This document shows positions 1 to 64,000 of a stretch of 64,000 bases of DNA, in pieces; positions within the stretch are counted from its first letter, which is position 1, and the number at the start of each line of letters is the position of its first letter. Both the position numbers and the translations under genes were made by a program. Below the pieces are notes generated by a model, which saw nothing but the letters and a program-made list of their open reading frames with translations, had not been told where the DNA came from and did not search any database. Source of the DNA: Rhodococcus jostii RHA1 (GTDB taxonomy: Bacteria; Actinomycetota; Actinomycetes; Mycobacteriales; Mycobacteriaceae); assembly GCF_000014565.1 (NCBI RefSeq), contig NC_008268.1, forward strand, positions 6,328,501-6,392,500. The letters run 5' to 3'.

Positions 1-267
1 CTGCGAGTAGCCGATCAGCATGACCGATCCCGGAGCGTCCTCAATGGCGTCGGTCAAGCGGCGGACGCCGACCTCGGTGCTCTCCCGGTAGCTGAGCCCG
101 CCCGCGGCGACCGGCCCGTACGACGCCGGATAGCCGACCCACCGCGACGCGAACCGGTCGTCGAGGGCGTCGGTGACGTCACGCAACAGTCCGGAGACGT
201 GGCGTCGGTGGTCATCGGGGTGGGACTCTCCGGTGCCACCGACGGCGAGAACGGTCACCTGGGACAT
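1..267 (-). CDS. Alpha/beta serine hydrolase, cutinase or PE-PPE-domain type (3' end outside window)
   Basis: The 89 visible codons give a start VTVLAVGGTGES, a conserved-looking core VGYPASYGPVAAGG, and then VMLIGYSQ at the window edge. GYSQ matches the nucleophile elbow (G-x-S-x) of cutinase-like and PE-PPE-type alpha/beta hydrolases, with Ser as the predicted nucleophile. The Asp and His of the triad would lie outside the window. I placed the start at ATG 267; in-frame ATGs at 276 and 279 are equally possible because no strong Shine-Dalgarno sequence is visible. No signal peptide is seen, so a cytoplasmic or non-classically exported enzyme is likely. The substrate cannot be told from the fragment. 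Confidence 0.6.
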   Translation of the reverse strand, partial: MSQVTVLAVGGTGESHPDDHRRHVSGLLRDVTDALDDRFASRWVGYPASYGPVAAGGLSYRESTEVGVRRLTDAIEDAPGSVMLIGYSQ

Positions 268-347
268 GGCTCCCATCATGCCGACCGCGGGTAAGGATCC
301 GTTCGGGCGACCCTGAGAAGTTCCTGGCAATCGAGCGCCGTGGGTTG

Positions 348-752
348 TCACCCGATCGTCAGCGCGATCAAGGCCACCAGCGGGGGCACGCTCTGCGACA
401 GTGCGCCGACGACGCCGTCCCCGCGCTGTCGGCTGAGCGCCATCCGGTCCGAAACGGCCAGGGCGATGCCCGCCAGGAACATGAAGAGGCAGGTGTAGAC
501 GACGAGGGTGCGACCCGGAGTGTCGTGACCCGCCCACCACAGGACGACGCCGGCGATGGCGCCGGAACCGAGGAACAGGTTGTAGAAGCCGACGTTGAAC
601 GCCCACAGATGGGCGGCGGGCACATCGCGGCCGGGGATGCGGAAGATGCCCTCGTGCACCGACGGCGCGCGGAACAGGACCGACTCCCACACGAATGCCA
701 GCAGGTGCACGCCCGCGGCGACCAGTGTGGCGATCTGCGCGACGATGGTCAC
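348..752 (-). CDS. DUF1304 integral membrane protein
   Basis: A 134-residue protein with four hydrophobic segments: an N-terminal helix starting at residue 2, two in the middle around FYNLFLGSGAIAGVVLW and VVYTCLFMFLAGIALAV, and a C-terminal one. The conserved-looking ESVLF and HLWAFNVGFYNLFL segments and the length match the DUF1304 family, whose function is unknown. Translation starts at GTG 752, which overlaps the stop of the upstream cupin gene by four bases (GTGA), so the two are probably co-translated. A role linked to the cupin protein is possible but not shown. Confidence 0.8.
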   Translation of the reverse strand: MTIVAQIATLVAAGVHLLAFVWESVLFRAPSVHEGIFRIPGRDVPAAHLWAFNVGFYNLFLGSGAIAGVVLWWAGHDTPGRTLVVYTCLFMFLAGIALAVSDRMALSRQRGDGVVGALSQSVPPLVALIALTIG

Positions 753-1216
753 GGCGCACCCGACCCGGTCGCGAGTTCGACGCCGTACCGATCGGTGACC
801 CCGTGCAGCAGCCGGTCCATTTCTCCCGGCGAGTCCCCGCCACGGCCGACCGCGTCGAGATCACCGAAGAAACGGCTGTGGGATGCCCCGGCGGAGACGA
901 GGAGGAAGTCGGCGGACTCGGAGAGGACCGTGAACGTATTCATCGTTCCCGCCTCGATGGCGATGGTTTCCCCCGCCGCGAGTTCGTACCCGGTGTCTCC
1001 GGCCTGGACCAGCATCCGGCCGCGCAGCACGTGGTAGGACTTCGACCACGGCTCGGCGTGCAGCGGGCCGTCCGGTGCGGTCCGGGACGCTTCGACGAGG
1101 AAGACTTCGTACGCTCCGCCGGTGTGATCGCCGCCGACCAGGACCGTGATGTCGGCGTCCGGCGCGGTGAGGTGGCGGCCGTCGCCTGCTCTGTTTACGT
1201 GAACGTGGGTGGACAT
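749..1216 (-). CDS. Cupin-domain protein
   Basis: A 155-residue single-domain protein. The stretch AEPWSKSYHVLRGRMLVQAGDTGYELAAGETIAIEAGTMNTF reads as a small beta-barrel cupin with a 'G...H.L.G...G' pattern, although the usual metal-binding His cluster is not clearly complete, so metal binding is uncertain. I chose ATG 1216 rather than the upstream in-frame start at 1252 because residues upstream look non-conserved and basic. The gene is divergent from the LuxR-type regulator at 1303 and translationally coupled to the DUF1304 gene. Substrate unknown. Confidence 0.7.
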   Translation of the reverse strand: MSTHVHVNRAGDGRHLTAPDADITVLVGGDHTGGAYEVFLVEASRTAPDGPLHAEPWSKSYHVLRGRMLVQAGDTGYELAAGETIAIEAGTMNTFTVLSESADFLLVSAGASHSRFFGDLDAVGRGGDSPGEMDRLLHGVTDRYGVELATGSGAP

Positions 1217-1302
1217 ACTGCGACGGTATGACCGGTGCACCCCGCTGCCCATCCCCGGAATCTGGGATGGTGGTGTGCCCGTGACCAGCGCATACTGTGT
1301 TC

Positions 1303-2346
1303 ATGCTGGAGGTCCGGGCGGAAAAGTTGCGCCGGGAGGTGCTCGCGGTGGCGGGATCGGGTGCCGGTGTCACGCAGCTGCACGAGCGCGCCATCGAACT
1401 GGTCGGTGAGACGGTGCGCAGCGACCTGACGTGCTGGGCGATGCTCGACCCGGAGACACTCGCGATCAGTTCGATGACCAGCGGGCGCAGCCGGATACCG
1501 CAGCAGTACGAACCGCTGCTCGCCGAATCGGAGTACAACGGCGACGATCCGGGCACGTTCGCCGAACTCGCCCGCAGCGGCCGAACCGTCGCGCGTGCCT
1601 CGGACCTACCCGCGGACGAGGTCGCGCACAGCCTCCGCCACGGCGCGGTGTGGGCGCCGCTGCAGCTCGGCAGCGAGGTCCGAATCGTGTTCCGCGTCGA
1701 CGGTGTGTGCTGGGGCGCAGCCGGATTCGTGCGGTCCGGGCCGGATTTCACCGACCGTGAGCTCGAGTTCCTCACACTCGTGGCTCCCGGCCTGGCGGTC
1801 GCGACGCGGGCCGCATCCGTGCACGCCCCGGCGGTCTCCGGTCGCGGCGACCAGGGTCCGGCGGTGGTGGTCACCGACGCTGCCGGCGATCCGATTGCGC
1901 TCACGGCCGCTGCCCGCAGCTGGCAGGACCGCTTCGACGAGGTCGCCCCGGGCAGGCTGACGGTGGTGCTGCGGGCCGCGACGTTCGGAGCGCGGTCGAG
2001 CGGTTCGGGGATCTTCAAGGCGCGTGTGCGCGACGCGGAGGGCGGCTGGATTCTGGTGCGCGCCACGGCCTTGATCGGCGGCGACGAACCGCAGACGGTG
2101 GTCACCCTCGAACCCGCCGTCGGCGGCGAGCTCACCGGATTGTTGCTCGCGGCGTATGCGGTGACCGCACGCGAGCGTGACGTGTGCGCCGATGTGATGG
2201 CCGGCTACGCGACGTCCGAGATCGCGGACCGCCGCGGTATCACTGTGAACACCGTCCAGGACCACCTGAAATCGGTGTACGCGAAGGCCGGGGTCCGCAG
2301 CCGCGCGGAGCTCGCCGCTCGGCTGCGGACCGGTCGCGAGCACTAG
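1303..2346 (+). CDS. LuxR-family transcriptional regulator with GAF-like sensor domain
   Basis: About 347 residues. The N-terminal part (roughly 10-190) looks like a GAF-type sensor, ending in FTDRELEFLTLVAPGLAVA, as in other GAF-LuxR proteins. The C-terminal about 65 residues form the LuxR helix-turn-helix: LTARERDV-like start (VTARERDVCADVMAGYATSEIA) and VNTVQDHLKSVYAKAGVRSRAELAARL, the recognition and dimer helices. The start is ATG 1303; GTG 1297 is in frame two codons earlier. It is divergent from the cupin/DUF1304 pair across 86 bases, so it may control that pair. It lacks a receiver domain, so the signal is probably a small ligand. Confidence 0.82.
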   Translation: MLEVRAEKLRREVLAVAGSGAGVTQLHERAIELVGETVRSDLTCWAMLDPETLAISSMTSGRSRIPQQYEPLLAESEYNGDDPGTFAELARSGRTVARASDLPADEVAHSLRHGAVWAPLQLGSEVRIVFRVDGVCWGAAGFVRSGPDFTDRELEFLTLVAPGLAVATRAASVHAPAVSGRGDQGPAVVVTDAAGDPIALTAAARSWQDRFDEVAPGRLTVVLRAATFGARSSGSGIFKARVRDAEGGWILVRATALIGGDEPQTVVTLEPAVGGELTGLLLAAYAVTARERDVCADVMAGYATSEIADRRGITVNTVQDHLKSVYAKAGVRSRAELAARLRTGREH

Positions 2347-2383
2347 CGGCGGCTCACGAACCGGCCCCGCCCTCCACGGCGGC

Positions 2384-4411
2384 TCAGCGCGGTTCGGGCC
2401 GTTCCTGGTAGCACTTGAAACTCAGTGCGAGACGGCCACGCCCGTGTGTCATCGAGCGCAGGGCGACCGGATAGTCGGTGACCTCGCTCGTCGGCACCGA
2501 CGCGATGACGGTGACCTCGCCGTCCCCTGCCGGTTCGGTGCCCTCGATCTGGCCGCGGCGCCGTCCGAGATCCGCCATCACGTCACCCTGAAGCGCCGAC
2601 GGCACCGTGACCTCGACGTGGTCGACGGGTTCGAGGACGAGGGTGCCCACCTTGTCGATGGCCGCACGGAGGGCGAGTGCCCCCGCCATCCGGAAACTGA
2701 AATCGTCGGAGTCGACCGAGTGATGCTTGCCGTCGAGAACGGTGGCCCGCAGGTCGACGAGCGGAAACCCGTGCCGGCCTCCGCGTCCCATCGATTCGGC
2801 GATCCCCTTGCCGACCGCGGGGATGAGGGACTTGGGTATCACTCCACCGCGGGTCTCGTCGACGAACTCGTAGCCCTCGTTGCGGGGGAGCGGCTCGAAG
2901 CGGACCGTCGCCACCCCGAACTGGCCGTGGCCGCCGCTCTGCTTCTTGTGGCGGCCCTCCGTCTCCACGGTGCCGAGCAGCGTCTCGCGGTACGCGATCT
3001 TGACGGGTTCGGTCTGGAGGGTGATGCCGTACCGCCGCTTCAACCGGGTCAGCGCCACCTGCACGTGCACATCGCCGGCGCCCCGGACCACCGTCTGGTG
3101 GGTTTCGCTGTCGCGGGTCACCTCCAGCGTCGGGTCGTCGCTGACGAGCTCCGTCAGGGCGGTCGCCAGTTTGTCCTCGTCGCCCGCGCTCTCGGCGGCC
3201 ACGGCGATTCCGTAGACGGGACGCCGGTGCACGATCGGGGGCACGGTGAGGGACGAGCCGATCGGCGCGAGGGTGTCACCCGTCGAGACGTCGGTCAGTT
3301 TGATGGCGCCGACGATGTCGCCCGCCTCCGCGGTGTCGATCGCGGTGTGTTTGCTGCCGAGGACGCGAAGCAGGTTGTGCAGGCGCTCCTTCGCTCCGGT
3401 GCGCTGATTGACGAGGACGTCGTCGGCGTGCACGGTGCCGGACAGGATCTTCACCAACGCCACCTGCCCGACGTACTCGTCGGTCTGCGTCTTGAAGACG
3501 TACGCGAGCGGATCACCGGACGGATCGCACCGCACCTCGGCGACCCCGTCGCCGTGAACCTCGATGCCCGGGACCTCCGACGGTGCGGGCGCGATCCGGC
3601 ACACGAAGTCGAGCAACCGGTCGACGGCGATCGCATCGACCGCCGACCCGCACAGCACCGGCCACAGCGAGCCCGCCGCGAAACCCGCGCGGAGCGCGTG
3701 CTCGAGTTCGGCCACGGAGATGTCCTCCCCGTCGAGATACTTCGAGAGCAGGTCGTCCTCGATCTCGACCACGTCCTCCACGAGATGCTCGTGCTGTTCG
3801 TGCTCGCGGTCGGCGATATCGGCGGGCAGTTCGTCGCTCGTGTTCGCGGACCCGCTGTCGTAGAGGATGACGTGCTCGGTGAGGAGATCGGCGACCCCGG
3901 TGAACGCCGACGCCTCGCCGACGGGCAGGTCGACCGGCTCGACCCCGGACCCGAAATGGTCGCGGATACCGGCCAGGACGACGTCGAACGACGCCCGCTC
4001 CTTGTCCATCTTGTTCACGAACAGGATGCGCGGGATGGAACGCTCACCGGCCGCCTGCCACAGCAACTCGTCGTTCACCTGCAGACCGCTGACGCCGTCG
4101 ATCACGAACACGGCGACGTCCGCGACCCGGAGAGCGGTCATCGCGTCGCCGATGAAATCGGCATAACCCGGCGGGTCGAGCAGGTTGATCCGGTAGTCGC
4201 CCCACGAGAAGGAGGCCAGGCCGAGCGCCAGCGACTGCGTGCGGTCGTGCTCTTCCGGTTGGGTGTCGAGCACGGTGTTACCGCTCTCGACGCGTCCGGG
4301 CCGGGTGACGACACCGGCGCGGAAGAGCATCGCCTCCGCGAGCGTCGTCTTCCCGTTACCCTGATGTCCCATCAGAGCGATATTGCGGATCAGATCCGTC
4401 TCGGTCGTCAC
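2384..4411 (-). CDS. fusA2: Elongation factor G-like GTPase, FusA2/EF-G2 type
   Basis: A 675-residue translation-factor GTPase. G1 is GHQGNGKT (residues 15-22), G3 is DPPGYADF and G4 is NKMD, followed by EF-G domains II-V. The C-terminal part carries the EF-G domain IV/V stretches KQSGGHGQFGVATVRFEP and SFRMAGALALRAA. The G3 motif differs from canonical EF-G (DTPGHVDF): the His that activates water for GTP hydrolysis is Tyr here. That is typical of the EF-G2 paralogue, which is not thought to replace EF-G in elongation; the physiological role is unresolved. The start is GTG 4411, placed 5 bases after a GGTGGGGG Shine-Dalgarno sequence; GTG 4423 is also in frame. Confidence 0.85.
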   Translation of the reverse strand: MTTETDLIRNIALMGHQGNGKTTLAEAMLFRAGVVTRPGRVESGNTVLDTQPEEHDRTQSLALGLASFSWGDYRINLLDPPGYADFIGDAMTALRVADVAVFVIDGVSGLQVNDELLWQAAGERSIPRILFVNKMDKERASFDVVLAGIRDHFGSGVEPVDLPVGEASAFTGVADLLTEHVILYDSGSANTSDELPADIADREHEQHEHLVEDVVEIEDDLLSKYLDGEDISVAELEHALRAGFAAGSLWPVLCGSAVDAIAVDRLLDFVCRIAPAPSEVPGIEVHGDGVAEVRCDPSGDPLAYVFKTQTDEYVGQVALVKILSGTVHADDVLVNQRTGAKERLHNLLRVLGSKHTAIDTAEAGDIVGAIKLTDVSTGDTLAPIGSSLTVPPIVHRRPVYGIAVAAESAGDEDKLATALTELVSDDPTLEVTRDSETHQTVVRGAGDVHVQVALTRLKRRYGITLQTEPVKIAYRETLLGTVETEGRHKKQSGGHGQFGVATVRFEPLPRNEGYEFVDETRGGVIPKSLIPAVGKGIAESMGRGGRHGFPLVDLRATVLDGKHHSVDSDDFSFRMAGALALRAAIDKVGTLVLEPVDHVEVTVPSALQGDVMADLGRRRGQIEGTEPAGDGEVTVIASVPTSEVTDYPVALRSMTHGRGRLALSFKCYQERPEPR

Positions 4412-4549
4412 TGCTACCCCCACCACAGCACTGTCGTTGGGTCGCTCCCGACGATACAGCGCGCGCGACCGTCGGCGAGGCGTTATCTTCCACCTGTCCA
4501 GGTGGGCGCGACCTCGTTCCACCACACCCGACAGCGAATGGAGACCGGC

Positions 4550-5017
4550 ATGGCTTCGGACGACTTCCTCGTCGAACGTTCCACCGTCATCGATGCGAGC
4601 CCCGACGTCGTTCAGCCGCTCCTCGACAACTTCCGGCAGTGGCAGTCGTGGTCGCCGTGGGAGAACGTCGATCCCGACCTGAAACGCACGTACTCCGGCC
4701 CCGAGTCGGGTGTCGGCGCCGCCTACGCCTGGGAGGGCAATCGCAAGGCGGGGGCGGGGTCGATGGTGATCACCGAGTCGGTGCCCGGTTCGAAGGTCGT
4801 GCTCGACCTGAAGTTCCTCAAACCGTTCAAGGCGGACAACGTCACGACGTTCCTCCTCGAACCGAACAGCGCCGGGACCACCGTCCGCTGGCAGATGACC
4901 GGCAAGACCAACCGTTTCTTCAAGATCGTGGGAGTCCTCTTCCCGATGGACAAGATGGTGGGCAAGGACTTCGAGAAGGGGCTCGCGCAACTGAAGGCGA
5001 CGGCCGAGCAGCGTTAG
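4550..5017 (+). CDS. SRPBCC-family (polyketide cyclase/dehydrase-like) protein
   Basis: A 155-residue protein of the START-like SRPBCC fold: beta-rich start FLVERSTVIDASPDVVQPLL, the family WSPWE segment, and a long C-terminal helix (FPMDKMVGKDFEKGLAQLKA). Such proteins bind hydrophobic ligands in a deep cavity; the ligand here is unknown. ATG 4550 was chosen because GGAG lies six bases upstream; ATG 4538 is also in frame. It is divergent from the EF-G2 gene and converges with the PhoD-like gene, with which it shares its stop codon region (TTAG read on both strands, 4-base overlap). Confidence 0.8.
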   Translation: MASDDFLVERSTVIDASPDVVQPLLDNFRQWQSWSPWENVDPDLKRTYSGPESGVGAAYAWEGNRKAGAGSMVITESVPGSKVVLDLKFLKPFKADNVTTFLLEPNSAGTTVRWQMTGKTNRFFKIVGVLFPMDKMVGKDFEKGLAQLKATAEQR

Positions 5018-6669
5018 GCGTCGGTTCCCGTCGTCAACTCGAGGTCGGTCATCGTCTTGAAGCGGGGTGTGCCGTCGCTGTCGTTGCGTGCCTGTTCCAT
5101 CACGAGGCGGGCGGACCGTCCGTTCAGGTGGAGCGTCGCGACCTGGTCGCCGAAGAACGGTCCGGCGACCTTCGACCAGTCGATGGGAACGGGTGGCACC
5201 CGCGACACCCGGCCGAGGATGAAACGCACGGTCCGCTCGGTCGCGCGCCGCCACGAGATCCGGAACGTCACTTTCATGGCGGCCGGAACGTAGTTGTGCA
5301 GGGGAGAGCACGTCAGCTGATACACCAGTGACTGCAGTTTCTCGGCGTAGTGCGCCTGCGCGACATAGGCGTGGTGGACGTCCCCGGACAGCACCGAGAT
5401 GGTGGACGGCGCCCGGCCGGCCGGACCGGCCTTGCGGCCTGCTCCGACCTCGGCGAAGAGGCGGGCCAACCGGTCGAACGAGTCACGGAACGCCGCCCAG
5501 TGCTCGAGGTCCGCACCCCGCCGGATCTTCTCCGCCACGGCCGCCACCCGCGGGCCGCGGGACCCGGCGGCGAGTCGTTCGTCCCAGGACTCGAGGTCGT
5601 GCAGGGCGCGGGGCAGCAACCACGGCAGCGACGTCCCGACGAGCAGATGGTCGTAATCGCCCTCGGTCTGACGTTCGATCCAGGAGAATTCGGGGTCGGA
5701 CACCATCTCGCGGCGACCGCCGGAGAGGACACGACCACACCGCGAGTCGATGACGAGCAGCCGCGCGACCCCGAGGTCCCGGCGATACGACCATTGCGTG
5801 CCCTTCGCCCCGTCCGCTTCCTCGTCGGCGGCCGACGCGAATTCGCGGAGCATCGGCTCGACGTCGCCGCCGTGCTTCCGAACCCGTTGATACAGTTCAT
5901 TTTCGGCGAGCAGGCTCGGCGCCAGGTTCCCGAGGTGCTGGTACACCCAGTACGAGGACAGCGCGCCGACGATGCGCTCCTCCCACCACGACGTGGCCTC
6001 GAGTTCGGCACGCCAGGATTCCGAGGTGTTCCAGTCGTCCCGGACGTCGTGGTCGTCGAAGATCATCGACGTCGGCACCGTCGACATTAGCCAGCGCACC
6101 TGAGGGTCCGTCCACGACTCGGCGTAGAGCCAGGTGTACTCCTCGAAATTGCGCACCTGCGGCCCCGGCGGCTCTTTCACGTCGTGGATCTCGGCGACCC
6201 GGGCCTCGGTCTCGGGGGAGAGTTCGTCGGCGTACACCTGATCCCCGAGCAGTAGCAGGGCGTCGGGCCACTGGTCCGGGGACTGTTCGGCCATCCGCAC
6301 CGCGTAGGCGTCCAGCGCGTCGGCGCCGAGGTGCCGGTTGTCCTCCGTCGTGGACATCGTGGCGAACCGGCACGACCCGAACGTCAGGACGAGCGTGTCG
6401 TCGTCCTCCCGGAGGGTGCGGATCACCGACGGGACGGCACTCGGCAACGGCCACACCGCGCGGCCGTCGAGGGTCACCTCGTACGGGGTGGTCGACCCGG
6501 GCTCCAGACCCTCCACGACGACGAGCGCATAGTGGTGACCCGACACGTTCCACGTGCGCTCCTCGTGGCCGAGGACCCGGACGGTGCATGCCTCCGACGT
6601 CTCGACCCACACCGTCGCATCGCACGTGCCGACATGCCTCAGCAGTGGCCCCAGAATCAGCTCCGCCAC
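5014..6669 (-). CDS. PhoD-like (alkaline phosphatase D family) metallophosphoesterase
   Basis: A 551-residue protein with the PhoD metallophosphatase signatures in order: TFGSCRFA, LLLGDQVYADE, FDDHDVRDDWN and SGDVHHAY. These supply the Asp, Asn and His ligands of the metal centre. The N-terminal about 100 residues form the beta-sandwich seen before the catalytic domain in this family. No Tat or Sec signal peptide is visible at the chosen start, so unlike classical PhoD it appears cytoplasmic. The start is GTG 6669, five bases after AAGGTGA; upstream codons to about 7161 stay open but overlap the toxin-antitoxin genes and look non-coding on this strand. Substrate unknown (phosphodi- or monoesters). 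Confidence 0.83.
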   Translation of the reverse strand: MAELILGPLLRHVGTCDATVWVETSEACTVRVLGHEERTWNVSGHHYALVVVEGLEPGSTTPYEVTLDGRAVWPLPSAVPSVIRTLREDDDTLVLTFGSCRFATMSTTEDNRHLGADALDAYAVRMAEQSPDQWPDALLLLGDQVYADELSPETEARVAEIHDVKEPPGPQVRNFEEYTWLYAESWTDPQVRWLMSTVPTSMIFDDHDVRDDWNTSESWRAELEATSWWEERIVGALSSYWVYQHLGNLAPSLLAENELYQRVRKHGGDVEPMLREFASAADEEADGAKGTQWSYRRDLGVARLLVIDSRCGRVLSGGRREMVSDPEFSWIERQTEGDYDHLLVGTSLPWLLPRALHDLESWDERLAAGSRGPRVAAVAEKIRRGADLEHWAAFRDSFDRLARLFAEVGAGRKAGPAGRAPSTISVLSGDVHHAYVAQAHYAEKLQSLVYQLTCSPLHNYVPAAMKVTFRISWRRATERTVRFILGRVSRVPPVPIDWSKVAGPFFGDQVATLHLNGRSARLVMEQARNDSDGTPRFKTMTDLELTTGTDA

Positions 6670-6804
6670 GGCGTCACCTTGCCGGAATTCTCTTCGCGCG
6701 TGACGGATACATACGTTCAGCCTACGGATCCCCGAGCAAACCCGAGAAGGCTTCCGCCGCGAAAGAGTTGTGGGGTTCGCGGCGACTCGTGGTGATTCGC
6801 CAGG

Positions 6805-6843
6805 AGGTGCCGTCACCTGGTACCACTTTGGTATCATGGGTAC
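6805..6843 (+). promoter_or_regulatory. Probable leaderless promoter and antitoxin operator
   Basis: TATCAT at 6832-6837 would be a -10 hexamer placing transcription start at the ATG at 6844, i.e. a leaderless mRNA; no Shine-Dalgarno sequence lies at usable distance. Over and around it are TGGTA at 6818-6822 and 6829-6833 and TGGGTA at 6837-6842, spaced 8-11 bases so that copies face one side of the helix, the 8-base palindrome TGGTACCA (6818-6825), and an inverted repeat AGGTG/CACCT (6805-6818). This is the layout expected for autorepression by a ribbon-helix-helix antitoxin. Inference only. Confidence 0.45.
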
Positions 6844-7047
6844 ATGGCCATGACATTGCGACTGACTGAGGAGCAGGAGCGCGCGCTCACGCTTCTCGCC
6901 GACGCTCAAGGTGTCAGCAAGCAGGAGGCGACCGTCCGCGCGATCGTGGAGGCTGCTGCCCGACACACCCATGACGAGCGGGTTCGCGCGCTGTCCCGTG
7001 GCGGCCGCGAGCGGTATGCCACTTTGCTGGACCGCCTCGCTCAGTGA
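6844..7047 (+). CDS. Ribbon-helix-helix (CopG-like) antitoxin
   Basis: A 67-residue protein. The start MAMTLRLTEEQERALTLLA is the beta-strand and first helix of a CopG/Arc ribbon-helix-helix domain; SKQEATVRAIVEAA is the second helix. The basic C-terminal tail (ERVRALSRGGRERYATLL) would be the toxin-binding part. It sits directly before the Doc-type toxin and overlaps it by four bases, the standard antitoxin-first order. A second in-frame ATG lies two codons downstream. By analogy it neutralises the toxin and represses the operon. Confidence 0.75.
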   Translation: MAMTLRLTEEQERALTLLADAQGVSKQEATVRAIVEAAARHTHDERVRALSRGGRERYATLLDRLAQ

Positions 7048-7418
7048 CGATCGACTACCTGACTCTCGAGGACTTGCTCGCGCTGGCCGAGGATCTCGGC
7101 GTTGCGTCCGTCCGGGACCTCGGACTGCTCGACTCGGCGGCTCATCGTCCGCAGACGTCATTGGTCGGCGAGGAGGCGTACCCGTCGATTCACGACAAGG
7201 CTGCCGTTCTGCTCGAGTCCCTGACGAGGAACCAGGCGCTGGTCGACGGGAACAAGAGGCTGTCCTGGCTGGCGGTTCACGTGTTCTATGGACTGAACGG
7301 CTACGACCTGGATGCTCCCGAAGATCCGGCGTACGACTTGGTCATCGCTGTGTCGAGTGGGGAGCAGGGGTACCGGGAGGTGTCGCGGCAGCTCGCTGAT
7401 TGGGCGCGTCCCGTCTGA
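7044..7418 (+). CDS. Doc/Fic-type toxin with altered catalytic motif
   Basis: A 124-residue death-on-curing family protein: N-terminal LTLEDLLALAEDLG, central helix IHDKAAVLLESL, and the Fic-like loop RNQALVDGNKRLSW (residues 62-75). Doc enzymes phosphorylate EF-Tu using a Fic-type active site whose first residue is His. Here that position is Gln64 (codon CAG at 7233-7235), while the anion-binding GNKR is intact. The CAG codon differs from a His codon in only one base. Translation is coupled to the antitoxin by the overlap GTGA. The protein may be catalytically altered or an inactive allele; family membership itself is clear. Confidence 0.78.
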   Translation: MTIDYLTLEDLLALAEDLGVASVRDLGLLDSAAHRPQTSLVGEEAYPSIHDKAAVLLESLTRNQALVDGNKRLSWLAVHVFYGLNGYDLDAPEDPAYDLVIAVSSGEQGYREVSRQLADWARPV

Positions 7419-7484
7419 GTGTCGCTACATCCGAAGATCCCTGTCGGACAGTATGTGTCGGAGGGTTCGGCTAGCCTGTCGCGC

Positions 7485-7697
7485 ATGGCTGAACCAGTGA
7501 AGGGTCCCGCGTCGTATTTCCCGTCGATCGAGGAGAAGTACGGTCGGCCGATCAGTGAATGGCAGACGCTCATCCGGGCGTCCGAGCTGACCAAGCACAT
7601 GGAGTTGGTGAGCTGGCTGAAGTCCGAGCACGGCCTCGGTCACGGCCACGCCAACGCGCTGGTCGCCCACACCCTGAAGGAGGACGCCGCCGCCTGA
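7485..7697 (+). CDS. DUF4287-domain small protein
   Basis: A 70-residue soluble protein. YFPSIEEKYGRPISEW followed by KHMELVSWLKSEHGLGHGHANALVAH is the signature of the DUF4287 family, found alone or at the end of DUF5655-type proteins; function unknown. ATG 7485 was chosen since the sequence upstream has no family similarity. It follows the toxin gene by 66 bases and has no obvious link to it. Confidence 0.8.
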   Translation: MAEPVKGPASYFPSIEEKYGRPISEWQTLIRASELTKHMELVSWLKSEHGLGHGHANALVAHTLKEDAAA

Positions 7698-7850
7698 CGG
7701 CCCCGGTCCGGGTTCGGCGCGGGAGGTTCCTCGCCGCCCTGGCGCAGCCATCTCCGGACCTCTCGCCGCGATGAATCCGATATTCGGCCGCGGGCTATCA
7801 TTCCGACGACGAATCTGGTGTCGAGGGTTCTGCTGTCGAAGGGAATCGAA

Positions 7851-9779
7851 GTGAGCACGAAAATCGAACAACTGGAGTTCCAGGCGGAGACCCGCCAGCT
7901 CCTGGACCTCATGATCCACTCGGTGTACTCCAACAAGGACTCGTTTCTGCGGGAGCTCATCTCCAACGCGTCGGATGCGCTGGACAAGTTGCGGCTCGAA
8001 GCCTTCCGCAACAAGGAGCTCCACGTCGACACGTCGGATCTGCACGTCGAGATCGAGGTGGACGCGGAGAAGCGCACGCTGACCGTCCGCGACAACGGCA
8101 TCGGCATGTCGCACGACGAGGTCGTCGACCTCATCGGCACGCTGGCCAAGTCCGGCACCGCAGACCTGCGCCGCAAGTTGAAGGAAGCGAAGGACGCCGC
8201 CGCCTCCGAGGAACTGATCGGACAGTTCGGCATCGGCTTCTACTCGACGTTCATGGTCGCCGACAAGGTGACGCTGCTGACGCGGAAGGCCGGCGAGAGC
8301 GAGGCCACGCGCTGGGAGTCGAGCGGTGAGGCCACCTACACGATCGAGGCGGTCGACGACGCCCCGCAAGGCAGCTCCGTCACCCTGCACCTCAAGCCCG
8401 AGGACGCCGAGGATCACCTGCACGACTACACGTCGGAACGGAAGATCAAGGAACTCGTCAAGCGCTACTCCGACTTCATCGCGTGGCCGATCCGGATGAA
8501 CGTCGAGCGCACGGTTCCCGCGGAGGGCGACGGTGAGGACGAGGTCACCACGACGTCCGAGACGATCAACTCGATGAAGGCGCTGTGGGCGCGCTCGAAG
8601 GACGACGTCTCCGAGGACGAGTACAAGGAGTTCTACAAGCACATCGCCCACGCCTGGGACGATCCGCTCGAGGTCATCCCGATGAAGGCGGAGGGCACGT
8701 TCGAGTTCCAGGCACTGCTGTTCATCCCGTCCCACGCCCCGTTCGACCTGTTCATGCGGGACGGGAAGACGGGTGTGCAGCTGTACGTCAAGCGCGTCTT
8801 CATCATGGACGACTGCGACCAGCTGATGCCGGAGTACCTCCGCTTCGTCAAGGGTGTGGTCGACGCTCAGGACCTGTCCCTCAACGTGTCTCGTGAGATC
8901 CTTCAGCAGGACCGGCAGATTCGTGCCATCCGGCGCAGGCTCACCAAGAAGGTCCTCACCACGATCAAGGACCTGAAGACCGAGCGGCCCGACGACTACC
9001 GCACGTTCTGGGCGGAGTTCGGCCGCGCGGTCAAGGAAGGCCTGATGTCGGACACCGACAATCGGGATGTGCTGCTGGGTATCTCGTCGTTCGCGTCCAC
9101 CCACAGCGAGGAGGAGCTCACCTCGCTCGAAGACTACGTGGCACGGATGAAGGACGGTCAGGAACAGATCTTCTACGCGACCGGCGAATCCCGGCAGCTG
9201 CTCGAGAGCTCACCGCACATGGAGGCTTTCCGCGCGAAGGGCTTCGAGGTGCTGCTGCTCACCGATCCCGTGGACGAGATGTGGGTCGGCGCCGTGCCGG
9301 AATTCGACGGCAAGTCGTTCCAGTCGATCGCCAAGGGCGAGGTCGATCTCGACACCGAGGAAGACAAGAAGGCACACGAATCGGAGCGGGAGGAGCAGGA
9401 GAAGGACTTCGCCGGCTTGCTCTCCTGGATGGCCGACGCGCTGAGCGAGCAGGTCAAAGAGGTGCGACTGTCCACGCGGCTGACCACATCACCGGCCTGC
9501 ATCGTCGGCGACGCCTTCAGCATGTCGCCGGCGTTGGAGCGGATGTACCGGGCGTCCGGGCAGCCCGTCCCCGTGACGAAGCGCATCCTCGAGCTGAACC
9601 CGACCCACCCGCTCGTCACCGGGCTGCGGGAGGCGCACGGCGAACGCAACGAGGATCCGGCGCTGGGGGAGACCGCGGAGCTCCTCTACGGGATGGCGTT
9701 GCTGGCAGAAGGCGGCGAACTCGAGGATCCCGCCCGGTTCACCACCATGCTCGCCAACCGTCTCGCCAGGACGGTGTAG
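7851..9779 (+). CDS. htpG: Chaperone protein HtpG (Hsp90)
   Basis: A 642-residue bacterial Hsp90, close to the usual mycobacterial length. The N-terminal GHKL ATPase domain shows LRELISNASDALDKLR (catalytic Glu and Mg-binding Asn), VRDNGIGM and IGQFGIGFYSTFMVAD (lid and ATP-binding glycines). The middle domain has YVKRVFIMDDCDQLMPEYLRFVKG with the conserved SLNVSRE Arg loop that contacts ATP. The C-terminal dimerisation domain follows an acidic linker near EEDKKAHESEREEQEKD. The start is GTG 7851 with AGGGAA upstream; 11 in-frame codons before it appear untranslated. It assists folding of stress-damaged and signalling proteins in the cytoplasm. Confidence 0.95.
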   Translation: MSTKIEQLEFQAETRQLLDLMIHSVYSNKDSFLRELISNASDALDKLRLEAFRNKELHVDTSDLHVEIEVDAEKRTLTVRDNGIGMSHDEVVDLIGTLAKSGTADLRRKLKEAKDAAASEELIGQFGIGFYSTFMVADKVTLLTRKAGESEATRWESSGEATYTIEAVDDAPQGSSVTLHLKPEDAEDHLHDYTSERKIKELVKRYSDFIAWPIRMNVERTVPAEGDGEDEVTTTSETINSMKALWARSKDDVSEDEYKEFYKHIAHAWDDPLEVIPMKAEGTFEFQALLFIPSHAPFDLFMRDGKTGVQLYVKRVFIMDDCDQLMPEYLRFVKGVVDAQDLSLNVSREILQQDRQIRAIRRRLTKKVLTTIKDLKTERPDDYRTFWAEFGRAVKEGLMSDTDNRDVLLGISSFASTHSEEELTSLEDYVARMKDGQEQIFYATGESRQLLESSPHMEAFRAKGFEVLLLTDPVDEMWVGAVPEFDGKSFQSIAKGEVDLDTEEDKKAHESEREEQEKDFAGLLSWMADALSEQVKEVRLSTRLTTSPACIVGDAFSMSPALERMYRASGQPVPVTKRILELNPTHPLVTGLREAHGERNEDPALGETAELLYGMALLAEGGELEDPARFTTMLANRLARTV

Positions 9780-9785
9780 TTCACC

Positions 9786-10775
9786 TTGCTGGTATTGGTC
9801 ACGGGGGGAACAGGGTTCGTCGGGGCATGGAGCGCGAAGGCGGCGGTGGACGCCGGTCACCGGGTGCGCTTCCTCGTGCGGGATCCTGCTCGCCTCGTGA
9901 CCAGTGCCGCGGCACTCGGACTCGACACATCGGATCACGTCGTCGGTGACATCACGGACGCCGAGTCCGTGCGCCGCGCGCTCGACGGCTGCGACGCCGT
10001 CGTCCACGCCGCCGCCGTGGTCGCGGTCGACCCGCGGCGCGCGGAGGAGATGCTGCAGACCAACCTGGCCGGCGCGCAGAACGTGCTGGGAACCGCGGTC
10101 GAGCTGGGCCTCGATCCGATCGTCTACGTCTCGAGTATCGCTGCGCTGTTCCAGCCGGGGGCCCGGCTGCTCACTCCCGACCTGCCGGTGTGCGGGCCCC
10201 CCGACGCCTACGGCCGGAGCAAGGCACGTGTGGAGCAGTACGCTCGCGACCTTCAGGCCGACGGCGCACCCATCGCGATCACCTATCCGGGCATGATCAT
10301 CGGCCCGCCGGCGGGGACCCAGTTCGGCGAGGCCGCCCAGGCAGTCGAGGCCGCCGTCCACCTGCGGGGTCTGCCCGGGCGGGGCGCCGCGTGGACGATG
10401 GTCGACGTCCGGGAGGTGGCAAGCGCGCACGCCGCCCTCCTCGAGCAGGGACGCGGTGCCCGCCGGTACATGCTCGGTGGTCCCCGGATTCCGATCGCGG
10501 GGATCGCCGAGATGCTGGGCGTGATCACCGGCAAATGGATGGGCGTGTTCCCGGTTCCGGACGCCGCGCTGCGCCTGGTGGGCAGGCTGGTCGACGCCGT
10601 CGACCGGTTCGTCCCCATCGACACCCCGATCTCGGAGGCCGCGATGGAGTACTACACGCGGATGCCGGACACCGACGACCGGCCGAGCGAGAGCGAACTG
10701 GGTGTGAAGTACCGCGATTCGGCGGAAACCCTGGCCGACACCGTTGCCGGGCTGGCGGAGGCGGGCCGACTGTGA
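9786..10775 (+). CDS. NAD(P)-dependent epimerase/dehydratase (extended SDR)
   Basis: A 329-residue extended short-chain dehydrogenase. The Rossmann glycine motif VTGGTGFVG sits at the N-terminus, DAVVHAAAVVAV is the cofactor-stabilising strand, and SS...YGRSK provides the catalytic Ser, Tyr and Lys. The similarity is to dihydroflavonol reductase or 3-beta-hydroxysteroid dehydrogenase-like proteins, but the substrate cannot be named. The start is TTG 9786, only seven bases after htpG, and it overlaps the glycosylase gene by GTGA, so it is likely part of one transcription unit with both neighbours. Confidence 0.82.
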   Translation: MLVLVTGGTGFVGAWSAKAAVDAGHRVRFLVRDPARLVTSAAALGLDTSDHVVGDITDAESVRRALDGCDAVVHAAAVVAVDPRRAEEMLQTNLAGAQNVLGTAVELGLDPIVYVSSIAALFQPGARLLTPDLPVCGPPDAYGRSKARVEQYARDLQADGAPIAITYPGMIIGPPAGTQFGEAAQAVEAAVHLRGLPGRGAAWTMVDVREVASAHAALLEQGRGARRYMLGGPRIPIAGIAEMLGVITGKWMGVFPVPDAALRLVGRLVDAVDRFVPIDTPISEAAMEYYTRMPDTDDRPSESELGVKYRDSAETLADTVAGLAEAGRL

Positions 10776-11341
10776 GCTTTACTCGTGCGGAGTTGGAGTC
10801 GTTCCGCGACGCCGAGGTTCCGGACCTCATCGGACCGGGCTGCAGGCTGCTGTTCGTCGGTATCAACCCGGGACTGTGGACCGCCGCGACCGGGGCGCAT
10901 TTCGCGCGCCCGGGCAACCGCTTCTATCCGGCCCTGCTGGCCGCCGGGATCATCGAGCGTCCGATCGACCCGACGTCCGGGATGTCGGACGCGGATCGCC
11001 ATCACCTGATCGAGCGGGGTGTCGGCATCACCAACCTGGCCCCACGCGCCACGGCGAAAGCGGACGAGTTGTCCGGCGAGGAACTGGCCGTCGGAGCCGA
11101 GCGCCTGCGCGCCGTGGTCCGCGGCACCGCTCCCCGGGTGGTCGCCGTCGCCGGAATCACCGCCTATCGCACGGCATTCGGGGAGCGTGCCGCGAAGAAG
11201 GGTAAGCAACCCCGCGACCTCGAGGGCGCGGAGTTGTGGCTGGTACCCAATCCCAGCGGGCTCAACGCCCACGAAACCGTCGCCACCCTGGCCGCGTCGT
11301 ACCGCGAGGCGGCGATCGAGGCGGGAATCGTTTCCGGCTGA
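10772..11341 (+). CDS. mug: G/U mismatch-specific DNA glycosylase, Mug/TDG type
   Basis: A 189-residue uracil-DNA glycosylase superfamily member. The water-activating motif GINPGLW starts at residue 30 and NPSGLNAH near the C-terminus is the DNA-intercalating loop of Mug/TDG enzymes. It excises uracil or ethenocytosine opposite guanine, starting base-excision repair. GTG 10772 overlaps the SDR stop. Functionally it may be paired with the UdgB-type glycosylase at 58172-58885 as a backup for deaminated cytosines, which matter more in a high-GC genome. Confidence 0.85.
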   Translation: MSFTRAELESFRDAEVPDLIGPGCRLLFVGINPGLWTAATGAHFARPGNRFYPALLAAGIIERPIDPTSGMSDADRHHLIERGVGITNLAPRATAKADELSGEELAVGAERLRAVVRGTAPRVVAVAGITAYRTAFGERAAKKGKQPRDLEGAELWLVPNPSGLNAHETVATLAASYREAAIEAGIVSG

Positions 11342-11366
11342 CCGGGCGGGTCGCTAGGCTGCGGAG

Positions 11367-11717
11367 ATGACCGTCGTCTACAACCTCTTCTTCGTCTGCC
11401 ACCTGCTCGGCATGGCCGCCCTCGTCGGCGGTTATTTCGCGGTGCTCGGAGCGCCGCGGATCTCCGAGGTGATGGTGTGGGGTGCGCGGCTCCAATTCGT
11501 GACGGGACTGATCCTGGTCGGGCTCGGCGAGGCCGTACTGGACAAGGACTACAACCACGTCAAGATCGGCGTGAAGCTTGTGCTCTCACTGGTCGTGGTC
11601 GCGCTCGCCGAGATCGTCCGGGGCAAGCAGAAGAAGGGGCAGGAGAACCCGAACCTGATCCACGTGACCGGTGGGCTCGGCATCGTCACCGTCTTGGTGG
11701 CCGCACTCTGGACCTGA
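11367..11717 (+). CDS. Small four-helix membrane protein, unknown function
   Basis: A 116-residue protein with four predicted transmembrane segments: residues about 5-28, 40-55, 68-85 and 97-116. The loop after helix 2 is charged (LDKDYNHVK) and the loop after helix 3 is basic (RGKQKKGQ). I do not recognise a named family. It lies 25 bases after mug and converges with the acyl-CoA dehydrogenase gene 13 bases further on. ATG 11367 has a GCGGAG sequence just upstream. Confidence 0.65.
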   Translation: MTVVYNLFFVCHLLGMAALVGGYFAVLGAPRISEVMVWGARLQFVTGLILVGLGEAVLDKDYNHVKIGVKLVLSLVVVALAEIVRGKQKKGQENPNLIHVTGGLGIVTVLVAALWT

Positions 11718-11730
11718 TCTCGAGCGGGCA

Positions 11731-13125
11731 TCACTTCTTTGGTGGAGCAAGGATTTTCATCGCGAGTCGCTGCGCGGACTCGGGCATCCGGTCCTTCATC
11801 GACATCGCGAACTCGCCCGCCTTCGTGCGCACGGACGTGCCCCTGCCGAACCGCCGGTTGAAGGCGGATCCCTCGGTCGGCTGATCGAAGTGGAGGGGCG
11901 GGGCGCCGTCCGCGGCGCCGAGTGCGCGCCCGATCACCATCCGCTGAATCTCGCTGGTGCCCTCGAAGATGGTGTACAGCTTGGCGTCCCGGTACCACTT
12001 CTCGACGGGGTGGTCGCTGATGTACCCCCACCCACCCATCGTCTGCAGTGCGCGTTCCGTGGTCTTCACCGCGACCTCCGACGCCGCGAGTTTCGCCATC
12101 GAACCCTCGCCGTGGCGGAACTCCACGCCCGCCGCCGCCATCCACGACGCCCGCCACGTGAGCAGCCGCGCGGCGTCGATCTGGGTCGCGAGGTCGGCTA
12201 GCGGAAACGCGATGCCCTGGTTGTCGATGATGGGGCCGCCGAATGCCTCGCGGCGGTTCGCGTACTCGGTGGCGTATTCGAGCGCGGCGCGGGCGATGCC
12301 CAGCGCCTGAGCGGCGACCATGGGGCGTGTCTGCTCGAACGTGCCGAGGGTGGCCGATTTGCGTTGGGGCGCGCCGGTGGCCACCTCCTCCTGCACCTCG
12401 CGGGCCTTCCGCATGCGGTTCTGCAGCTTGTCGTCGCCGCCGAGCAGGTGGTCGGCGGGTACCCGCACCTGATGGAATTTCAGCTCCGCCGTGTGCGACG
12501 CGCGGCAGCCCAGCTTGTCGAGCTTGCGGACGAGTTCGATACCCGGGCTTCCGCCGGGGACCACGAAGAGCGCCTGCCCGCGATGGCCCAGATCCGGATC
12601 GACGGTCGCGTTCACCACGTGCACGTCGGCGATGCCCCCGTTGCCGATCCACATCTTGTGGCCCTCGATCACCCACTCGTCGCCGTCGCGCGTCGCGGTG
12701 GTCCGCAGATTCCGCACGTCGCTGCCGCCCTCGGGTTCCGAGATACACAGTGCCGCGAGTTTCAGGTTGCCAGGCTCGCCGAAGCACTCCGGCGCCCACC
12801 GCAGCATCTGCTCCGGCGTCGCGGCCTGCCCGATCGACGACAGCGCCAGCGCGGGCATCACGACGGCCAGCCCGATTCCGGCGCAACCCCAGAACAACTC
12901 CTCCATGAACAGGGGGAGGGACAGACCGGTCGGGTCGCCGATGAGGTCGCGGTAGAACAGCGGACTGTAGAAACCCTCTTGGGCGGCCTTCTCGAGAACG
13001 TCCCAGGGGAACTCCTGCGCGCGGTCGTGCTCGGCAGCCACCGGTCGGATCACGTTCTCCGCGAAGGCGTGCGTCCGCTCGACGAGGTCTTTCTGCGCCG
13101 GAGTGAGAGCGAGGCTGAAAGTCAT
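11731..13125 (-). CDS. Acyl-CoA dehydrogenase
   Basis: A 464-residue FAD flavoprotein. LCISEPEGGSDVRNL is the FAD/substrate-binding signature 1 and the C-terminal QTMGGWGYISDHPVEKWYRDAKLYTIFEGTSEIQ contains signature 2 with the Glu of FEGTSE as predicted catalytic base. It introduces the alpha-beta double bond into acyl-CoA thioesters in beta-oxidation. The C-terminal extension after the dehydrogenase domain (about 60 residues) is longer than in the shortest family members. Chain-length specificity cannot be read. Divergent from the methyltransferase gene; the 130-base gap between them contains GGGA-N6-TCCC at 13211-13224, a weak operator candidate. Confidence 0.88.
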   Translation of the reverse strand: MTFSLALTPAQKDLVERTHAFAENVIRPVAAEHDRAQEFPWDVLEKAAQEGFYSPLFYRDLIGDPTGLSLPLFMEELFWGCAGIGLAVVMPALALSSIGQAATPEQMLRWAPECFGEPGNLKLAALCISEPEGGSDVRNLRTTATRDGDEWVIEGHKMWIGNGGIADVHVVNATVDPDLGHRGQALFVVPGGSPGIELVRKLDKLGCRASHTAELKFHQVRVPADHLLGGDDKLQNRMRKAREVQEEVATGAPQRKSATLGTFEQTRPMVAAQALGIARAALEYATEYANRREAFGGPIIDNQGIAFPLADLATQIDAARLLTWRASWMAAAGVEFRHGEGSMAKLAASEVAVKTTERALQTMGGWGYISDHPVEKWYRDAKLYTIFEGTSEIQRMVIGRALGAADGAPPLHFDQPTEGSAFNRRFGRGTSVRTKAGEFAMSMKDRMPESAQRLAMKILAPPKK

Positions 13126-13255
13126 GGCAGTCCCTCGGTTGCCGCGTTGGTGTGCAACAACGTAACACTCACGACTCGCCGCTACCGGAGTTCACGAGAT
13201 CTCAAAATACGGGACGAATATCCCATTATCTGGTCGATGTTGCTAGCGTCGAGGC

Positions 13256-14122
13256 ATGAACGGCGACGAGACGGTCTACACCCACGGTCACGACGAATCG
13301 GTGCTGCGAAACCATCGGTGGCGCACCGCCGAGAACTCCGCCGGTTATCTGCTCCCGCACCTGCGCGCAGGCATGACGTTGCTCGACGTCGGGTGCGGGC
13401 CGGGCACGATCACCGCCGACCTCGCCGGACTCGTCGCACCCGGAGTCGTCACCGCCGTCGAGATGAACGACGACGCGCTGTCCCTCGCCCGGAACGAATT
13501 CGCGAAGCGGGGAGTCCCGAACACCCTGACCGTGGTGTCGGACGTCCACGCCCTGAACTTTCCCGACGACAGCTTCGACGTCGTGCACGCGCATCAGGTC
13601 CTGCAACACGTCGGTGACCCGGTGCAGGCGCTGCGCGAGATGAAGCGGGTGTGCAGGCCCGGCGGAATCGTCGCCGCCCGCGACGCGGACTACGGCACCT
13701 TCACGTGGTTTCCGGCGACACCGGAACTCGACGAATGGCTGACGCTCTACAAAAACATCGCGCGGGCGAACGGTGGTGAACCGGACGCCGGCCGCCGCCT
13801 GCGGGCCTGGGCACACGAGGCGGGTTTCGCCGACGTCGTGAACACCGCGAGCACGTGGTGCTTCTCCTCCGACGAGGATCGCGAGTGGTGGGGAGGGTCC
13901 TGGGCTGATCGCTCGCTGCAGTCGAACTACGCGGACCGCGCGCTCGAACTGGGGCTCGCCACCGAGGCGGACCTGGAACGCATCGCTGCGGGCTGGCGTT
14001 CGTGGGTGCGGGAGGACGACGGCTGGTTCGCGCTCCTGCACAGCGAGATCCTCTGCCGCGTGTATCAGCGCGGAGGGAAAATCTCGCGACGAGTGCCCGA
14101 GGATGGAACACTCGCCCCATGA
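13256..14122 (+). CDS. Class I SAM-dependent methyltransferase
   Basis: A 288-residue protein with motif I LLDVGCGPGTITADLA (about residue 42), an acidic post-I residue in VTAVEMNDD, and motif IV FDVVHAHQVLQHVGDP, followed by the RPGG turn. These define the AdoMet-binding Rossmann fold of the UbiE/COQ5-like group. The acceptor is unknown. Its stop overlaps the start of the L,D-transpeptidase-like gene (ATGA), so the two are translated together; no functional link between them is known to me. Confidence 0.85.
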   Translation: MNGDETVYTHGHDESVLRNHRWRTAENSAGYLLPHLRAGMTLLDVGCGPGTITADLAGLVAPGVVTAVEMNDDALSLARNEFAKRGVPNTLTVVSDVHALNFPDDSFDVVHAHQVLQHVGDPVQALREMKRVCRPGGIVAARDADYGTFTWFPATPELDEWLTLYKNIARANGGEPDAGRRLRAWAHEAGFADVVNTASTWCFSSDEDREWWGGSWADRSLQSNYADRALELGLATEADLERIAAGWRSWVREDDGWFALLHSEILCRVYQRGGKISRRVPEDGTLAP

Positions 14123-14787
14123 CGACGTTACGGGTGGGTCGACTGTGGTTGGCGGGACTGATGGTGGCTCTGATCGGGCTGGTGCTCGTTCCCGGCGCCT
14201 CCGCGACCCCGAACCGAGCAGTCTTCTCCGGCGCATCGGACCAGGTGATCACCGTCTACGCGCCATCCGCGGGGGCAGTGGTCGCCGAACTGACCGCCTG
14301 GGAACGGAATGCGGACGGCACGTGGCAGGTGTTCGCGGGCCCCGTCCCCGCCGACGTCGGCGCGGAGGGAATCGGCGCGGCGAACGAATTCTCCACCCGC
14401 ACGCCGGCCGGTGTCTTTCCGCTGTCGCAGGCGTTCGGCCGGCAGCCCGCACCGGAGACGGCGATGCCGTACTTCCAGTCCGATCGACGTGACTGGTGGG
14501 ATGCGAATCCACTCTCGCCGACCTACAACACGCACGTCCGGCAGGACGCGAGCCCCGGTGGGAACAGCGAGAATCTCTACGCGGCTGGACCGCTGTACGA
14601 CCACGCGGTCGCGATCGGCTACAACGCCGCCCGCATTCCCGGCCTCGGTTCTGCGATGTTCCTGCACGTCACGGACGGCACCACCACCGAAGGGTGCGTC
14701 GCCATCGACCGCGGCACGCTGACCTCAGTCCTCGGCCGGCTCGACCCGGCGAAGAACCCGGTGATCGAGATCGCCGTAGGCGCGTAG
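14119..14787 (+). CDS. Secreted L,D-transpeptidase-like (YkuD-fold) protein
   Basis: A 222-residue protein with a classical Sec signal peptide (residues 1-31: basic start, hydrophobic core, cleavage near ASA-TP). The C-terminal half resembles the COG3786-type YkuD domain: MFLHVTD with His183 and TEGCVAI with Cys193 as the predicted catalytic pair. Classic peptidoglycan L,D-transpeptidases have SHGC; here it is TEGC, so the substrate may differ. The residues DNPLSPTYNTH-like segment around 130-150 would line the cleft. It acts outside the membrane, probably on peptidoglycan peptides. ATG 14119 overlaps the methyltransferase stop. Confidence 0.72.
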   Translation: MTTLRVGRLWLAGLMVALIGLVLVPGASATPNRAVFSGASDQVITVYAPSAGAVVAELTAWERNADGTWQVFAGPVPADVGAEGIGAANEFSTRTPAGVFPLSQAFGRQPAPETAMPYFQSDRRDWWDANPLSPTYNTHVRQDASPGGNSENLYAAGPLYDHAVAIGYNAARIPGLGSAMFLHVTDGTTTEGCVAIDRGTLTSVLGRLDPAKNPVIEIAVGA

Positions 14788-14790
14788 CAC

Positions 14791-14834
14791 CCGTGAGTGG
14801 TTGACGAGTCCAGGGACTCGTCAACCACTCACGG
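14791..14834. terminator. Bidirectional terminator hairpin between ldt-like gene and fumarase
   Basis: Two perfect 21-base complementary arms, 14791-14811 and 14814-14834 (arm begins CCGTGAGTGGTTGACG), separated by two bases. It lies 3 bases after one stop codon and 13 bases before the convergent fumarase stop, so it can serve both transcripts. There is no U-tract, as is usual for high-GC actinobacteria. Confidence 0.8.
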
Positions 14835-14847
14835 GCGGCGGAGCCGC

Positions 14848-16545
14848 CTACAGGCCGGGACGCTTGCCGATGGTGAGGGTGGGGGTGGAGACGCCGGCGA
14901 AGAAGTCCTCGCCCTTGTCATCGACCACGATGAACGCGGGGAAGTCCTCGACCTCGATCTTCCAGACCGCTTCCATGCCGAGTTCTTCGTACTCGACGAT
15001 CTCGACCTTCTTGATGCAGTCGAGGGCGAGACGCGCCGCGGGACCGCCGATGGACCCGAGGTAGAAGCCGCCGTACGACTTGCACGCGTCGGTGACCTGC
15101 TTGGAGCGGTTGCCCTTCGCGAGCATCACCATCGAGCCGCCCGCGGCCTGGAACTGCTCCACGTAGGAGTCCATGCGACCGGCGGTGGTGGGTCCGAAGG
15201 AGCCGGACGCCATGCCGTCGGGGGTCTTGGCCGGACCGGCGTAGTACACTGGGTGGTCCTTGAGGTACTGAGGCATGTCCTCGCCGGCGTCGAGCCGTTC
15301 CTTGATCTTGGCGTGGGCGATGTCGCGTGCGACGACGAGCGGGCCGGTCAGCGACAGCCGTGTCTTCACCGGGTGCTTGGACAGCTCGGCGAGGATCTCG
15401 GGCATCGGCTTGGTGAGGTCGATCTTCACGGCGGCGCCCTTGCCGGTGCCGGAGACGCCGTCGGTCTCGGCGTCGAGTTGGGCGTCGGTGACCTCGGGGA
15501 GGAACCGGCCGGGGTTGAATTCGAGCTGCTCGAGGAAGACGCCCTCGGGGGTGATCTTCGCCTTGGCCTGGCGGTCCGCCGAGCAGGACACGGCGAGAGC
15601 GACGGGCAGTGAGGCGCCGTGGCGGGGGAGGCGGATGACGCGGACGTCGTGGCAGAAGTACTTGCCGCCGAACTGTGCGCCGATGCCGATCTGACGGGTC
15701 AGCTCGAGCACCTTCTGCTCGAGTTCCAGGTCGCGGAAGCCGCGGCCCGTGATCGCTCCCTCGTTGGGGAGTTCGTCGAGGTAGTGCGCGGACGCGTACT
15801 TGGCCGTCTTGAGCGCGAACTCCGCGGACGTGCCGCCGACGACGATCGCGAGGTGGTACGGCGGGCAGGCCGCGGTGCCGAGGGCGCGGATTTTCTCTTC
15901 GAGGAACCGCATCATGCCGTCCGGGTTCAGGATCGCCTTGGTCTCCTGGAACAGGTAGGACTTGTTGGCGCTGCCGCCGCCCTTGGCCATGTACAGGAAC
16001 TTGTAGGCGTTCTCGTGGCCGGTCGCCGTGTCGGCGTAGAGCTCGATCTGGGCGGGGAGGTTGCTCCCGGTGTTCTTCTCGTCCCACATCGTGATCGGCG
16101 CGTTCTGCGAGTACCGCAGGTTGAGCCGGGTGTAGGCGTCGTAGACGCCACGGGCGATGGCCTTCTCGTCGTCGCCGGGGGTGAGGACGTGCTGGCCGCG
16201 CTTGCCCATGACGATCGCGGTGCCGGTGTCCTGGCACATCGGCAGCACGCCGGCCGCGGAGATGTTGGCGTTCTTGAGCAGATCCAGTGCCACGAACTTG
16301 TCGTTACCCGATGCCTCGGGGTCGTCGAGGATGCTCGCGAGCTGCGTCAGATGGTCGCTGCGCAGGTAGTGCGAGATGTCGTGGAGCGCGGTCTCGGTGA
16401 GCAGGCGCAGCGCCTCGGGCTCGACGGACAGGAAGGTGCGGCCGTCGGGTCCTTCGACGGTCGACACCCCCTCGGTGGTCAGCAGCCGATACTCGGTGGG
16501 GTCCTCACCGATGGGCAGCAAGTCCTCGTAGAGGAAGTCGGCCAT
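14848..16545 (-). CDS. fum: Class I fumarate hydratase
   Basis: A 565-residue iron-sulfur (class I, oxygen-sensitive) fumarase, single-chain with the alpha and beta domains fused. The N-terminal domain has [17 protein letters not shown] with a cluster Cys, [13 protein letters not shown] and [20 protein letters not shown]; the C-terminal domain has the swivelling beta part [20 protein letters not shown] and [33 protein letters not shown]. It converts fumarate to L-malate in the TCA cycle in the cytoplasm. Its ATG at 16545 is preceded by AGGAGAT. Whether a class II fumarase also exists lies outside this window. Confidence 0.93.
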
Positions 16546-16722
16546 TCTATCTCCTGGACAGCGGGTTGTGTGAAGTTCGTATCCAGGCTAGACGCGGGCT
16601 CCGGCGGCCCTGTGACGCGGGGGCATGCTTCGACCTGCGCAGTGGCGTGGCTCACAGAGGTTTCACAGACAAATCCGTACACTTGACTTGATGCGTGTTC
16701 ACGAACCAGATCGGCCGGCCGA

Positions 16723-17493
16723 ATGACCCTTGAAGTCCAGTACGCCGGAGCTGTCGACAGCGAGACGTCCGGTGCACGCGCGAAGCGGCCCGTGCTGCAC
16801 GCCTACCTTGACATCGCGATCGTGGTGGTCGTCCTCGTGGCCACGAATCTGATCGCACACTTCACCACCGCGTGGGCGAGCATCGCCACCGTTCCCATCG
16901 CCGCTGTCGTGCTGCTCGTGCTCACCCGCCGTCGCGGACTTGGCTGGGCCGAGCTGGGGCTCTCGCCCCGGCACTGGCGAAAGGGCTCGCTGTACGCGCT
17001 GGCGGCGATGGGACTCGTGATCGGCGTCGTGGCGATCGGCGCGGCCCTGCCGATCACCCGCCCCTTCTTCATGGCCGACCGGTACGCCACCCTGTCCGGT
17101 GCGCTGGTCGCGTCGATGATCGTCATCCCGTTGCAGACCGTCATCCCCGAGGAGCTCGCGTTCCGCGGCGTGCTGCAGGGCACCCTCGGCCGGGTCTACG
17201 GCGCACGCGGCGTGTTCGCGGCCGGATCGCTGATGTTCGGTCTCTGGCACATCGCGTCGTCGCTGGGACTGACGTCGGGTAACAAGGGGCTGTCCGGTTT
17301 CCTCGGAGGCGGGGTTGTCGGTCAGGTGCTGGGCATCCTGGGGGCAGTCGTCGCCACCGCCGCCGCGGGCGTCGTGTTCACCTGGCTCCGTCGCCGCAGC
17401 GGCAGCCTGATCGCGCCCATCGCGCTGCACTGGTCGCTGAACGGCGCGGGCGCGCTCGCAGCCGCCATCGTGTGGCACACGACCATGGCCTGA
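16723..17493 (+). CDS. CPBP-family intramembrane glutamic protease
   Basis: A 256-residue protein with about seven hydrophobic segments. The abortive-infection/CAAX (CPBP) motifs are present: PEELAFRGVLQG (EE...R near residue 143), FGLWH, and the C-terminal HWSLN. Such Glu/His-dependent membrane proteases process prenylated or other membrane-bound peptides; bacterial roles include bacteriocin self-immunity. The natural substrate here is unknown. It is divergent from the fumarase gene (177 bases, containing TTGACTTGAT at 16683, a possible promoter) and ends 9 bases from the convergent hydrolase gene. Confidence 0.82.
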   Translation: MTLEVQYAGAVDSETSGARAKRPVLHAYLDIAIVVVVLVATNLIAHFTTAWASIATVPIAAVVLLVLTRRRGLGWAELGLSPRHWRKGSLYALAAMGLVIGVVAIGAALPITRPFFMADRYATLSGALVASMIVIPLQTVIPEELAFRGVLQGTLGRVYGARGVFAAGSLMFGLWHIASSLGLTSGNKGLSGFLGGGVVGQVLGILGAVVATAAAGVVFTWLRRRSGSLIAPIALHWSLNGAGALAAAIVWHTTMA

Positions 17494-17502
17494 GTCCGGG
17501 AG

Positions 17503-18747
17503 TCAGCCGGTTTCCGGCGTGCCCAGCCATTCGAGCAGCTTTTCGTACACCGACTCGTGGTTGAGCATCGTGAAATGGTTCGCGGACGCGAGGTGCATGC
17601 CGTGCTCGTCGCGGAAGCCGATCATCCGCGTCCTGTTCCGGCCGGACGCGCTCGGCACGAGCACCATGCCGTCGCCGAGCAGGCGACCCAGCGGATGCCG
17701 CGGGCTGCGCGTGATGGTCGCGGAGACGAAGTAGTACGTCACGCCGTCGAGGAGTGGGACCTCGTTGCACGCCGCGGCGCGGAGTGCGTCCGGATCGCGA
17801 TCGCGCCAGTCCTCGTCGACGAGTGAACCCTGGTTCAGATCCCGGATGCCGGCGCTCCTTCTGCGCAGGAGCCCGGAGATCGCGCGCGTCTCCGGCAGTG
17901 CGGCCAGGCCGGCACTCGCATAGTGGACGGCCTGCTCCAGCGGGGCGCCGAGGTGGGGCGAGCCGAGACTCACGACCTGCCGAACCCGTCTCACCCACGG
18001 CCGGTCGTCGAGGAAGGCGATCCGGCAGGCGCTGCGGGCCACGAGGCCTCCCATGGAATGCCCGACGAGTGCGATCGACTCGACCTCGACCGGCCAGTTC
18101 TCGGTGACCGCGTCCAGAAGTTCGGACAGGCTCCTGCCGTTGTCCGAGATGTGCCTGCCGGAGTTGTACCGGATCTGCAGCGCCGTATGCCCCAGGTCCG
18201 TCCCGAGCCGTTCACCGTAGGTGGGACGGCGGCCCAGCGCCCACGCGTCTTCGGTTTCGACGAGTCCGTGCAGGAAGACGACGATGCGGCCGCCGGCGTG
18301 CGGGAAGGCGTCGGCGAGCGTGGATGCGTCCGGCGCGAGCGCGACACCGTTCACCCGTATCGCCAGGGGGTCGGCGAGCGGCGATCCCTCGGATTCCAGT
18401 ACGTCACCGATCAGCCCCTGGATCGCGGCGATGGCCTGGGCTCCGCGGCGTGTCTGGGACGGGGCGAGATTCTCCGACGACGGGAGATCCAGGAACCGTC
18501 CTGCGAGGGAGCCGCCGAGACGCGCGGTGTCGGCGACGAGTGTGTACACCGCGCCCGAGATCTCGTCGTGGAGCAGCTTTGCAGGAAGGGCGTGGGAGCC
18601 GACGCCGAGCCGGACGCCGGCGAAGACGCGATCCGCGATGGCGCGGTGGATGCTGCCGATGCCGGTGGCGGCGCCCCCGATTTCCTCGAGGGCCAGCCGG
18701 GCGAGGGCCCGCACCTCGGAGCGGCGTCTGATCTGCGCGTCGGTCAC
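17503..18747 (-). CDS. Alpha/beta hydrolase, lipase or PGAP1-like
   Basis: A 414-residue cytoplasmic protein. An alpha-helical N-terminal part of about 145 residues precedes the hydrolase domain, which starts at IVVFLHGLVETEDAW (oxyanion HG at 160-161). The nucleophile elbow is GHSMGG with Ser231, and SLGSPHLGAP follows, as in PGAP1/lipase-like esterases. A late DGMVLVPSA supplies the Asp and NHFTML the His. The substrate, likely an ester or lipid, is unknown. Two palindromes upstream (18879-18898 and 18927-18938) may regulate it. Confidence 0.78.
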   Translation of the reverse strand: MTDAQIRRRSEVRALARLALEEIGGAATGIGSIHRAIADRVFAGVRLGVGSHALPAKLLHDEISGAVYTLVADTARLGGSLAGRFLDLPSSENLAPSQTRRGAQAIAAIQGLIGDVLESEGSPLADPLAIRVNGVALAPDASTLADAFPHAGGRIVVFLHGLVETEDAWALGRRPTYGERLGTDLGHTALQIRYNSGRHISDNGRSLSELLDAVTENWPVEVESIALVGHSMGGLVARSACRIAFLDDRPWVRRVRQVVSLGSPHLGAPLEQAVHYASAGLAALPETRAISGLLRRRSAGIRDLNQGSLVDEDWRDRDPDALRAAACNEVPLLDGVTYYFVSATITRSPRHPLGRLLGDGMVLVPSASGRNRTRMIGFRDEHGMHLASANHFTMLNHESVYEKLLEWLGTPETG

Positions 18748-18878
18748 GAAATTTGAGTGTACGCATGTGCACTGAGATGTGCGCGTGTTACGGAAGGGCC
18801 GAGAATATGCGGTGCGGCCGATTATTTCGAGAATAAATCAACCGTGAAGCGGGAAAGTTGATCTTCGATGGTCGACTC

Positions 18879-18898
18879 AATTGGTCGCCCGACCAATT
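18879..18898. promoter_or_regulatory. Perfect 9-2-9 palindrome, candidate operator
   Basis: AATTGGTCG-CC-CGACCAATT, of the size and symmetry bound by TetR-family dimers. It lies about 130 bases upstream of the hydrolase gene. No regulator gene is adjacent, so the protein that binds it would be encoded elsewhere. A structural hairpin is an alternative. Confidence 0.5.
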
Positions 18899-18926
18899 CC
18901 GGGAAAAATGCTGGTGACGCGGATAA

Positions 18927-18938
18927 TGAACATGTTCA
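18927..18938. promoter_or_regulatory. 12-base palindrome TGAACATGTTCA
   Basis: Perfect dyad, 28 bases beyond the larger palindrome and also upstream of the minus-strand hydrolase. It could be a second operator half; a 12-base palindrome can also arise by chance. Confidence 0.3.
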
Positions 18939-18999
18939 CGTAGGGAATTGGCCGTCGTGATAGATACGTGATTGAGTCGATCGAAGGTCGCCGACAACG

Positions 19000-19044
19000 C
19001 CGTGACGGGGCCCGCGCGCCTGAAGCGTGCGAACCCCGTCACGG
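19000..19044 (-). terminator. Terminator of the 45-residue peptide gene
   Basis: Arms CCGTGACGGGG (19000-19010) and CCCCGTCACGG (19034-19044) are perfect 11-base complements around a GC-rich 23-base loop. It lies 29 bases downstream of the minus-strand stop at 19073. Confidence 0.7.
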
Positions 19045-19072
19045 GTGTTCAAGTCTTGTGCCAGCGAAAATG

Positions 19073-19210
19073 CTAGCCAATCGTGGCCGCGGCCGCGGTT
19101 GCGGCGTCTGCGCCACCGCCCAATGCGTCGGCGGAACCCGAGAAGAAGTCCAGGGCACCGGCGAGGTCGGAGAAGGCGGAGAAGAATTCGGACAGGAAGG
19201 CGAGATCCAT
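19073..19210 (-). CDS. 45-residue acidic peptide, possible PorA/PorH-like channel peptide
   Basis: A complete small gene: AAGGAG eight bases before ATG 19210, 45 codons, stop TAG at 19073 and a terminator 29 bases on. The peptide starts MDLAFLSEFFSAFSDLAGAL, has no signal peptide, no Cys and no Lys or Arg, and ends in an Ala/Gly-rich tail. The first 30 residues form an amphipathic helix with acidic residues on one face. Size, acidity and the MDL start resemble the corynebacterial mycomembrane peptides PorA (45 residues) and PorH (57), which also lack signal peptides, but I cannot show homology. An alternative is an unknown regulatory or membrane-active peptide. Confidence 0.7.
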   Translation of the reverse strand: MDLAFLSEFFSAFSDLAGALDFFSGSADALGGGADAATAAAATIG

Positions 19211-19513
19211 GCTTTTAACTCCTTGCTCGGTTGTGGGCATTTATGTCGGCGCTGAGCGGGCGCCGGATTCATTCCTACCGTTATTGAAATGAGATCGCAA
19301 TCCGAAGGTTTAACCGAAATGAAACGCGGGGCGAATTACCGGGTTCCGACCAGGTGAGAAGCCCGTGTCCGGATTCACATCCGACGCTCGGGATCCCACG
19401 ATGTGGGAGCCGCGGCCGTGCTCGAATACGCCGTCGGCGGGCGTCGGCGGGGCTATCCTCGTCCCACGACGTGTAGCGCCTTCCGGACATACCGACGTAT
19501 AGGGGAATCCATC
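19211..19513. other. 303-base divergent intergenic region
   Basis: Promoter region for the 45-residue peptide gene (minus) and the OmpA-like lipoprotein (plus). It contains the palindrome TCCCAC-GAT-GTGGGA at 19394-19408 and an AT-richer part at 19260-19345 on the peptide-gene side. No reading frame with a ribosome-binding site was found. Confidence 0.5.
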
Positions 19514-20035
19514 ATGCGCAAGACCATCGTCACCGGTATCGCGGTCGCGGCCATCGCGCTGCTCGGTGCGGCCGGCTGTTCCGACGACAGCTCGAACGAG
19601 GCCCCGATCGCGACCACGACGACCTCGTCGGCGTCCGAGCGGGTGGAGGGCGCGATCAGCAGCGTGCAAGCCACGGCGTCGTCCGCCGTCAACACCGCGC
19701 GCGAGGCCACCCAGAACGCGATCAACTCGGCCATCGCGGCGGTCCCGATCGGATTCGAGTCGGGAACCGCCGAGCTCAACGCCGTCTCGGACGTGACGAT
19801 CAAGGCGGTGGCCGCCGCGATGAAGGCCGGCGACAGCAAGATCGAGATCGAAGCGTACGCCACCAACTCGGACGAGGCGGCCGCCGAACTACTCGCCGAT
19901 CAGCGCGCCCAGGCCGTCGCCAACGCGCTCGAAGCGCAGGGCGTCGACAAGGGCCGCATCTCGGTCGACGGAACGGCCAACCCGCCCGAAGGTGTCAACG
20001 TCGATCAGGCGGAGATCACCGTCGAGGACAGCTGA
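19514..20035 (+). CDS. OmpA-like domain lipoprotein
   Basis: A 173-residue protein. Residues 1-22 are a lipoprotein signal (basic start, hydrophobic core, ...LLGAAGC with Cys as acylation site), then a Thr/Ser-rich linker, an Ala-rich helix (SSVQATASSAVNTAREATQNAINSA) and an OmpA/MotB-like C-terminal domain beginning IGFESGTAELNAVSD and including DQRAQAVANALEAQGVDKGRISV. This domain usually holds peptidoglycan. The expected location is the outer face of the plasma membrane, tethered to the wall. ATG 19514 is the only start preceding the signal peptide. The lipobox has Ala at -3 rather than Leu, which weakens the lipoprotein call slightly. Confidence 0.78.
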   Translation: MRKTIVTGIAVAAIALLGAAGCSDDSSNEAPIATTTTSSASERVEGAISSVQATASSAVNTAREATQNAINSAIAAVPIGFESGTAELNAVSDVTIKAVAAAMKAGDSKIEIEAYATNSDEAAAELLADQRAQAVANALEAQGVDKGRISVDGTANPPEGVNVDQAEITVEDS

Positions 20036-20044
20036 CCGGCCCGG

Positions 20045-21175
20045 TCAGTGCAGGACCGCCCGGTGCTCGTTGCTGTACGGGATGTGCTCGGCGGTTCTGC
20101 CTTCGCGAAGTTTGAGGACCCACTCGGGATCGGACAGCAGTGCGCGGCCGATGGCCACGAGATCGAACTCGCCGTTCTCGTACTGCGCGAGCAAGCGGTC
20201 GATACCGGCGGTGTTCGACGCGCCGTCCGAGGTGAAGGCCGTCGTGAACACGTCGTCGAGGCCCACCGAACCGACCGTGATGGTGGGTAGTCCGGTCAGC
20301 CGTTTGGTCCAACCCGCCAGGCCGAGTTCCCCGTCGTCACCGGCCAGCTCGGGGAACGCCGGATCCCAGTGCCTGCGGGTGGACGGGTGCAGCACGTCGA
20401 CACCGGCGTCGACGAGGGGCGCGAGCACGGCCGCGAGTTCGTCGGGGGACTGCGCGATCCGCGAGTCGTAATGGTTCGACTTCCACTGGCTGAAGCGGTA
20501 GACGATCGCGAAGTCCTCGCCGACGGCCTCGCGGATCGCTGCGACCACCTCGACGGGGAATCGGGTGCGGGCCTCGAGGGATCCGCCGTAGCCGTCGGCC
20601 CGGACGTTGGTCCGGTCCCACAGGAACTGGTCGAGAAGGTAGCCGTGCGCCCCGTGCAGTTCGATGCCGTCGAAGCCCACGTCGCGCGCGTTGACGGCGG
20701 CCGCCACCCAGGCCTCGCGCAGCGCGTCGAGATCGAACGCGGTGAATTCGCGTCCCAGGCGGGTTCCGTCCAGGGCGATTCCGGACGGGCTGGCGGTGGT
20801 CACGTCCGGATTCATGCGGGGCTGCGGGCCGCGTTCGACGCCCAGATGCCACAGCTGCGGGATGATCTGCCCGCCCTCGTCGTGGACCGCGTCCACCACC
20901 GATTTCCAGCCCGCGAGGCTGTCCTGGCCGTAGAGGACCGGCACCCGGGTGTGCGATCCGGCGGCCGGGTCGGGAATGTACGTCCCCTCGGTGATGACGA
21001 GTCCGACCCCGCCTGCCGCGCGTCGGCGGTAGTACGCCGCCACATCGTCCCCGGGAACGCCGCCTGGGGAGAAAGCCCTGGTCATGGGTGCCATCGCGAA
21101 GCGGTTCCGTAGCCGGAGGGATTTGACGGCGAACGGCTCGAAGAGCCCGTCCGCGGGTAGCGGTGTGTCGGTCAT
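20045..21175 (-). CDS. NADH:flavin oxidoreductase, Old Yellow Enzyme family
   Basis: A 376-residue FMN-dependent TIM-barrel ene-reductase. RNRFAMAPMTRAFSPGGVP is the N-terminal flavin-binding loop, IIPQLWHLG and DGIELHGAHGYLLDQFLWDRTN are the OYE signatures (His-x-x-His pair that binds the carbonyl of the substrate), and LVAIGRALLSDPEW closes the barrel. It reduces activated C=C bonds of enones or nitro compounds. Start ATG 21175; the sequence upstream on this strand is open but overlaps the divergent amidohydrolase promoter. It ends ten bases from the convergent lipoprotein gene. Confidence 0.88.
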   Translation of the reverse strand: MTDTPLPADGLFEPFAVKSLRLRNRFAMAPMTRAFSPGGVPGDDVAAYYRRRAAGGVGLVITEGTYIPDPAAGSHTRVPVLYGQDSLAGWKSVVDAVHDEGGQIIPQLWHLGVERGPQPRMNPDVTTASPSGIALDGTRLGREFTAFDLDALREAWVAAAVNARDVGFDGIELHGAHGYLLDQFLWDRTNVRADGYGGSLEARTRFPVEVVAAIREAVGEDFAIVYRFSQWKSNHYDSRIAQSPDELAAVLAPLVDAGVDVLHPSTRRHWDPAFPELAGDDGELGLAGWTKRLTGLPTITVGSVGLDDVFTTAFTSDGASNTAGIDRLLAQYENGEFDLVAIGRALLSDPEWVLKLREGRTAEHIPYSNEHRAVLH

Positions 21176-21313
21176 GCCTGTCTGCAACTGATCTTGGTTA
21201 CGCACTATTCCTGCATACGGCCTGCTGTGTAGTTGTAATCTGAAGTCACAGTCGACACTCGCTGCCGGTGCGTGGGCTCTCGTCCACGCCCGGTCTGACG
21301 GGAGGGTGCACTG

Positions 21314-22945
21314 ATGGGCACGAACGACGGAAAACCTGCCGATCTGGTGCTGTTCGGTGACGTGGTCACCATGAACGACGCCGCTCCACGCGCTCGGGCG
21401 GTCGCGGTGCGTGACGGTCGGATCGCCGCCGTCGGCAACGATTCTGCGGTGTTTCCGCTGATCGGACCGGCAACGATCACGGTCGACCTGCACCGCGCGT
21501 GCATACTCCCCGGCTTCATCGAGGCGCACGGCCACCCACTGAACTCCGCGGTGTTGCTCGGCGAACCGGTGGTGGACATCAGGCCGGTGACCATCGCCGA
21601 TGCGGGGGAGGTGGTCGACGCCGTACGCCGCGCCGTCGACGAACACCCCGACGGCGCCGTGCTCAACGGCTGGGACCCCCTGCTCCAGAAGGGACTGCCC
21701 GAACCGACCCGGGAATGGCTCAATTCGATCGCTCCCGACACGTCCCTGGTGATCCTGCACAACACCGGCCACGTGGCCTATTTCAACGACGTCGCCGCGC
21801 GGGATTCCGGATTGACCAAAGACACACCGGACCCCGAGGGCGGTAGTTTCGGCCGCGACGAGTCGGGTGAACTTGACGGTTCGGCGTTCGAGGCGCCCGC
21901 GGTGATGGCGGTGGCCGCCACGATCCTCGCCGGAGCCAGCACCCGGCTCCCGGAGCTCCTCGCCGCGGAATGCGCGCGGATGAACGCGGCAGGGATCACC
22001 ACCGCCAGTGAAATGGCGTTCGACCCACGCTTCCGGAGCGCCCTGACCGCGTTCGCCCGGTCCGGCGCGCTCACCACCCGGCTGCGGCTGTACGAGATGT
22101 CGAACCCGGAGCGCGCCACGGACGTCTCACCCGGAGTCGGCAACGACCTGCTGCGCCAGGTGGGCATCAAGATCTGGTCGGACGGCTCGCCGTGGGTGGG
22201 CAACGCGGCCACCAGCTTTCCGTACCTCGACACCGACGTCACCCGGGCGCTCGGCCTCGCCGGAACGCGTGGGGAGGCCAATTACACGACGGACGAGATT
22301 CTCGAGATCAGCAAGCCGTACTTCGAGAACGGCTGGCAGATCTCCTGTCACGCCAACGGCGACGCCGCGGTCACGCTGGTGCTCGACGCATGGGAGCGGA
22401 TGCTGGCCGACTCCTCACGCGAAGATCACCGGCTCCGGCTCGAGCACGTCGGTGCGATGACCCCGGACCAGTTCCGCCGAGCGACCGAACTCGGCGTCAC
22501 GTGCAGCATTTTCGTCGACCACCTCTACTACTGGGGCGACGTGCTCGTCGACGACCTCTTCGGTCCCGAGCGCGGAGCACGTTGGGCGGCTGCAGGTTCC
22601 GCGATCAAGGCAGGACAGCGGATCTCGTTCCACAACGACGGCCCGGTCACCCCGACCAACCCGCTGCGCAACATCGCCGACGCCGTCACCCGCCGCACCC
22701 GGTCGGGACGTGTGCTCGCTCCCGAGGAACGGATCTCCGTCCCGGACGCCCTGCGGGCGGAGACGATCAACTCGGCGTGGCACCTCCGGAGTGAGGACGC
22801 CATCGGGGCGATCGTCCCCGGTATGCACGCCGATCTCGTCGTGTTGTCGGCCAATCCGCTGCTGGTGGATCCCGACGACATCGCGGACCTCGAGGTGCTC
22901 GCCACGATCCTGGAGGGTCGAACGGTCTTCGGAAAGCTGGAGTGA
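21314..22945 (+). CDS. Amidohydrolase family protein (YtcJ-like, amidohydrolase 3)
   Basis: A 543-residue metal-dependent hydrolase. Metal ligands: the early HGHPLN (after GFIEAHGH), a mid HANGDAA segment, and the closing HNDGPVTPTNP. The composite beta-sandwich segments at both ends (ADLVLFGDVVTMND; PGMHADLVVLSANPLLV) are typical. Members hydrolyse formamides, imides or related C-N bonds; the substrate is unknown. It is divergent from the Old Yellow Enzyme across 138 bases and shares the GTGA overlap with the ClC gene, an unusual pairing suggesting joint expression. Confidence 0.85.
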   Translation: MGTNDGKPADLVLFGDVVTMNDAAPRARAVAVRDGRIAAVGNDSAVFPLIGPATITVDLHRACILPGFIEAHGHPLNSAVLLGEPVVDIRPVTIADAGEVVDAVRRAVDEHPDGAVLNGWDPLLQKGLPEPTREWLNSIAPDTSLVILHNTGHVAYFNDVAARDSGLTKDTPDPEGGSFGRDESGELDGSAFEAPAVMAVAATILAGASTRLPELLAAECARMNAAGITTASEMAFDPRFRSALTAFARSGALTTRLRLYEMSNPERATDVSPGVGNDLLRQVGIKIWSDGSPWVGNAATSFPYLDTDVTRALGLAGTRGEANYTTDEILEISKPYFENGWQISCHANGDAAVTLVLDAWERMLADSSREDHRLRLEHVGAMTPDQFRRATELGVTCSIFVDHLYYWGDVLVDDLFGPERGARWAAAGSAIKAGQRISFHNDGPVTPTNPLRNIADAVTRRTRSGRVLAPEERISVPDALRAETINSAWHLRSEDAIGAIVPGMHADLVVLSANPLLVDPDDIADLEVLATILEGRTVFGKLE

Positions 22946-24345
22946 TCCGGGTGGCGCCCGGGTCGAGGGCTCTGCGGTCGATCGGGACGTCAGCCGGAAA
23001 GTGGATCCGGACTTCGGGTTACACCCGCAAATGGCTGGTTCTCGGCGTCGTGATCGGGATCGTCGCCGGGCTCGGAGCGGTCGTGTTCTACGTTGCGCTG
23101 AGGGAGGCGACGCAACTGCTGATCGTCGGCATCGGCGGCTACACCCCGCCCACCGCGGCGGGCGATGGTGGGGCGGTCGGCAGCCGGGAGTTCACGAGAC
23201 CGTGGGCGATCCCGCTCGTGGTGTGCCTGGGTGGTCTGGTGTCGGGCATCATCGTGTTCACGCTGGCACCGGAGGCCGAGGGACACGGCACCGACGCGGC
23301 GATCGACGCCGTTCACCGGGACCCCCGGATGATCCGCGTCCGCGTCGTCCTCGTGAAGCTGGTCGCGTCCGCGATCACGATCGGGTCCGGCGGGTCGGGC
23401 GGTCGCGAGGGACCCACCGCGCAGATCTCGGCGGGTTTCGGATCGCTTCTCGCCCGCAGGCTGGACCTGTCCCCACGGGACGGTCGAATCGCCGTGGCGA
23501 TCGGGATCGGCTCCGGCATCGGCGCGATCTTCGGCGCCCCGCTCGGCGGCGCGGTGTTGTGCTGCACGATTCCCTACAAGGAAGACTTCGATTTCGAGGT
23601 GCTCGTGCCGGCGCTGGTCACGTCGATCGTCAGCTACACCGTGTTCGGCAGCTTCCTCGGTTTCGGGCCACTGTTCGGGTATGCCGCTCAGGATTACGTC
23701 TTCGACACCCCGGTCCAGCTGGTGTGGTTCGCGCTCATCGGTGTGCTCGGCGGCCTGATCGGATTGTTGTACAGCGGGACGTTCTACACGGCCGTCGATC
23801 TCACCCACCGGCTGCCCGGCAGCCGGATCGTCAAACCGGCGGTCGGCGGACTGCTCGTCGGGCTGATGGCGCTCGTGTTGCCGGAGGTGCTGGGCAGCGG
23901 TTACGGCTGGATCCAGCAGTCGATGGCCCGCGGCGACCTCACGGCCATCCCGCTGTGGGTGGTGTTGCTCCTGCCGTTCGCGAAGATCCTCGCGACGTCG
24001 CTGTCCATCGGCTCGGGGGGATCAGGCGGCATCTTCGGCCCGGGAATGGTGATCGGGGCGTTCACCGGCGCCGCGGTGTGGCGACTGCTGGAACCGATCG
24101 CCCCGGGCGTCCCCGACAATCCGGCGCCCTTCGTCATCGTCGGCATGATGGCCTGCTTCGGGAGCATCGCCCGCGCGCCTCTCGCGGTGATGCTGATGGT
24201 CGCGGAGATGACGGGAAGCGTCGGTGTGCTGGTGCCGGGGATGATCGCCGTCGGCCTCGCCTATCTCATCGTGCGCCGATCGGGGAAGACGATCTACCGG
24301 GCGCAGCGCGAGAACCGCGCGGAGGCTCGGCTCGCCCCGGGATGA
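22942..24345 (+). CDS. ClC-type chloride channel or H+/Cl- antiporter
   Basis: A 467-residue protein with about ten to eleven membrane segments. The ion-pathway motifs are present: GSGGSGGREGPT (GREGP with the gating Glu) and GSGGSGGIFGPGM (GxFxP). The first selectivity motif GSGIP is replaced by GHGTD, as in a subgroup of actinobacterial ClC proteins, so anion preference may not be chloride. A C-terminal cytoplasmic CBS pair is absent. GTG 22942 overlaps the amidohydrolase stop. Confidence 0.85.
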   Translation: MIRVAPGSRALRSIGTSAGKWIRTSGYTRKWLVLGVVIGIVAGLGAVVFYVALREATQLLIVGIGGYTPPTAAGDGGAVGSREFTRPWAIPLVVCLGGLVSGIIVFTLAPEAEGHGTDAAIDAVHRDPRMIRVRVVLVKLVASAITIGSGGSGGREGPTAQISAGFGSLLARRLDLSPRDGRIAVAIGIGSGIGAIFGAPLGGAVLCCTIPYKEDFDFEVLVPALVTSIVSYTVFGSFLGFGPLFGYAAQDYVFDTPVQLVWFALIGVLGGLIGLLYSGTFYTAVDLTHRLPGSRIVKPAVGGLLVGLMALVLPEVLGSGYGWIQQSMARGDLTAIPLWVVLLLPFAKILATSLSIGSGGSGGIFGPGMVIGAFTGAAVWRLLEPIAPGVPDNPAPFVIVGMMACFGSIARAPLAVMLMVAEMTGSVGVLVPGMIAVGLAYLIVRRSGKTIYRAQRENRAEARLAPG

Positions 24346-24399
24346 TCGGATCGGGGTCCGTGTGTGGAGGGCCGGGTGGATTCCGGCATGCTTGTGGCC

Positions 24400-25287
24400 A
24401 TGACTGTTCACGTTCCTCAGTACGTCGACCTCCTCTGGCCAGCGCTTCAGGCTGCCATTGCTCTCGGTGGTTCGGCGTCCAACGAGGAACTCGACAGCGC
24501 CGTCGTTGAGCGAGAAGGACTTTCGTCCGACGTGCAGGGGGTGCTGCACGGTGACGGTCCGAGCACCGAGATCGAGTACCGCTTGGCGTGGGCCCGCACC
24601 TACCTCAAGGGGATGGGTCTGCTCACGAACAGCCGGCGCGGGGTGTGGAGCGTGACGGAGAAGGGCCGCGAGGTCGCCGAGAGCGAGATCCGCCCCCTGC
24701 ACGCCGAGTTCTCCGCCGAGAACCGCAAGAAGAACGCCGCCCGCAAATCGGCGAAGGCGGCGTCCCGCCGCAACGACGAACCGGATGCCAACATCGCCGA
24801 GGCCGAGAACGACGCGGACTGGAAGGACCTCCTCCTCGACACGGTCCTGAAGATGTCGCCGCCCGCGTTCGAGCGGCTGACCCAGCGGTTACTGCGGGAG
24901 TCCGGGTTCTCGAGCGCGTCCGTCACCGGTCGCGGCGGCGACGGGGACATCGAGGGACTCGGCGTGTACCAGTTGTCGCTGCTCAGTTTCCCCGTGTTCT
25001 TCCAGTGCAAGCGTTACAGCGGCAGCGTCGGTGCGGGGGCGGTGCGCGATTTCCGCGGCGCGATGGCGGGCCGCGGCGAGAAGGGCCTGCTCATCACCAC
25101 CGGAACCTTCACCGGTGACGCCCGCACGGAGTCCAAGAGGGACGGGGCGCCGCCGATCGACCTCATCGACGGCGACCGGCTGTGCGACCTGTTGAAGGAG
25201 CATTCACTGGGTGTCCAGACCACCACGCGCCTCGTCGAGGACGTCGAGGTCAGGTCCGATTACTTCCACTCGCTGGAGCCGAAATGA
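24400..25287 (+). CDS. mrr: Mrr-type restriction endonuclease (type IV-like)
   Basis: A 295-residue protein. An N-terminal winged-helix domain (VPQYVDLLWPALQAAIALGG to about residue 95) is followed by a helical linker rich in Lys and Ala and by a PD-(D/E)xK nuclease: GRGGDGDIEGLG (Asp183) and FFQCKRY (Gln202, Lys204), the D...QxK pattern of Mrr. Mrr cuts methylated foreign DNA. No methyltransferase or other restriction subunit flanks it. Start ATG 24400 by alignment to the family N-terminus; ATG 24388 is in frame. Confidence 0.85.
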   Translation: MTVHVPQYVDLLWPALQAAIALGGSASNEELDSAVVEREGLSSDVQGVLHGDGPSTEIEYRLAWARTYLKGMGLLTNSRRGVWSVTEKGREVAESEIRPLHAEFSAENRKKNAARKSAKAASRRNDEPDANIAEAENDADWKDLLLDTVLKMSPPAFERLTQRLLRESGFSSASVTGRGGDGDIEGLGVYQLSLLSFPVFFQCKRYSGSVGAGAVRDFRGAMAGRGEKGLLITTGTFTGDARTESKRDGAPPIDLIDGDRLCDLLKEHSLGVQTTTRLVEDVEVRSDYFHSLEPK

Positions 25288-25452
25288 TGAGCGCTGGGTC
25301 ACCTACCCGGCGCCCGGACACTCTTTCCCGTTGCGGTATGGCCACGAAGCGATCACGCAGGCCCTGAAGCGGTGCCGACAGCGTCCTCTCGTGTGTAAAG
25401 AGGAAGTTAAATACACATGTCGCTGACGTGAAGACGATCGAGGGAAGTCGAA

Positions 25453-26661
25453 ATGACGACCACGGCGCCGTGGCCGTTGAAGGGCCACAGGGCACGGCCG
25501 CCCGCCGGGATGCTCGCGGACCGTCGCTTCGGGATGCTCGTCGACCAGTTCTTCCGACTCTTCCACGACAGCAGCCAGGGCGGCGGCGCGCTGGCCGTCT
25601 ATCTCCACGGTGAACCGGTCGTCGACGTGTGGGCGGGATGGGCCAGCCGCGACACGTTCTGGCAGGACGACACGGTCACCCTCACGTTCTCCACCGGCAA
25701 GGGCGTCGCGTCCACCGTGCTGCACCGTCTCGCGGGACGCGGGATCGTCGACTACGACACGCCGGTGGCGCAGTACTGGCCCGAGTTCGCCGCCGAGGGC
25801 AAGGACGAGATCACGGTGCGCGAACTGCTGTCGCACCGTGCCGGACTGCACCGGGTACGCGGGCTCGTGCCCGGACCACTGAGTCTGATGGACCATTCCC
25901 TGGTCAGCGCCGCACTGGCCGCGGCGACCCCGGATCAGCGGCGGCTGAAGGTCCCCGGCTATCACGCGGTGACGTTCGGCTCCCTCGTTGCCGAACTGAC
26001 GTCCCGCGCGGCTGGGAAACCCTTCACGGAACTGGTGCGCACCGAGGTCGCCGAACCGCTCGGGGTGAAGGAGTTCTGGTACGAGGTGCCGCCGGCCGAG
26101 CGTGCCCGGATCGCGAGGACCTTCCCGCACATCAACCCGTTCGGCGTTCCGTGGGGTGCCACGTCGTTCGCGATGTCGCGGCTGCCCGGTCTGCGCAACG
26201 TGGCCGACGCCGGCATGCCCGCCGGTTTCGATGCCCTCGTCCGCAACCCCGCGATCCACGACAGCGTGATGCCCGGGTGGAACGGCGTGTTCAGCGCCCG
26301 CGCGCTGGCGCGGATGTACGGGGCGCTGGCGAACGGCGGAACGGTCGGCGGTGTGGAGTTCCTCCCACCGGACGTCGTGGCGCAGCTGAGTCAGGTGCAG
26401 ACGACGGCCCGCGACTACGTCCTGGGCATTCCGATGAACTGGCGGCTCGGCTACCACGCGGGGATGGTGGCACGTCGCAGGCAGCCGTCGAATACTTTCG
26501 GGCACTACGGGTTGGGCGGGTCGGGTGCGTTCGCCGACGCCGACACCGGGCTGTCGATCGCCTTCGTCACCAACCGGCTCGGCAACATGCTGACCCCGAT
26601 CGCCGATCTCCGCCTGCCGAAGCTCGGCTCGACGGCGCTCGCCGTCGCCGAGAAGCTGTAG
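25453..26661 (+). CDS. Beta-lactamase-fold serine hydrolase (EstB/LipL-type)
   Basis: A 402-residue protein of the class C beta-lactamase/penicillin-binding superfamily. STGK supplies the catalytic Ser and Lys (near residue 80), PGYHAVTFG the Tyr of the second motif, and HYGLGGSG the third motif. Such enzymes in actinobacteria are usually esterases or lipases, not antibiotic-hydrolysing. No signal peptide is visible. GAGGGAAG lies 6 bases before the ATG. Confidence 0.82.
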   Translation: MTTTAPWPLKGHRARPPAGMLADRRFGMLVDQFFRLFHDSSQGGGALAVYLHGEPVVDVWAGWASRDTFWQDDTVTLTFSTGKGVASTVLHRLAGRGIVDYDTPVAQYWPEFAAEGKDEITVRELLSHRAGLHRVRGLVPGPLSLMDHSLVSAALAAATPDQRRLKVPGYHAVTFGSLVAELTSRAAGKPFTELVRTEVAEPLGVKEFWYEVPPAERARIARTFPHINPFGVPWGATSFAMSRLPGLRNVADAGMPAGFDALVRNPAIHDSVMPGWNGVFSARALARMYGALANGGTVGGVEFLPPDVVAQLSQVQTTARDYVLGIPMNWRLGYHAGMVARRRQPSNTFGHYGLGGSGAFADADTGLSIAFVTNRLGNMLTPIADLRLPKLGSTALAVAEKL

Positions 26662-26766
26662 CCGGGCGGCTCGCGCCGCTGGTGGACCAATTCGATGTCG
26701 ACGCGCCGTTTTTCGATCGACGCGAGCCTCCGGTCTGGAGGGCGGGGTACCGGTAGCATCGGGTCC

Positions 26767-27189
26767 GTGACCGACGCGACCGCCAACACCAGCCGTCCTG
26801 ATCGGTTGCGTGTCCTCGTCTACAGCGACGATGCGAACACCCGCCAGAAGGTCGTTCTGGCGCTGGGGACGCGTCCGCACCCCGACCTTCCGGAGTTGGA
26901 GTACGTCGAGGTGGCGACCGCGCCCGTGGTGATCCGGCAGATGGATGCCGGCGGTATCGACCTGGCCGTCCTGGACGGGGAGGCGGTGCCCGCGGGCGGG
27001 ATGGGGATCGCGAAGCAGTTGAAGGACGAGATCGACGACTGCCCCCCGATCCTGGTGCTGACCGGCCGCCCAGACGACGCCTGGCTGGCCAGCTGGTCGC
27101 GGGCCGAGGCCGCGGTGCCTCACCCGCTCGACCCGATCCGGTTGTCCGAAGCGGTCATAGCGCTGCTGCGCACCCGCCTCTCAGCTTAG
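26767..27189 (+). CDS. Orphan receiver-domain protein (Rv3143-like)
   Basis: A 140-residue protein that is a lone receiver domain without an output domain. It has the acidic pair SDD (residues 21-22), phospho-acceptor Asp70 in DLAVLDGE, and the Thr of LTGRP. The conserved Lys before the last helix is His here (VPHPLDPIRL). In M. tuberculosis the homologous Rv3143 also stands just upstream of nuoA, so the location is conserved. It may be a phospho-sensor or scaffold linked to complex I expression; its partner kinase is unknown. The start is GTG 26767. Confidence 0.82.
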   Translation: MTDATANTSRPDRLRVLVYSDDANTRQKVVLALGTRPHPDLPELEYVEVATAPVVIRQMDAGGIDLAVLDGEAVPAGGMGIAKQLKDEIDDCPPILVLTGRPDDAWLASWSRAEAAVPHPLDPIRLSEAVIALLRTRLSA

Positions 27190-27407
27190 GCTCGCCTGAC
27201 TCCGTTTCCCTCCGCGTGAAGGTGCATCGAGCGCCTGTGCCGCAGGGGTTTTCCGTGCTTCGAGATCGCCTGGAACTCGCACGGTCAAATCGACCGGGCC
27301 CGACGACTTCCCTTGTACGCTGTGGCATAACTCACAAGAGCGTAGCTTCGGAAACGACCGTCCGGGAATCGGGCGGACAGGCTCGGGAAGAGGGGAGCTG
27401 AGACGGC

Positions 27408-27767
27408 ATGAATGTCTATGTGCCGATCCTCGTGCTCGGGGCGATTGCGGTCGCGTTCGCGGTCTTCTCCGTGATCGTGGCGAGGATCGTCGGTCCGAGG
27501 CGCTACAACCGTGCCAAGCTCGACGCCTACGAGTGCGGCATCGAGCCGACACTCTCGCCTCTGGGTGCCGGCCGCATCCCGGTGAAGTATTACCTGACGG
27601 CCATGCTCTTCATCATTTTCGACATCGAGATCGTGTTCCTCTATCCGTGGGCAGTTCACTTCGATGCTCTCGGTTTCTTCGGTCTCGGGGCCATGGCCCT
27701 GTTCATCTTCAACGTCTCCGTCGCCTACGCGTACGAGTGGCGGCGTGGCGGTCTCAGTTGGGACTGA
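27408..27767 (+). CDS. nuoA: NADH-quinone oxidoreductase subunit A
   Basis: A 119-residue, three-helix membrane subunit of complex I and first gene of the 14-gene nuo operon. DAYECGIEPTLSPLGAGRIPVKYYLTAMLFIIFDIEIVFLYPW is the family signature, including the conserved Cys loop and the FDIE segment. It helps form the quinone chamber and the first proton path. The 218 bases before it after the receiver gene are presumably the nuo promoter; I cannot pick a clear -10/-35 pair. Confidence 0.95.
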   Translation: MNVYVPILVLGAIAVAFAVFSVIVARIVGPRRYNRAKLDAYECGIEPTLSPLGAGRIPVKYYLTAMLFIIFDIEIVFLYPWAVHFDALGFFGLGAMALFIFNVSVAYAYEWRRGGLSWD

Positions 27768-27816
27768 TCGGTCCCGTCAGCGATCCAAAAGCTAAGTCGG
27801 AAGAGAAGAGTCGGAT

Positions 27817-28371
27817 ATGGGCATCGAGGAGAAGCTGCCGAGCGGCTTCCTGCTGACCACGGTCGAGGGGCTCGCGGGCTATGTCCGCAAGGGCTCGCTG
27901 TGGCCGGCGAGTTTCGGGCTCGCCTGCTGTGCGATCGAGATGATGGCCACCGCCGGCGGACGCTTCGACATCGCCCGTTTCGGCATGGAGGCGTTCCGGG
28001 CGTCGCCGCGGCAGGCGGACCTGATGATCGTGGCGGGCCGGGTGAGTCAGAAGATGGCCCCGGTGCTGCGGCAGATCTACGACCAGATGGTGGAGCCGAA
28101 GTGGGTGCTGGCGATGGGTGTCTGCGCGTCGTCGGGCGGCATGTTCAACAACTACGCGATCGTGCAGGGCGTCGACCACATCGTGCCGGTGGACATCTAT
28201 CTGCCCGGGTGCCCGCCGCGGCCGGAGATGCTGCTGAACGCGATCCTCACCTTGCACGAGAAGATCCAGCAGATGCCGCTCGGTGTTCACCGCGAGGAGG
28301 TGGCGCGTGCGGCGGAGCAGGCGGCGCTGGCCGCCACCCCCACCATCCAGATGAAGGGCCTTCTGAGATGA
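27817..28371 (+). CDS. nuoB: NADH-quinone oxidoreductase subunit B
   Basis: A 184-residue subunit carrying iron-sulfur cluster N2, the last electron carrier before quinone. Cluster ligands: the Cys37-Cys38 pair in [10 protein letters not shown], Cys103 in [10 protein letters not shown] and Cys132 in GCPPRP. It follows nuoA by 49 bases with AAGAGAAGAG near the ATG. Codon third positions here are mostly C, unlike the following nuoC. The stop (TGA 28369-28371) overlaps an ATG at 28368 that opens only the short frame running into the repeat. Confidence 0.96.
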
Positions 28372-28565
28372 CCGGCGCGGGCGAGGGAGTGAAGCGGACC
28401 GAGATTCAGCGACGGGGCCGTGTGGTGGTGTCGAGGGAGCGAAGCGAGCCGAGCAGAAGGTGCCGGGGCGGTGTGGTGGTGTCGAGGGAGCGAAGCGAGC
28501 CGAGCAGAAGGTGCCGGAGCCGTGCGGTCTGGACTGAGGAGCGAGGGAGCGTAGCGAGTGAGTGA
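28368..28565 (+). other. Short upstream frame at the nuoB/nuoC junction (likely original nuoC start)
   Basis: ATG 28368 overlaps the nuoB stop as ATGA, the spacing seen at most nuo junctions. It encodes 65 residues ([18 protein letters not shown], then repeat-derived Arg/Ser-rich sequence) and stops at TGA 28563-28565, eight bases overlapping the nuoC GTG at 28558. It is in a different frame from nuoC. I read it as the original nuoC initiation region split from its gene by the repeat; translation of it would bring ribosomes to the nuoC start. Confidence 0.5.
28420..28521 (+). repeat. 51-base tandem duplication upstream of nuoC
   Basis: Two head-to-tail copies, 28420-28470 and 28471-28521, starting GTGTGGTGGTGTCGAGG and differing only at the end (GGGGCG versus GGAGCC). 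The unit is 17 codons, so it leaves the upstream frame intact. It contains the short motif AGCGAAGCGAGCCGAG found on the other side of the cassette too. Confidence 0.9.
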
Positions 28566-28618
28566 CGAGGGAAGACCGCACGACCAAGCTCCGGCACAAG
28601 CGAGCAAAGCGAGCCGAG
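28511..28618 (+). repeat. Start-codon-carrying repeat cassette, nuoC copy
   Basis: A 46-base core (28529-28574) is identical at 42 positions to 32864-32909 before nuoG; all four differences are C/T. Arms 28511-28530 and 28573-28597 pair (20 pairs with a five-base bulge), putting the core in a loop. The core holds GGGAG eight bases before GTG 28558 and encodes VSDEGR. A copy of the AGCGAGC(A)AAGCGAGCCGAG motif closes the right side. See the nuoG copy at 32817-32953. Confidence 0.85.
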
Positions 28619-29280
28619 TTACAGAACAGATCGGTGTGCGCAAGGGTTTGTTCGGGGTGCGGGGTAGTGGGGACACGTCGGGGTATGGGCGGTTGGTGCG
28701 TCCGGTGTTGTTGCCGGGGAGTACGCCGCGGCCGTTCGGGGGGTATTTCGATGATGTCGCGGATGGGTTGGGGGCGGCGTTGGCGGAGTCGGGTGTGGGT
28801 TTCGAGGTGGCGATCGAGTCGGTTGTGGTGTTTCGGGGTGAGGTGACGTTCGGGGTGCGGCGCGAGTTCTTGCCGTTGGTGGCGCGTGTGTTGCGTGATG
28901 AGCCGGATTTGCGGTTCGAGATGTGTCTGGGTGTGAATGGTGTGCATTTCCCGCAGGATGCGGGCCGGGAGTTGCATGCGGTGTATCCGTTGTTGTCGAT
29001 TACGCACAATCGGCGGATTCGTTTGGAGGTGGCGGCACCGGATGCGGATCCGCACATCCCGTCGTTGTATGAGGTGTATCCGACGAATGATTGGCACGAG
29101 CGGGAGACGTACGACTTTTTCGGGATCGTGTTCGATGGTCATCCGTCGTTGACGCGGATCGAGATGCCGGATGACTGGCCGGGTCATCCGCAGCGGAAGG
29201 ATTATCCGCTCGGCGGTATTCCGGTCGAGTACAAGGGCGCGGAGATCGCGCCGCCCGACGAACGGCGGGGGTACAACTGA
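28558..29280 (+). CDS. nuoC: NADH-quinone oxidoreductase subunit C
   Basis: A 240-residue peripheral-arm subunit (30-kDa family), ending in the signature [27 protein letters not shown] and [11 protein letters not shown]. It packs against NuoD near the quinone site. The only start with a ribosome-binding site is GTG 28558, inside the repeat; hence residues 1-20 or so ([20 protein letters not shown]) are repeat-derived and the native-looking sequence begins at [10 protein letters not shown]. Third codon positions are mainly G or T (2 of 20 end in C at 28921-28980), contrasting with nuoB (12 of 20 at 28141-28200). It overlaps nuoD by one base. Confidence 0.93.
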
Positions 29281-30596
29281 TGAGCGAGGACACGGTTTTC
29301 ACTGTCGCGGGTCAGGACTGGGACGACGTTGTCGATGCGGTGAAGGCGTCGTCGGGTGGTGGGGGTTCGGAGGGCGGCGAGGAGCGGATCGTCGTCAATA
29401 TGGGTCCGCAGCATCCGTCGACGCATGGGGTGTTGCGGCTCATCTTGGAAATCGAGGGTGAGACGGTCACGGAGGCCCGGTGCGGTATCGGTTATCTGCA
29501 TACGGGTATCGAGAAGAACCTCGAGTATCGGACGTGGACGCAGGGCGTGACGTTTGTGACGCGGATGGATTACCTGTCGCCGTTCTTCAATGAGACGGCG
29601 TATTGCCTCGGTGTGGAGAAGTTGCTGGACATCACGGATGAGGTGCCGGAGCGGGCGAGTGTCATCCGGGTGATGTTGATGGAGCTCAACCGCATCTCTT
29701 CGCATCTGGTGGCGTTGGCCACGGGTGGTATGGAGTTGGGGGCGGTCACGGCGATGCTGTTCGGTTTCCGGGAGCGTGAGCTGGTTCTGGACGTGTTCGA
29801 GATGATCACGGGTCTCCGCATGAATCATGCGTATATCCGGCCGGGTGGTTTGTCGCAGGATCTGCCGGAGGGTGCGGTGGAGAAGGTGCGCGAGTTGCTC
29901 GCGTTGATGCCGGAACGGCTGCGGGACATGGAGAATCTGCTCAACGACAACCGCATCTGGAAGGGGCGTACGCAGGGCATCGGGTATCTGGACCTCACGG
30001 GGTGCATGGCGCTCGGTATCACGGGTCCGATGCTGCGGGCGACGGGTCTGCCGCACGATCTGCGGAAGTCGCAGCCGTATTGCGGTTACGAGAATTACGA
30101 GTTCGATGTCAGTACCGATACGGGGTGTGACGCGTACGGCCGCTATTTGATCCGGGTCGACGAGATGAAGGAGTCGCTGAAGATCGTCGAGCAGTGCCTC
30201 GACAAGTTGCGGCCGGGCCCGATCATGGCGGAGGACAAGAAGATCGCGTGGCCGGCGGATCTGACGTTGGGTCCCGACGGTCTGGGTAATTCGCCCGGGC
30301 ACGTCCGCGAGATCATGGATTCTTCGATGGAGTCGCTGATCCATCACTTCAAGTTGGTGACGGAGGGTTTCCGGGTGCCGCCGGGTCAGGTGTATGTGGC
30401 AGTGGAGTCGCCGCGGGGTGAGCTCGGTGTGCACATGGTGAGCGATGGCGGCACCCGCCCGTTTCGGGTGCATTTCCGGGATCCGTCGTTCACGAACCTG
30501 CAGTCGGTTGCGGCCACGTGTGAGGGCGGCATGGTTGCGGATGTCATTGCGGCGGTTGCGAGTATCGATCCGGTGATGGGGGGCGTGGACCGATGA
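29280..30596 (+). CDS. nuoD: NADH-quinone oxidoreductase subunit D
   Basis: A 438-residue 49-kDa subunit that forms the quinone-binding pocket with NuoB. Signature: [22 protein letters not shown] with the quinone-headgroup His, then [30 protein letters not shown] and MMGGVDR-type C-terminus (DPVMGGVDR). It shares the G/T-ending codon style of nuoC, so the unusual block covers both genes and fades in nuoE. ATG 29280 overlaps nuoC's stop, and its stop overlaps nuoE. Confidence 0.96.
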
Positions 30597-31516
30597 CCGA
30601 GCAAGCAGCACCGAAGCAAACCCCCATCTTCATCGAGTTCGGCCCCCGGCCGGAGGAGAACGGGCTGTTGGTGCGGCCGGGTGCGCGTGAGGAGTATCCG
30701 CCGGAGGTCGGTGCGCGGCTGGACGCCGATGCCGACGTCGTCATCGGGCGTTACCCGAATTCGCGGTCCGCGCTGTTGCCGCTGCTGCATCTGGTGCAGG
30801 CGGAGGACGGGTGCATCACGCCGGCGGGGATCGAGTTCTGTGCCGGCCGGCTCGGGTTGACCGGCGCCGAGGTGGCTGCGGTGGCGACCTTCTATTCGAT
30901 GTACCGGCGCGACCCGACGGGCGACTACTACGTCGGAGTGTGCACCAACACGTTGTGCGCGATCATGGGCGGCGACGCGATCCTCGCCGCGCTGGAGGAG
31001 CATCTCGACCTGCCGCACGGTGGCACGTCCGCGGACGGCAAGGTCACGCTGGAGCACATCGAGTGCAATGCGGCGTGCGATTACGCCCCGGTGGTGATGG
31101 TCAACTGGGAGTTCTTCGACAATCAGACCCCGGAGTCGGCTCGCTCACTCGTCGATTCCCTGCGTTCGGGGGAGCGGGTGTCGCCGAGCCGCGGTGCGGC
31201 GCTGTGCACTTTCCGGGAGACGGCCCGTATTCTCGCCGGGTTCCCCGACGAGCGTCCCGGTGCGCCGGCGGAGGGCGGCACCGCGGGCGACGCCACACTC
31301 GCCGGACTGCGTGTGGCGCACGAACGGGGCATGACGGCGCCGGATCCGGCGGAGACGTCGCTGATCCCGGAGCCGGCGTCGCGGAACACCGAGCCGATGG
31401 CGGCGGAATCGGCGAAGGACCAGCCGGCGCCTGCCCCGTCCGCGACGGTGCCCCCGGATCGGTCCACCTCGGAGACGGATCCGGCGGCCACCGACCCGGG
31501 TCGAAAGGGAGACTGA
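30593..31516 (+). CDS. nuoE: NADH-quinone oxidoreductase subunit E with long C-terminal tail
   Basis: A 307-residue subunit. The 24-kDa [2Fe-2S] domain has Cys117 and Cys122 (GVCTNTLC) and Cys158 and Cys162 (IECNAAC), the N1a ligands. From about residue 215 a low-complexity Pro/Ala/Glu/Ser-rich tail of about 90 residues follows; the core family ends near residue 210, so this is an actinobacterial extension of unknown role. It forms the NADH-oxidising module with NuoF and NuoG. ATG overlaps the nuoD stop (ATGA). Confidence 0.95.
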
Positions 31517-31517
31517 C

Positions 31518-32816
31518 ATGCCGCTGACCCCTGTACTGAGCCGCTACTGGGACGAGCCCGAGTCGTGGACCCTCGACACGTACCGTCGCCACGACGGGTA
31601 CGAGGGCCTGCAGAAGGCGCTGCGCATGGACCCCGACGAGGTCATCTCGACCGTCAAGGAGGCCGGACTGCGGGGTCGTGGTGGGGCCGGGTTCCCGACC
31701 GGGATGAAGTGGTCGTTCATCCCGCAGGGCGACGCCAAGCCGCACTACCTCGTGGTCAACGCCGACGAGTCGGAACCGGGCACCTGCAAGGACATGCCGC
31801 TCATGCTGGCGACGCCCCACGCGCTCGTCGAGGGCGTCATCATCGCGGCGTACGCGATCCGCGCCGGGCACGCCTTCATCTATGTGCGCGGTGAGGTGGT
31901 ACCGGTGCTGCGCCGACTGCAGGCCGCGGTCGCGGAGGCGTATGCGGCTGGCTACCTCGGCACGAACATCCTGGACAGCGGTTTCGACCTCGAACTGGTC
32001 GTGCACGCGGGTGCGGGGGCGTACATCTGCGGGGAGGAGACGGCGCTGCTCGATTCGCTGGAGGGTCGCCGCGGTCAGCCTCGGTTGCGTCCGCCGTTCC
32101 CCGCGGTGGCCGGTCTCTACGCGTCACCGACCGTCGTCAACAACGTGGAGTCGATTGCGAGCGTCCCGCCGATCATCGTGAACGGCATCGAGTGGTTCCG
32201 GTCGATGGGCAGCGAGAAGTCGCCCGGCTTCACCCTGTACTCCCTGTCCGGGCACGTGACGAAGCCCGGACAGTACGAGGCCCCGCTCGGAATCACCCTG
32301 CGGGAGTTGCTCGAGTACGCGGGCGGAGTCCGTGCCGGGCACCGGTTGAAGTTCTGGACTCCGGGCGGTTCCTCGACACCGATCTTCACCGACGAGCATC
32401 TCGACGTCGCCCTCGACTACGAGGGTGTGGGGGCCGCCGGGTCGATGCTGGGCACCAAGGCCCTGCAGATCTTCGACGAGACCACGTGCGTGGTGCGTGC
32501 CGTGCTGCGCTGGACCGAGTTCTATGCGCACGAGTCGTGTGGCAAGTGCACGCCCTGCCGGGAAGGCACCTATTGGCTGGTGCAGATCCTGGAGCGCCTC
32601 GAAAGGGGGGAGGGGACCGACGCCGATCTGGAGAAACTGCTCGACATTGCCGACAACATCCTCGGCAAGTCGTTCTGCGCTCTCGGTGACGGTGCGGCCA
32701 GCCCGATCATGTCTTCCATCAAGTACTTCCGCGACGAGTACCTCGCACACTTCGAGCAGGGCGGCTGCCCGTTCGACCCGCATCAGTCCACGCTCATGGC
32801 GGGAGTGCATGCATGA
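31518..32816 (+). CDS. nuoF: NADH-quinone oxidoreductase subunit F
   Basis: A 432-residue 51-kDa subunit binding FMN and [17 protein letters not shown] is the NADH/FMN glycine loop, [12 protein letters not shown] and [19 protein letters not shown] line the flavin, and [11 protein letters not shown] supplies three of the four ligands of cluster N3. It takes hydride from NADH into the iron-sulfur chain. ATG 31518 lies one base after nuoE. The stop (TGA 32814-32816) is immediately before the second repeat cassette. Confidence 0.97.
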
Positions 32817-32896
32817 AGCCAGCGAGCGTAGCGAGCGATGTTTCGGCGCGGAGGCCGCGCGTTCTGGACCGAGGAGCGAGGGAGCGCAGCGAGTGA
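32813..32896 (+). other. 27-residue upstream frame at the nuoF/nuoG junction
   Basis: ATG 32813 overlaps the nuoF stop (ATGA) and encodes 27 residues, [18 protein letters not shown] onward, through the cassette to TGA 32894-32896. That stop overlaps the nuoG GTG (GTGA) by four bases. This mirrors the arrangement before nuoC and is probably the remnant of the original nuoG start that now couples nuoF to nuoG translation. Confidence 0.5.
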
Positions 32897-32953
32897 GCGA
32901 TGAGGGAAGGGCGCGTGTGAAGGGCTCCGCGCCAGCGAGCGTAGCGAGCCATG
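32817..32953 (+). repeat. Start-codon-carrying repeat cassette, nuoG copy
   Basis: The 46-base core at 32864-32909 matches the nuoC copy (42 of 46). It is flanked by 18-base perfect direct repeats CCAGCGAGCGTAGCGAGC at 32819-32836 and 32932-32949. Arms GGCGCGGAG (32845-32853) and CTCCGCGCC (32925-32933) can pair, with CGCGC/GCGCG inside. The core carries GGGAG eight bases before GTG 32893 and encodes VSDEGR. Confidence 0.85.
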
Positions 32954-35370
32954 ATACGAGCCCTGACGCAGTGAGCGTTGTCATCGACGGTGTCGAGGTC
33001 AGTGTTCCCAAGGGCACGTTGGTGATTCGTGCCGCGGAGATGATCGGTATTCAGATCCCGCGGTTCTGCGACCACCCGTTGCTCGATCCGGTCGGCGCCT
33101 GCCGTCAGTGCCTCGTCGACGTGGAGGGGCAGCGCAAGCCGCTCGCTTCCTGCACCACGACGGTCACCGACGGCATGGTCGTCCGCACCCAGCTCACGTC
33201 GCCCGTCGCCGACAAGGCGCAGAAGGGTGTGATGGAGTTGCTGCTGATCAACCATCCCCTGGACTGCCCGGTGTGCGACAAGGGCGGCGAGTGCCCGCTG
33301 CAGAATCAGGCGATGTCCAACGGGCGCGCGGAGTCGCGCTTCGGGGAGGTCAAACGCACGTTCCCCAAACCGATTCCGCTGTCCACGGAGGTCCTGCTGG
33401 ACCGCGAGCGGTGTGTGTTGTGCGCGCGGTGTACCCGGTTCTCCCAGCAGGTCGCCGGCGACCCGTTCATCGAACTCATGGAACGGGGCGCGCTGCAGCA
33501 GGTCGGGATCTACGCGAAGGAACCGTTCGAGTCGTACTTCTCCGGTAACACCGTCCAGATCTGCCCGGTGGGTGCGCTGACCGGTTCGGCGTACCGGTTC
33601 CGGGCCCGCCCGTTCGACCTGGTCTCCAGCCCCAGCGTCTGCGAGCACTGTGCGAGCGGGTGCGCCCAGCGCACCGACCACCGGCGGGGGAAGGTGCTGC
33701 GCCGGCTGGCGGGCGACGATCCCGAGGTCAACGAGGAGTGGAATTGCGACAAGGGGAGGTGGGCGTTCGCCTACGCCACCGAGCGGGACCGGATCACCGC
33801 CCCGCTGGTCCGCGGCGACGACGGCACGCTGGCACCCGCCTCCTGGTCCGAGGCCCTGGCCGTCGCGGCGCGGGGATTGGCCGCCGCGCGGGGCAACGCC
33901 GGTGTTCTCGTCGGGGGGCGGTCCACGTGGGAGGACGCCTACGCCTACGCGAAGTTCGCGCGAACAGCGCTCGGCACCAACGACATCGACTTCCGCAGTC
34001 GCGCGCACTCCGGCGAGGAGTCCGAATTCCTGGCGGCCCGGGTGGCGGGGCAGCGATTCGCGGTCACGTACGAGGATCTCGACGCCGCGCCGGTCGTCCT
34101 TCTCGCGGCGTTCGAGCCGGAGGAGGAATCACCGATCGTCTTTCTGCGGCTGCGCAAGGCCGTGCGGGCGAAGGCCGTTCCGGTCTACTCGATCGCGCCG
34201 TACACGTCCCGTGGCCTGGAGAAGATGTCCGGCCGGCTGCTGCGGTCCGCCCCGAATGCGGAGGCGGAAGTGCTCGACGGTCTCCGCACGGGTGATCTGG
34301 AGCCCGGTGTCACCGAGCTGCTGCGCAGGCCGGGTGCGGTCATCGTGGTCGGGGAGAGACTCGCCGGGGTGCCGGGGGCGCTGTCCGCGGCGGTGCGGCT
34401 GGCCGACGAGACCGGGGCCCGGCTGGCCTGGGTGCCGCGCCGGGCCGGCGAACGCGGCGCACTGGAGGCGGGCGCGCTGCCCGGACTGCTCCCGGGTGGC
34501 CGACCGGTGGCCGATCCGGAGGCGCGGCGGCAGGTCGCGTCCGTGTGGAACATCGCGGATCTGCCGGAGACGGCAGGCCGGGATACCGCGGGCATCCTCG
34601 CCGCGGCCGAGGCGAAGACGCTCGGGGCGCTCGTGATCGGCGGTGTCGAGGCCGACGATCTCCCCGACCCGCAGGCCGCGTTGGCCGCCGTCGAGTCGGC
34701 AGGTTTCGTGGTGAGTCTGGAACTGCGGCACAGTGCGATCAGCGAGCGCGCGGACGTGGTGTTCCCCATCGCACCGGTCATGGAGAAGCCGGGCACCTTC
34801 CTCGACTGGGAAGGGCGCGCACGCGATTTCGACGCCGCCCTCCGCGCCACCGGGTCGATGCCCGATCAGCGGGTGCTGCACGCGATCGCCGGCGAAATGG
34901 GTGTCTCGCTCGGTCTTCCGGACGCCGCGACCGCACGGCGCGAACTGGAGAGGCTCGGCGCCTGGGACGGAGAATTCCCGGATCCGCCCGGCCACCCGCA
35001 CCCGCCGCGGCGGGAACCCGGGCCGGGGGAGGCGGTGCTCGCCACCTGGCGGATGCTGCTCGACTCGGGACGACTGCAGGACGGGGAACCGCACCTGGCG
35101 GGCACTGCCCGGACGCCGGTCGTGCGGATGTCCGCGGTCTCGGCGGCCGAGTCGGGTGCCGGTGACGGAGATCCGGTCACCGTGACGACGGAACGGGGCG
35201 CCGTCACGCTGCCGTTGGTGATCACCGACATGCCGGATCGAGTGGTGTGGCTGCCGCTCAACTCGCCCGGATCCGCTGTCTACCCGCAACTGGCTGCCCG
35301 GGCGGGGAGCGTCGTGAACGTCCGCCGCGCGGCCGGCACCAACGGGATCGTCCCGGGAGGTGCGCTGTGA
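32893..35370 (+). CDS. nuoG: NADH-quinone oxidoreductase subunit G
   Basis: An 825-residue subunit. The N-terminal ferredoxin-like part holds [21 protein letters not shown] (N1b), then [23 protein letters not shown] (N5, N4) and [27 protein letters not shown] matches the extra N7-type cluster loop. The rest is molybdopterin-oxidoreductase-like without cofactor. GTG 32893 in the repeat has the good Shine-Dalgarno sequence; GTG 32971 ([15 protein letters not shown]) is where the family-like sequence begins and could be the original or an alternative start, giving 799 residues. The stop overlaps nuoH's start. Confidence 0.94.
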
Positions 35371-36719
35371 CGATCGAGGGCGTCTACCCCGACCCGGCTC
35401 TGTTCGGGCACGACCCGTGGTGGCTGGTGCTCGGCAAGGCCCTGGCCATCTTCGTGTTCCTCGTCCTCACCCCGCTTCTGACGATCCTGGCCGAACGCAA
35501 GGTCATGGCGTGGATGCAGATGCGCGTCGGCCCGAACCGGGTCGGCCCGCGGGGCATGCTGCAGAGCCTCGCCGACGGCATCAAGCTCGCACTGAAAGAG
35601 GGGATCGTCCCGAAGGGTGTGGACAAGCCGATCTACATCCTGGCGCCGGTCATCGCCGCGGTACCTGCGTTCATGGCGTTCGCCGTGATCCCGTTCGGGC
35701 CGGCGGTGTCGATCTTCGGGCACTACACGCCATTGCAGTTGACGGACCTCCCGGTGGCCGTCCTCTACGTCCTCGCGGCCACGTCGATCGGCGTCTACGG
35801 CATCGTGCTCGCCGGCTGGGCGTCCGGTTCCACGTACCCGTTGCTGGGAGGGCTGCGCTCGACGGCGCAGGTGATCTCGTACGAGATCGCGATGGCGTTG
35901 TCGTTCGCGGCAGTCTTCCTGGACGCCGGAACGATGTCCACGTCGGGCATCGTCGCCGCCCAGGAACACACCTGGTACGTCTTCCTGCTGCTGCCGTCGT
36001 TTCTCATCTACGTCACGTCGATGGTCGGCGAGACCAACCGGGCGCCGTTCGATCTGCCCGAGGCGGAAGGCGAACTGGTCGGCGGGTTCCACACCGAGTA
36101 CTCCTCGCTAAGCTTCGCCATGTTCATGCTCGCCGAGTACGTGAACATGGTGACGGTCTCGGCGCTCGCCACCACGCTGTTCCTCGGCGGCTGGCATGCC
36201 CCGTTCCCGCTGAGCCTGTGGGACGGCGCGAATTCCGGCTGGTGGCCGGTGCTGTGGTTCACGCTGAAGGTCTGGGGCTTCCTGTTCGTGTTCGTCTGGC
36301 TGCGCGCCACGTTGCCCAGGCTGCGGTACGACCAGTTCATGGGTCTCGGCTGGAAGATCCTGATCCCGATCTCGCTGGTGTGGGTCATGATCGTCGCCAC
36401 CGTCCGGGCCTTCCGCAACGAGGGATACGACGCCCGCTCGATCGCGCTCGTCGTCGCGGGCCTCGTCGTGGCCCTCGTCGTGGTGGTGCTGTTGTGGAAG
36501 CGGCTGCGCCCGGGCCGCGTCCCCGCGCCCGAGAAGCCGGTCGAGCCGCGGGGACGCGCCGAACTGTCCCCGGAGACACTCGAACCGTTCGACCCCATGG
36601 CCGGTGGATACCCGGTTCCGCCGATGCCGGGTCAGACGCTGCCTGCGTTCCGGCGCACCCCCGTCTCCGTCACCGGCGCACACTCCACCGGTCCCACCCA
36701 GGAGAACAGCGATGACTAA
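35367..36719 (+). CDS. nuoH: NADH-quinone oxidoreductase subunit H
   Basis: A 450-residue membrane subunit linking the peripheral arm to the proton pumps. [33 protein letters not shown] and [26 protein letters not shown] are the two invariant loops, with acidic residues of the E-channel and quinone entry. About eight helices, then a 75-residue Pro-rich cytoplasmic tail (from about residue 375) longer than in E. coli. GTG 35367 overlaps nuoG; the C-terminus overlaps nuoI by eight bases. Confidence 0.96.
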
Positions 36720-37278
36720 ATTCCTCGGCCCCATAGCGGGTTTCGGCGTGACCTTCTCGACGATGTTCAAGAAATCGAATACGGAGTTCTACCCCGAGGA
36801 GAAGGTGCCGACGGCGCCCCGCTACCACGGCAGGCATCAGCTCAACCGTTACGCGGACGGACTGGAGAAGTGCATCGGGTGCGAACTGTGTGCCTGGGCG
36901 TGCCCCGCCGACGCCATCTACGTGGAGGGCGCCGACAACACCGACGAGGAACGCTTCTCGCCCGGCGAGCGGTACGGCCAGGTGTACCAGATCAACTACC
37001 TGCGCTGCATCGGGTGCGGGCTGTGCATCGAGGCGTGCCCGACGCGGGCGCTGACCATGACCAACGAGTACGAGATGGCCGACGACAACCGGGCCGGCCT
37101 GATCTACGAGAAGGACCGGCTGCTGGCCCCGCTCGAGCCCGGCATGGTCGAGTCGCCGCACCCGATGGCCCCGGGCGCCACCGCCGAGGACTATTACCGC
37201 GGCACCGTGACCGGGGGAGCGGCGGCTGCGGCGCAGGACGAGTCCGAGGTCGACGACACGGCGGGGGACAGGCCGTGA
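36712..37278 (+). CDS. nuoI: NADH-quinone oxidoreductase subunit I
   Basis: A 188-residue 2x[4Fe-4S] ferredoxin-type subunit. Ligands Cys54, 57, 60, 64 ([12 protein letters not shown]) and Cys99, 102, 105, 109 ([12 protein letters not shown]) hold clusters N6a and N6b, which pass electrons to N2 in NuoB. ATG 36712 has AGGAG six bases upstream within nuoH. The acidic C-terminal tail after residue 170 is variable. Confidence 0.96.
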
Positions 37279-37297
37279 TCGAGGGAGGAGAGCCGAC

Positions 37298-38119
37298 GTG
37301 GTGAACACGATGCCGTCCGCGGTCCAACTGGTCGCGGAACCCTTCACCCAGACCTCGACGGGCGAGGGTGTGCAGTTCTGGGTCCTCGCGACCGTGGCGG
37401 TGATCGGCGCGCTCGGAGTGGTCAGCGCAACCAAGGCCGTCTACTCGGCGATCTTCCTAGCGACGACCATGATCATCCTCGCCGTGTTCTACATCGCCCA
37501 GGGCGCACTCTTCCTCGGCGTCGTACAGATCGTGGTGTACACCGGCGCGGTCATGATGCTGTTCCTGTTCGTGCTCATGCTCATCGGTGTCGATTCCTCC
37601 GAATCCCTCGTCGAGAACCTCCGCGGTCAGCGGGTAGCCGCGATCGCGGCCGGGCTGGGATTCGGTCTCCTGCTGATCGGCGGCATCGGCAGCGCGTCCG
37701 TCTCCGCGTTCACCGGTCTCGATCAGGCCAACGCCGCGGGCAACGTCGAGGGGCTGGCCGAACTCGTGTTCGTCCGGTACGTGTGGGCTTTCGAACTGAC
37801 CGGTGCGTTGCTGATCACCGCGACCATCGGTGCGATGGTGCTGGCCCACCGGGAGCGTTTCGAGCGGCGGAAGGACCAGCGCGAGCTGTCCCAGGACCGC
37901 GTCCGGGAGGGGGCCCGGGTCACGCCGCTGCCCAGTCCGGGTGTGTACGCGCGGCACAACGCGGTCGACATACCGGCGTTGCTGCCCGACGGCACGTTCT
38001 CCGAGCTGTCCGTCAGCCGGTCGCTCGAACGGCGGCCGAGCCTGCCCGCTCGGGCGCTGGGCACCGCGGACGTCGCGACCCCCGACCCCGGTGCGACCGA
38101 CGAGGGGGATCGGCGATGA
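37298..38119 (+). CDS. nuoJ: NADH-quinone oxidoreductase subunit J
   Basis: A 273-residue membrane subunit with five helices in the first 180 residues, including [46 protein letters not shown], the family's pi-bulge helix region. The last about 85 residues are a charged cytoplasmic extension typical of actinobacterial NuoJ. GTG 37298 follows GGAGGAG; GTG 37301 and ATG 37310 are in frame. Ends overlapping nuoK (ATGA). Confidence 0.93.
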
Positions 38120-38415
38120 ACCCCGAGAACTACCTCTACCTGTCGGCGCTGCTGTTCACGATCGGCGCGGCCGGGGTGCTGATCCGGCGCAACGCGATCA
38201 TCGTGTTCATGTGCATCGAACTGATGCTCAACGCCTCGAACCTGGCGTTCGTGACGTTCGCCCGGATGCACGGCAACCTCGACGGCCAGGTCTTCGCGTT
38301 CTTCACGATGGTCGTCGCGGCCGCCGAGGTCGTCGTCGGTCTGGCGATCATCATGACCATATTCCGTTCCCGCCGTTCGGCTTCCGTCGACGACGCCAAC
38401 CTCCTCAAGAACTGA
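38116..38415 (+). CDS. nuoK: NADH-quinone oxidoreductase subunit K
   Basis: A 99-residue, three-helix subunit. The conserved membrane Glu residues of the E-channel are present in [17 protein letters not shown] and [13 protein letters not shown]. It lies between the quinone site and the antiporter-like subunits. ATG overlaps nuoJ. Confidence 0.96.
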
Positions 38416-38425
38416 CGGGTCCCCG

Positions 38426-38491
38426 ATGACGCACATCCTCGAGAAGGTGACTTTGCCCGACGACGACGCCCCGATCGGCGGTGCGGCATGA
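38426..38491 (+). CDS. Possible 21-residue coupling peptide between nuoK and nuoL
   Basis: ATG 38426 begins [21 protein letters not shown] and stops at TGA 38489-38491, overlapping the nuoL ATG at 38488 (ATGA). The Shine-Dalgarno sequence (ACGGGT) is weak. The 72-base gap it fills is otherwise the longest unexplained gap in the second half of the operon. It may merely couple translation. Confidence 0.3.
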
Positions 38492-40410
38492 GCGGAACGC
38501 TCTCGTCGGCCGTGTGGCTGCTGCCGGTTCTGCCCCTCCTCGGCGCCGCCGTGCTCCTGCTCGCGGGCCGCCGCAGCGACGCGTGGGGCCATCTCCTCGG
38601 CTGCGCGACGGCATTGGTCTCCTTCGCGCTCGGCGTCGTCTTCTTCGTCGACATGCTGGGCAGGGACGCCGCCGAGCGGGTCGTGCACCAGACCCTGTTC
38701 AGCTGGGTGCCGATAGGCGAACTCCAGGTGGATTTCGGTCTCCAACTCGACCAGCTGTCCGTGTGCTTCGTGCTGCTGATCACCGGGGTGGGTTCGCTGA
38801 TCCACATCTACTCGGTCGGCTACATGGCGCACGATCCGGAGCGTAGGCGATTCTTCGCCTACCTCAACCTGTTCCTCGCGGCGATGCTGCTGCTGGTGCT
38901 GGCCGACAACTTCCTGGGCCTGTACGTCGGATGGGAGGGCGTCGGTCTCGCCTCGTACCTGCTCATCGGGTTCTGGCAGTACAAGCCGTCCGCGGCGGCG
39001 GCCGCGAAGAAGGCGTTCGTGGTCAACCGCGTCGGCGACATGGGCCTGGTCCTCGCGATCATGATCATGTTCTCGACTTTCGGCTCGATCGAATTCGCCG
39101 ACGTGTTCACGCGTGCCGACGCCGCGAGCGAGGGGGTGCTCACCGCGATCGGGCTCGCGCTGCTGCTCGCCGCCTGCGGCAAATCGGCGCAGGTCCCGTT
39201 GCAGTCCTGGCTCGGTGACGCGATGGAGGGCCCGACACCGGTGTCGGCGCTCATCCACGCCGCGACGATGGTCACGGCGGGTGTGTATCTGATCGTCCGG
39301 TCCAACGCGATCTTCGACCTGGCCCCGAATGCCCAGCTCGCCGTCGTGATCGTCGGTGCGGTGACCCTGCTGTTCGGCGCGATCATCGGCTGCGCGAAAG
39401 ACGACATCAAGAAGGCGCTGGCGGCATCCACGATGAGCCAGATCGGGTACATGGTGCTGGCCGCCGGTCTGGGACCGGCCGGATACGCGTTCGCGATCAT
39501 GCTGCTGCTCACCCACGGCTTCTTCAAAGCCGGCCTGTTCCTCGGCGCAGGCTCGGTGATGCACGGCATGAACGACGAGGTGAACATGCGCCGCTACGGC
39601 GGTCTGCGCACCGTCATGCCGATCACGTTCGTCACGTTCGGGCTGGGATACCTGGCCATCATCGGGATTCCGCCGTTCTCCGGCTTCTTCTCCAAGGACA
39701 AGATCATCGAAGCGGCGTTCGCCGCCGAGGGCGTTCAGGGCGTCGTCCTCGGAACGGTCACGCTGCTCGGCGCGGGACTCACCGCCTTCTACATGACCAG
39801 GGTGATGCTGATGACCTTCTTCGGACAACCGCGGTGGGCTTCCGGGGCGGGCGAGGGGAAGGGGGATGTTCCCGTCGCCGACCCACACGAATCGCCAGGG
39901 GTGATGACGGTACCGATGATCCTGCTGGCGGTGGGCTCGGTCGCCGCCGGCGCCCTACTCGCCGTCGGCTCCTCCCTGCAGCACTGGCTGGAACCGGTGG
40001 TCGGCGCCCACCACGGCGAGCCCGTCCTGCCCGTGTGGGCGATCACCGCACTCACGCTGGTGGTGGTGCTCGCGGGAGTCGCGGTGGCCTACCGGCAGTA
40101 CGCCCGGCAGCCGATCCCCGAGGTCGCGCCGGCCGACGTCACCGCGTTCACTGTCGCGGCCAGGAAGGACCTGTACGGCGACGCGTTCAACGAGGCGGCG
40201 CTGATGCGTCCCGGGCAGGAACTGACGCGAACACTCGTCACCGTCGACGGAAGCGGAGTCGACGGTGCCGTCAACGGGTTCGCCGCGCTCGTCGGCGGAA
40301 CGTCGATGCGGGTGCGGCGTCTGCAGACCGGGTTCGTCCGGTCGTACGCGCTGTTCATGTTCGCGGGGGCGGCCCTTCTGGTCGCCACGATGCTGGTGAG
40401 GCTGTGGTGA
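38488..40410 (+). CDS. nuoL: NADH-quinone oxidoreductase subunit L
   Basis: A 640-residue antiporter-like proton-pumping subunit with about 16 helices. [16 protein letters not shown], the key Lys in [52 protein letters not shown] and the broken-helix [10 protein letters not shown] are all present. The C-terminal part includes the lateral helix and last anchor. It is the most distal proton pump. Followed by nuoM with a GTGA overlap. Confidence 0.97.
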
Positions 40411-41978
40411 GCGGCTTCCCGTGGCTGACCGCCCTCTGGGTGCTGCCACTCGTCGGCGCCGGTGTGGTCCTGGCATTGCCCGTCCACAAGCGCGCGCTCG
40501 CGAAATCCGTCGCCGTGGGCGTGTCCGTGGTGGTGCTGTGCCTGGCCGTCGTGCTGGCGATCCGGTTCGATCCGACCGGCGAGCAGTACCAGTTCGTGGA
40601 ATCCCACGCGTGGATCCCGGCGTTCGGCACCCGGTACATCCTGGGCCTGGACGGCATCGCGCTCGTCCTGGTGCTCCTCACCACCATTCTGGTGCCGCTG
40701 CTGCTGCTGGCGGGGTGGAACGACGGTGACACCGCACCCGACTACGGGCAGCGGCGGATGGCACACACGTACGTGGCGCTGACGCTGATGGTCGAGGCGA
40801 TGGTGATCGTGTCGTTCGCCGCCCTCGACGTCCTGCTCTTCTACATCTTCTTCGAGGCCATGCTCATCCCGATGTACTTCCTGATCGGAGGATTCGGCGG
40901 GGTGGGGAGGACGTACGCCGCGGTGAAGTTCCTGCTCTACAACCTGTTCGGCGGCCTGATCATGCTGGCCGCGGTCATCGGGGTGTACGTGGTGACGGCG
41001 CGCCAGGACGCCTTCGGCGGCGGCACCTTCGACTTCCGGGTGATCGTCGCCGAAGGGCTGGACGCGGACCCCGGCGTGCTGAAGGCACTGTTCCTCGGTT
41101 TCATGTTCGCGTTCGCGGTCAAGGCGCCGTTGTGGCCGTTCCACACGTGGCTGCCGGGCGCCGCGGTGGAAGCCACCCCTGCGAGCGCGGTGCTCATGAT
41201 GGCCGTCGTCGACAAGGTCGGGACGTTCGGCATGCTGCGGTACTGCCTTCAGATGTTCCCCGAGGCGTCCGCGTACTTCGCGCCGTTCGTCACGGTGCTG
41301 GCGGTGATCGGAATCATCTACGGCGCGGTACTGGCCATCGGTCAGACCGACGTGATGCGACTGATCGCCTACACGTCGATCTCGCACTTCGGGTTCATCA
41401 TTCTCGGCATCTTCGCCATGACGAGCCAGGGACAGGCCGGTTCGACGCTGTACATGGTCAACCACGGCATCTCGACCGCGGCGCTGTTCCTGATCGCCGG
41501 GTTCCTGGTGTCGCGGCGCGGCACCCGCCTCATCGCCGACTACGGCGGCGTGCAGAAGGTCGCGCCGGTGATGGCAGGGACGTTCCTCGTGGCGGGCCTC
41601 GCGACGCTGTCGCTGCCGGGCCTGGCACCGTTCATCAGCGAGTTCCTCGTCCTGGTCGGCACGTTCTCGCGCTACCAGATCGCCGCCGTGGTCGCGACTT
41701 TCGCGCTCGTCCTCGCCGCGATCTACGTGCTGTGGCTCTACCAGCGGATGATGACCGGGCCGCTGAAGGAGGGCAACGAGACCGTCCGCGACCTCGTGCG
41801 CCGTGAGATCGCGGTCGTGGCGCCGCTGATCGCCCTGCTGCTCGTCCTCGGCGTCTACCCCAAACCCGTGCTGGATGTCATCACCCCCGCGGTGAGCCAC
41901 GTCCTCGTCACCGTCGGTCAGCACGATCCTGCACCTACCGTCGCCGGGCAGGACCCACAGGGAGGCACACACCGATGA
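40407..41978 (+). CDS. nuoM: NADH-quinone oxidoreductase subunit M
   Basis: A 523-residue antiporter-like pump. [21 protein letters not shown] has the channel Glu, [40 protein letters not shown] the Lys/His half-channel, and [16 protein letters not shown] the second conserved site. GTG 40407 overlaps nuoL; sequence open upstream lies inside nuoL and is not coding. ATGA overlap with nuoN. Confidence 0.96.
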
Positions 41979-43594
41979 GTACCTCCGACTTCGTACTCGC
42001 CCAGTCCACGACGCTGCGCGCGCCGGACATCGAATACGGTCAGCTGGCACCCATGTTGATCGTGTTCGGCGTGGCTGTCGCCGGTGTGCTCGTCGAGGCG
42101 TTCCTGCCCCGGCGTGGCCGCTACTCGAGCCATCTCGTCCTCGCGCTCGGAGGACTCACCGCCGCGTTCGTGGCCGTCGTCATGCTCGCCGGGACCCGCG
42201 ACTCCACCGTCGCGGGCGCGGTGGCCGTCGACGGTCCGACGCTGTTCCTCCAGGGAACGATCCTGCTGATCTCGATACCCGCGATCCTGCTGATCGCCGA
42301 GCGGAGCGTCGACAGTGGGGTCCGAGTGGCGACCGCGGAGGTCACGGCCGCGACCGCCGAGCCGGAAGGCGGAACCGACGCCTTCACCCCGCAGGCGTTC
42401 GCCGTCCCCGGCAGCGTCGCCGAACGGGAGGCCACCAAGAACGCCCCCGGGCATACCGAGGTCTTTCCCCTCGCCCTGTTCGCGGTCGGCGGGATGCTCC
42501 TGTTCCCGGCGTCCAACGATCTCCTCACCATGTTCGTGGCACTCGAAGTGCTCTCGCTGCCGCTGTACCTGCTGTGCGGGCTGGCGCGGCGTCGCCGTCT
42601 CCTGTCGCAGGAGGCGGCCCTCAAATACTTTCTGCTCGGGGCGTTCTCGTCGGCGTTCTTCCTGTTCGGTGTGGCGTTGCTGTACGGCTACGCGGGCACC
42701 GTCGAGTTGCCGCGGATCGCGGACGCGCTCGCCCGGGGCACCGACGACAAGACGCTGGCGCTGATCGGTACCGCGCTCCTGTCGGTGGGCTTGTTGTTCA
42801 AGATCGGCGCCGTCCCGTTCCACTCGTGGATTCCCGACGTCTATCAGGGTGCGCCCACTCCGATCACCGCCTTCATGGCGGCGGCCACCAAGGTCGCGGC
42901 TGTCGGTGCGATGCTGCGCATCTTCTACGTGGCTCTGCCCGACCTGCGCGCGGACTGGCGGCCCGTGATGTGGGGCGTCGCCATCCTCACCATGGTGGTC
43001 GGTGCGGTCATGGCGGTCACGCAGAACGACGTCAAGCGGATGCTCGCGTACTCGTCGGTCGCGCACGCCGGGTTCATCCTCACCGGTCTGATCGCGGCCA
43101 ACCGGGCGGGTCTGTCGTCCACGATGTTCTACCTCCTGGCGTACGGATTCAGCACGCTCGGCGCATTCGCCGTCGTCACCCTGGTGCGGGACAGCCGGGG
43201 CGAGGCGACGGACCTGTCGCGCTGGGCGGGGCTGGGGCGGCGTTCGCCACTGGTCGGCGGGGTCTTTGCACTGTTCCTGCTCGCATTCGCCGGAATCCCG
43301 CTGACGAGTGGGTTCGTCAGCAAGTTCGCGGTCTTCCAGGCCGCCATCGAGGGCGGTGCCGTTCCGCTCGTCCTCGTCGGTGTCGTCAGCAGCGCGATCG
43401 CGGCGTTTTTCTACGTCCGCGTCATCGTCCTGATGTTCTTCTCGGAGCCGCAGAGCGACGCCCCGACGATCGTGGTGCCCAGCATGTTCACCGCCGCGGC
43501 CATCGCGGTCGGTGTGGTGGTGACGGTGGTGCTCGGAATACTGCCGCAGGGGGCACTCGATCTGGCGGACCAGGCTGCGGTGTTCTTCCGCTGA
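41975..43594 (+). CDS. nuoN: NADH-quinone oxidoreductase subunit N
   Basis: A 539-residue antiporter-like pump and last gene of the operon. FVALEVLSLPLYLLCGLAR has the channel Glu, FKIGAVPFHSWIPDVYQGAPTPITAFMAAATKVAA the Lys half-channel and AYSSVAHAGFILTGL the second site. A hydrophilic insert (residues about 110-155, EVTAATAEPEGGTDAF) extends one loop relative to E. coli, as in mycobacteria. A weak hairpin GCGCCG/CGGCGC at 43601-43619 just after the stop may end the transcript. Confidence 0.96.
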   Translation: MSTSDFVLAQSTTLRAPDIEYGQLAPMLIVFGVAVAGVLVEAFLPRRGRYSSHLVLALGGLTAAFVAVVMLAGTRDSTVAGAVAVDGPTLFLQGTILLISIPAILLIAERSVDSGVRVATAEVTAATAEPEGGTDAFTPQAFAVPGSVAEREATKNAPGHTEVFPLALFAVGGMLLFPASNDLLTMFVALEVLSLPLYLLCGLARRRRLLSQEAALKYFLLGAFSSAFFLFGVALLYGYAGTVELPRIADALARGTDDKTLALIGTALLSVGLLFKIGAVPFHSWIPDVYQGAPTPITAFMAAATKVAAVGAMLRIFYVALPDLRADWRPVMWGVAILTMVVGAVMAVTQNDVKRMLAYSSVAHAGFILTGLIAANRAGLSSTMFYLLAYGFSTLGAFAVVTLVRDSRGEATDLSRWAGLGRRSPLVGGVFALFLLAFAGIPLTSGFVSKFAVFQAAIEGGAVPLVLVGVVSSAIAAFFYVRVIVLMFFSEPQSDAPTIVVPSMFTAAAIAVGVVVTVVLGILPQGALDLADQAAVFFR

Positions 43595-43759
43595 CGGGTT
43601 GCGCCGCCCGGTTCGGCGCGGGTCACGAGTGTCCGATGTGACGGATGTCGTCCAAGTGGCTGGCGGGACCCGTGTGAGTGTGGTGGAATGCAAACCGGAC
43701 AACATACCGACTGAGCGAGAGTGAATGTCGGAGACACGCCGGAGCGCGACCGATCGGAT

Positions 43760-44494
43760 ATGGGGGCCACAGTGCAGATTTCTCGGAGAGACCTGTTCCG
43801 GTACGCGGCAGCGGGATCCGCCGTGGCCGGGATCGCGGCGCTCACGTCCACCACGTCCTCGGTCGCCGTCGCGAAGGCGGACAGTCTCGGCATCCTGATC
43901 GATTACGCCGGTGGGGTGCCGTCGGCGGACGCCATCCTCGAGGCCGGTTATGCCGGTGCCATCCGCTACGTGTCCGACCGCCGTCCCGGCGCCGAGTGGA
44001 TGGAAGGCAAGCCGATGCTCGCCGACGAGGCGCAGGCGTTGCTCGACGCGGGACTGTCGGTCGTCTCGTGCTATCAGTTCGGCAAGGGGCCGACGGCCGA
44101 TTGGCGTGGCGGTCTCGAGGCGGGTAAGCGGCACGCGGAGCGCGGGCTCGAATTGCATCTCGCCGCAGGCGGTTCCGAGGATCGACCCATCTACGCGTCC
44201 ATCGACGACAATCCCACGCCGGCCGATTTCCTCACCATGATCGCCCCGTACCTCGCCGGGTGGGAGTCGGTGGTCGGCAAGGCGAACACCGGCATCTACG
44301 CCAACTCGAAGACGCTGGATCTGGCGGTGCTCGCCGGGCTCGGGTCGTGGTACTGGCAGCACGACTGGGGCACCCCCGAGGGGTATGTCCACCCGTCGGC
44401 GCACCTGCACCAGTACGAGATCGACGCGAGCAGCGTCGACGGGGTCGGCATCGATCTCAATGACATCCTCGAGCCCGACTATGGCCAGTGGTGA
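43760..44494 (+). CDS. Tat-exported DUF1906 glycoside-hydrolase-like protein (Rv2525c-like)
   Basis: A 244-residue protein. Residues 8-20 SRRDLFRYAAAG are a twin-arginine signal, followed by a hydrophobic stretch and an ALA-type cleavage near residue 40. The mature part is a TIM-barrel DUF1906 domain: LIDYAGGVPSADAI, IRYVSDRRPG, VSCYQFGK, IYASIDDNP, TGIYANS and WYWQHDWG, with Asp and Glu residues placed as in GH25-like lysozymes. The M. tuberculosis relative Rv2525c is a Tat substrate linked to cell-wall homeostasis. GTG 43772 after GGGGG is a possible alternative start. Confidence 0.85.
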   Translation: MGATVQISRRDLFRYAAAGSAVAGIAALTSTTSSVAVAKADSLGILIDYAGGVPSADAILEAGYAGAIRYVSDRRPGAEWMEGKPMLADEAQALLDAGLSVVSCYQFGKGPTADWRGGLEAGKRHAERGLELHLAAGGSEDRPIYASIDDNPTPADFLTMIAPYLAGWESVVGKANTGIYANSKTLDLAVLAGLGSWYWQHDWGTPEGYVHPSAHLHQYEIDASSVDGVGIDLNDILEPDYGQW

Positions 44495-44498
44495 CCGG

Positions 44499-45002
44499 CT
44501 AGGCCGCCGGTTGCCCGCCCATCCGGGTGAGCCATTCCCGGGCGTCGTCGGGTAGTGTGCCGGCGGCTTCCGCTGCGCGGCACCACTTCTTGGCCGCGGC
44601 GAGGAAATTCATCGGGTTGTACGCGTCTTCCTCGCGTGACCACAGGTTGTCGCCGGCGTAGTGCAGGATCGTGATGTTCGCTGCGGCGTGCTCCGAACCG
44701 TCGCCGGGATCCTCCATGGGGTTGTCGATCTCGCAGATGACCCATCCGCGGTCCTCGTCGATCACGTACCAGTTCGCCGGGAATGCGGTCATCCGGCTTC
44801 CGGGGAAGGCCGACATGGTGCGCGTGACCCATTTCCGAATGGCCTCGCGTCCGTCGAAGTCTCCGAAGGCGTGCTCGACGTACGTGGCGTCTTCCGTGAA
44901 GAGGTCGGCGAAGCCGTTCCAGTCTCCGAGTTCGACGCAGCGGCTGACGGTTCGCTGGTAGTGCGCGAAGGCCTCTTCGAGCTCGGCACGACTCCACGGC
45001 AT
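44499..45002 (-). CDS. SnoaL/NTF2-like domain protein
   Basis: A 167-residue protein of the NTF2-like cone fold: a helical start (ELEEAFAHYQRTVSRCVELGDWNGFADLFTEDATYVEH), the conserved GREAIRKWV loop, and beta strands forming the cavity. These serve as dehydratases, isomerases or hydroxylase small subunits; function here is unknown. ATG 45002 has AAGGGG eight bases upstream. It converges with the DUF1906 gene, stops four bases apart. Confidence 0.78.
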   Translation of the reverse strand: MPWSRAELEEAFAHYQRTVSRCVELGDWNGFADLFTEDATYVEHAFGDFDGREAIRKWVTRTMSAFPGSRMTAFPANWYVIDEDRGWVICEIDNPMEDPGDGSEHAAANITILHYAGDNLWSREEDAYNPMNFLAAAKKWCRAAEAAGTLPDDAREWLTRMGGQPAA

Positions 45003-45175
45003 GTGTGCATCCCCTTCTCTCGCCCGGCACCCGAGTGAGCGCCTCCGGAAATAAGAACACGTTTCAGTTCGTGGGTGGGGCATTTTCCGGTGGGTGGGAC
45101 GGCGTGAAACGCTCCTCGGCGCAACTCCGATTACCTGTTGTCACTCTTTTCACTCTGGAACCTGGAGGTTTTCCC

Positions 45176-45250
45176 ATGGAGCTGCTCGTCAATTTCGTGT
45201 ACACCGTCGCCTCGGTCCTCTATACCGCGCTGTTCGTGAACGGATCCTGA
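45176..45250 (+). CDS. 24-residue hydrophobic peptide
   Basis: GGAGG seven bases before ATG 45176 and a 24-residue product MELLVNFVYTVASVLYTALF-VNGS. It is one strongly hydrophobic helix long enough to span a membrane, without signal-peptide charges, and lies 81 bases before the MarR gene. No homologue recognised; it could be a membrane peptide or a leader peptide for marR. Confidence 0.5.
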   Translation: MELLVNFVYTVASVLYTALFVNGS

Positions 45251-45265
45251 TCTGGATGTGCACAC

Positions 45266-45280
45266 TACACACCTTGTGTA
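45266..45280. promoter_or_regulatory. Palindrome TACACA-CCT-TGTGTA, candidate MarR operator
   Basis: A perfect 6-3-6 dyad located 52 bases before the MarR start and 15 bases after the small peptide gene. MarR dimers usually bind palindromes of this size in their own promoter, so autoregulation is a reasonable inference. Confidence 0.5.
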
Positions 45281-45331
45281 TGGCGCACAGTAATGCCTCG
45301 GGCAGAATGACGGTAACTAGTGGAGGTGTCG

Positions 45332-45796
45332 GTGTCCGAACGCGACGAGGTGGCGGCTGCTGTCGAGAACGAATTGACATTGCTGTCGCGCTATCACGCC
45401 CATGCGCAACGGGCGGGATTCCAACTCGACCGTTCCGCCTACCTCCTCCTCGGGCGCCTGGAACTGGAACATCCGCTCAGCCTGAAACAGCTCGCCGAAG
45501 CCTTCCGGCTCGACATCTCGACGATCAACCGGCAGATCGGCGCCTTGCTGAAGCGTGGCCTCGTCGAACGCGTCCCCGACCCGGACGGGGGAATGGCCCG
45601 CAAGGTCGAGGCCACCGCGCTGGGGCTCGAACAGCTTCACGCCGACCGGGCGCTGGGCCGAAAAGGCGTAGAGCGCATCATCGCCGAGTGGAGCGACCAC
45701 GACCGGGGCGAGCTGCGCCGGTTGCTGACGAAGTTCAACGGCGAAATCGAGAAGTACGACGGCAACTCCTGGCCGCGCACCGGGCGGACGCCCTGA
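45332..45796 (+). CDS. MarR-family transcriptional regulator
   Basis: A 154-residue winged-helix protein. LSLKQLAEAFRLDISTINRQIGALLKRGLVERVPDPDGGMARKVEATALG is the recognition helix plus wing with the D-x-R-like DPDGGMARK turn. Terminal helices form the dimer. GTG 45332 was chosen because GGAGG ends five bases upstream; GTG 45320 is also in frame. The ligand is unknown. Confidence 0.85.
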   Translation: MSERDEVAAAVENELTLLSRYHAHAQRAGFQLDRSAYLLLGRLELEHPLSLKQLAEAFRLDISTINRQIGALLKRGLVERVPDPDGGMARKVEATALGLEQLHADRALGRKGVERIIAEWSDHDRGELRRLLTKFNGEIEKYDGNSWPRTGRTP

Positions 45797-45806
45797 TCTG
45801 ACATCG

Positions 45807-46172
45807 TCAGGACTGGACGTGCGCGGTCGCGTCCCGGGCGAGGTCCGGTTCCTCGGCGATGACTGTGAGGTGAGGGTGTTCCGGCGGCGAGTCGTGCCAC
45901 CCCTTCCAGGACATCAGGGACCACCGCGACAGTCCCGACAGCGCAGACCCGAGGCTGGCGAACGAGGCGGTGCTCAGTGCCGAGCCCGCCGACCCGACCG
46001 ACCCGATCGAGAGCACCGAGCCGACACTCCCGATGGACAGGATCGAGTAGGCGGAGCCGATCGAGAGAATCGACCCCTCCGAACGGATCGACAGTATCGA
46101 ACGCCGGGCGTGTCGCGATCGCAGTGAGTGATCTGGTGTGTGATGCGTCGAGGGCATTCCTCGGTCTACCAC
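45807..46172 (-). CDS. Ser-x-x triplet repeat protein
   Basis: A 121-residue protein, 98 from ATG 46157-like positions onward being the informative part. Residues 25-88 are 21 uninterrupted Ser-x-x triplets (SILSIRSEG-SILSIGSAY- and so on to SRW-SLM-S) with Ile, Leu, Val, Ala and Gly between. The serines use both TCN and AGY codons, so selection acts on the protein, not the DNA. A conserved-looking SRWSLMSWKGWHDSP ends the repeat. Structure unknown; a beta-solenoid is plausible. Start uncertain: GTG 46172 or ATG 46157. It converges with marR (10 bases apart). Confidence 0.65.
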   Translation of the reverse strand: MVDRGMPSTHHTPDHSLRSRHARRSILSIRSEGSILSIGSAYSILSIGSVGSVLSIGSVGSAGSALSTASFASLGSALSGLSRWSLMSWKGWHDSPPEHPHLTVIAEEPDLARDATAHVQS

Positions 46173-46214
46173 GGTGGTGCCGTCGGCAAACAGAGAAGCG
46201 GTGCAGACATGAGT

Positions 46215-46248
46215 GAAGGGCCCTTCCGGATCTTCCGGAGGGCCCTTC
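46215..46248 (-). terminator. Terminator of the secreted protein gene
   Basis: Near-perfect hairpin GAAGGGCCC-TTCCGGA / TCCGGA-GGGCCCTTC, 20 bases downstream of the minus-strand stop at 46268. Confidence 0.75.
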
Positions 46249-46267
46249 GCTCGTCAGCTGTGAAGAG

Positions 46268-47050
46268 TTACGCGACCTGGAACATGCCGACCGTAGGGAG
46301 GAAGCTGCACGTGATCGGCGCGGCGCCCTCTTTCTGCGTGGTCAGTCCACCCGACACGACTGCGAGGACGCGGCCGGGGCCGGTGTCCGCGATCGCCGAC
46401 AGGGTTGCCGGTCCGTCGGGGTTGATCTTGGCCTCGTTGGTGAGGTTCTGGGTGGCGCGGCGCTGGTTGTCCAGGTTGATCCACGTCACGGTCAGCGGCT
46501 CGGGCTGTTCGGCGGCAACGGAACTGGTTCCGAGGGCGGTGAACACGAAACCGGCCTGACCTGCCTTGGGTCCGGGCGGGGGCAGCTGGGCCGGACCGGG
46601 GACCGCGAGTGCGGTGCCCACGGAGTCGGCGCCCTCTCCGATGCAGCCCTTGCCGATGGTCGGGTAGAGGAACTGCGCGATGACGGGTGCGTTCTCCTGC
46701 GGGATCTCGGGGCCGCCGCCGCCGCTGCCGTCGAGGAACGTGATGACGCGCTCGAGAGTGGACTTGAGCTCCGGCGGGATGCCGGGGGACTCGAGGAGGA
46801 TGCGGGCCTGGTCCAGGATCGCGTCCTGAGGTCCTGCGGCGATGTCTTCGGTACCAGCGGCTGCGCCGATGATCGCGGGTGCGAACGAGGCGAGCATCTC
46901 CACAGGGACGCCTTCGGGCACGGGCGGCGGCGTCGGCTGCGCATTCGCCTGGGCCGGCACTGCCATAGCGGCTGCTGCGGCAACAGCGAGAGCAGTTACT
47001 GCTCTGCGCATACCTCGGGTTCGAAGCACGGTCTCCCCATCCTTAGTCAT
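46268..47050 (-). CDS. Secreted protein of unknown function
   Basis: About 260 residues with a Sec signal peptide starting MRRAVTALAVAAAAAMAVPAQANA and a predicted cleavage after ANA. The mature part begins Pro-rich, has a helical segment (AILDQARILLESPGIPPELKSTLERVITFL), and a C-terminal beta-rich region with TWINLDNQRR...TNEAKINPDGPATLSAIADTG, which reads like a conserved mycobacterial secreted domain. Two Cys are visible (GKGCIGE and ITCSFL), possibly a disulfide. Start may be 47050, GTG 47029 or ATG 47011; the signal peptide is the same for the last. A hairpin follows the stop. Confidence 0.7.
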   Translation of the reverse strand: MTKDGETVLRTRGMRRAVTALAVAAAAAMAVPAQANAQPTPPPVPEGVPVEMLASFAPAIIGAAAGTEDIAAGPQDAILDQARILLESPGIPPELKSTLERVITFLDGSGGGGPEIPQENAPVIAQFLYPTIGKGCIGEGADSVGTALAVPGPAQLPPPGPKAGQAGFVFTALGTSSVAAEQPEPLTVTWINLDNQRRATQNLTNEAKINPDGPATLSAIADTGPGRVLAVVSGGLTTQKEGAAPITCSFLPTVGMFQVA

Positions 47051-47368
47051 AACAGCGTGGACGACAACTCAATCCACGTCTGACGGCTCGGGGGGTCACT
47101 CTATGTACAGCGCCCCCGGGTTGTACAGCTCACGAGTTCGTTCACCGATAGCTGCGGCATCCCGGTGGGAGTGTATGGCATACAGACCCCGACGGTGATC
47201 TTCCGGTGACCATAGCTTGTGGCACGTGTGATTCGTGTGATTGGTGATGCAACTGTTACGCGCGGCTACGGACACCTCGGGGCCCGCGGCGGGCGCCGTC
47301 TACGCTGTGCGGGACCGTTTCGGGATCGGCTGAGACATCTACACACCTCACGGGGAGAGCACCACACT
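47051..47368. other. 318-base divergent intergenic region
   Basis: Promoters for the secreted protein (minus) and pimE-like gene (plus) must lie here. It holds the dyad TGTATG-G-CATACA (47172-47184), two copies of the palindrome TGTACA (47104-47109 and 47122-47127), but no reading frame with a ribosome-binding site. The dyad is a candidate operator. Confidence 0.5.
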
Positions 47369-48700
47369 GTGTCCGACCATGCAGCGTCCGACGACGGAGC
47401 AGCCTCCGACGACCCGTCATCCGAGCGTTCTCCCACGTCGTCCCGGGGAGCGTCCGCCCTGCACGGCCTGTTGCGGTGCGCGCCTGTGCTTCTCGTGCTG
47501 TCGGTGCTCGGGCGCATGGCGTGGACGCTGTTGAGTCCCAACGGGATGAACCTCGTCGACCTGCACGTCTACGTCGACGGTTCCGAGGCGCTCCGCGGTG
47601 GCAGTCTCTACGACTTCACCTATTCGAAAGTGACACCGGACTTTCCGCTGCCGTTCACCTACCCGCCGTTCGCCGCGCTGGTCTTCTTTCCGCTGCACTA
47701 CCTGCCGTTCCCGCTGGTCGGGGTCGGCTGGCAACTGCTCACCATCCTCGCCCTGTACGCGCTGGCGCGCATGAGCCTCGGGCTGGTGCTCGGTGACGCC
47801 GCGCGCAGCCCGCACTGGCGGGCGGTCGCGGTGCTGTGGACCACAGTGGGGGTGTGGGTGGAACCGGTGCGCACCACGCTGGACTACGGCCAGATCAACG
47901 TGTTCCTCGCGCTGCTCGTGATGACCGCGGTCCGCAGCTCCCGGTGGTGGCTGTCCGGTGCGCTCGTCGGTTTCGCCGCCGGGATCAAATTGACCCCGGC
48001 GATCACCGGCCTCTACTTCCTGATGCAGCGCCGGTGGAAGGCCGCGGTCTTCTCGGGCGTCGCGTTCGCCGCGACCGTCGGAGTCAGCTATCTCCTGATC
48101 GGTTCGGAGGCGCGGGAGTACTTCACCCACCTGCTCGGTGACGCCGATCGCATCGGGCCGGTCGGCTCGGTGTGGAACCAGTCCCTGCGCGGCGCGTTGT
48201 CGCGGCTGCTCGGGTACGACGTCGAGACGGGCGCCCTCTGGCTGCTGGCCGTGACGGTCACGGTGGTCCTCGCCGCCCTGGCCTGGCGGGCGATCGCCCG
48301 GGACGATCGGCTCGGCACCCTCGTCATCGTCGAGTTGCTGGGGCTGCTCGTCTCACCGATCTCGTGGTCACACCACTGGGTGTGGGTCATTCCGATGCTG
48401 ATCTGGCTGCTGCACGGCCCCTACGGATCGATGCTGGGCACCCGGATCCTCGCCGGGTACTGGCTCGTCACGACCCTCATCGGCGTGCCGTGGGTGCTCA
48501 GCTTCTTCCAGGACTCGATCTGGCTGATCTCCCGGCCCGCGGTACTCGCGTGGCTGGGCACGGTCGACGTGGTCGGCGCGTTCGGTGTCTACGCCTGGGT
48601 GGCCTACGCCGGGCGCCGCACGAAGCGTGCCGTGGCCGCCGCCCCGGTCAGCCCGCCAGTGAGTCGATCTGCGCAGCAAGATCCAGATCCAACTGCGTGA
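47369..48700 (+). CDS. pimE: GT87-type polyprenyl-phosphate mannosyltransferase (PimE-like)
   Basis: A 443-residue membrane protein with about ten helices and an N-terminal Ser/Asp-rich cytoplasmic stretch. The first periplasmic loop has NLVDLHVYVDG, with the acidic residue that binds polyprenol-phosphate-mannose in GT-C enzymes, and DFPLPFTYPPFAAL. PimE adds an alpha-1,2-mannose to phosphatidylinositol mannosides at the outer face of the membrane. The assignment rests on length, GT-C pattern and the order pimE-phhB-mutT2 matching Rv1159-Rv1160. A related alpha-1,2-mannosyltransferase is the alternative. Start GTG 47369. Confidence 0.75.
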   Translation: MSDHAASDDGAASDDPSSERSPTSSRGASALHGLLRCAPVLLVLSVLGRMAWTLLSPNGMNLVDLHVYVDGSEALRGGSLYDFTYSKVTPDFPLPFTYPPFAALVFFPLHYLPFPLVGVGWQLLTILALYALARMSLGLVLGDAARSPHWRAVAVLWTTVGVWVEPVRTTLDYGQINVFLALLVMTAVRSSRWWLSGALVGFAAGIKLTPAITGLYFLMQRRWKAAVFSGVAFAATVGVSYLLIGSEAREYFTHLLGDADRIGPVGSVWNQSLRGALSRLLGYDVETGALWLLAVTVTVVLAALAWRAIARDDRLGTLVIVELLGLLVSPISWSHHWVWVIPMLIWLLHGPYGSMLGTRILAGYWLVTTLIGVPWVLSFFQDSIWLISRPAVLAWLGTVDVVGAFGVYAWVAYAGRRTKRAVAAAPVSPPVSRSAQQDPDPTA

Positions 48701-48932
48701 GCCCGCCCGCGGAATGCGTCGACAGGGTGTAGGTGACCTTGCGCCACCTGATGTCGATGTCCGGATGATGGTTGGCGGCCTCCGCCGCCTCCGCGACCTT
48801 CCGGACCAGCTCGACGGCTTCGGGGAAGGTCGGCGACTCGACGGTGCGGACGAGGGAATCACCCGCCCGCCGCCACCCGGGCAGTTCTGCGAGCGCGGTG
48901 TCGATCTCTCCGTCTGACAGCAACTCGGCCAT
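48648..48932 (-). CDS. phhB: Pterin-4a-carbinolamine dehydratase
   Basis: A 94-residue protein. EIDTALAELPGWRR is the start and ANHHPDIDIRWRKVTYTLSTHSAGGLT carries the catalytic His-His-x(n)-His pattern and WRKVTYTLSTH signature of DCoH/PhhB. It dehydrates hydroxytetrahydrobiopterin or a related pterin. Its 3' end overlaps pimE's 3' end by 53 bases on the opposite strand. The gene order with pimE and mutT2 matches M. tuberculosis. Confidence 0.93.
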   Translation of the reverse strand: MAELLSDGEIDTALAELPGWRRAGDSLVRTVESPTFPEAVELVRKVAEAAEAANHHPDIDIRWRKVTYTLSTHSAGGLTQLDLDLAAQIDSLAG

Positions 48933-48948
48933 ACCCCATGATGGTGCG

Positions 48949-49371
48949 GTGCCAGTGGAACGTGCAAGGCCTGTCGACCACGCCGGAGAGGTGGTGGCGG
49001 CCGCGATCATCGTCGACGGCCGGCTGTTGCTCGCGCAGCGGACGCGGCCCCCGGAACTCGCGGGACTGTGGGAGCTGCCCGGCGGCAAGGCGGAGCCGGG
49101 GGAGACCGCCGAGGACGCGCTGCGCCGCGAACTGCGGGAAGAACTCGGGATCGAGGTGTCGGGCGGCGACCGGATCGGCGACGACGTGCCGCTACCCGAC
49201 GGCCGGGTGCTCCGCGCGTACCGGGTGGAACTGGTGTCGGGAACACCCGTCGCGCTCGACCACGCGGAACTGCGGTGGGTGGACGGACGGGAACTGGGGG
49301 AGATCGACCTCGTCGGCAACGACCGCGGGTGGGTGCCGGACCTACGGCTGCACCTGAACGGTTGGGGCTGA
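48949..49371 (+). CDS. mutT2: Nudix hydrolase MutT2
   Basis: A 140-residue protein (M. tuberculosis MutT2 is about 141). The Nudix box GKAEPGETAEDALRRELREELGIE (residues about 46-69) is complete with REELREE-type metal-binding Glu residues. It hydrolyses oxidised or surplus pyrimidine dNTPs, limiting mutation. GTG 48949 was chosen by comparison with the family; GTG 48955 also in frame. Confidence 0.88.
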   Translation: MPVERARPVDHAGEVVAAAIIVDGRLLLAQRTRPPELAGLWELPGGKAEPGETAEDALRRELREELGIEVSGGDRIGDDVPLPDGRVLRAYRVELVSGTPVALDHAELRWVDGRELGEIDLVGNDRGWVPDLRLHLNGWG

Positions 49372-49373
49372 CC

Positions 49374-49550
49374 TCAGGCCGCGCGGGCCTTCTTGAGCCC
49401 CTTCTTCAGTTCCTTCTTGGACGCGCCCTCGTTCTCGAGTTTCTTCATGCGCATGATGACCACCGGGCACTTGATGCAGCGCGTCTTGCTGCGGCAGCAC
49501 TTCTTCTTCGGCTTGAGACCCGAGACCTTGCTGGCCTTCACCTTGCCCAT
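49374..49550 (-). CDS. 58-residue Cys/Lys-rich protein
   Basis: A small gene with ATG 49550, 58 codons and stop at 49374, three bases from mutT2's stop. The product has KKKCCRSKTRCIKCPVVIMRM: a CC-x(5)-C-x-x-C array, likely a zinc- or metal-binding knuckle, and about 20 Lys/Arg, hence a probable nucleic-acid or ribosome-associated protein. GGAAGG lies 11 bases upstream of the ATG. Function unknown. Confidence 0.75.
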   Translation of the reverse strand: MGKVKASKVSGLKPKKKCCRSKTRCIKCPVVIMRMKKLENEGASKKELKKGLKKARAA

Positions 49551-49883
49551 ACGCGGCTCGGCCTTCCTACTACGGGGAACACCGGTATCACCGGCTCCAC
49601 CCAGGTTAGCTTCCCCTCAGCTTTCGGCCCCGACCCACGCGCGAGACAGGGCGAATTCGACGTGGCGCAGATCACTTTACGCTGGTCGGGCAGGGCTCCC
49701 GCAGCCGGCGATGCGCGAAGTAGCCGCTCGGGCGGGTAGTATTCACGTGGCCGCGATGCCTGCACTGGGCGATTTACCATCGCCTCGACGAGGATTCTGA
49801 ATCGAGATGACAAGGCGGCCGCCAGAAAGCCGTGCGAGGGAACTTTCGCGTGGCCGAATCAACTCAGCCAGGAGAGCCACCGC
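49551..49883. other. 333-base intergenic region upstream of typA
   Basis: Serves as the promoter/leader of typA and upstream region of the small Cys/Lys-rich gene. A -10-like TAGTAT lies at 49737-49742, giving a leader of about 135 bases before typA, long enough for regulation, but I see no riboswitch-like structure. Confidence 0.45.
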
Positions 49884-51791
49884 GTGACCATCACCAGCTT
49901 CCGTAACGTTGCCATCGTCGCACACGTCGACCACGGCAAGACCACTCTCGTCGACGCCATGTTGCGTCAGTCGGGGGCATTCGAGGAGCGCGCCGAACTG
50001 GTCGATCGCGTCATGGACTCCGGCGACCTCGAACGCGAGAAGGGCATCACCATCCTCGCGAAGAACACCGCCGTCCACAAGCATCACGCCGACGGCAGCG
50101 TCACGGTCATCAACGTCATCGATACCCCCGGTCACGCCGACTTCGGTGGCGAGGTCGAGCGCGGCCTGTCCATGGTCGACGGTGTCGTCCTGCTCGTCGA
50201 CGCGTCCGAGGGCCCGCTGCCGCAGACCCGCTTCGTGCTGCGCAAGGCGCTCGCCGCGTCGCTGCCCGTCATCCTCGTGGTCAACAAGACCGACCGTCCT
50301 GACGCCCGCATCGAAGAGGTCGTCTCCGAGAGCCACGACCTGCTGCTCGACCTGGCGTCCGACCTCGACGACGAGGCCGCGGAAGCCGCCGAGCTCGCCC
50401 TCGACCTCCCGGTCCTGTACGCCTCCGGCCGCGAGGGCAAGGCGTCCAAGGTTCAGCCCGAGAACGGTCACGCACCGGACGCCGAGAACCTCGACGCCCT
50501 GTTCGAGGTGCTCCTCAACTACGTGCCCGCACCCAAGGGCAACGTCGACGCGCCGCTGCAGGCTCACGTCACGAACCTCGACGCCTCCGCGTTCCTCGGC
50601 CGCCTCGCGCTGGTCCGTATCCACAACGGCGAGCTGACCAAGGGCCAGACCGTCTCCTGGTGTCGCGAGGTGGACGGCGAGCCCGTCGTCACCAAGGCCA
50701 AGATCACCGAACTGCTCGCCACCAAGGGCGTCGAGCGTCAGCCCGCCGAGAAGGCCGTCGCCGGTGACATCGTCGCCGTCGCCGGTTTCCCCGACATCAT
50801 GATCGGCGACACCCTCGCCGACCTGGAGAACCCGGTCCCGCTGCCGCGGATCACCGTCGACCAGCCCGCCATCTCGGTGACCATCGGCACCAACACCTCG
50901 CCGCTCGTCGGCCGGGTCAGCGGACACAAGCTGACCGCCCGCATGGTGAAGTCGCGTCTCGACCAGGAACTCGTCGGCAACGTCTCGCTCAAGGTCCTCG
51001 ACATCGGTCGCCCCGACGCCTGGGAGGTTCAGGGCCGTGGTGAGCTCGCGCTCGCCATCCTGGTCGAGCAGATGCGCCGCGAGGGCTTCGAGCTGACCGT
51101 CGGCAAGCCGCAGGTGGTCACCCGTCAGGTCGACGGCAAGGTGCACGAGCCCTTCGAAGAGCTCACCATCGACAGCCCCGAGGAGTACCTCGGCGCCATC
51201 ACCCAGCTCCTCGCCAACCGCAAGGGCAAGATGGTGCAGATGGCCAACCACGGCGCGGGGTGGGTCCGGATGGAGTTCATCGTCCCGTCGCGCGGCCTGA
51301 TCGGCTTCCGTACCGACTTCCTCACCGAGACCCGCGGCACCGGCATCGCGAACGCCGTGTTCCACGGCTACGCGCCGTGGGCCGGCGAGATCCGCGCCCG
51401 CCACACCGGCTCGCTCGTCTCGGACCGCACCGGTTCGGTCACCCCGTTCGCGATGATCCAGCTCGCCGATCGCGGAACGTTCTTCGTCGAGCCCGGCGCC
51501 GACACCTACGAGGGCATGGTCGTGGGCATCAACCCGCGCCAGGAGGACCTCGACATCAACGTCACCCGCGAGAAGAAGCTGACCAACATGCGTCAGTCCT
51601 CCGCCGACGTGATGGAGACCCTCGCCAAGCCCATCAAGCTCGAGCTCGAAGGTGCGATGGAGTTCTGCGCCGGCGACGAGTGCGTGGAGGTCACCCCGGA
51701 GGTCGTGCGCGTGCGCAAGGTGCACCTGTCGGCCACCGACCGTGCCCGTGAGCGTTCACGCTCCAAGGCCCGCGACAAGGCGGCCCTGTAG
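49884..51791 (+). CDS. typA: Ribosome-associated GTPase TypA/BipA
   Basis: A 635-residue translational GTPase. [14 protein letters not shown] (G1), [21 protein letters not shown] (G3, canonical His) and NKTDRPDAR (G4) are intact. The C-terminal half has the TypA signature: [28 protein letters not shown] and [23 protein letters not shown]. It assists ribosome assembly and stress translation. The last about 20 residues are basic. GTG 49884 with AGGAG upstream; a strong hairpin follows the stop. Confidence 0.96.
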
Positions 51792-51823
51792 TCGGCACGT
51801 CCGACCACGTCATACACAACCGG

Positions 51824-51866
51824 GCGAATGTACCTTCGGTCGATCGTCGGCCGAAGGTACATTCGC
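51824..51866 (+). terminator. Terminator of typA
   Basis: Perfect 16-base arms GCGAATGTACCTTCGG (51824-51839) and CCGAAGGTACATTCGC (51851-51866), 32 bases after the typA stop, 47 before lpqW. Confidence 0.85.
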
Positions 51867-51913
51867 TCGTGGGTTTCCGGAGCCTTCCGGTATCTCTGAG
51901 GAAAGGCGGCGCG

Positions 51914-53734
51914 GTGGTTGCTGGGGGTCGACTCGCGAGAGTTCGAGGAGTTCGGGGCCGTAGGCGCGGGAACGGTGCGGCGGTGACCGCGCTCCTGCTG
52001 GCAGTGTCGACGGCGATGCTCACGTCGTGCACCGCCGATCCGCCCCCGCCGGTCGAGAGCACCGACAGCCCCAAGCCGACGGTGTCGCCGACCGAGAAGC
52101 AGCCCGTCGTCGTCGCCATCGACGACGTGGGCAGCGGATTCAACCCGCACCTCCTGTCGGACCAGTCGCCGGCGAATTCCGCGGTCAGCGCCCTCGTGCT
52201 GCCGAGCCCGTTCCGGCCGGTGCCCGATCCCGCCCGCCCGGGCGGCAACACCTGGATTCCCGACTCCTCGCTCGTGATCTCCGCGGACGTCACGTCGCAG
52301 GAACCGTTCACCGTCACGTACCAGCTGCGGAACGAGGCGCAATGGTCCGACGGCGCGCCCATCGCCGCCGAGGACTTCCGCTACCTGTGGCAGCAGATGA
52401 TCAGTGCCCCCGGCGTGGTCGACCCCGCCGGCTACGAGCTGATCGAGGACGTCAGGTCGTCCGGTGGCGGCAAGACGGTCAGCGTCGTCATGAAGGCCGC
52501 CTACCCGGCGTGGCGTGAACTCTTCACCGACCTGCTGCCGTCGCATCTCATCAAGGATTCCCCCGGTGGCTTCGCGACCGGACTGTCCGAGAACATCCCG
52601 GTGTCCGGCGGGCACTTTCACATCAAGTCGATCGACCGCGGACGCGACGAGATCCTGCTCGAACGCAACGACCGGTTCTGGGACAAACCGGCGACGCCCG
52701 ACCAGATCCTGATGCGCCGCGACGGCACCCCGTCGCAGCTCGCCGGCTCGATGCGCAACAACGACACGCACATCGTCCAGATTCACGGGGGGACAGCCAC
52801 TTCCGCCCAGCTGGCGGCGATCCCGACGGTGCGGACGGGTTCGTCTTTCCAGCCGCGCGGACTCGACCTCACGCTGAACGGCCGGGTTCCCGAACTCGCG
52901 GACGTCCGGGTGCGGAAGAGTCTTCTGGAGCTGCTGGACACCGAACTGCTCGCCGTCGTCGGCGCCGGCAGTGAGTCGGCGGCGGTCCCGGCGCGCTCGC
53001 AGGTCTACGCCCCCTCCGATCCCGGTTACACCGCGACCGCAACCGCACGGCCGGGTCGCGAACAGGTGCTCGCGCAGCTGGCCGAGTACGGATACGTCGC
53101 CGAAACACCCACGGGCACCGTCGTTCCCGCAGGCGCGGCGCCGTCGACCCGGCTCGTCCGCGACGGCGTCCCGCTGACGCTCGTCATCGGGACACCCGAG
53201 GGTGACGACACCGCCAGCGCGGTCGCCAACACGGCCGCCGACCAGTTGCGCGGTGCCGGCGTCGACGCCACCGTGACGTCGCTGCCCGCCGAGGAGTTGT
53301 ACGGGGAGTCGCTGAGCAAGGGCGAGATCGGGGCGGTCGTGGGTTGGTCGCGCGCCGGATCCGACCCGGCGACGGCACTGGCCTCCCGTCACAGTTGCCC
53401 GCCCGCAGTGGTCGCGGCGACCCAGCCGAACACCGAAACCACCGACCCCGAACGTGATTCGGTTGCGGAGGCCGAGGCCCCGTCGAATCTGTCGGGAGTG
53501 TGCGACCCCACCCTTCAGCCGTCCATCGACGCCGCGCTGCGGGGGGTCGGTGATGTGCCGCAAACTCTCGCCGACGCCGACCGCAAACTCTGGGATCTGG
53601 CCGCGGTGCTGCCGATCATGCAGGACCGCACACTCGTCGCGGCGGGACCCGGCGTCGACGGGGTGTCGCTGTCGGGGGCCGTGCCGGTCGGAATATTCAG
53701 TGACGCAGCGGACTGGAGCAGGATCAAGGAATGA
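51914..53734 (+). CDS. lpqW: Lipoprotein LpqW (SBP-5-like)
   Basis: A 606-residue lipoprotein: signal [15 protein letters not shown] with Cys at about residue 41 from GTG 51914, preceded by a basic segment. The rest is a peptide-binding-protein (SBP_5) fold: [33 protein letters not shown], then [11 protein letters not shown]. In mycobacteria LpqW channels intermediates from PIM towards lipoarabinomannan by modulating a mannosyltransferase (PimE), which fits pimE being nearby. AGGAAAGG lies seven bases before GTG 51914. Position between typA and mshB matches Rv1166. Confidence 0.86.
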
Positions 53735-54609
53735 GTGAGCGGCGACTTCTGCTGGTTCATGCCCACCCCGACGACGAGACGCTCACCACCGGCGGCACCA
53801 TCGCGCGCTACGCCGCCGACGGCGCCGACGTTCACGTCCTGACGTGCACGCTCGGCGAGGAAGGCGAGGTGATCGGCGAGGAGTGGGCGCAGCTGGTCGC
53901 CGACGCCGCCGATCAGCTCGGCGGTTTCCGGATCGGCGAACTGACGTCCGCGCTGTCGTGTCTCGGTGCGGGAAGGCCGCGGTTCCTTCTGGGGGCGGGG
54001 CACTTCCGTGATTCCGGCATGGCGGGCACGGCGTCGGCGGCCGACCCGCGCGCGTTCGTCAACGCCGACCGCGACTCCCTGACCGCCGCGATAGTGGCGG
54101 TCATCCGGGAACTGCGGCCACACGTCGTGGTCACCTACGACCCGGACGGCGGGTACGGGCACCCCGACCACATCCAGGTGCACACGGTCACCACCGCGGC
54201 CGTCGAGGCGGCGGGTTCGGCGCAGTACCCGGACTGCGGCGAACCGTGGGAGGTCGCGAAGCTGTACTGGACGGTGACCGAGGCGAGCGCGCTCGAGTCG
54301 GGAATCTGCCGTATCGGCGACATCCCCGACGGCTGGCGGTTGCCGGAGCCCGGCGAATTGCCGAGCGTTCCGGACGCCGACGTGACGACGGTGATCGACG
54401 TGCGGGCCGTGCTCGACGCGAAGAGGGAAGCGCTGTCGGCGCACGCCACCCAGGTGACGGTGGCGCCGAGCGGCACCGAGTACGCGCTCTCCAACGACAT
54501 CGCACAGCCGATTCTGGCGGAGGAGCATTTCGTGCTGGTCCGTGGCGCCGCCGGGGAGCGGGACGCCGACGGCCGGGAGCGGGACCTCTTCGGTGGCATC
54601 GGTCACTGA
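53731..54609 (+). CDS. mshB: Mycothiol deacetylase MshB
   Basis: A 292-residue zinc hydrolase. [14 protein letters not shown] (His12, Asp15) and HPDHIQVH provide the zinc ligands and general acid/base of the LmbE/PIG-L fold. It removes the acetyl group from GlcNAc-Ins in mycothiol synthesis, so the organism makes mycothiol. ATG 53731 overlaps lpqW (ATGA). Confidence 0.93.
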
Positions 54610-54708
54610 CCGTAGGTATCTGTGACGAGAGTTACGTATTACACTGTGTCCCACGTCACGCAGCGGCCCCGGTCGAGTCCGCGTGACACCCGTCAGGAGA
54701 GGCGATAG

Positions 54709-54867
54709 ATGTACAACTGGGATGTTCAGAACGCCATCGTCGCGTTCGTCGATACGCTCCGGCCGTCGTGGCCGGCCCAGCACGACCTGTACTACAGCGT
54801 GCTGTACGGATTCGCCGACATGCAGAGCCATTTGCTGACCCTGCTGGGCTACCCGCCCGTCGCCTGA
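54709..54867 (+). CDS. 52-residue aromatic-rich peptide
   Basis: AGGAG ten bases before ATG 54709 and 52 codons to TGA 54867. The peptide starts MYNWDVQNAIVAFVDTLRPS, continues WPAQHDLYYSVLYGFADM and ends in GYPPVA. It has two short amphipathic helical stretches, no signal peptide and no Cys. It is followed 14 bases later by the Rv1171-like gene. Function unknown; a mycomembrane or cytoplasmic small peptide are both possible. Confidence 0.55.
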   Translation: MYNWDVQNAIVAFVDTLRPSWPAQHDLYYSVLYGFADMQSHLLTLLGYPPVA

Positions 54868-54881
54868 TCCACTATTGACAC

Positions 54882-55310
54882 ATGACCGTCGGCACCGCAG
54901 CGAAACCCGGGCACCTCGATGTTCTGGGGAGGGTCACCCTCACGCTGCTGGTGTTCGACGGTTTCCTGTGCGCCGTCCTCTCGGTGCTCTTCCTGCCCAC
55001 CTACCTCGGCGCCACCCCGTTCCCGATCAGCATCCTCGCCGCCGCGGTCGCCAACCTGGCGCTGGTGATCGCAGCCCGGTCGACGACCGGCCGGGTGGGC
55101 ACGGGAGTGCTGCCGCTCGCGGGGTGGGGGTTCGGTTTCCTGCTCTGCATGTTCGGCGGTCCGGGCGGCGACGTGCTCATGCTCGCGTCCGTCTGGACGC
55201 TCCTGCTCCTGTTCGGATCGCTGGTCCCGGCAGCGGTCTACCTGTGGAAAGTCAGCGCGAAGGCGGCCTTCGGATCTGTTTCGCCGACGGTGCGCGAGGG
55301 TACGCGATAG
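54882..55310 (+). CDS. Rv1171-like membrane protein
   Basis: A 142-residue protein with four membrane helices (about 20-42, 48-66, 78-96, 100-122) and a short basic C-terminus. Length and position after mshB match Rv1171, a conserved protein of unknown function. ATG 54882. Confidence 0.75.
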   Translation: MTVGTAAKPGHLDVLGRVTLTLLVFDGFLCAVLSVLFLPTYLGATPFPISILAAAVANLALVIAARSTTGRVGTGVLPLAGWGFGFLLCMFGGPGGDVLMLASVWTLLLLFGSLVPAAVYLWKVSAKAAFGSVSPTVREGTR

Positions 55311-55340
55311 CCACCAGCAGCCTGCTGAAGGAGCATCGCG

Positions 55341-56858
55341 ATGGCAGATCAGAACTTCACGACCGACGACGCCGGCATCCCGGTATCGAGTGACGAACAT
55401 TCGCTCACCGTCGGGACGGACGGGCCCATCCTCCTCCAGGATCATTACCTGATCGAGAAGATGGCGCAGTTCAACCGCGAACGCGTCGCGGAGCGGCAAC
55501 CGCACGCGAAGGGAGGCGGGGCGTTCGGACGGTTCGAAGTCACCGAAGACGTTTCCGCCTACACGAAAGCCGACCTCTTCCAGCCCGGAAAGAAGACGGA
55601 TCTGCTGATCAGGTTCTCGTCCGTGGCCGGCGAGCGCGGCAGCCCGGACACCTGGCGCGACCCACGCGGATTCGCCCTCAAGTTCTACACCGACCAGGGC
55701 AACTACGACATGGTCGGAAACAACACACCCGTCTTCTTCATGCGCGACCCGATGAAGTTCCAGGACTTCATCCGTTCGCAGAAGCGGCGTGCCGACAACA
55801 ACCTCCGCGACCACGACATGCAGTGGGACTTCTGGACGTTGTCCCCGGAGTCGGCGCACCAGGTCACGTGGCTCATGGGCGACCGCGGCATCCCGCGCAC
55901 CTGGCGGCACATGAACGGGTACTCCAGCCACACGTACATGTGGGTGAACGCCGCGGGCGACAAGTTCTGGGTGAAGTACCACTTCAAGACCGACCAGGGC
56001 ATCGAGTTCTTCACGCAGCACGAGGGCGACCAGATGGCGTCCATGGACACCGATTACCACACGCGGGACCTGTGGGAGCACATCGAAGGCGGCGAGTACC
56101 CGAGCTGGACCTTGAACATGCAGATCATGCCGTTCGAGGATGCCGACGACTACCGGTTCAACCCGTTCGACCTCACCAAGGTGTGGCCGCACGGCGACTA
56201 CCCGCTGATCCCCGTCGGCAGGATGACACTCGACCGCAACCCCACGGACTACCACTGCGAGATCGAGCAGGCCGCGTTCGAGCCCAGCAACCTGGTCCCC
56301 GGCATCGGCCCGAGCCCGGACAAGATGCTCATCGGCCGGCTGTTCTCCTACCCGGACGCCCACCGCTACCGCATCGGCGCCAACTACAAGGAGCTGCCCG
56401 TCAACAGGCCGCACGTACCCGTCCGCTCGTACTCGAAGGACGGCAACATGCGGCACCACAACCCCGGGGATCCGGTCTACGTGCCGAACTCCAAGGGCGG
56501 CCCGCATGCCGACCCGTCGCAGGTCGGGGCGACCGCCACCTGGTACAGCGCCGGCGACATGGTCCGCTCTCCGTACGCGCTCCACAGGGAGGACGACGAC
56601 TGGGGTCAGGCCGGGACGATGGTCCGTGAGGTACTCGACGACGCCGCCCGGGACCGCCTGGTGGACAACATCGTCGGGCACCTGCTGAACGGGGTCACCG
56701 AACCGGTCCTGGCGAAGGCGTTCGAGTACTGGCGCAACGTCGACAAGACCCTCGGCGATCGAATCGCCGACGGTGTCGGGAAGAAACAGTCGGAGACCGA
56801 CCCCAAGGCGGGCGAACAGGCCAATGCGGCGCGCAGCAGCGCGCAGGCGAAGGCCTAA
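55341..56858 (+). CDS. katA: Heme catalase
   Basis: A 505-residue monofunctional catalase. [18 protein letters not shown] contains the distal His (His55), [15 protein letters not shown] the conserved signature, and [17 protein letters not shown] the proximal heme-binding Tyr337. It dismutates hydrogen peroxide. AAGGAG eight bases before the ATG. No peroxide regulator is adjacent. Its stop overlaps the convergent VOC gene by four bases (CTAA). Confidence 0.95.
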
Positions 56859-57232
56859 CTCTCGAACGCCACCGGGTGCCGGGGCTGATACAGCATCATC
56901 TCGCCCGCACCGGGAATCTGCAGCGACGTGGTGAGGCCGTACCCGTCGTCGCGGATCCCGCGGGTGAACCCGGCGCCCTTGGCCTCGAGTTCCGCGACGG
57001 TCAATTCGATGTCGTCGCACATCAGCGAGATCTCGTGGTGCGGCCGAGTGGACCACGGCTCACCGCCCCGCTCGTCCGAGGTGGGGTGCACACCCAGCTC
57101 GGACGGTCCGGTGCGGAAAATCAGCCACCCGCCGCCCGCATCGACATGTGACCAGCCGAGCACGTCGCGGAAGAAGTCGCGGGCCGCCTCGGCGTCGTCG
57201 GCGTAGACCAATGTGTGCACAGCAGTGATCAT
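56855..57232 (-). CDS. VOC-family (glyoxalase/bleomycin-resistance-like) protein
   Basis: A 125-residue protein with the two beta-alpha-beta-beta-beta modules of the vicinal oxygen chelate fold: [27 protein letters not shown] and [22 protein letters not shown]. Metal ligands can be guessed as His near the start, Glu of PHHEISLM and the C-terminal E of [10 protein letters not shown]. The substrate is unknown. Confidence 0.8.
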
Positions 57233-57271
57233 GTGGGCAGCTTAGTGCGATTCGTCCGTCACACTGGGAGA

Positions 57272-58114
57272 ATGTCGAATGACGAACTTTCCGGACTGAC
57301 CATCGCCGTTACCGCCGAACGCCGGGCCGCCGAGTTCATCACGCTCCTCGAACGGCACGGGGCCGCCATCGTCCACACACCGGCCATCCACGTGCTGCCA
57401 GTCGTCGACGACACCGATCTGCGGTCCCGCACCGCCGACATCATCGCGTCGCCGCCGGACCTCCTCGTCGTCAGCACCGCCGTCGGATTCCGCGGATGGC
57501 TGGACGCGGCGCGGGCCTGGGACGAGGAGGACGCACTGCTCGCCGCCCTGCAATCGGCGCGGATCATCACCCGCGGTCCCAAGGCGAAGGGCGCCGTCCG
57601 CGGCGTCGGCCTGCGCGAGGAGTGGTCGCCGGAAACCGAATCGTCCGAAGAGGTGCACGAACACCTCGTCGCCGAGGGCGTGCGCGGTCTACGAGTCGCG
57701 GTCCAGTTGCACGGCACCATCACCGAATGGGAACCGATGACCGACCTGAGCGTCTCCCTCGCCGGCGCCGGGGCCGAAACGGCGGCCGTGTCGGTGTACC
57801 GGTGGATCAGACCCGAGAACCAGCAGCCGCTGCTCACACTGCTCGATCAGATCATCCGAGCCGAGGTCGACGCCGTCACCTTCACCAGCGCACCCGCCGT
57901 GTCGTCGCTCCTCAGCACCGCGAAGGACACCGACCGCGTCGAGGCCCTCCTGCACGCTTTCGCAGGTCCGGTCGCACCCGTCTGCGTCGGCTCGGTGACC
58001 GCCTCGCCCCTCACCGCCCTCGGCGTCGACACCATGCAACCCGCCCGCCCCCGGCTCGGCAGCATGGCCAAATACATCATCGAGGAACTCCCGAATCGGC
58101 AACATGTGGGGTGA
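57272..58114 (+). CDS. HemD-like uroporphyrinogen-III synthase domain protein
   Basis: A 280-residue protein of the two-domain HemD fold: LSGLTIAVTAERRAAEFITLLERHGA at the first domain, SPPDLLVVSTAVGFRGWLDAAR, and VDAVTFTSAPAVSSLLS with VCVGSVTASPLTALGVD in the second. Whether it is the biosynthetic HemD or the Rv0260c-like regulatory paralogue cannot be decided; no other heme gene is adjacent and no C-terminal DNA-binding domain is present. Start ATG 57272. Confidence 0.75.
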   Translation: MSNDELSGLTIAVTAERRAAEFITLLERHGAAIVHTPAIHVLPVVDDTDLRSRTADIIASPPDLLVVSTAVGFRGWLDAARAWDEEDALLAALQSARIITRGPKAKGAVRGVGLREEWSPETESSEEVHEHLVAEGVRGLRVAVQLHGTITEWEPMTDLSVSLAGAGAETAAVSVYRWIRPENQQPLLTLLDQIIRAEVDAVTFTSAPAVSSLLSTAKDTDRVEALLHAFAGPVAPVCVGSVTASPLTALGVDTMQPARPRLGSMAKYIIEELPNRQHVG

Positions 58115-58160
58115 ACGGCACTGTCGGCGTTTCCGACAGGTCGGATGTACCGTTCGCCCC
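58108..58160. terminator. Bidirectional nested hairpin between hemD-like gene and udgB
   Basis: Outer arms GGGGTGAACGG (58108-58118) and CCGTTCGCCCC (58150-58160) enclose an inner CTGTCGG/CCGACAG hairpin. It overlaps the hemD-like stop and lies 11 bases before the convergent udgB stop. Confidence 0.75.
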
Positions 58161-58171
58161 CGGAGGGGTGG

Positions 58172-58885
58172 TCACCCGATCAGCCCGGCCACGCGGGCGG
58201 CGTCGGACAACACAGATTCGAGCATGGCGGGGGTGAGGCGGCCGGTGAAGGTGTTCTGCTGGCTGACGTGGTAGCAGCCGAACAGGTGCAGGGGACGTTC
58301 GGCGCCGGGGAGTTCGACGTGCGCGCCGTGCCCGAACTTGGGGCGCGGCCGGGGGACGGCCCAGCCGGCATCGTCGAGGACGGGGAGCAGCGACTGCCAG
58401 CCGAAGCCGCCGAGCACGATCACCGACCGCAGGTGAGGTTGCAGGATGCGTAGTTCGGCGTCGAGCCAGTGGCGGCAGTTGTCGCGTTCCACCGGGGTGG
58501 GCTTGTTCGCGGGCGGTGCGCAGTGCACCGGGGACGTGATGCGGACGCCGAACAGTTCGAGGCCGTCGCCGATGTGGGTGGCGGTGGGCTGGCTCGCCAG
58601 TCCCACGGCGTGGAGTGCGGCGTAGAGGAAGTCGCCGCTGCGGTCGCCGGTGAACATGCGCCCGGTGCGGTTCGCGCCGTGGGCGGCGGGGGCGAGACCG
58701 ACGATCAGCAGGGACGCATCGGGTGGGCCGAATCCGGGAACCGGACGTCCCCAATAAGTTTCGTCGCGGAACGACGCACGCTTCTCGCGTGCGACCGTCT
58801 CCCGCCACTCGACGAGGCGGGGGCAGGCTCGGCATTCGATCAGCTGGGCGTCGAGACCGGCGATGTCGGTCAGCGCCGCGCCCAC
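58172..58885 (-). CDS. udgB: Family 5 uracil-DNA glycosylase UdgB
   Basis: A 237-residue iron-sulfur uracil-DNA glycosylase. Cluster Cys18 and Cys21 (ECRACPRL) are followed by later Cys residues; GLAPAAHGANRTGRMFTGD is motif A (family 5 has Ala in place of the Asp of family 4) and HVSQQNTFTGRLTP is motif C. It removes uracil and other deaminated bases. GTG 58885 follows GGAGG by six bases. It overlaps the PH-domain gene by 16 bases. Confidence 0.92.
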   Translation of the reverse strand: MGAALTDIAGLDAQLIECRACPRLVEWRETVAREKRASFRDETYWGRPVPGFGPPDASLLIVGLAPAAHGANRTGRMFTGDRSGDFLYAALHAVGLASQPTATHIGDGLELFGVRITSPVHCAPPANKPTPVERDNCRHWLDAELRILQPHLRSVIVLGGFGWQSLLPVLDDAGWAVPRPRPKFGHGAHVELPGAERPLHLFGCYHVSQQNTFTGRLTPAMLESVLSDAARVAGLIG

Positions 58886-60411
58886 ACGTCACCTCCGCCG
58901 GGTGTCACCGACTCGACGAGCGACCACGCCTGGTCGGCAGGCAGATCGATCACCAGATATTTTCCGGTGCCTGCGGGTGTGGCGGCGATGATGGTCGCCA
59001 CCCCGGCCCGCCGCTGGAAGAATGACTGCCGGACAGTCCACCCGATGATCCCGTCGGCTTCGAGGCTGTCCCGGGCGCGGTCGAGGGAGCCGCTGCGGGT
59101 GATCAGCCACCCGGGGAGCACCGCATGTCCGAGGCCGCGGTACCGATCCCACGCCAGCACCACCCCGCCGACGGCGAGCGCGACGATCGCGGCCCACGCG
59201 GCCCAGAACACGGGCCGATCGAGGATCACGAAGACCAGGGCGACGGCGAGCGCGATCTCGGCGGGGATCAGGGCCCGTGTGTAGCGCCGCCGCTGCGCGA
59301 CCGGCCCGTGCGAAGTGAGCGGTGCTGCGGCCTGACGGTGGTCGCCGATGACGGTGGCCATCACCCGTTCCGCTTCCGCGCGCGGTGCCTGGGGGAGCAG
59401 GAGTGACGACTCCCGTCTCGCGGCGCTGACGCCGGTCATGACGGCATCCAGCCGGGCGCCGCCGGCGAGCCGGAGGAGGAGCGGTTCCTCGAGGGTCGTC
59501 CCGCGCAGGCGGGCGCGGTCCAGGGTGGTCTGGCGGGTCTTCAGCAGGCCGTGGCTGACGTGCAGGGTGCGGCCGGTGTCCGTCAGCGTCATGTTGCCGT
59601 ACGTCAGGAGGTACCGGATGCAGGCCAGGGCGCTGGCGGCGATCAGGAGGACGACGATCCCGACGACGACGGCGATGGCGACCCCGACGCGCTCAGCGGA
59701 TTCGATACCCTCGGCCACCGTCGACGAGCGGGCGATCTTCGCGCCGATCCCGTACTGGAACGCGAGACCGACGATCGCCGCGATCGTCACCACGCCGGTC
59801 ACCGAGAACGGGGCGTAGCGGACCCAGGCCGGTGTCCAGTGGCCGATCTCGGTGACCGCGGGCTCCTGCGCGACCGCGGTCGGCTCGACATCGGGGGAGG
59901 GTTGCCGGGCGAGGAGTGTGGCCCGCAGGTCGGGAACCAGCCCGGTGGAGAGGGCGTTGAGTTCGAACTTCGCCGCGTCGGGTTTGGAACCCACCTGCTG
60001 GCCGGTGCCGATGCGCACGATCGACAGCCCGAGCAGGCGATGCAGGACCCCCGCCTCCACGTCGACGGACCGGATGCGGTTGCGCGGTACCGACAGCAGG
60101 CGTTTGCGGAACAGGCCCTGCCGCAGTTGCACGTGGACCGGGCCGATGCGGTAGCTCGTCGTGAACCAGCGCGAGATGCCGAACACCACGAACACGACGA
60201 TGGCGACGAGACTCCACACGTGGTTGCCGCTCTGGGTGCCGATCACCAGCGAAATCAGCAACACGGGCAGCAGTTTGACGATCTCGTCGACCGGGTGGAC
60301 GAGTAGCATCCGGCGGTCCAGGCGCAACCAGGGCTGTTCCTCCTCGGCGGCGACCGCGGCCTCGCCGTGCGCGATGGGAGGAGCGATTCCCGGTTCCGGT
60401 GCCACACTCAT
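58870..60411 (-). CDS. Bacterial PH-domain (YdbT-like) membrane protein
   Basis: A 513-residue protein with three bacterial PH (DUF304) segments alternating with hydrophobic helices: RWFTTSYRIGPVHVQLRQGLF...VPRNRIRSVDVEAGVLHRLLGL, LTDTGRTLHVSHGLLKTRQTTLDRARLRGTTLEEPLLLRL, and a third near the end. About six membrane helices. The function of such proteins is unknown, possibly membrane-associated stress resistance. It follows the smaller PH-domain gene (ATGA overlap). Confidence 0.82.
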   Translation of the reverse strand: MSVAPEPGIAPPIAHGEAAVAAEEEQPWLRLDRRMLLVHPVDEIVKLLPVLLISLVIGTQSGNHVWSLVAIVVFVVFGISRWFTTSYRIGPVHVQLRQGLFRKRLLSVPRNRIRSVDVEAGVLHRLLGLSIVRIGTGQQVGSKPDAAKFELNALSTGLVPDLRATLLARQPSPDVEPTAVAQEPAVTEIGHWTPAWVRYAPFSVTGVVTIAAIVGLAFQYGIGAKIARSSTVAEGIESAERVGVAIAVVVGIVVLLIAASALACIRYLLTYGNMTLTDTGRTLHVSHGLLKTRQTTLDRARLRGTTLEEPLLLRLAGGARLDAVMTGVSAARRESSLLLPQAPRAEAERVMATVIGDHRQAAAPLTSHGPVAQRRRYTRALIPAEIALAVALVFVILDRPVFWAAWAAIVALAVGGVVLAWDRYRGLGHAVLPGWLITRSGSLDRARDSLEADGIIGWTVRQSFFQRRAGVATIIAATPAGTGKYLVIDLPADQAWSLVESVTPGGGDVWARR

Positions 60412-60908
60412 GTGGCGTCACCGACATTGGTACCCGCGATCTCGGTGAGCCGCGTGACGGTGCGGTCGGCGGTGTCCTGATCGAGGGCGGAGATCTTGAC
60501 GGCACCGGCGGACGACGCCGTCGTGACGGTGACGGTCGCCAGCCCGAGCATGCGGTCGATGGGTCCGCGTTCGGTGTCGACGGTCTGGATGCGGGAGATA
60601 GGCGCGATGCGACGTTCCTGAGTGAACCAGCCGCTGCGGGTGTACACCGCGGTGTCGCTGATCTCCCAGCGGTGCACCCGGTACCGCCAGAGCGGGACGA
60701 CGGCGACGTGGAGGACCGCGAGCACGACGGTGATCGCAAGGACCGTGACGTGCACCCACACCGGCCACCAGTGGAAGACGAGAGCGACCGCTTGCACGAC
60801 GAAGAGCGGAAGCCAGAGCAGGGCGGCGTTGATCGCCCACAGTTGCTTGGCCTTGGGGCTGGGCCGCCACAGCGGGTCCGCCATCGCGACGGTGGTGGGC
60901 ACACTCAT
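60408..60908 (-). CDS. Bacterial PH-domain protein, small partner
   Basis: A 166-residue protein: two N-terminal membrane helices (about 25-45 and 48-68) followed by one PH domain (WEISDTAVYTRSGWFTQERRIAPISRIQTVDTERGPIDRMLGLATVTV). The tandem small and large PH proteins are a common operon in actinobacteria and Bacillus, where YdbS/YdbT are the named pair. ATG 60908; an in-frame start at 60935 is also possible. Confidence 0.82.
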   Translation of the reverse strand: MSVPTTVAMADPLWRPSPKAKQLWAINAALLWLPLFVVQAVALVFHWWPVWVHVTVLAITVVLAVLHVAVVPLWRYRVHRWEISDTAVYTRSGWFTQERRIAPISRIQTVDTERGPIDRMLGLATVTVTTASSAGAVKISALDQDTADRTVTRLTEIAGTNVGDAT

Positions 60909-60992
60909 GACCCTACTTTGGCCGTGCCCCGGCATTCTGTCGAGAACCGACCTATCGTGGGAGAACCCCCCCGAAGTGAAAGGAGCGCAGAC

Positions 60993-61178
60993 ATGACGTC
61001 ATTCGATGCGGCCGATTCTCCGGAGGTACCCGAGGCAGACCGGCTGGAGCAGGAACTCGCCGTGGACGACGACAGTTCCGACGAGGTCGAAGAAGTGTCG
61101 TCACTGGAGGTGAACGAGGCGGACGTGGCCGAACAGAGCCGGGCGGTTCCGGTCGACGAGGACTACCCCCGCGGGTAG
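60993..61178 (+). CDS. 61-residue acidic protein
   Basis: AAAGGAG seven bases before ATG 60993. About 22 of 61 residues are Asp or Glu and the C-terminus is VPVDEDYPRG. It is likely disordered. It is divergent from the PH-domain genes and 45 bases before fbiC. Function unknown. Confidence 0.65.
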   Translation: MTSFDAADSPEVPEADRLEQELAVDDDSSDEVEEVSSLEVNEADVAEQSRAVPVDEDYPRG

Positions 61179-61223
61179 CGATCCGCACGTTCGCGGGAGT
61201 CTGGGTGGCAGTGGTCGTCGTCG

Positions 61224-63851
61224 ATGGCGCATGATCGCTGGGTGACCCATTCAGGTGAAGAATCCGGCCGGCCCACGATGCTTCCCATGCCCGGTGTTCC
61301 GGCACCAGCTCCGTCCGGCGCGTCTGCGCAGGAAGTGGCTCCCTCCGCCTCCGCCATGCGGCGGGTGCTGCGACGTGCCCGCGACGGCGCCACTCTGAAC
61401 GTGGACGAGGCGACGACCCTGCTGCAGGCCCGCGGCGACGACCTGGCCGACCTGTGTTCGTCGGCGGCGAAGGTTCGGGATGCCGGGTTGCTGGCGGCGG
61501 GCAGACCCAGGGCCGTCACGTATTCGCGCAAGGTGTTCATTCCGCTGACGCGGTTGTGCCGGGACAAGTGCCACTACTGCACGTTCGTGACCGTGCCCGG
61601 CAAGTTGCGGGCCGAGGGGCGCGGCGCGTATCTGGAACCGGACGAGGTGCTGGAGATCGCCCGGCAGGGCGCCGAATTGGGCTGCAAGGAAGCCCTCTTC
61701 ACCCTCGGTGACCGTCCCGAGGATCGGTGGCCGGAGGCCAAGCAGTGGCTGGACGAGCGCGGCTACGATTCGACGCTGGACTACCTGCGGGCGATGTCGA
61801 TCCGGGTGCTCGAGGAGACCGGGCTGCTGCCGCACCTGAACCCGGGTGTGATGAGCTGGGAGGAGATCTCCCGCCTCAAGCCGGTGGCCCCGTCGATGGG
61901 CATGATGCTCGAGACGACGTCCACCCGGTTGTTCACCGACAAGGGCGAGTGCCACTACGGCAGCCCCGACAAGGATCCGGCGGTGCGGTTGCGCACGCTC
62001 ACCGACGCCGGGCGGTTGAGTGTGCCGTTCACGACGGGCATCCTGGTGGGCATCGGCGAGACCGTGCGGGAACGGGCGGAATCGATCATGGCGATCCGCA
62101 AGTCGCACAAGGCGTTCGGGCACGTTCAGGAAGTGATCGTCCAGAACTTCCTCGCCAAGCCCGACACCGCGATGCGCGACGCCCCGGACGCGGGTCTCGA
62201 GGAGTTCGCCGCGACCATCGCCGTGTCCCGGCTGCTGCTCGGCCCGGGGATGCGCATCCAGTCACCGCCCAACCTGGTGTCGAACACCGAATGCCTGGCG
62301 TTGCTGGGTGCGGGTGTCGACGACTGGGGCGGCGTGTCGCCGCTGACCCCGGACCACGTGAACCCGGAGCGGCCGTGGCCGAACCTGGACACCCTGGCCG
62401 CGATCACCGCCGAGGCCGGGTTCGAGCTCACCGAGCGCACGGCGGCGCAGCCGCAGTTCGTGCTGGCCGGCTCGCCGTGGATCGATCCGCGGATCACCGG
62501 GCACGTGCAGGCCCTCGCGGACCCGCACACCGGGCTGGCCAAGCTCGACACGAAGCCGGTCGGGTTGCCGTGGCAGGAGCCGGACGAGTCCTGGGAGTCG
62601 ACGGGCCGGGTGGATCTGAACACCGAGATCGACACCGACGGCCGCAACACCGAGACGCGCAGCGACCTCGGCAGCGCGTTCGGGGACTGGGAGACCGTCC
62701 GCGAGCAGGTGCTGGAGTTGAGCGGCCCGGTCCGGGTGGACACCGACGTCCTCGCGGCGCTGCGCAGCGCCGAGCGCGATCCGGCGGGCTGCACCGACGA
62801 CGAATACCTGGCGTTGGCGACGGCCGAGGGTCCGGGGCTCGAGGCGATGGTGGCGCTGGCGGATGCCCTCCGCAAGGACGCCGTCGGCGACGAGGTGACC
62901 TATGTGGTGAACCGGAACATCAACTTCACCAACATCTGCTACACCGGCTGCCGCTTCTGCGCGTTCGCGCAGCGCAAGGGTGACGCGGACGCGTTCACCC
63001 TGTCCACCGACGAGGTCGCGGACCGCGCCTGGGAGGCCCACGTCGCGGGCGCGACCGAGGTCTGCATGCAGGGCGGCATCGACCCGGAACTCCCGGTCAC
63101 CGGGTACGCCGATCTGGTGCGCGCGGTGAAGGCGCGGGTGCCGTCGATGCACGTGCACGCGTTCTCCCCGATGGAGATCGTCAACGGCGCCTCCCGCGGC
63201 GGGCAGAGCATCCGGGACTGGCTGACGGAACTGCGCGAGGCCGGTCTGGACACCATTCCCGGCACGGCCGCGGAAATCCTCGACGACGAGGTGCGCTGGG
63301 TGCTCACCAAGGGCAAGCTGCCCACCGCCACCTGGATCGAGGTGGTGACCACGGCGCACGAGCTGGGTCTGCGGTCGAGTTCGACGATGATGTACGGGCA
63401 CGTCGACAACCCGACTCACTGGGTCGGGCATCTGCGGGTGCTGTCCGGAATCCAGGACCGGACAGGCGGATTCACCGAGTTCGTTCCGCTGCCCTTCGTG
63501 CATCAGAGCGCGCCGCTGTATCTGGCGGGCGCGTCGCGTCCGGGCCCGACCAACCGTGACAACCGGGCCGTCCACGCCCTGGCCCGGATCATGCTGCACG
63601 GGCGGATCCCGAACATCCAGACCAGCTGGGTCAAGCTGGGGGTCACGGGCACCCAGGTGATGTTGCAGGGCGGCGCCAACGACCTCGGCGGCACCCTGAT
63701 GGAGGAGACCATCTCCCGGATGGCGGGTTCGGAGCACGGCTCCGAGAAGACCGTCGCCGAACTGCGGGCCATCGCCGAGGGAATCGGCCGCCCGGCACGC
63801 GAACGCACCACCACACACGCCCGACGCGAGGGAAGGACACCGGCCGCATGA
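61224..63851 (+). CDS. fbiC: F420 biosynthesis protein FbiC (CofG-CofH fusion)
   Basis: An 875-residue fused radical-SAM enzyme. The CofG half has CRDKCHYC (Cys112, 116, 119) and the CofH half CYTGCRFC (Cys572, 576, 579), each binding the cluster that cleaves AdoMet. Together they build the deazaflavin FO from tyrosine and a pyrimidine precursor. The N-terminal about 45 residues are variable; M. tuberculosis FbiC is 856 long, which favours a downstream start such as ATG 61278. Position after the mshB region matches Rv1173. Confidence 0.95.
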
Positions 63852-64000
63852 GCGAGACGGATCGGCTGGGCGACGACACGGTCGTCGGCATCCTGGATCG
63901 CGCCGCCCGGGGCATCAATCCCGTGCTCGATCTGGCCCTCACGGATCCGTTCGGTATCAAGCGCCGGACGTTCACCTTGACAGCGGAGGACAGGGGCGCC
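63848..64000 (+). CDS. Unidentified protein, 5' end only
   Basis: ATG 63848 overlaps the fbiC stop (ATGA), so it is cotranslated with fbiC. The 51 visible residues begin [20 protein letters not shown] and continue [22 protein letters not shown] recognise no domain in this fragment; the rest is outside the window. Confidence 0.6.

Follow-up and report, generated by a model that had tools for sequence, protein, structure and literature searches.

A dispersed hairpin repeat as a candidate stop-restart translation module at nuo operon junctions in Rhodococcus

The window analysed here is a 64,000-nucleotide stretch of Rhodococcus jostii RHA1 (NC_008268.1, positions 6,328,501 to 6,392,500), and its forward strand carries nuo genes with two unusual junctions. 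At the first, nuoB (27817..28371; Pfam Oxidored_q6) is followed by nuoC (28558..29280; Complex1_30kDa), and at the second, nuoF (31518..32816; Complex1_51K and NADH_4Fe-4S) is followed by nuoG (32893..35370; Fer2_4, NADH-G_4Fe-4S_3 and Molybdopterin), the downstream genes being counted from proposed GTG starts at 28558..28560 and 32893..32895. Around these triplets lie 46-base cores (28529-28574 and 32864-32909) that are identical at 42 of 46 positions, with every one of the four mismatches a C/T difference. In both cores a Shine-Dalgarno-like GGGAG (28545-28549 and 32880-32884) stands 8 nt 5ʹ of the GTG, from which the peptide VSDEGR... is read in frame into NuoC or NuoG. The ATG at 32813, which overlaps the end of nuoF, opens a 27-codon leader ORF (32813..32896) whose TGA (32894-32896) overlaps the new GTG, and the ATG overlapping nuoB opens a 65-codon leader (28368..28565) whose TGA starts 5 nt after the G of GTG 28558. 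Two 18-base repeats at 32819-32836 and 32932-32949 match each other without a mismatch. The shared core, spacing, peptide, F/G leader and 18-base repeats had been pointed out in the initial annotation of the locus, and all of them held on re-reading.

The core forms the loop of a hairpin of about 100 nt with covarying stems. The full element exceeds the core and occupies 32834..32933 at F/G and 28499..28598 at B/C, both on the plus strand. Model R1, which was built from sequences that included these two copies, located them at G000:C1:6361334-6361433 (E 1.1e-20) and G000:C1:6356999-6357098 (E 4.1e-23), and a genome-wide search with the F/G element as query recovered the B/C copy at E 5e-16, beyond chance. 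The element consists of an outer stem, a 5-nt bulge, an inner stem and a 42-nt purine-rich conserved loop. In the F/G copy, pairing counts place the 5ʹ arms at 32846..32865 (outer 32846-32855, inner 32856-32865), while alignment A2 and the stops per frame define the loop at 32866..32907 with its GGGAG, start codon and stops; the 3ʹ side, 32908..32932, comprises the inner arm (32908-32917), the bulge (32918-32922, 5 nt) and the outer arm (32923-32932). The predicted fold of this copy with its flanks is -52 kcal/mol. No Rfam family was found at E up to 1 between 28300 and 33100, and none matched at the gathering score in six sources.

Covariation was measured in set A2, 21 of the 25 nuo copies, which left out 5ʹ-truncated or divergent copies (the second F/G copy of genome G027 and those of G009, G006 and G014). 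In this set, 94.5% of stem cells were paired compared to 83.1% after shuffling, and the covariation score was 0.418 compared to 0.201, with slid controls at 0.096 or less; the real value was matched by 0/500 shuffles on four measures and by 5/500 on pair types. For the B/C orthologues alone (set A3, one copy per genome from 10 of 11 B/C genomes, G009 left out), the score was 0.346 compared to 0.156, matched by 0/500 shuffles and, on pair types, by 11/500. Two results count against reading the element as a module: the F/G copies alone comprise six distinct sequences in which covariation is not clear-cut, and RNAalifold gave only -4.0 kcal/mol for the gapped alignment of all 36 copies. When all copies were pooled (35 distinct), 19 of the 20 stem pairs formed in 23-33 of 35 and one in 18/35; set A1 held 29 of the 36, leaving out the four named above, the second Antrihabitans copy, RYN_2 and clean1703. 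The four nuo copies left out of A2 have lost either the 5ʹ arm or the fold, so the hairpin is not indispensable.

A search of 28 same-genus genomes with model R1 yielded 26 copies in 13 genomes, every one within the nuo operon, with 146 first-look candidates scored per genome out of thousands (150 in the 13 relatives described below and 13 in a further search), so that weak copies may be missed. A regular-expression count gave 25 copies, in sense orientation throughout and only at nuoB/C, nuoD/E (three genomes) and nuoF/G, placed just 3ʹ of ATGA-type stop/start overlaps. Two matches were dropped. One, on the minus strand 3ʹ of nuo in G021, was weak (six substitutions, two indels); the other, G027:C2:2138704-2138739, was a short stretch of DNA similarity away from nuo (89%, E 3.2e-4) and had no support from the hairpin model. 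The initial annotation had proposed searching the genome and close relatives for the core, taking its restriction to this locus as an argument against a portable element; in this genome the model indeed locates only the two nuo sites, while relatives carry a larger repeat family. Its suggestion of two independent insertions in this genome is not demonstrated. The B/C and F/G copies look old, since loop column 54 is junction-specific across species (T in 10/10 aligned B/C copies, C in 7/7 F/G copies) and the 13 carriers form a single clade of soil bacteria. A plasmid origin was also considered; the F/G copy had no match in a plasmid collection at E 1e-5.

The 18-base repeats are not favoured as a target-site duplication. 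They look like the 3ʹ tail of the element, GCGAGCGnAGCGAGC (32932..32949 here, with 32819..32836 as the upstream copy): with at most two mismatches this tail stands 3ʹ of 23/25 nuo copies, in 11/13 genomes. Of the shorter motifs, GAGCGnAGCGAG with at most one mismatch had seven matches in the window, a number reached by 11/100 shuffles, so that by itself the motif is not beyond chance, and as a genome-wide repeat it was rejected, with 24 matches compared to 25 for a reversed control pattern. For GAGCGnAGCGAGC, an excess over its control across 101 genomes was not clear, as judged by eye.

At the nuo junctions the element keeps a strict relation to the reading frame. The loop triplet, GTG in 19 and ATG in 6 of the 25 copies, reads in frame into the downstream gene at 21/21 element-bearing junctions in 13 genomes, a layout that the proposed nuoG start shares, and the four copies that are out of frame each occupy an upstream place in a tandem array. 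The junction spacing takes thirteen values, each a multiple of 3, and the downstream frame is open at 21/21 junctions, compared to 9 and 13 of 21 for the other two frames. Stops cluster around the triplet, and within -12 to +8 they occur in three frames in 13 copies and in two frames in 11. The leader ORF from the old coupled start is 19-70 codons long, and its stop lies at -6, +1 or +5 of a core start in 21/21 cases, within a few nucleotides of the next start as in termination-reinitiation; at two of the 21 junctions (B/C of G010 and G024) the leader ends at the upstream tandem copy and not at the functional one. The leader frame is open as far as the core in 21/21 cases compared to 23/42 other frames, and the latter figure, which counts against the module reading, means that this openness is partly base composition. 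The copies share descent, so such counts are not independent events. For nuoC of G004, G027 and G016, no in-frame ATG, GTG, TTG or CTG other than the loop GTG precedes the first homologous codon; in G009, it is the sole nuoC start candidate besides one CTG; and in the window, past the nearest stop, GTG 28558 and the first homologous codon, also GTG, are the only such triplets. Together, the element appears to act as an initiation element at coupled nuo junctions.

The insertion might instead be a tolerated one, of little harm and without a selected role; nuoC, nuoE and nuoG would then begin within it or farther downstream, and mutation and conversion among copies would maintain the hairpin. 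G004 and G008 lack an F/G copy and read nuoG straight from the old start, several copy-less junctions retain 3ʹ element remnants (scores of 19-30 compared to 9 or less at D/E and F/G outside the clade), the tail is free to vary in length in multiples of 3, and later in-frame GTGs offer other possible nuoG starts, which also weighs against the module reading. On the other hand, the B/C orthologue stems covary even though the model detects no copy outside nuo in those genomes, the leader frame is open more often than the other frames, and the start triplet and stop clusters are unlike those of the dispersed copies described next. We regard neutral tolerance as unlikely, if still a serious contender.

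In some other Mycobacteriales the hairpin is a dispersed, mostly intergenic repeat. A model search found 1-84 copies each in 12 of 13 chosen relative genomes. The locations of 60 listed copies among the 260 tallied matches, from 7 of the 13 genomes, were surveyed with a rough codon-usage gene caller, several of these loci overlapping: 55 lay between called genes (a few of them running as much as 15 nt into a gene end), 3 at contig ends and 2 in an ORF. One of the 60 is the nuo copy of Antrihabitans, whose nuoC the caller missed. The sampled copies occur in all orientations. A Shine-Dalgarno-like GGGAG is present in the loop of most of them, and the start position mostly reads CTG or CCG, with GTG in 2/59 and ATG in 0/59; as 9/59 have ATG one base 5ʹ of the assigned position, the contrast with nuo amounts to 2 or 11 of 59, depending on the counting rule. 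Within -12 to +8, 25 of the 59 have no stop, 25 have stops in one frame, 7 in two and 2 in three, so that clustered stops are not a constant of the family loop; stops in two or more frames occur in 9/59 dispersed compared to 24/25 nuo copies. From the triplet, 46/59 are open for 15 codons, so an open 3ʹ half does not set the nuo copies apart. Of the initial interpretation, the supply of an in-frame start at coupled nuo junctions is supported. An in-frame copy also lies at nuoB/C of Antrihabitans stalagmiti, which seems to have recruited the element independently of the Rhodococcus clade.

These distributions bear on two further explanations. It had been suggested that the element targets ATGA stop/start overlaps when it moves, and the clade copies do sit after such overlaps; Antrihabitans also has an apparently independent B/C copy. 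The mostly intergenic siting of the sampled dispersed copies in all orientations, their rare start-position GTG and the lack of model-detected copies outside nuo in the 13 carrier genomes speak against targeting, which we consider very improbable. A hairpin whose main effect is on the transcript (processing, stability or attenuation between nuo cistrons) or that serves as a protein-binding site, with start-codon use secondary, would suit the strong predicted fold (about -50 kcal/mol in many nuo copies), the largely intergenic family with its convergent gene setting in 19/60 cases, and a loop conservation that extends past the GGGAG and start codon. Such a role needs neither sense-only siting at gene joints nor strict frame keeping, and the tracts, by eye, are without the T run of an intrinsic terminator; we think it rather improbable, if less so than targeting.

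The reading that we prefer, with a probability of roughly 0.72, is that a REP-like repeat has been domesticated as a stop-restart translation module at nuo junctions. Of the two possibilities raised initially, selective tolerance fits best when followed by co-option, because relatives show the larger and dispersed repeat family. On this history, a dispersed repeat would have settled just after stop/start overlaps, at nuoB/C, at nuoF/G and, in three genomes, also at nuoD/E; its start position would have changed from CTG or CCG to GTG or ATG amid clustered stops, and the downstream nuo gene would now begin at this codon. The old coupled start would have been retained to open the short leader ORF. 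On finishing nuoB, nuoD or nuoF, a ribosome may reinitiate on the leader, unwind the hairpin, terminate in the loop no more than 6 nt from the new start and reinitiate once more on nuoC, nuoE or nuoG. PMC10666635 reports that about 20 nt between genes almost abolishes coupling, which would be a reason to keep the leader. More tentatively, and with rather less confidence, the nuo form could be a re-coupling cassette that joins stops, ribosome-binding site and start in a hairpin loop. An entering ribosome would stop next to the restart codon, so that the cassette could lie within a tightly coupled operon, preserve subunit stoichiometry and be recruited repeatedly, in the Rhodococcus clade and in Antrihabitans, as the start of complex I genes.

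The literature, searched mostly by title and abstract listings, gave no description of this repeat. REP/REPIN sequences have a RAYT partner and a GTAG/CGTC end tag. Being short, dispersed, mostly intergenic hairpin repeats, they resemble the present element in hairpin and dispersal: covariation identifies a hairpin-forming repeat, and many intergenic copies are found in relatives but not in the window's genome (two copies, both nuo). The element differs in its length of about 100 nt, long conserved loop and variable covarying stems, and, in the window's clade, in being limited to one operon and supplying start codons. Rickettsia palindromic elements insert in frame and add an internal peptide. 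Like our element they are palindromic repeats within protein genes, as PMC2635572 describes; the nuo element, in contrast, closes one frame and opens the next at a gene start, as its loop stops end the incoming frame and only the post-start part is read. ATGA/GTGA coupled pairs (PMC10666635) likewise overlap by 4 nt and join genes for subunits of the same complex, whereas here the repeat breaks the overlap apart, giving two stop/start sites in succession and a leader peptide in between. The loop's GGAGCGAGGGAGCG is close to the VK1 oligonucleotide of AGCGA-quadruplex DNA, as given in PMC5442326; a four-tract AGCGA motif (spacers 0-20, one strand) occurred in the nuo stretch of only 2/13 genomes, the window's genome not among them, and this identity is not supported.

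If the preferred reading is true, a selfish-type repeat now provides the start of translation for a central respiratory complex. The repeat family described here is structured and matches nothing in Rfam 15. The annotation of the NuoC, NuoE and NuoG N-termini in R. opacus-type strains would be affected. Three junctions, 13 species-level genomes, apparent losses and one apparently independent recruitment provide natural replicates, and a question about termination-reinitiation would be opened to direct test, namely how an operon can tolerate 100 nt inserted at a stop/start overlap.

The element at the nuoF/nuoG junction (F/G, window 32834-32933) proved to be a second copy of that at nuoB/nuoC (B/C, 28499-28598), as the initial annotation had proposed. 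The 46-base cores (32864-32909 and 28529-28574) were identical at 42 positions, with the four differences being C/T, and both modules had the GGGAG-8-GTG layout; the 18-base repeats flanking the module before nuoG were identical to each other. The proteins translated from the loop GTGs at 28558 and 32893 contained NuoC and NuoG domains, respectively. In the whole 9.7-Mb genome, DNA search and a covariance model of the hairpin recovered these two known copies only. The nuoB/C leader, the short ORF running from the old start codon, carried, 5ʹ of the hairpin, a tandem pair of 51-bp units (28417-28518) that were rich in GAGCGAAGCGAGCCGAGCAG.

The core corresponds to the 42-nt purine-rich loop of a larger hairpin. 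This hairpin has an outer and an inner stem of 10 bp each, with a 5-nt bulge between them on the 3ʹ side, and the stem sequences varied among copies with complementarity kept. In the main covariation set (21 nuo copies, 20 distinct; 500 shuffles plus slid controls), 94.5% of the stem cells were paired, compared to 83.1% after shuffling, both-sided changes occurred in 13 of the 20 stem pairs, and the covariation score was 0.418 versus 0.201 for shuffled and at most 0.096 for slid controls. The real value was equalled by none of the 500 shuffles on four measures and by five on pair types. The score was 0.481 versus 0.168 once other genera were added (29 copies), and the B/C orthologues by themselves kept the signal (0.346 versus 0.156, 10 copies); the F/G-only set comprised six distinct copies. 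Counting against the hairpin, RNAalifold gave only -4.0 kcal/mol when all 36 copies were aligned with gaps, and non-consensus single-sequence folds were obtained for copies of genomes G006, G014, and G009, the second Antrihabitans copy, four copies of genus g11, and that from clean1703. No Rfam family matched the element.

Among 28 genomes of the same genus, the covariance model gave 26 matches in 13, all within the nuo operon; 146 candidates were scored per genome, and most matching sequences had gone into the model itself. A regex scan of the nuo operons returned 25 copies, all sense, at nuoB/C, nuoD/E (D/E), or nuoF/G, a count that leaves out one weak minus-strand match 3ʹ of nuo in genome G021. 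The 13 carriers formed a single clade (support 0.97) in a NuoB+D+F+G tree, and the core was absent from the remaining 15 members, whose B/C and F/G gaps were shorter than those of element-bearing junctions, except in G019. The nuoB/C gap of G019 (L056), 188 nt without the element, contained an unrelated repeat, AGCTGGAAGCGGAGCTGACCATG. Genomes under one genus label split into several separate nuo clades, reflecting either a broad genus label or a differing nuo history.

Remnants resembling the 3ʹ tail were present at copy-less junctions, namely F/G and D/E of G009 and G024 and F/G of G006 and G014, with scores of 19-30, whereas D/E and F/G of genomes outside the clade did not exceed 9. The clade's eight other copy-less D/E junctions (scores 6-8) and F/G of G004 (7) had no remnant, and F/G of G008 scored weakly (11). 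Because B/C of outside genomes scored up to 10, the B/C scores of G006 (11) and G014 (7) are no evidence of remnants. Separately, nuoF/G of G046 (L211, genus g20) carried a tail-like GCGAGCGGAGCGAGC between the genes, where the pattern scan did not find the core.

The initial annotation had proposed checking whether copies sit at gene starts and in frame. At all 21 element-bearing nuo junctions, the last copy had its loop GTG or ATG in the reading frame of the gene, and this frame was open; the other two downstream frames were open at just 9 and 13 junctions. Four copies were out of frame, each an upstream member of a tandem array. The spacings from loop start to gene were all multiples of three (78, 90, 93, 126, 135, and 153 at B/C; 66, 69, 72, 78, and 102 at F/G; 33 and 36 at D/E). 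Of the 25 copies, 19 had GTG and 6 had ATG as the putative start codon. For nuoC of G004, G016, and G027, the loop start was the sole in-frame ATG/GTG/TTG/CTG from the nearest stop up to the first homologous codon, and that of G009 had one alternative, a CTG; nuoG had alternative in-frame starts further downstream.

Beyond the genus, the core turned up in Antrihabitans stalagmiti and two actinobacterial MAGs in exact-pattern scans, which were biased to GTG/ATG copies because they demanded a purine before TG. A slightly loose pattern matched 16 of 401 family genomes and 2 of 397 order genomes, both from the window's genus, and a stricter-filtered phylum search with the covariance model (E 1e-4) matched 2 of 296, one being the window's own. 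With the model, 12 of the 13 genomes chosen proved to have dispersed copies: MAG RYN_227 had 84, seven g11 genomes had 10-31 each, three of four Antrihabitans-genus genomes had 1-16 (G142 had none), and the second MAG had 4. G049 (genus g23) gave twelve weaker matches (E 3e-9 to 1e-5), possibly a more distant family branch.

By a rough gene caller, 60 sampled copies lay in convergent gaps (19), tandem gaps (30; 15 sense, 15 antisense), divergent gaps (6), ORFs (2), and contig ends (3). One of the sense copies was the Antrihabitans nuo copy; the other 59 formed the dispersed set, in which the triplet at the start position was CTG in 29, CCG in 11, GTG in 2, and another in 17. GGGAG was present in 42 of these 59, and an ATG lay one base 5ʹ of the start position in 9. 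Beside this position, 25 copies had no stop in any frame, 25 had stops in one frame, 7 in two, and 2 in all three, and therefore start codon and stop cluster distinguish the nuo copies. In the nuo loops, stops lying between -12 and +8 of the start covered three frames in 13/25, two in 11/25, and one in 1/25.

In A. stalagmiti the element likewise lay at nuoB/C, with the leader ending at +5 and the GTG in frame (VSEEGS...). By eye, its loop shared CTGACGA and GAGGAGGG with the genome's seven other sampled copies, not with Rhodococcus, and no B/C element was found in three other genomes of the Antrihabitans genus. An independent insertion, with an apparent second recruitment, is the simpler reading. 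Less simple is the reading that the insertion is old and shared and that conversion followed, which would fit the adjoining positions of the Antrihabitans and Rhodococcus groups in the tree.

At the Rhodococcus junctions, the old start overlapping the upstream stop opened a leader of 19-70 codons that ended at -6 (2), +1 (7), or +5 (12) relative to a core start; at B/C of G010 and G024 this core start was that of an upstream tandem copy. The leader frame was open as far as the core in 21/21, compared to 23/42 for the other two frames. In nuoF/G of G010 (L032), about five tandem units of ~31 bp gave a 70-codon leader still ending at +5 of the new start. The ribosome-binding stretch had a mean predicted accessibility of 0.62 at the 21 element starts versus 0.39 at 81 other nuo starts, compared as means only, with low outliers among the former (e.g., 0.26 at F/G of G016). 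Published reporter work describes ~20 nt between genes as almost abolishing termination-reinitiation (PMC10666635). Insertion with a stop kept beside each start would have preserved the putative coupling.

The sequence facts themselves are firm. The most likely reading is that a dispersed REP-like hairpin repeat became domesticated in one Rhodococcus clade, where it provides the translation start for nuoC, nuoG, and, in three of its genomes, nuoE, and that the old starts were retained as putatively coupled leaders.
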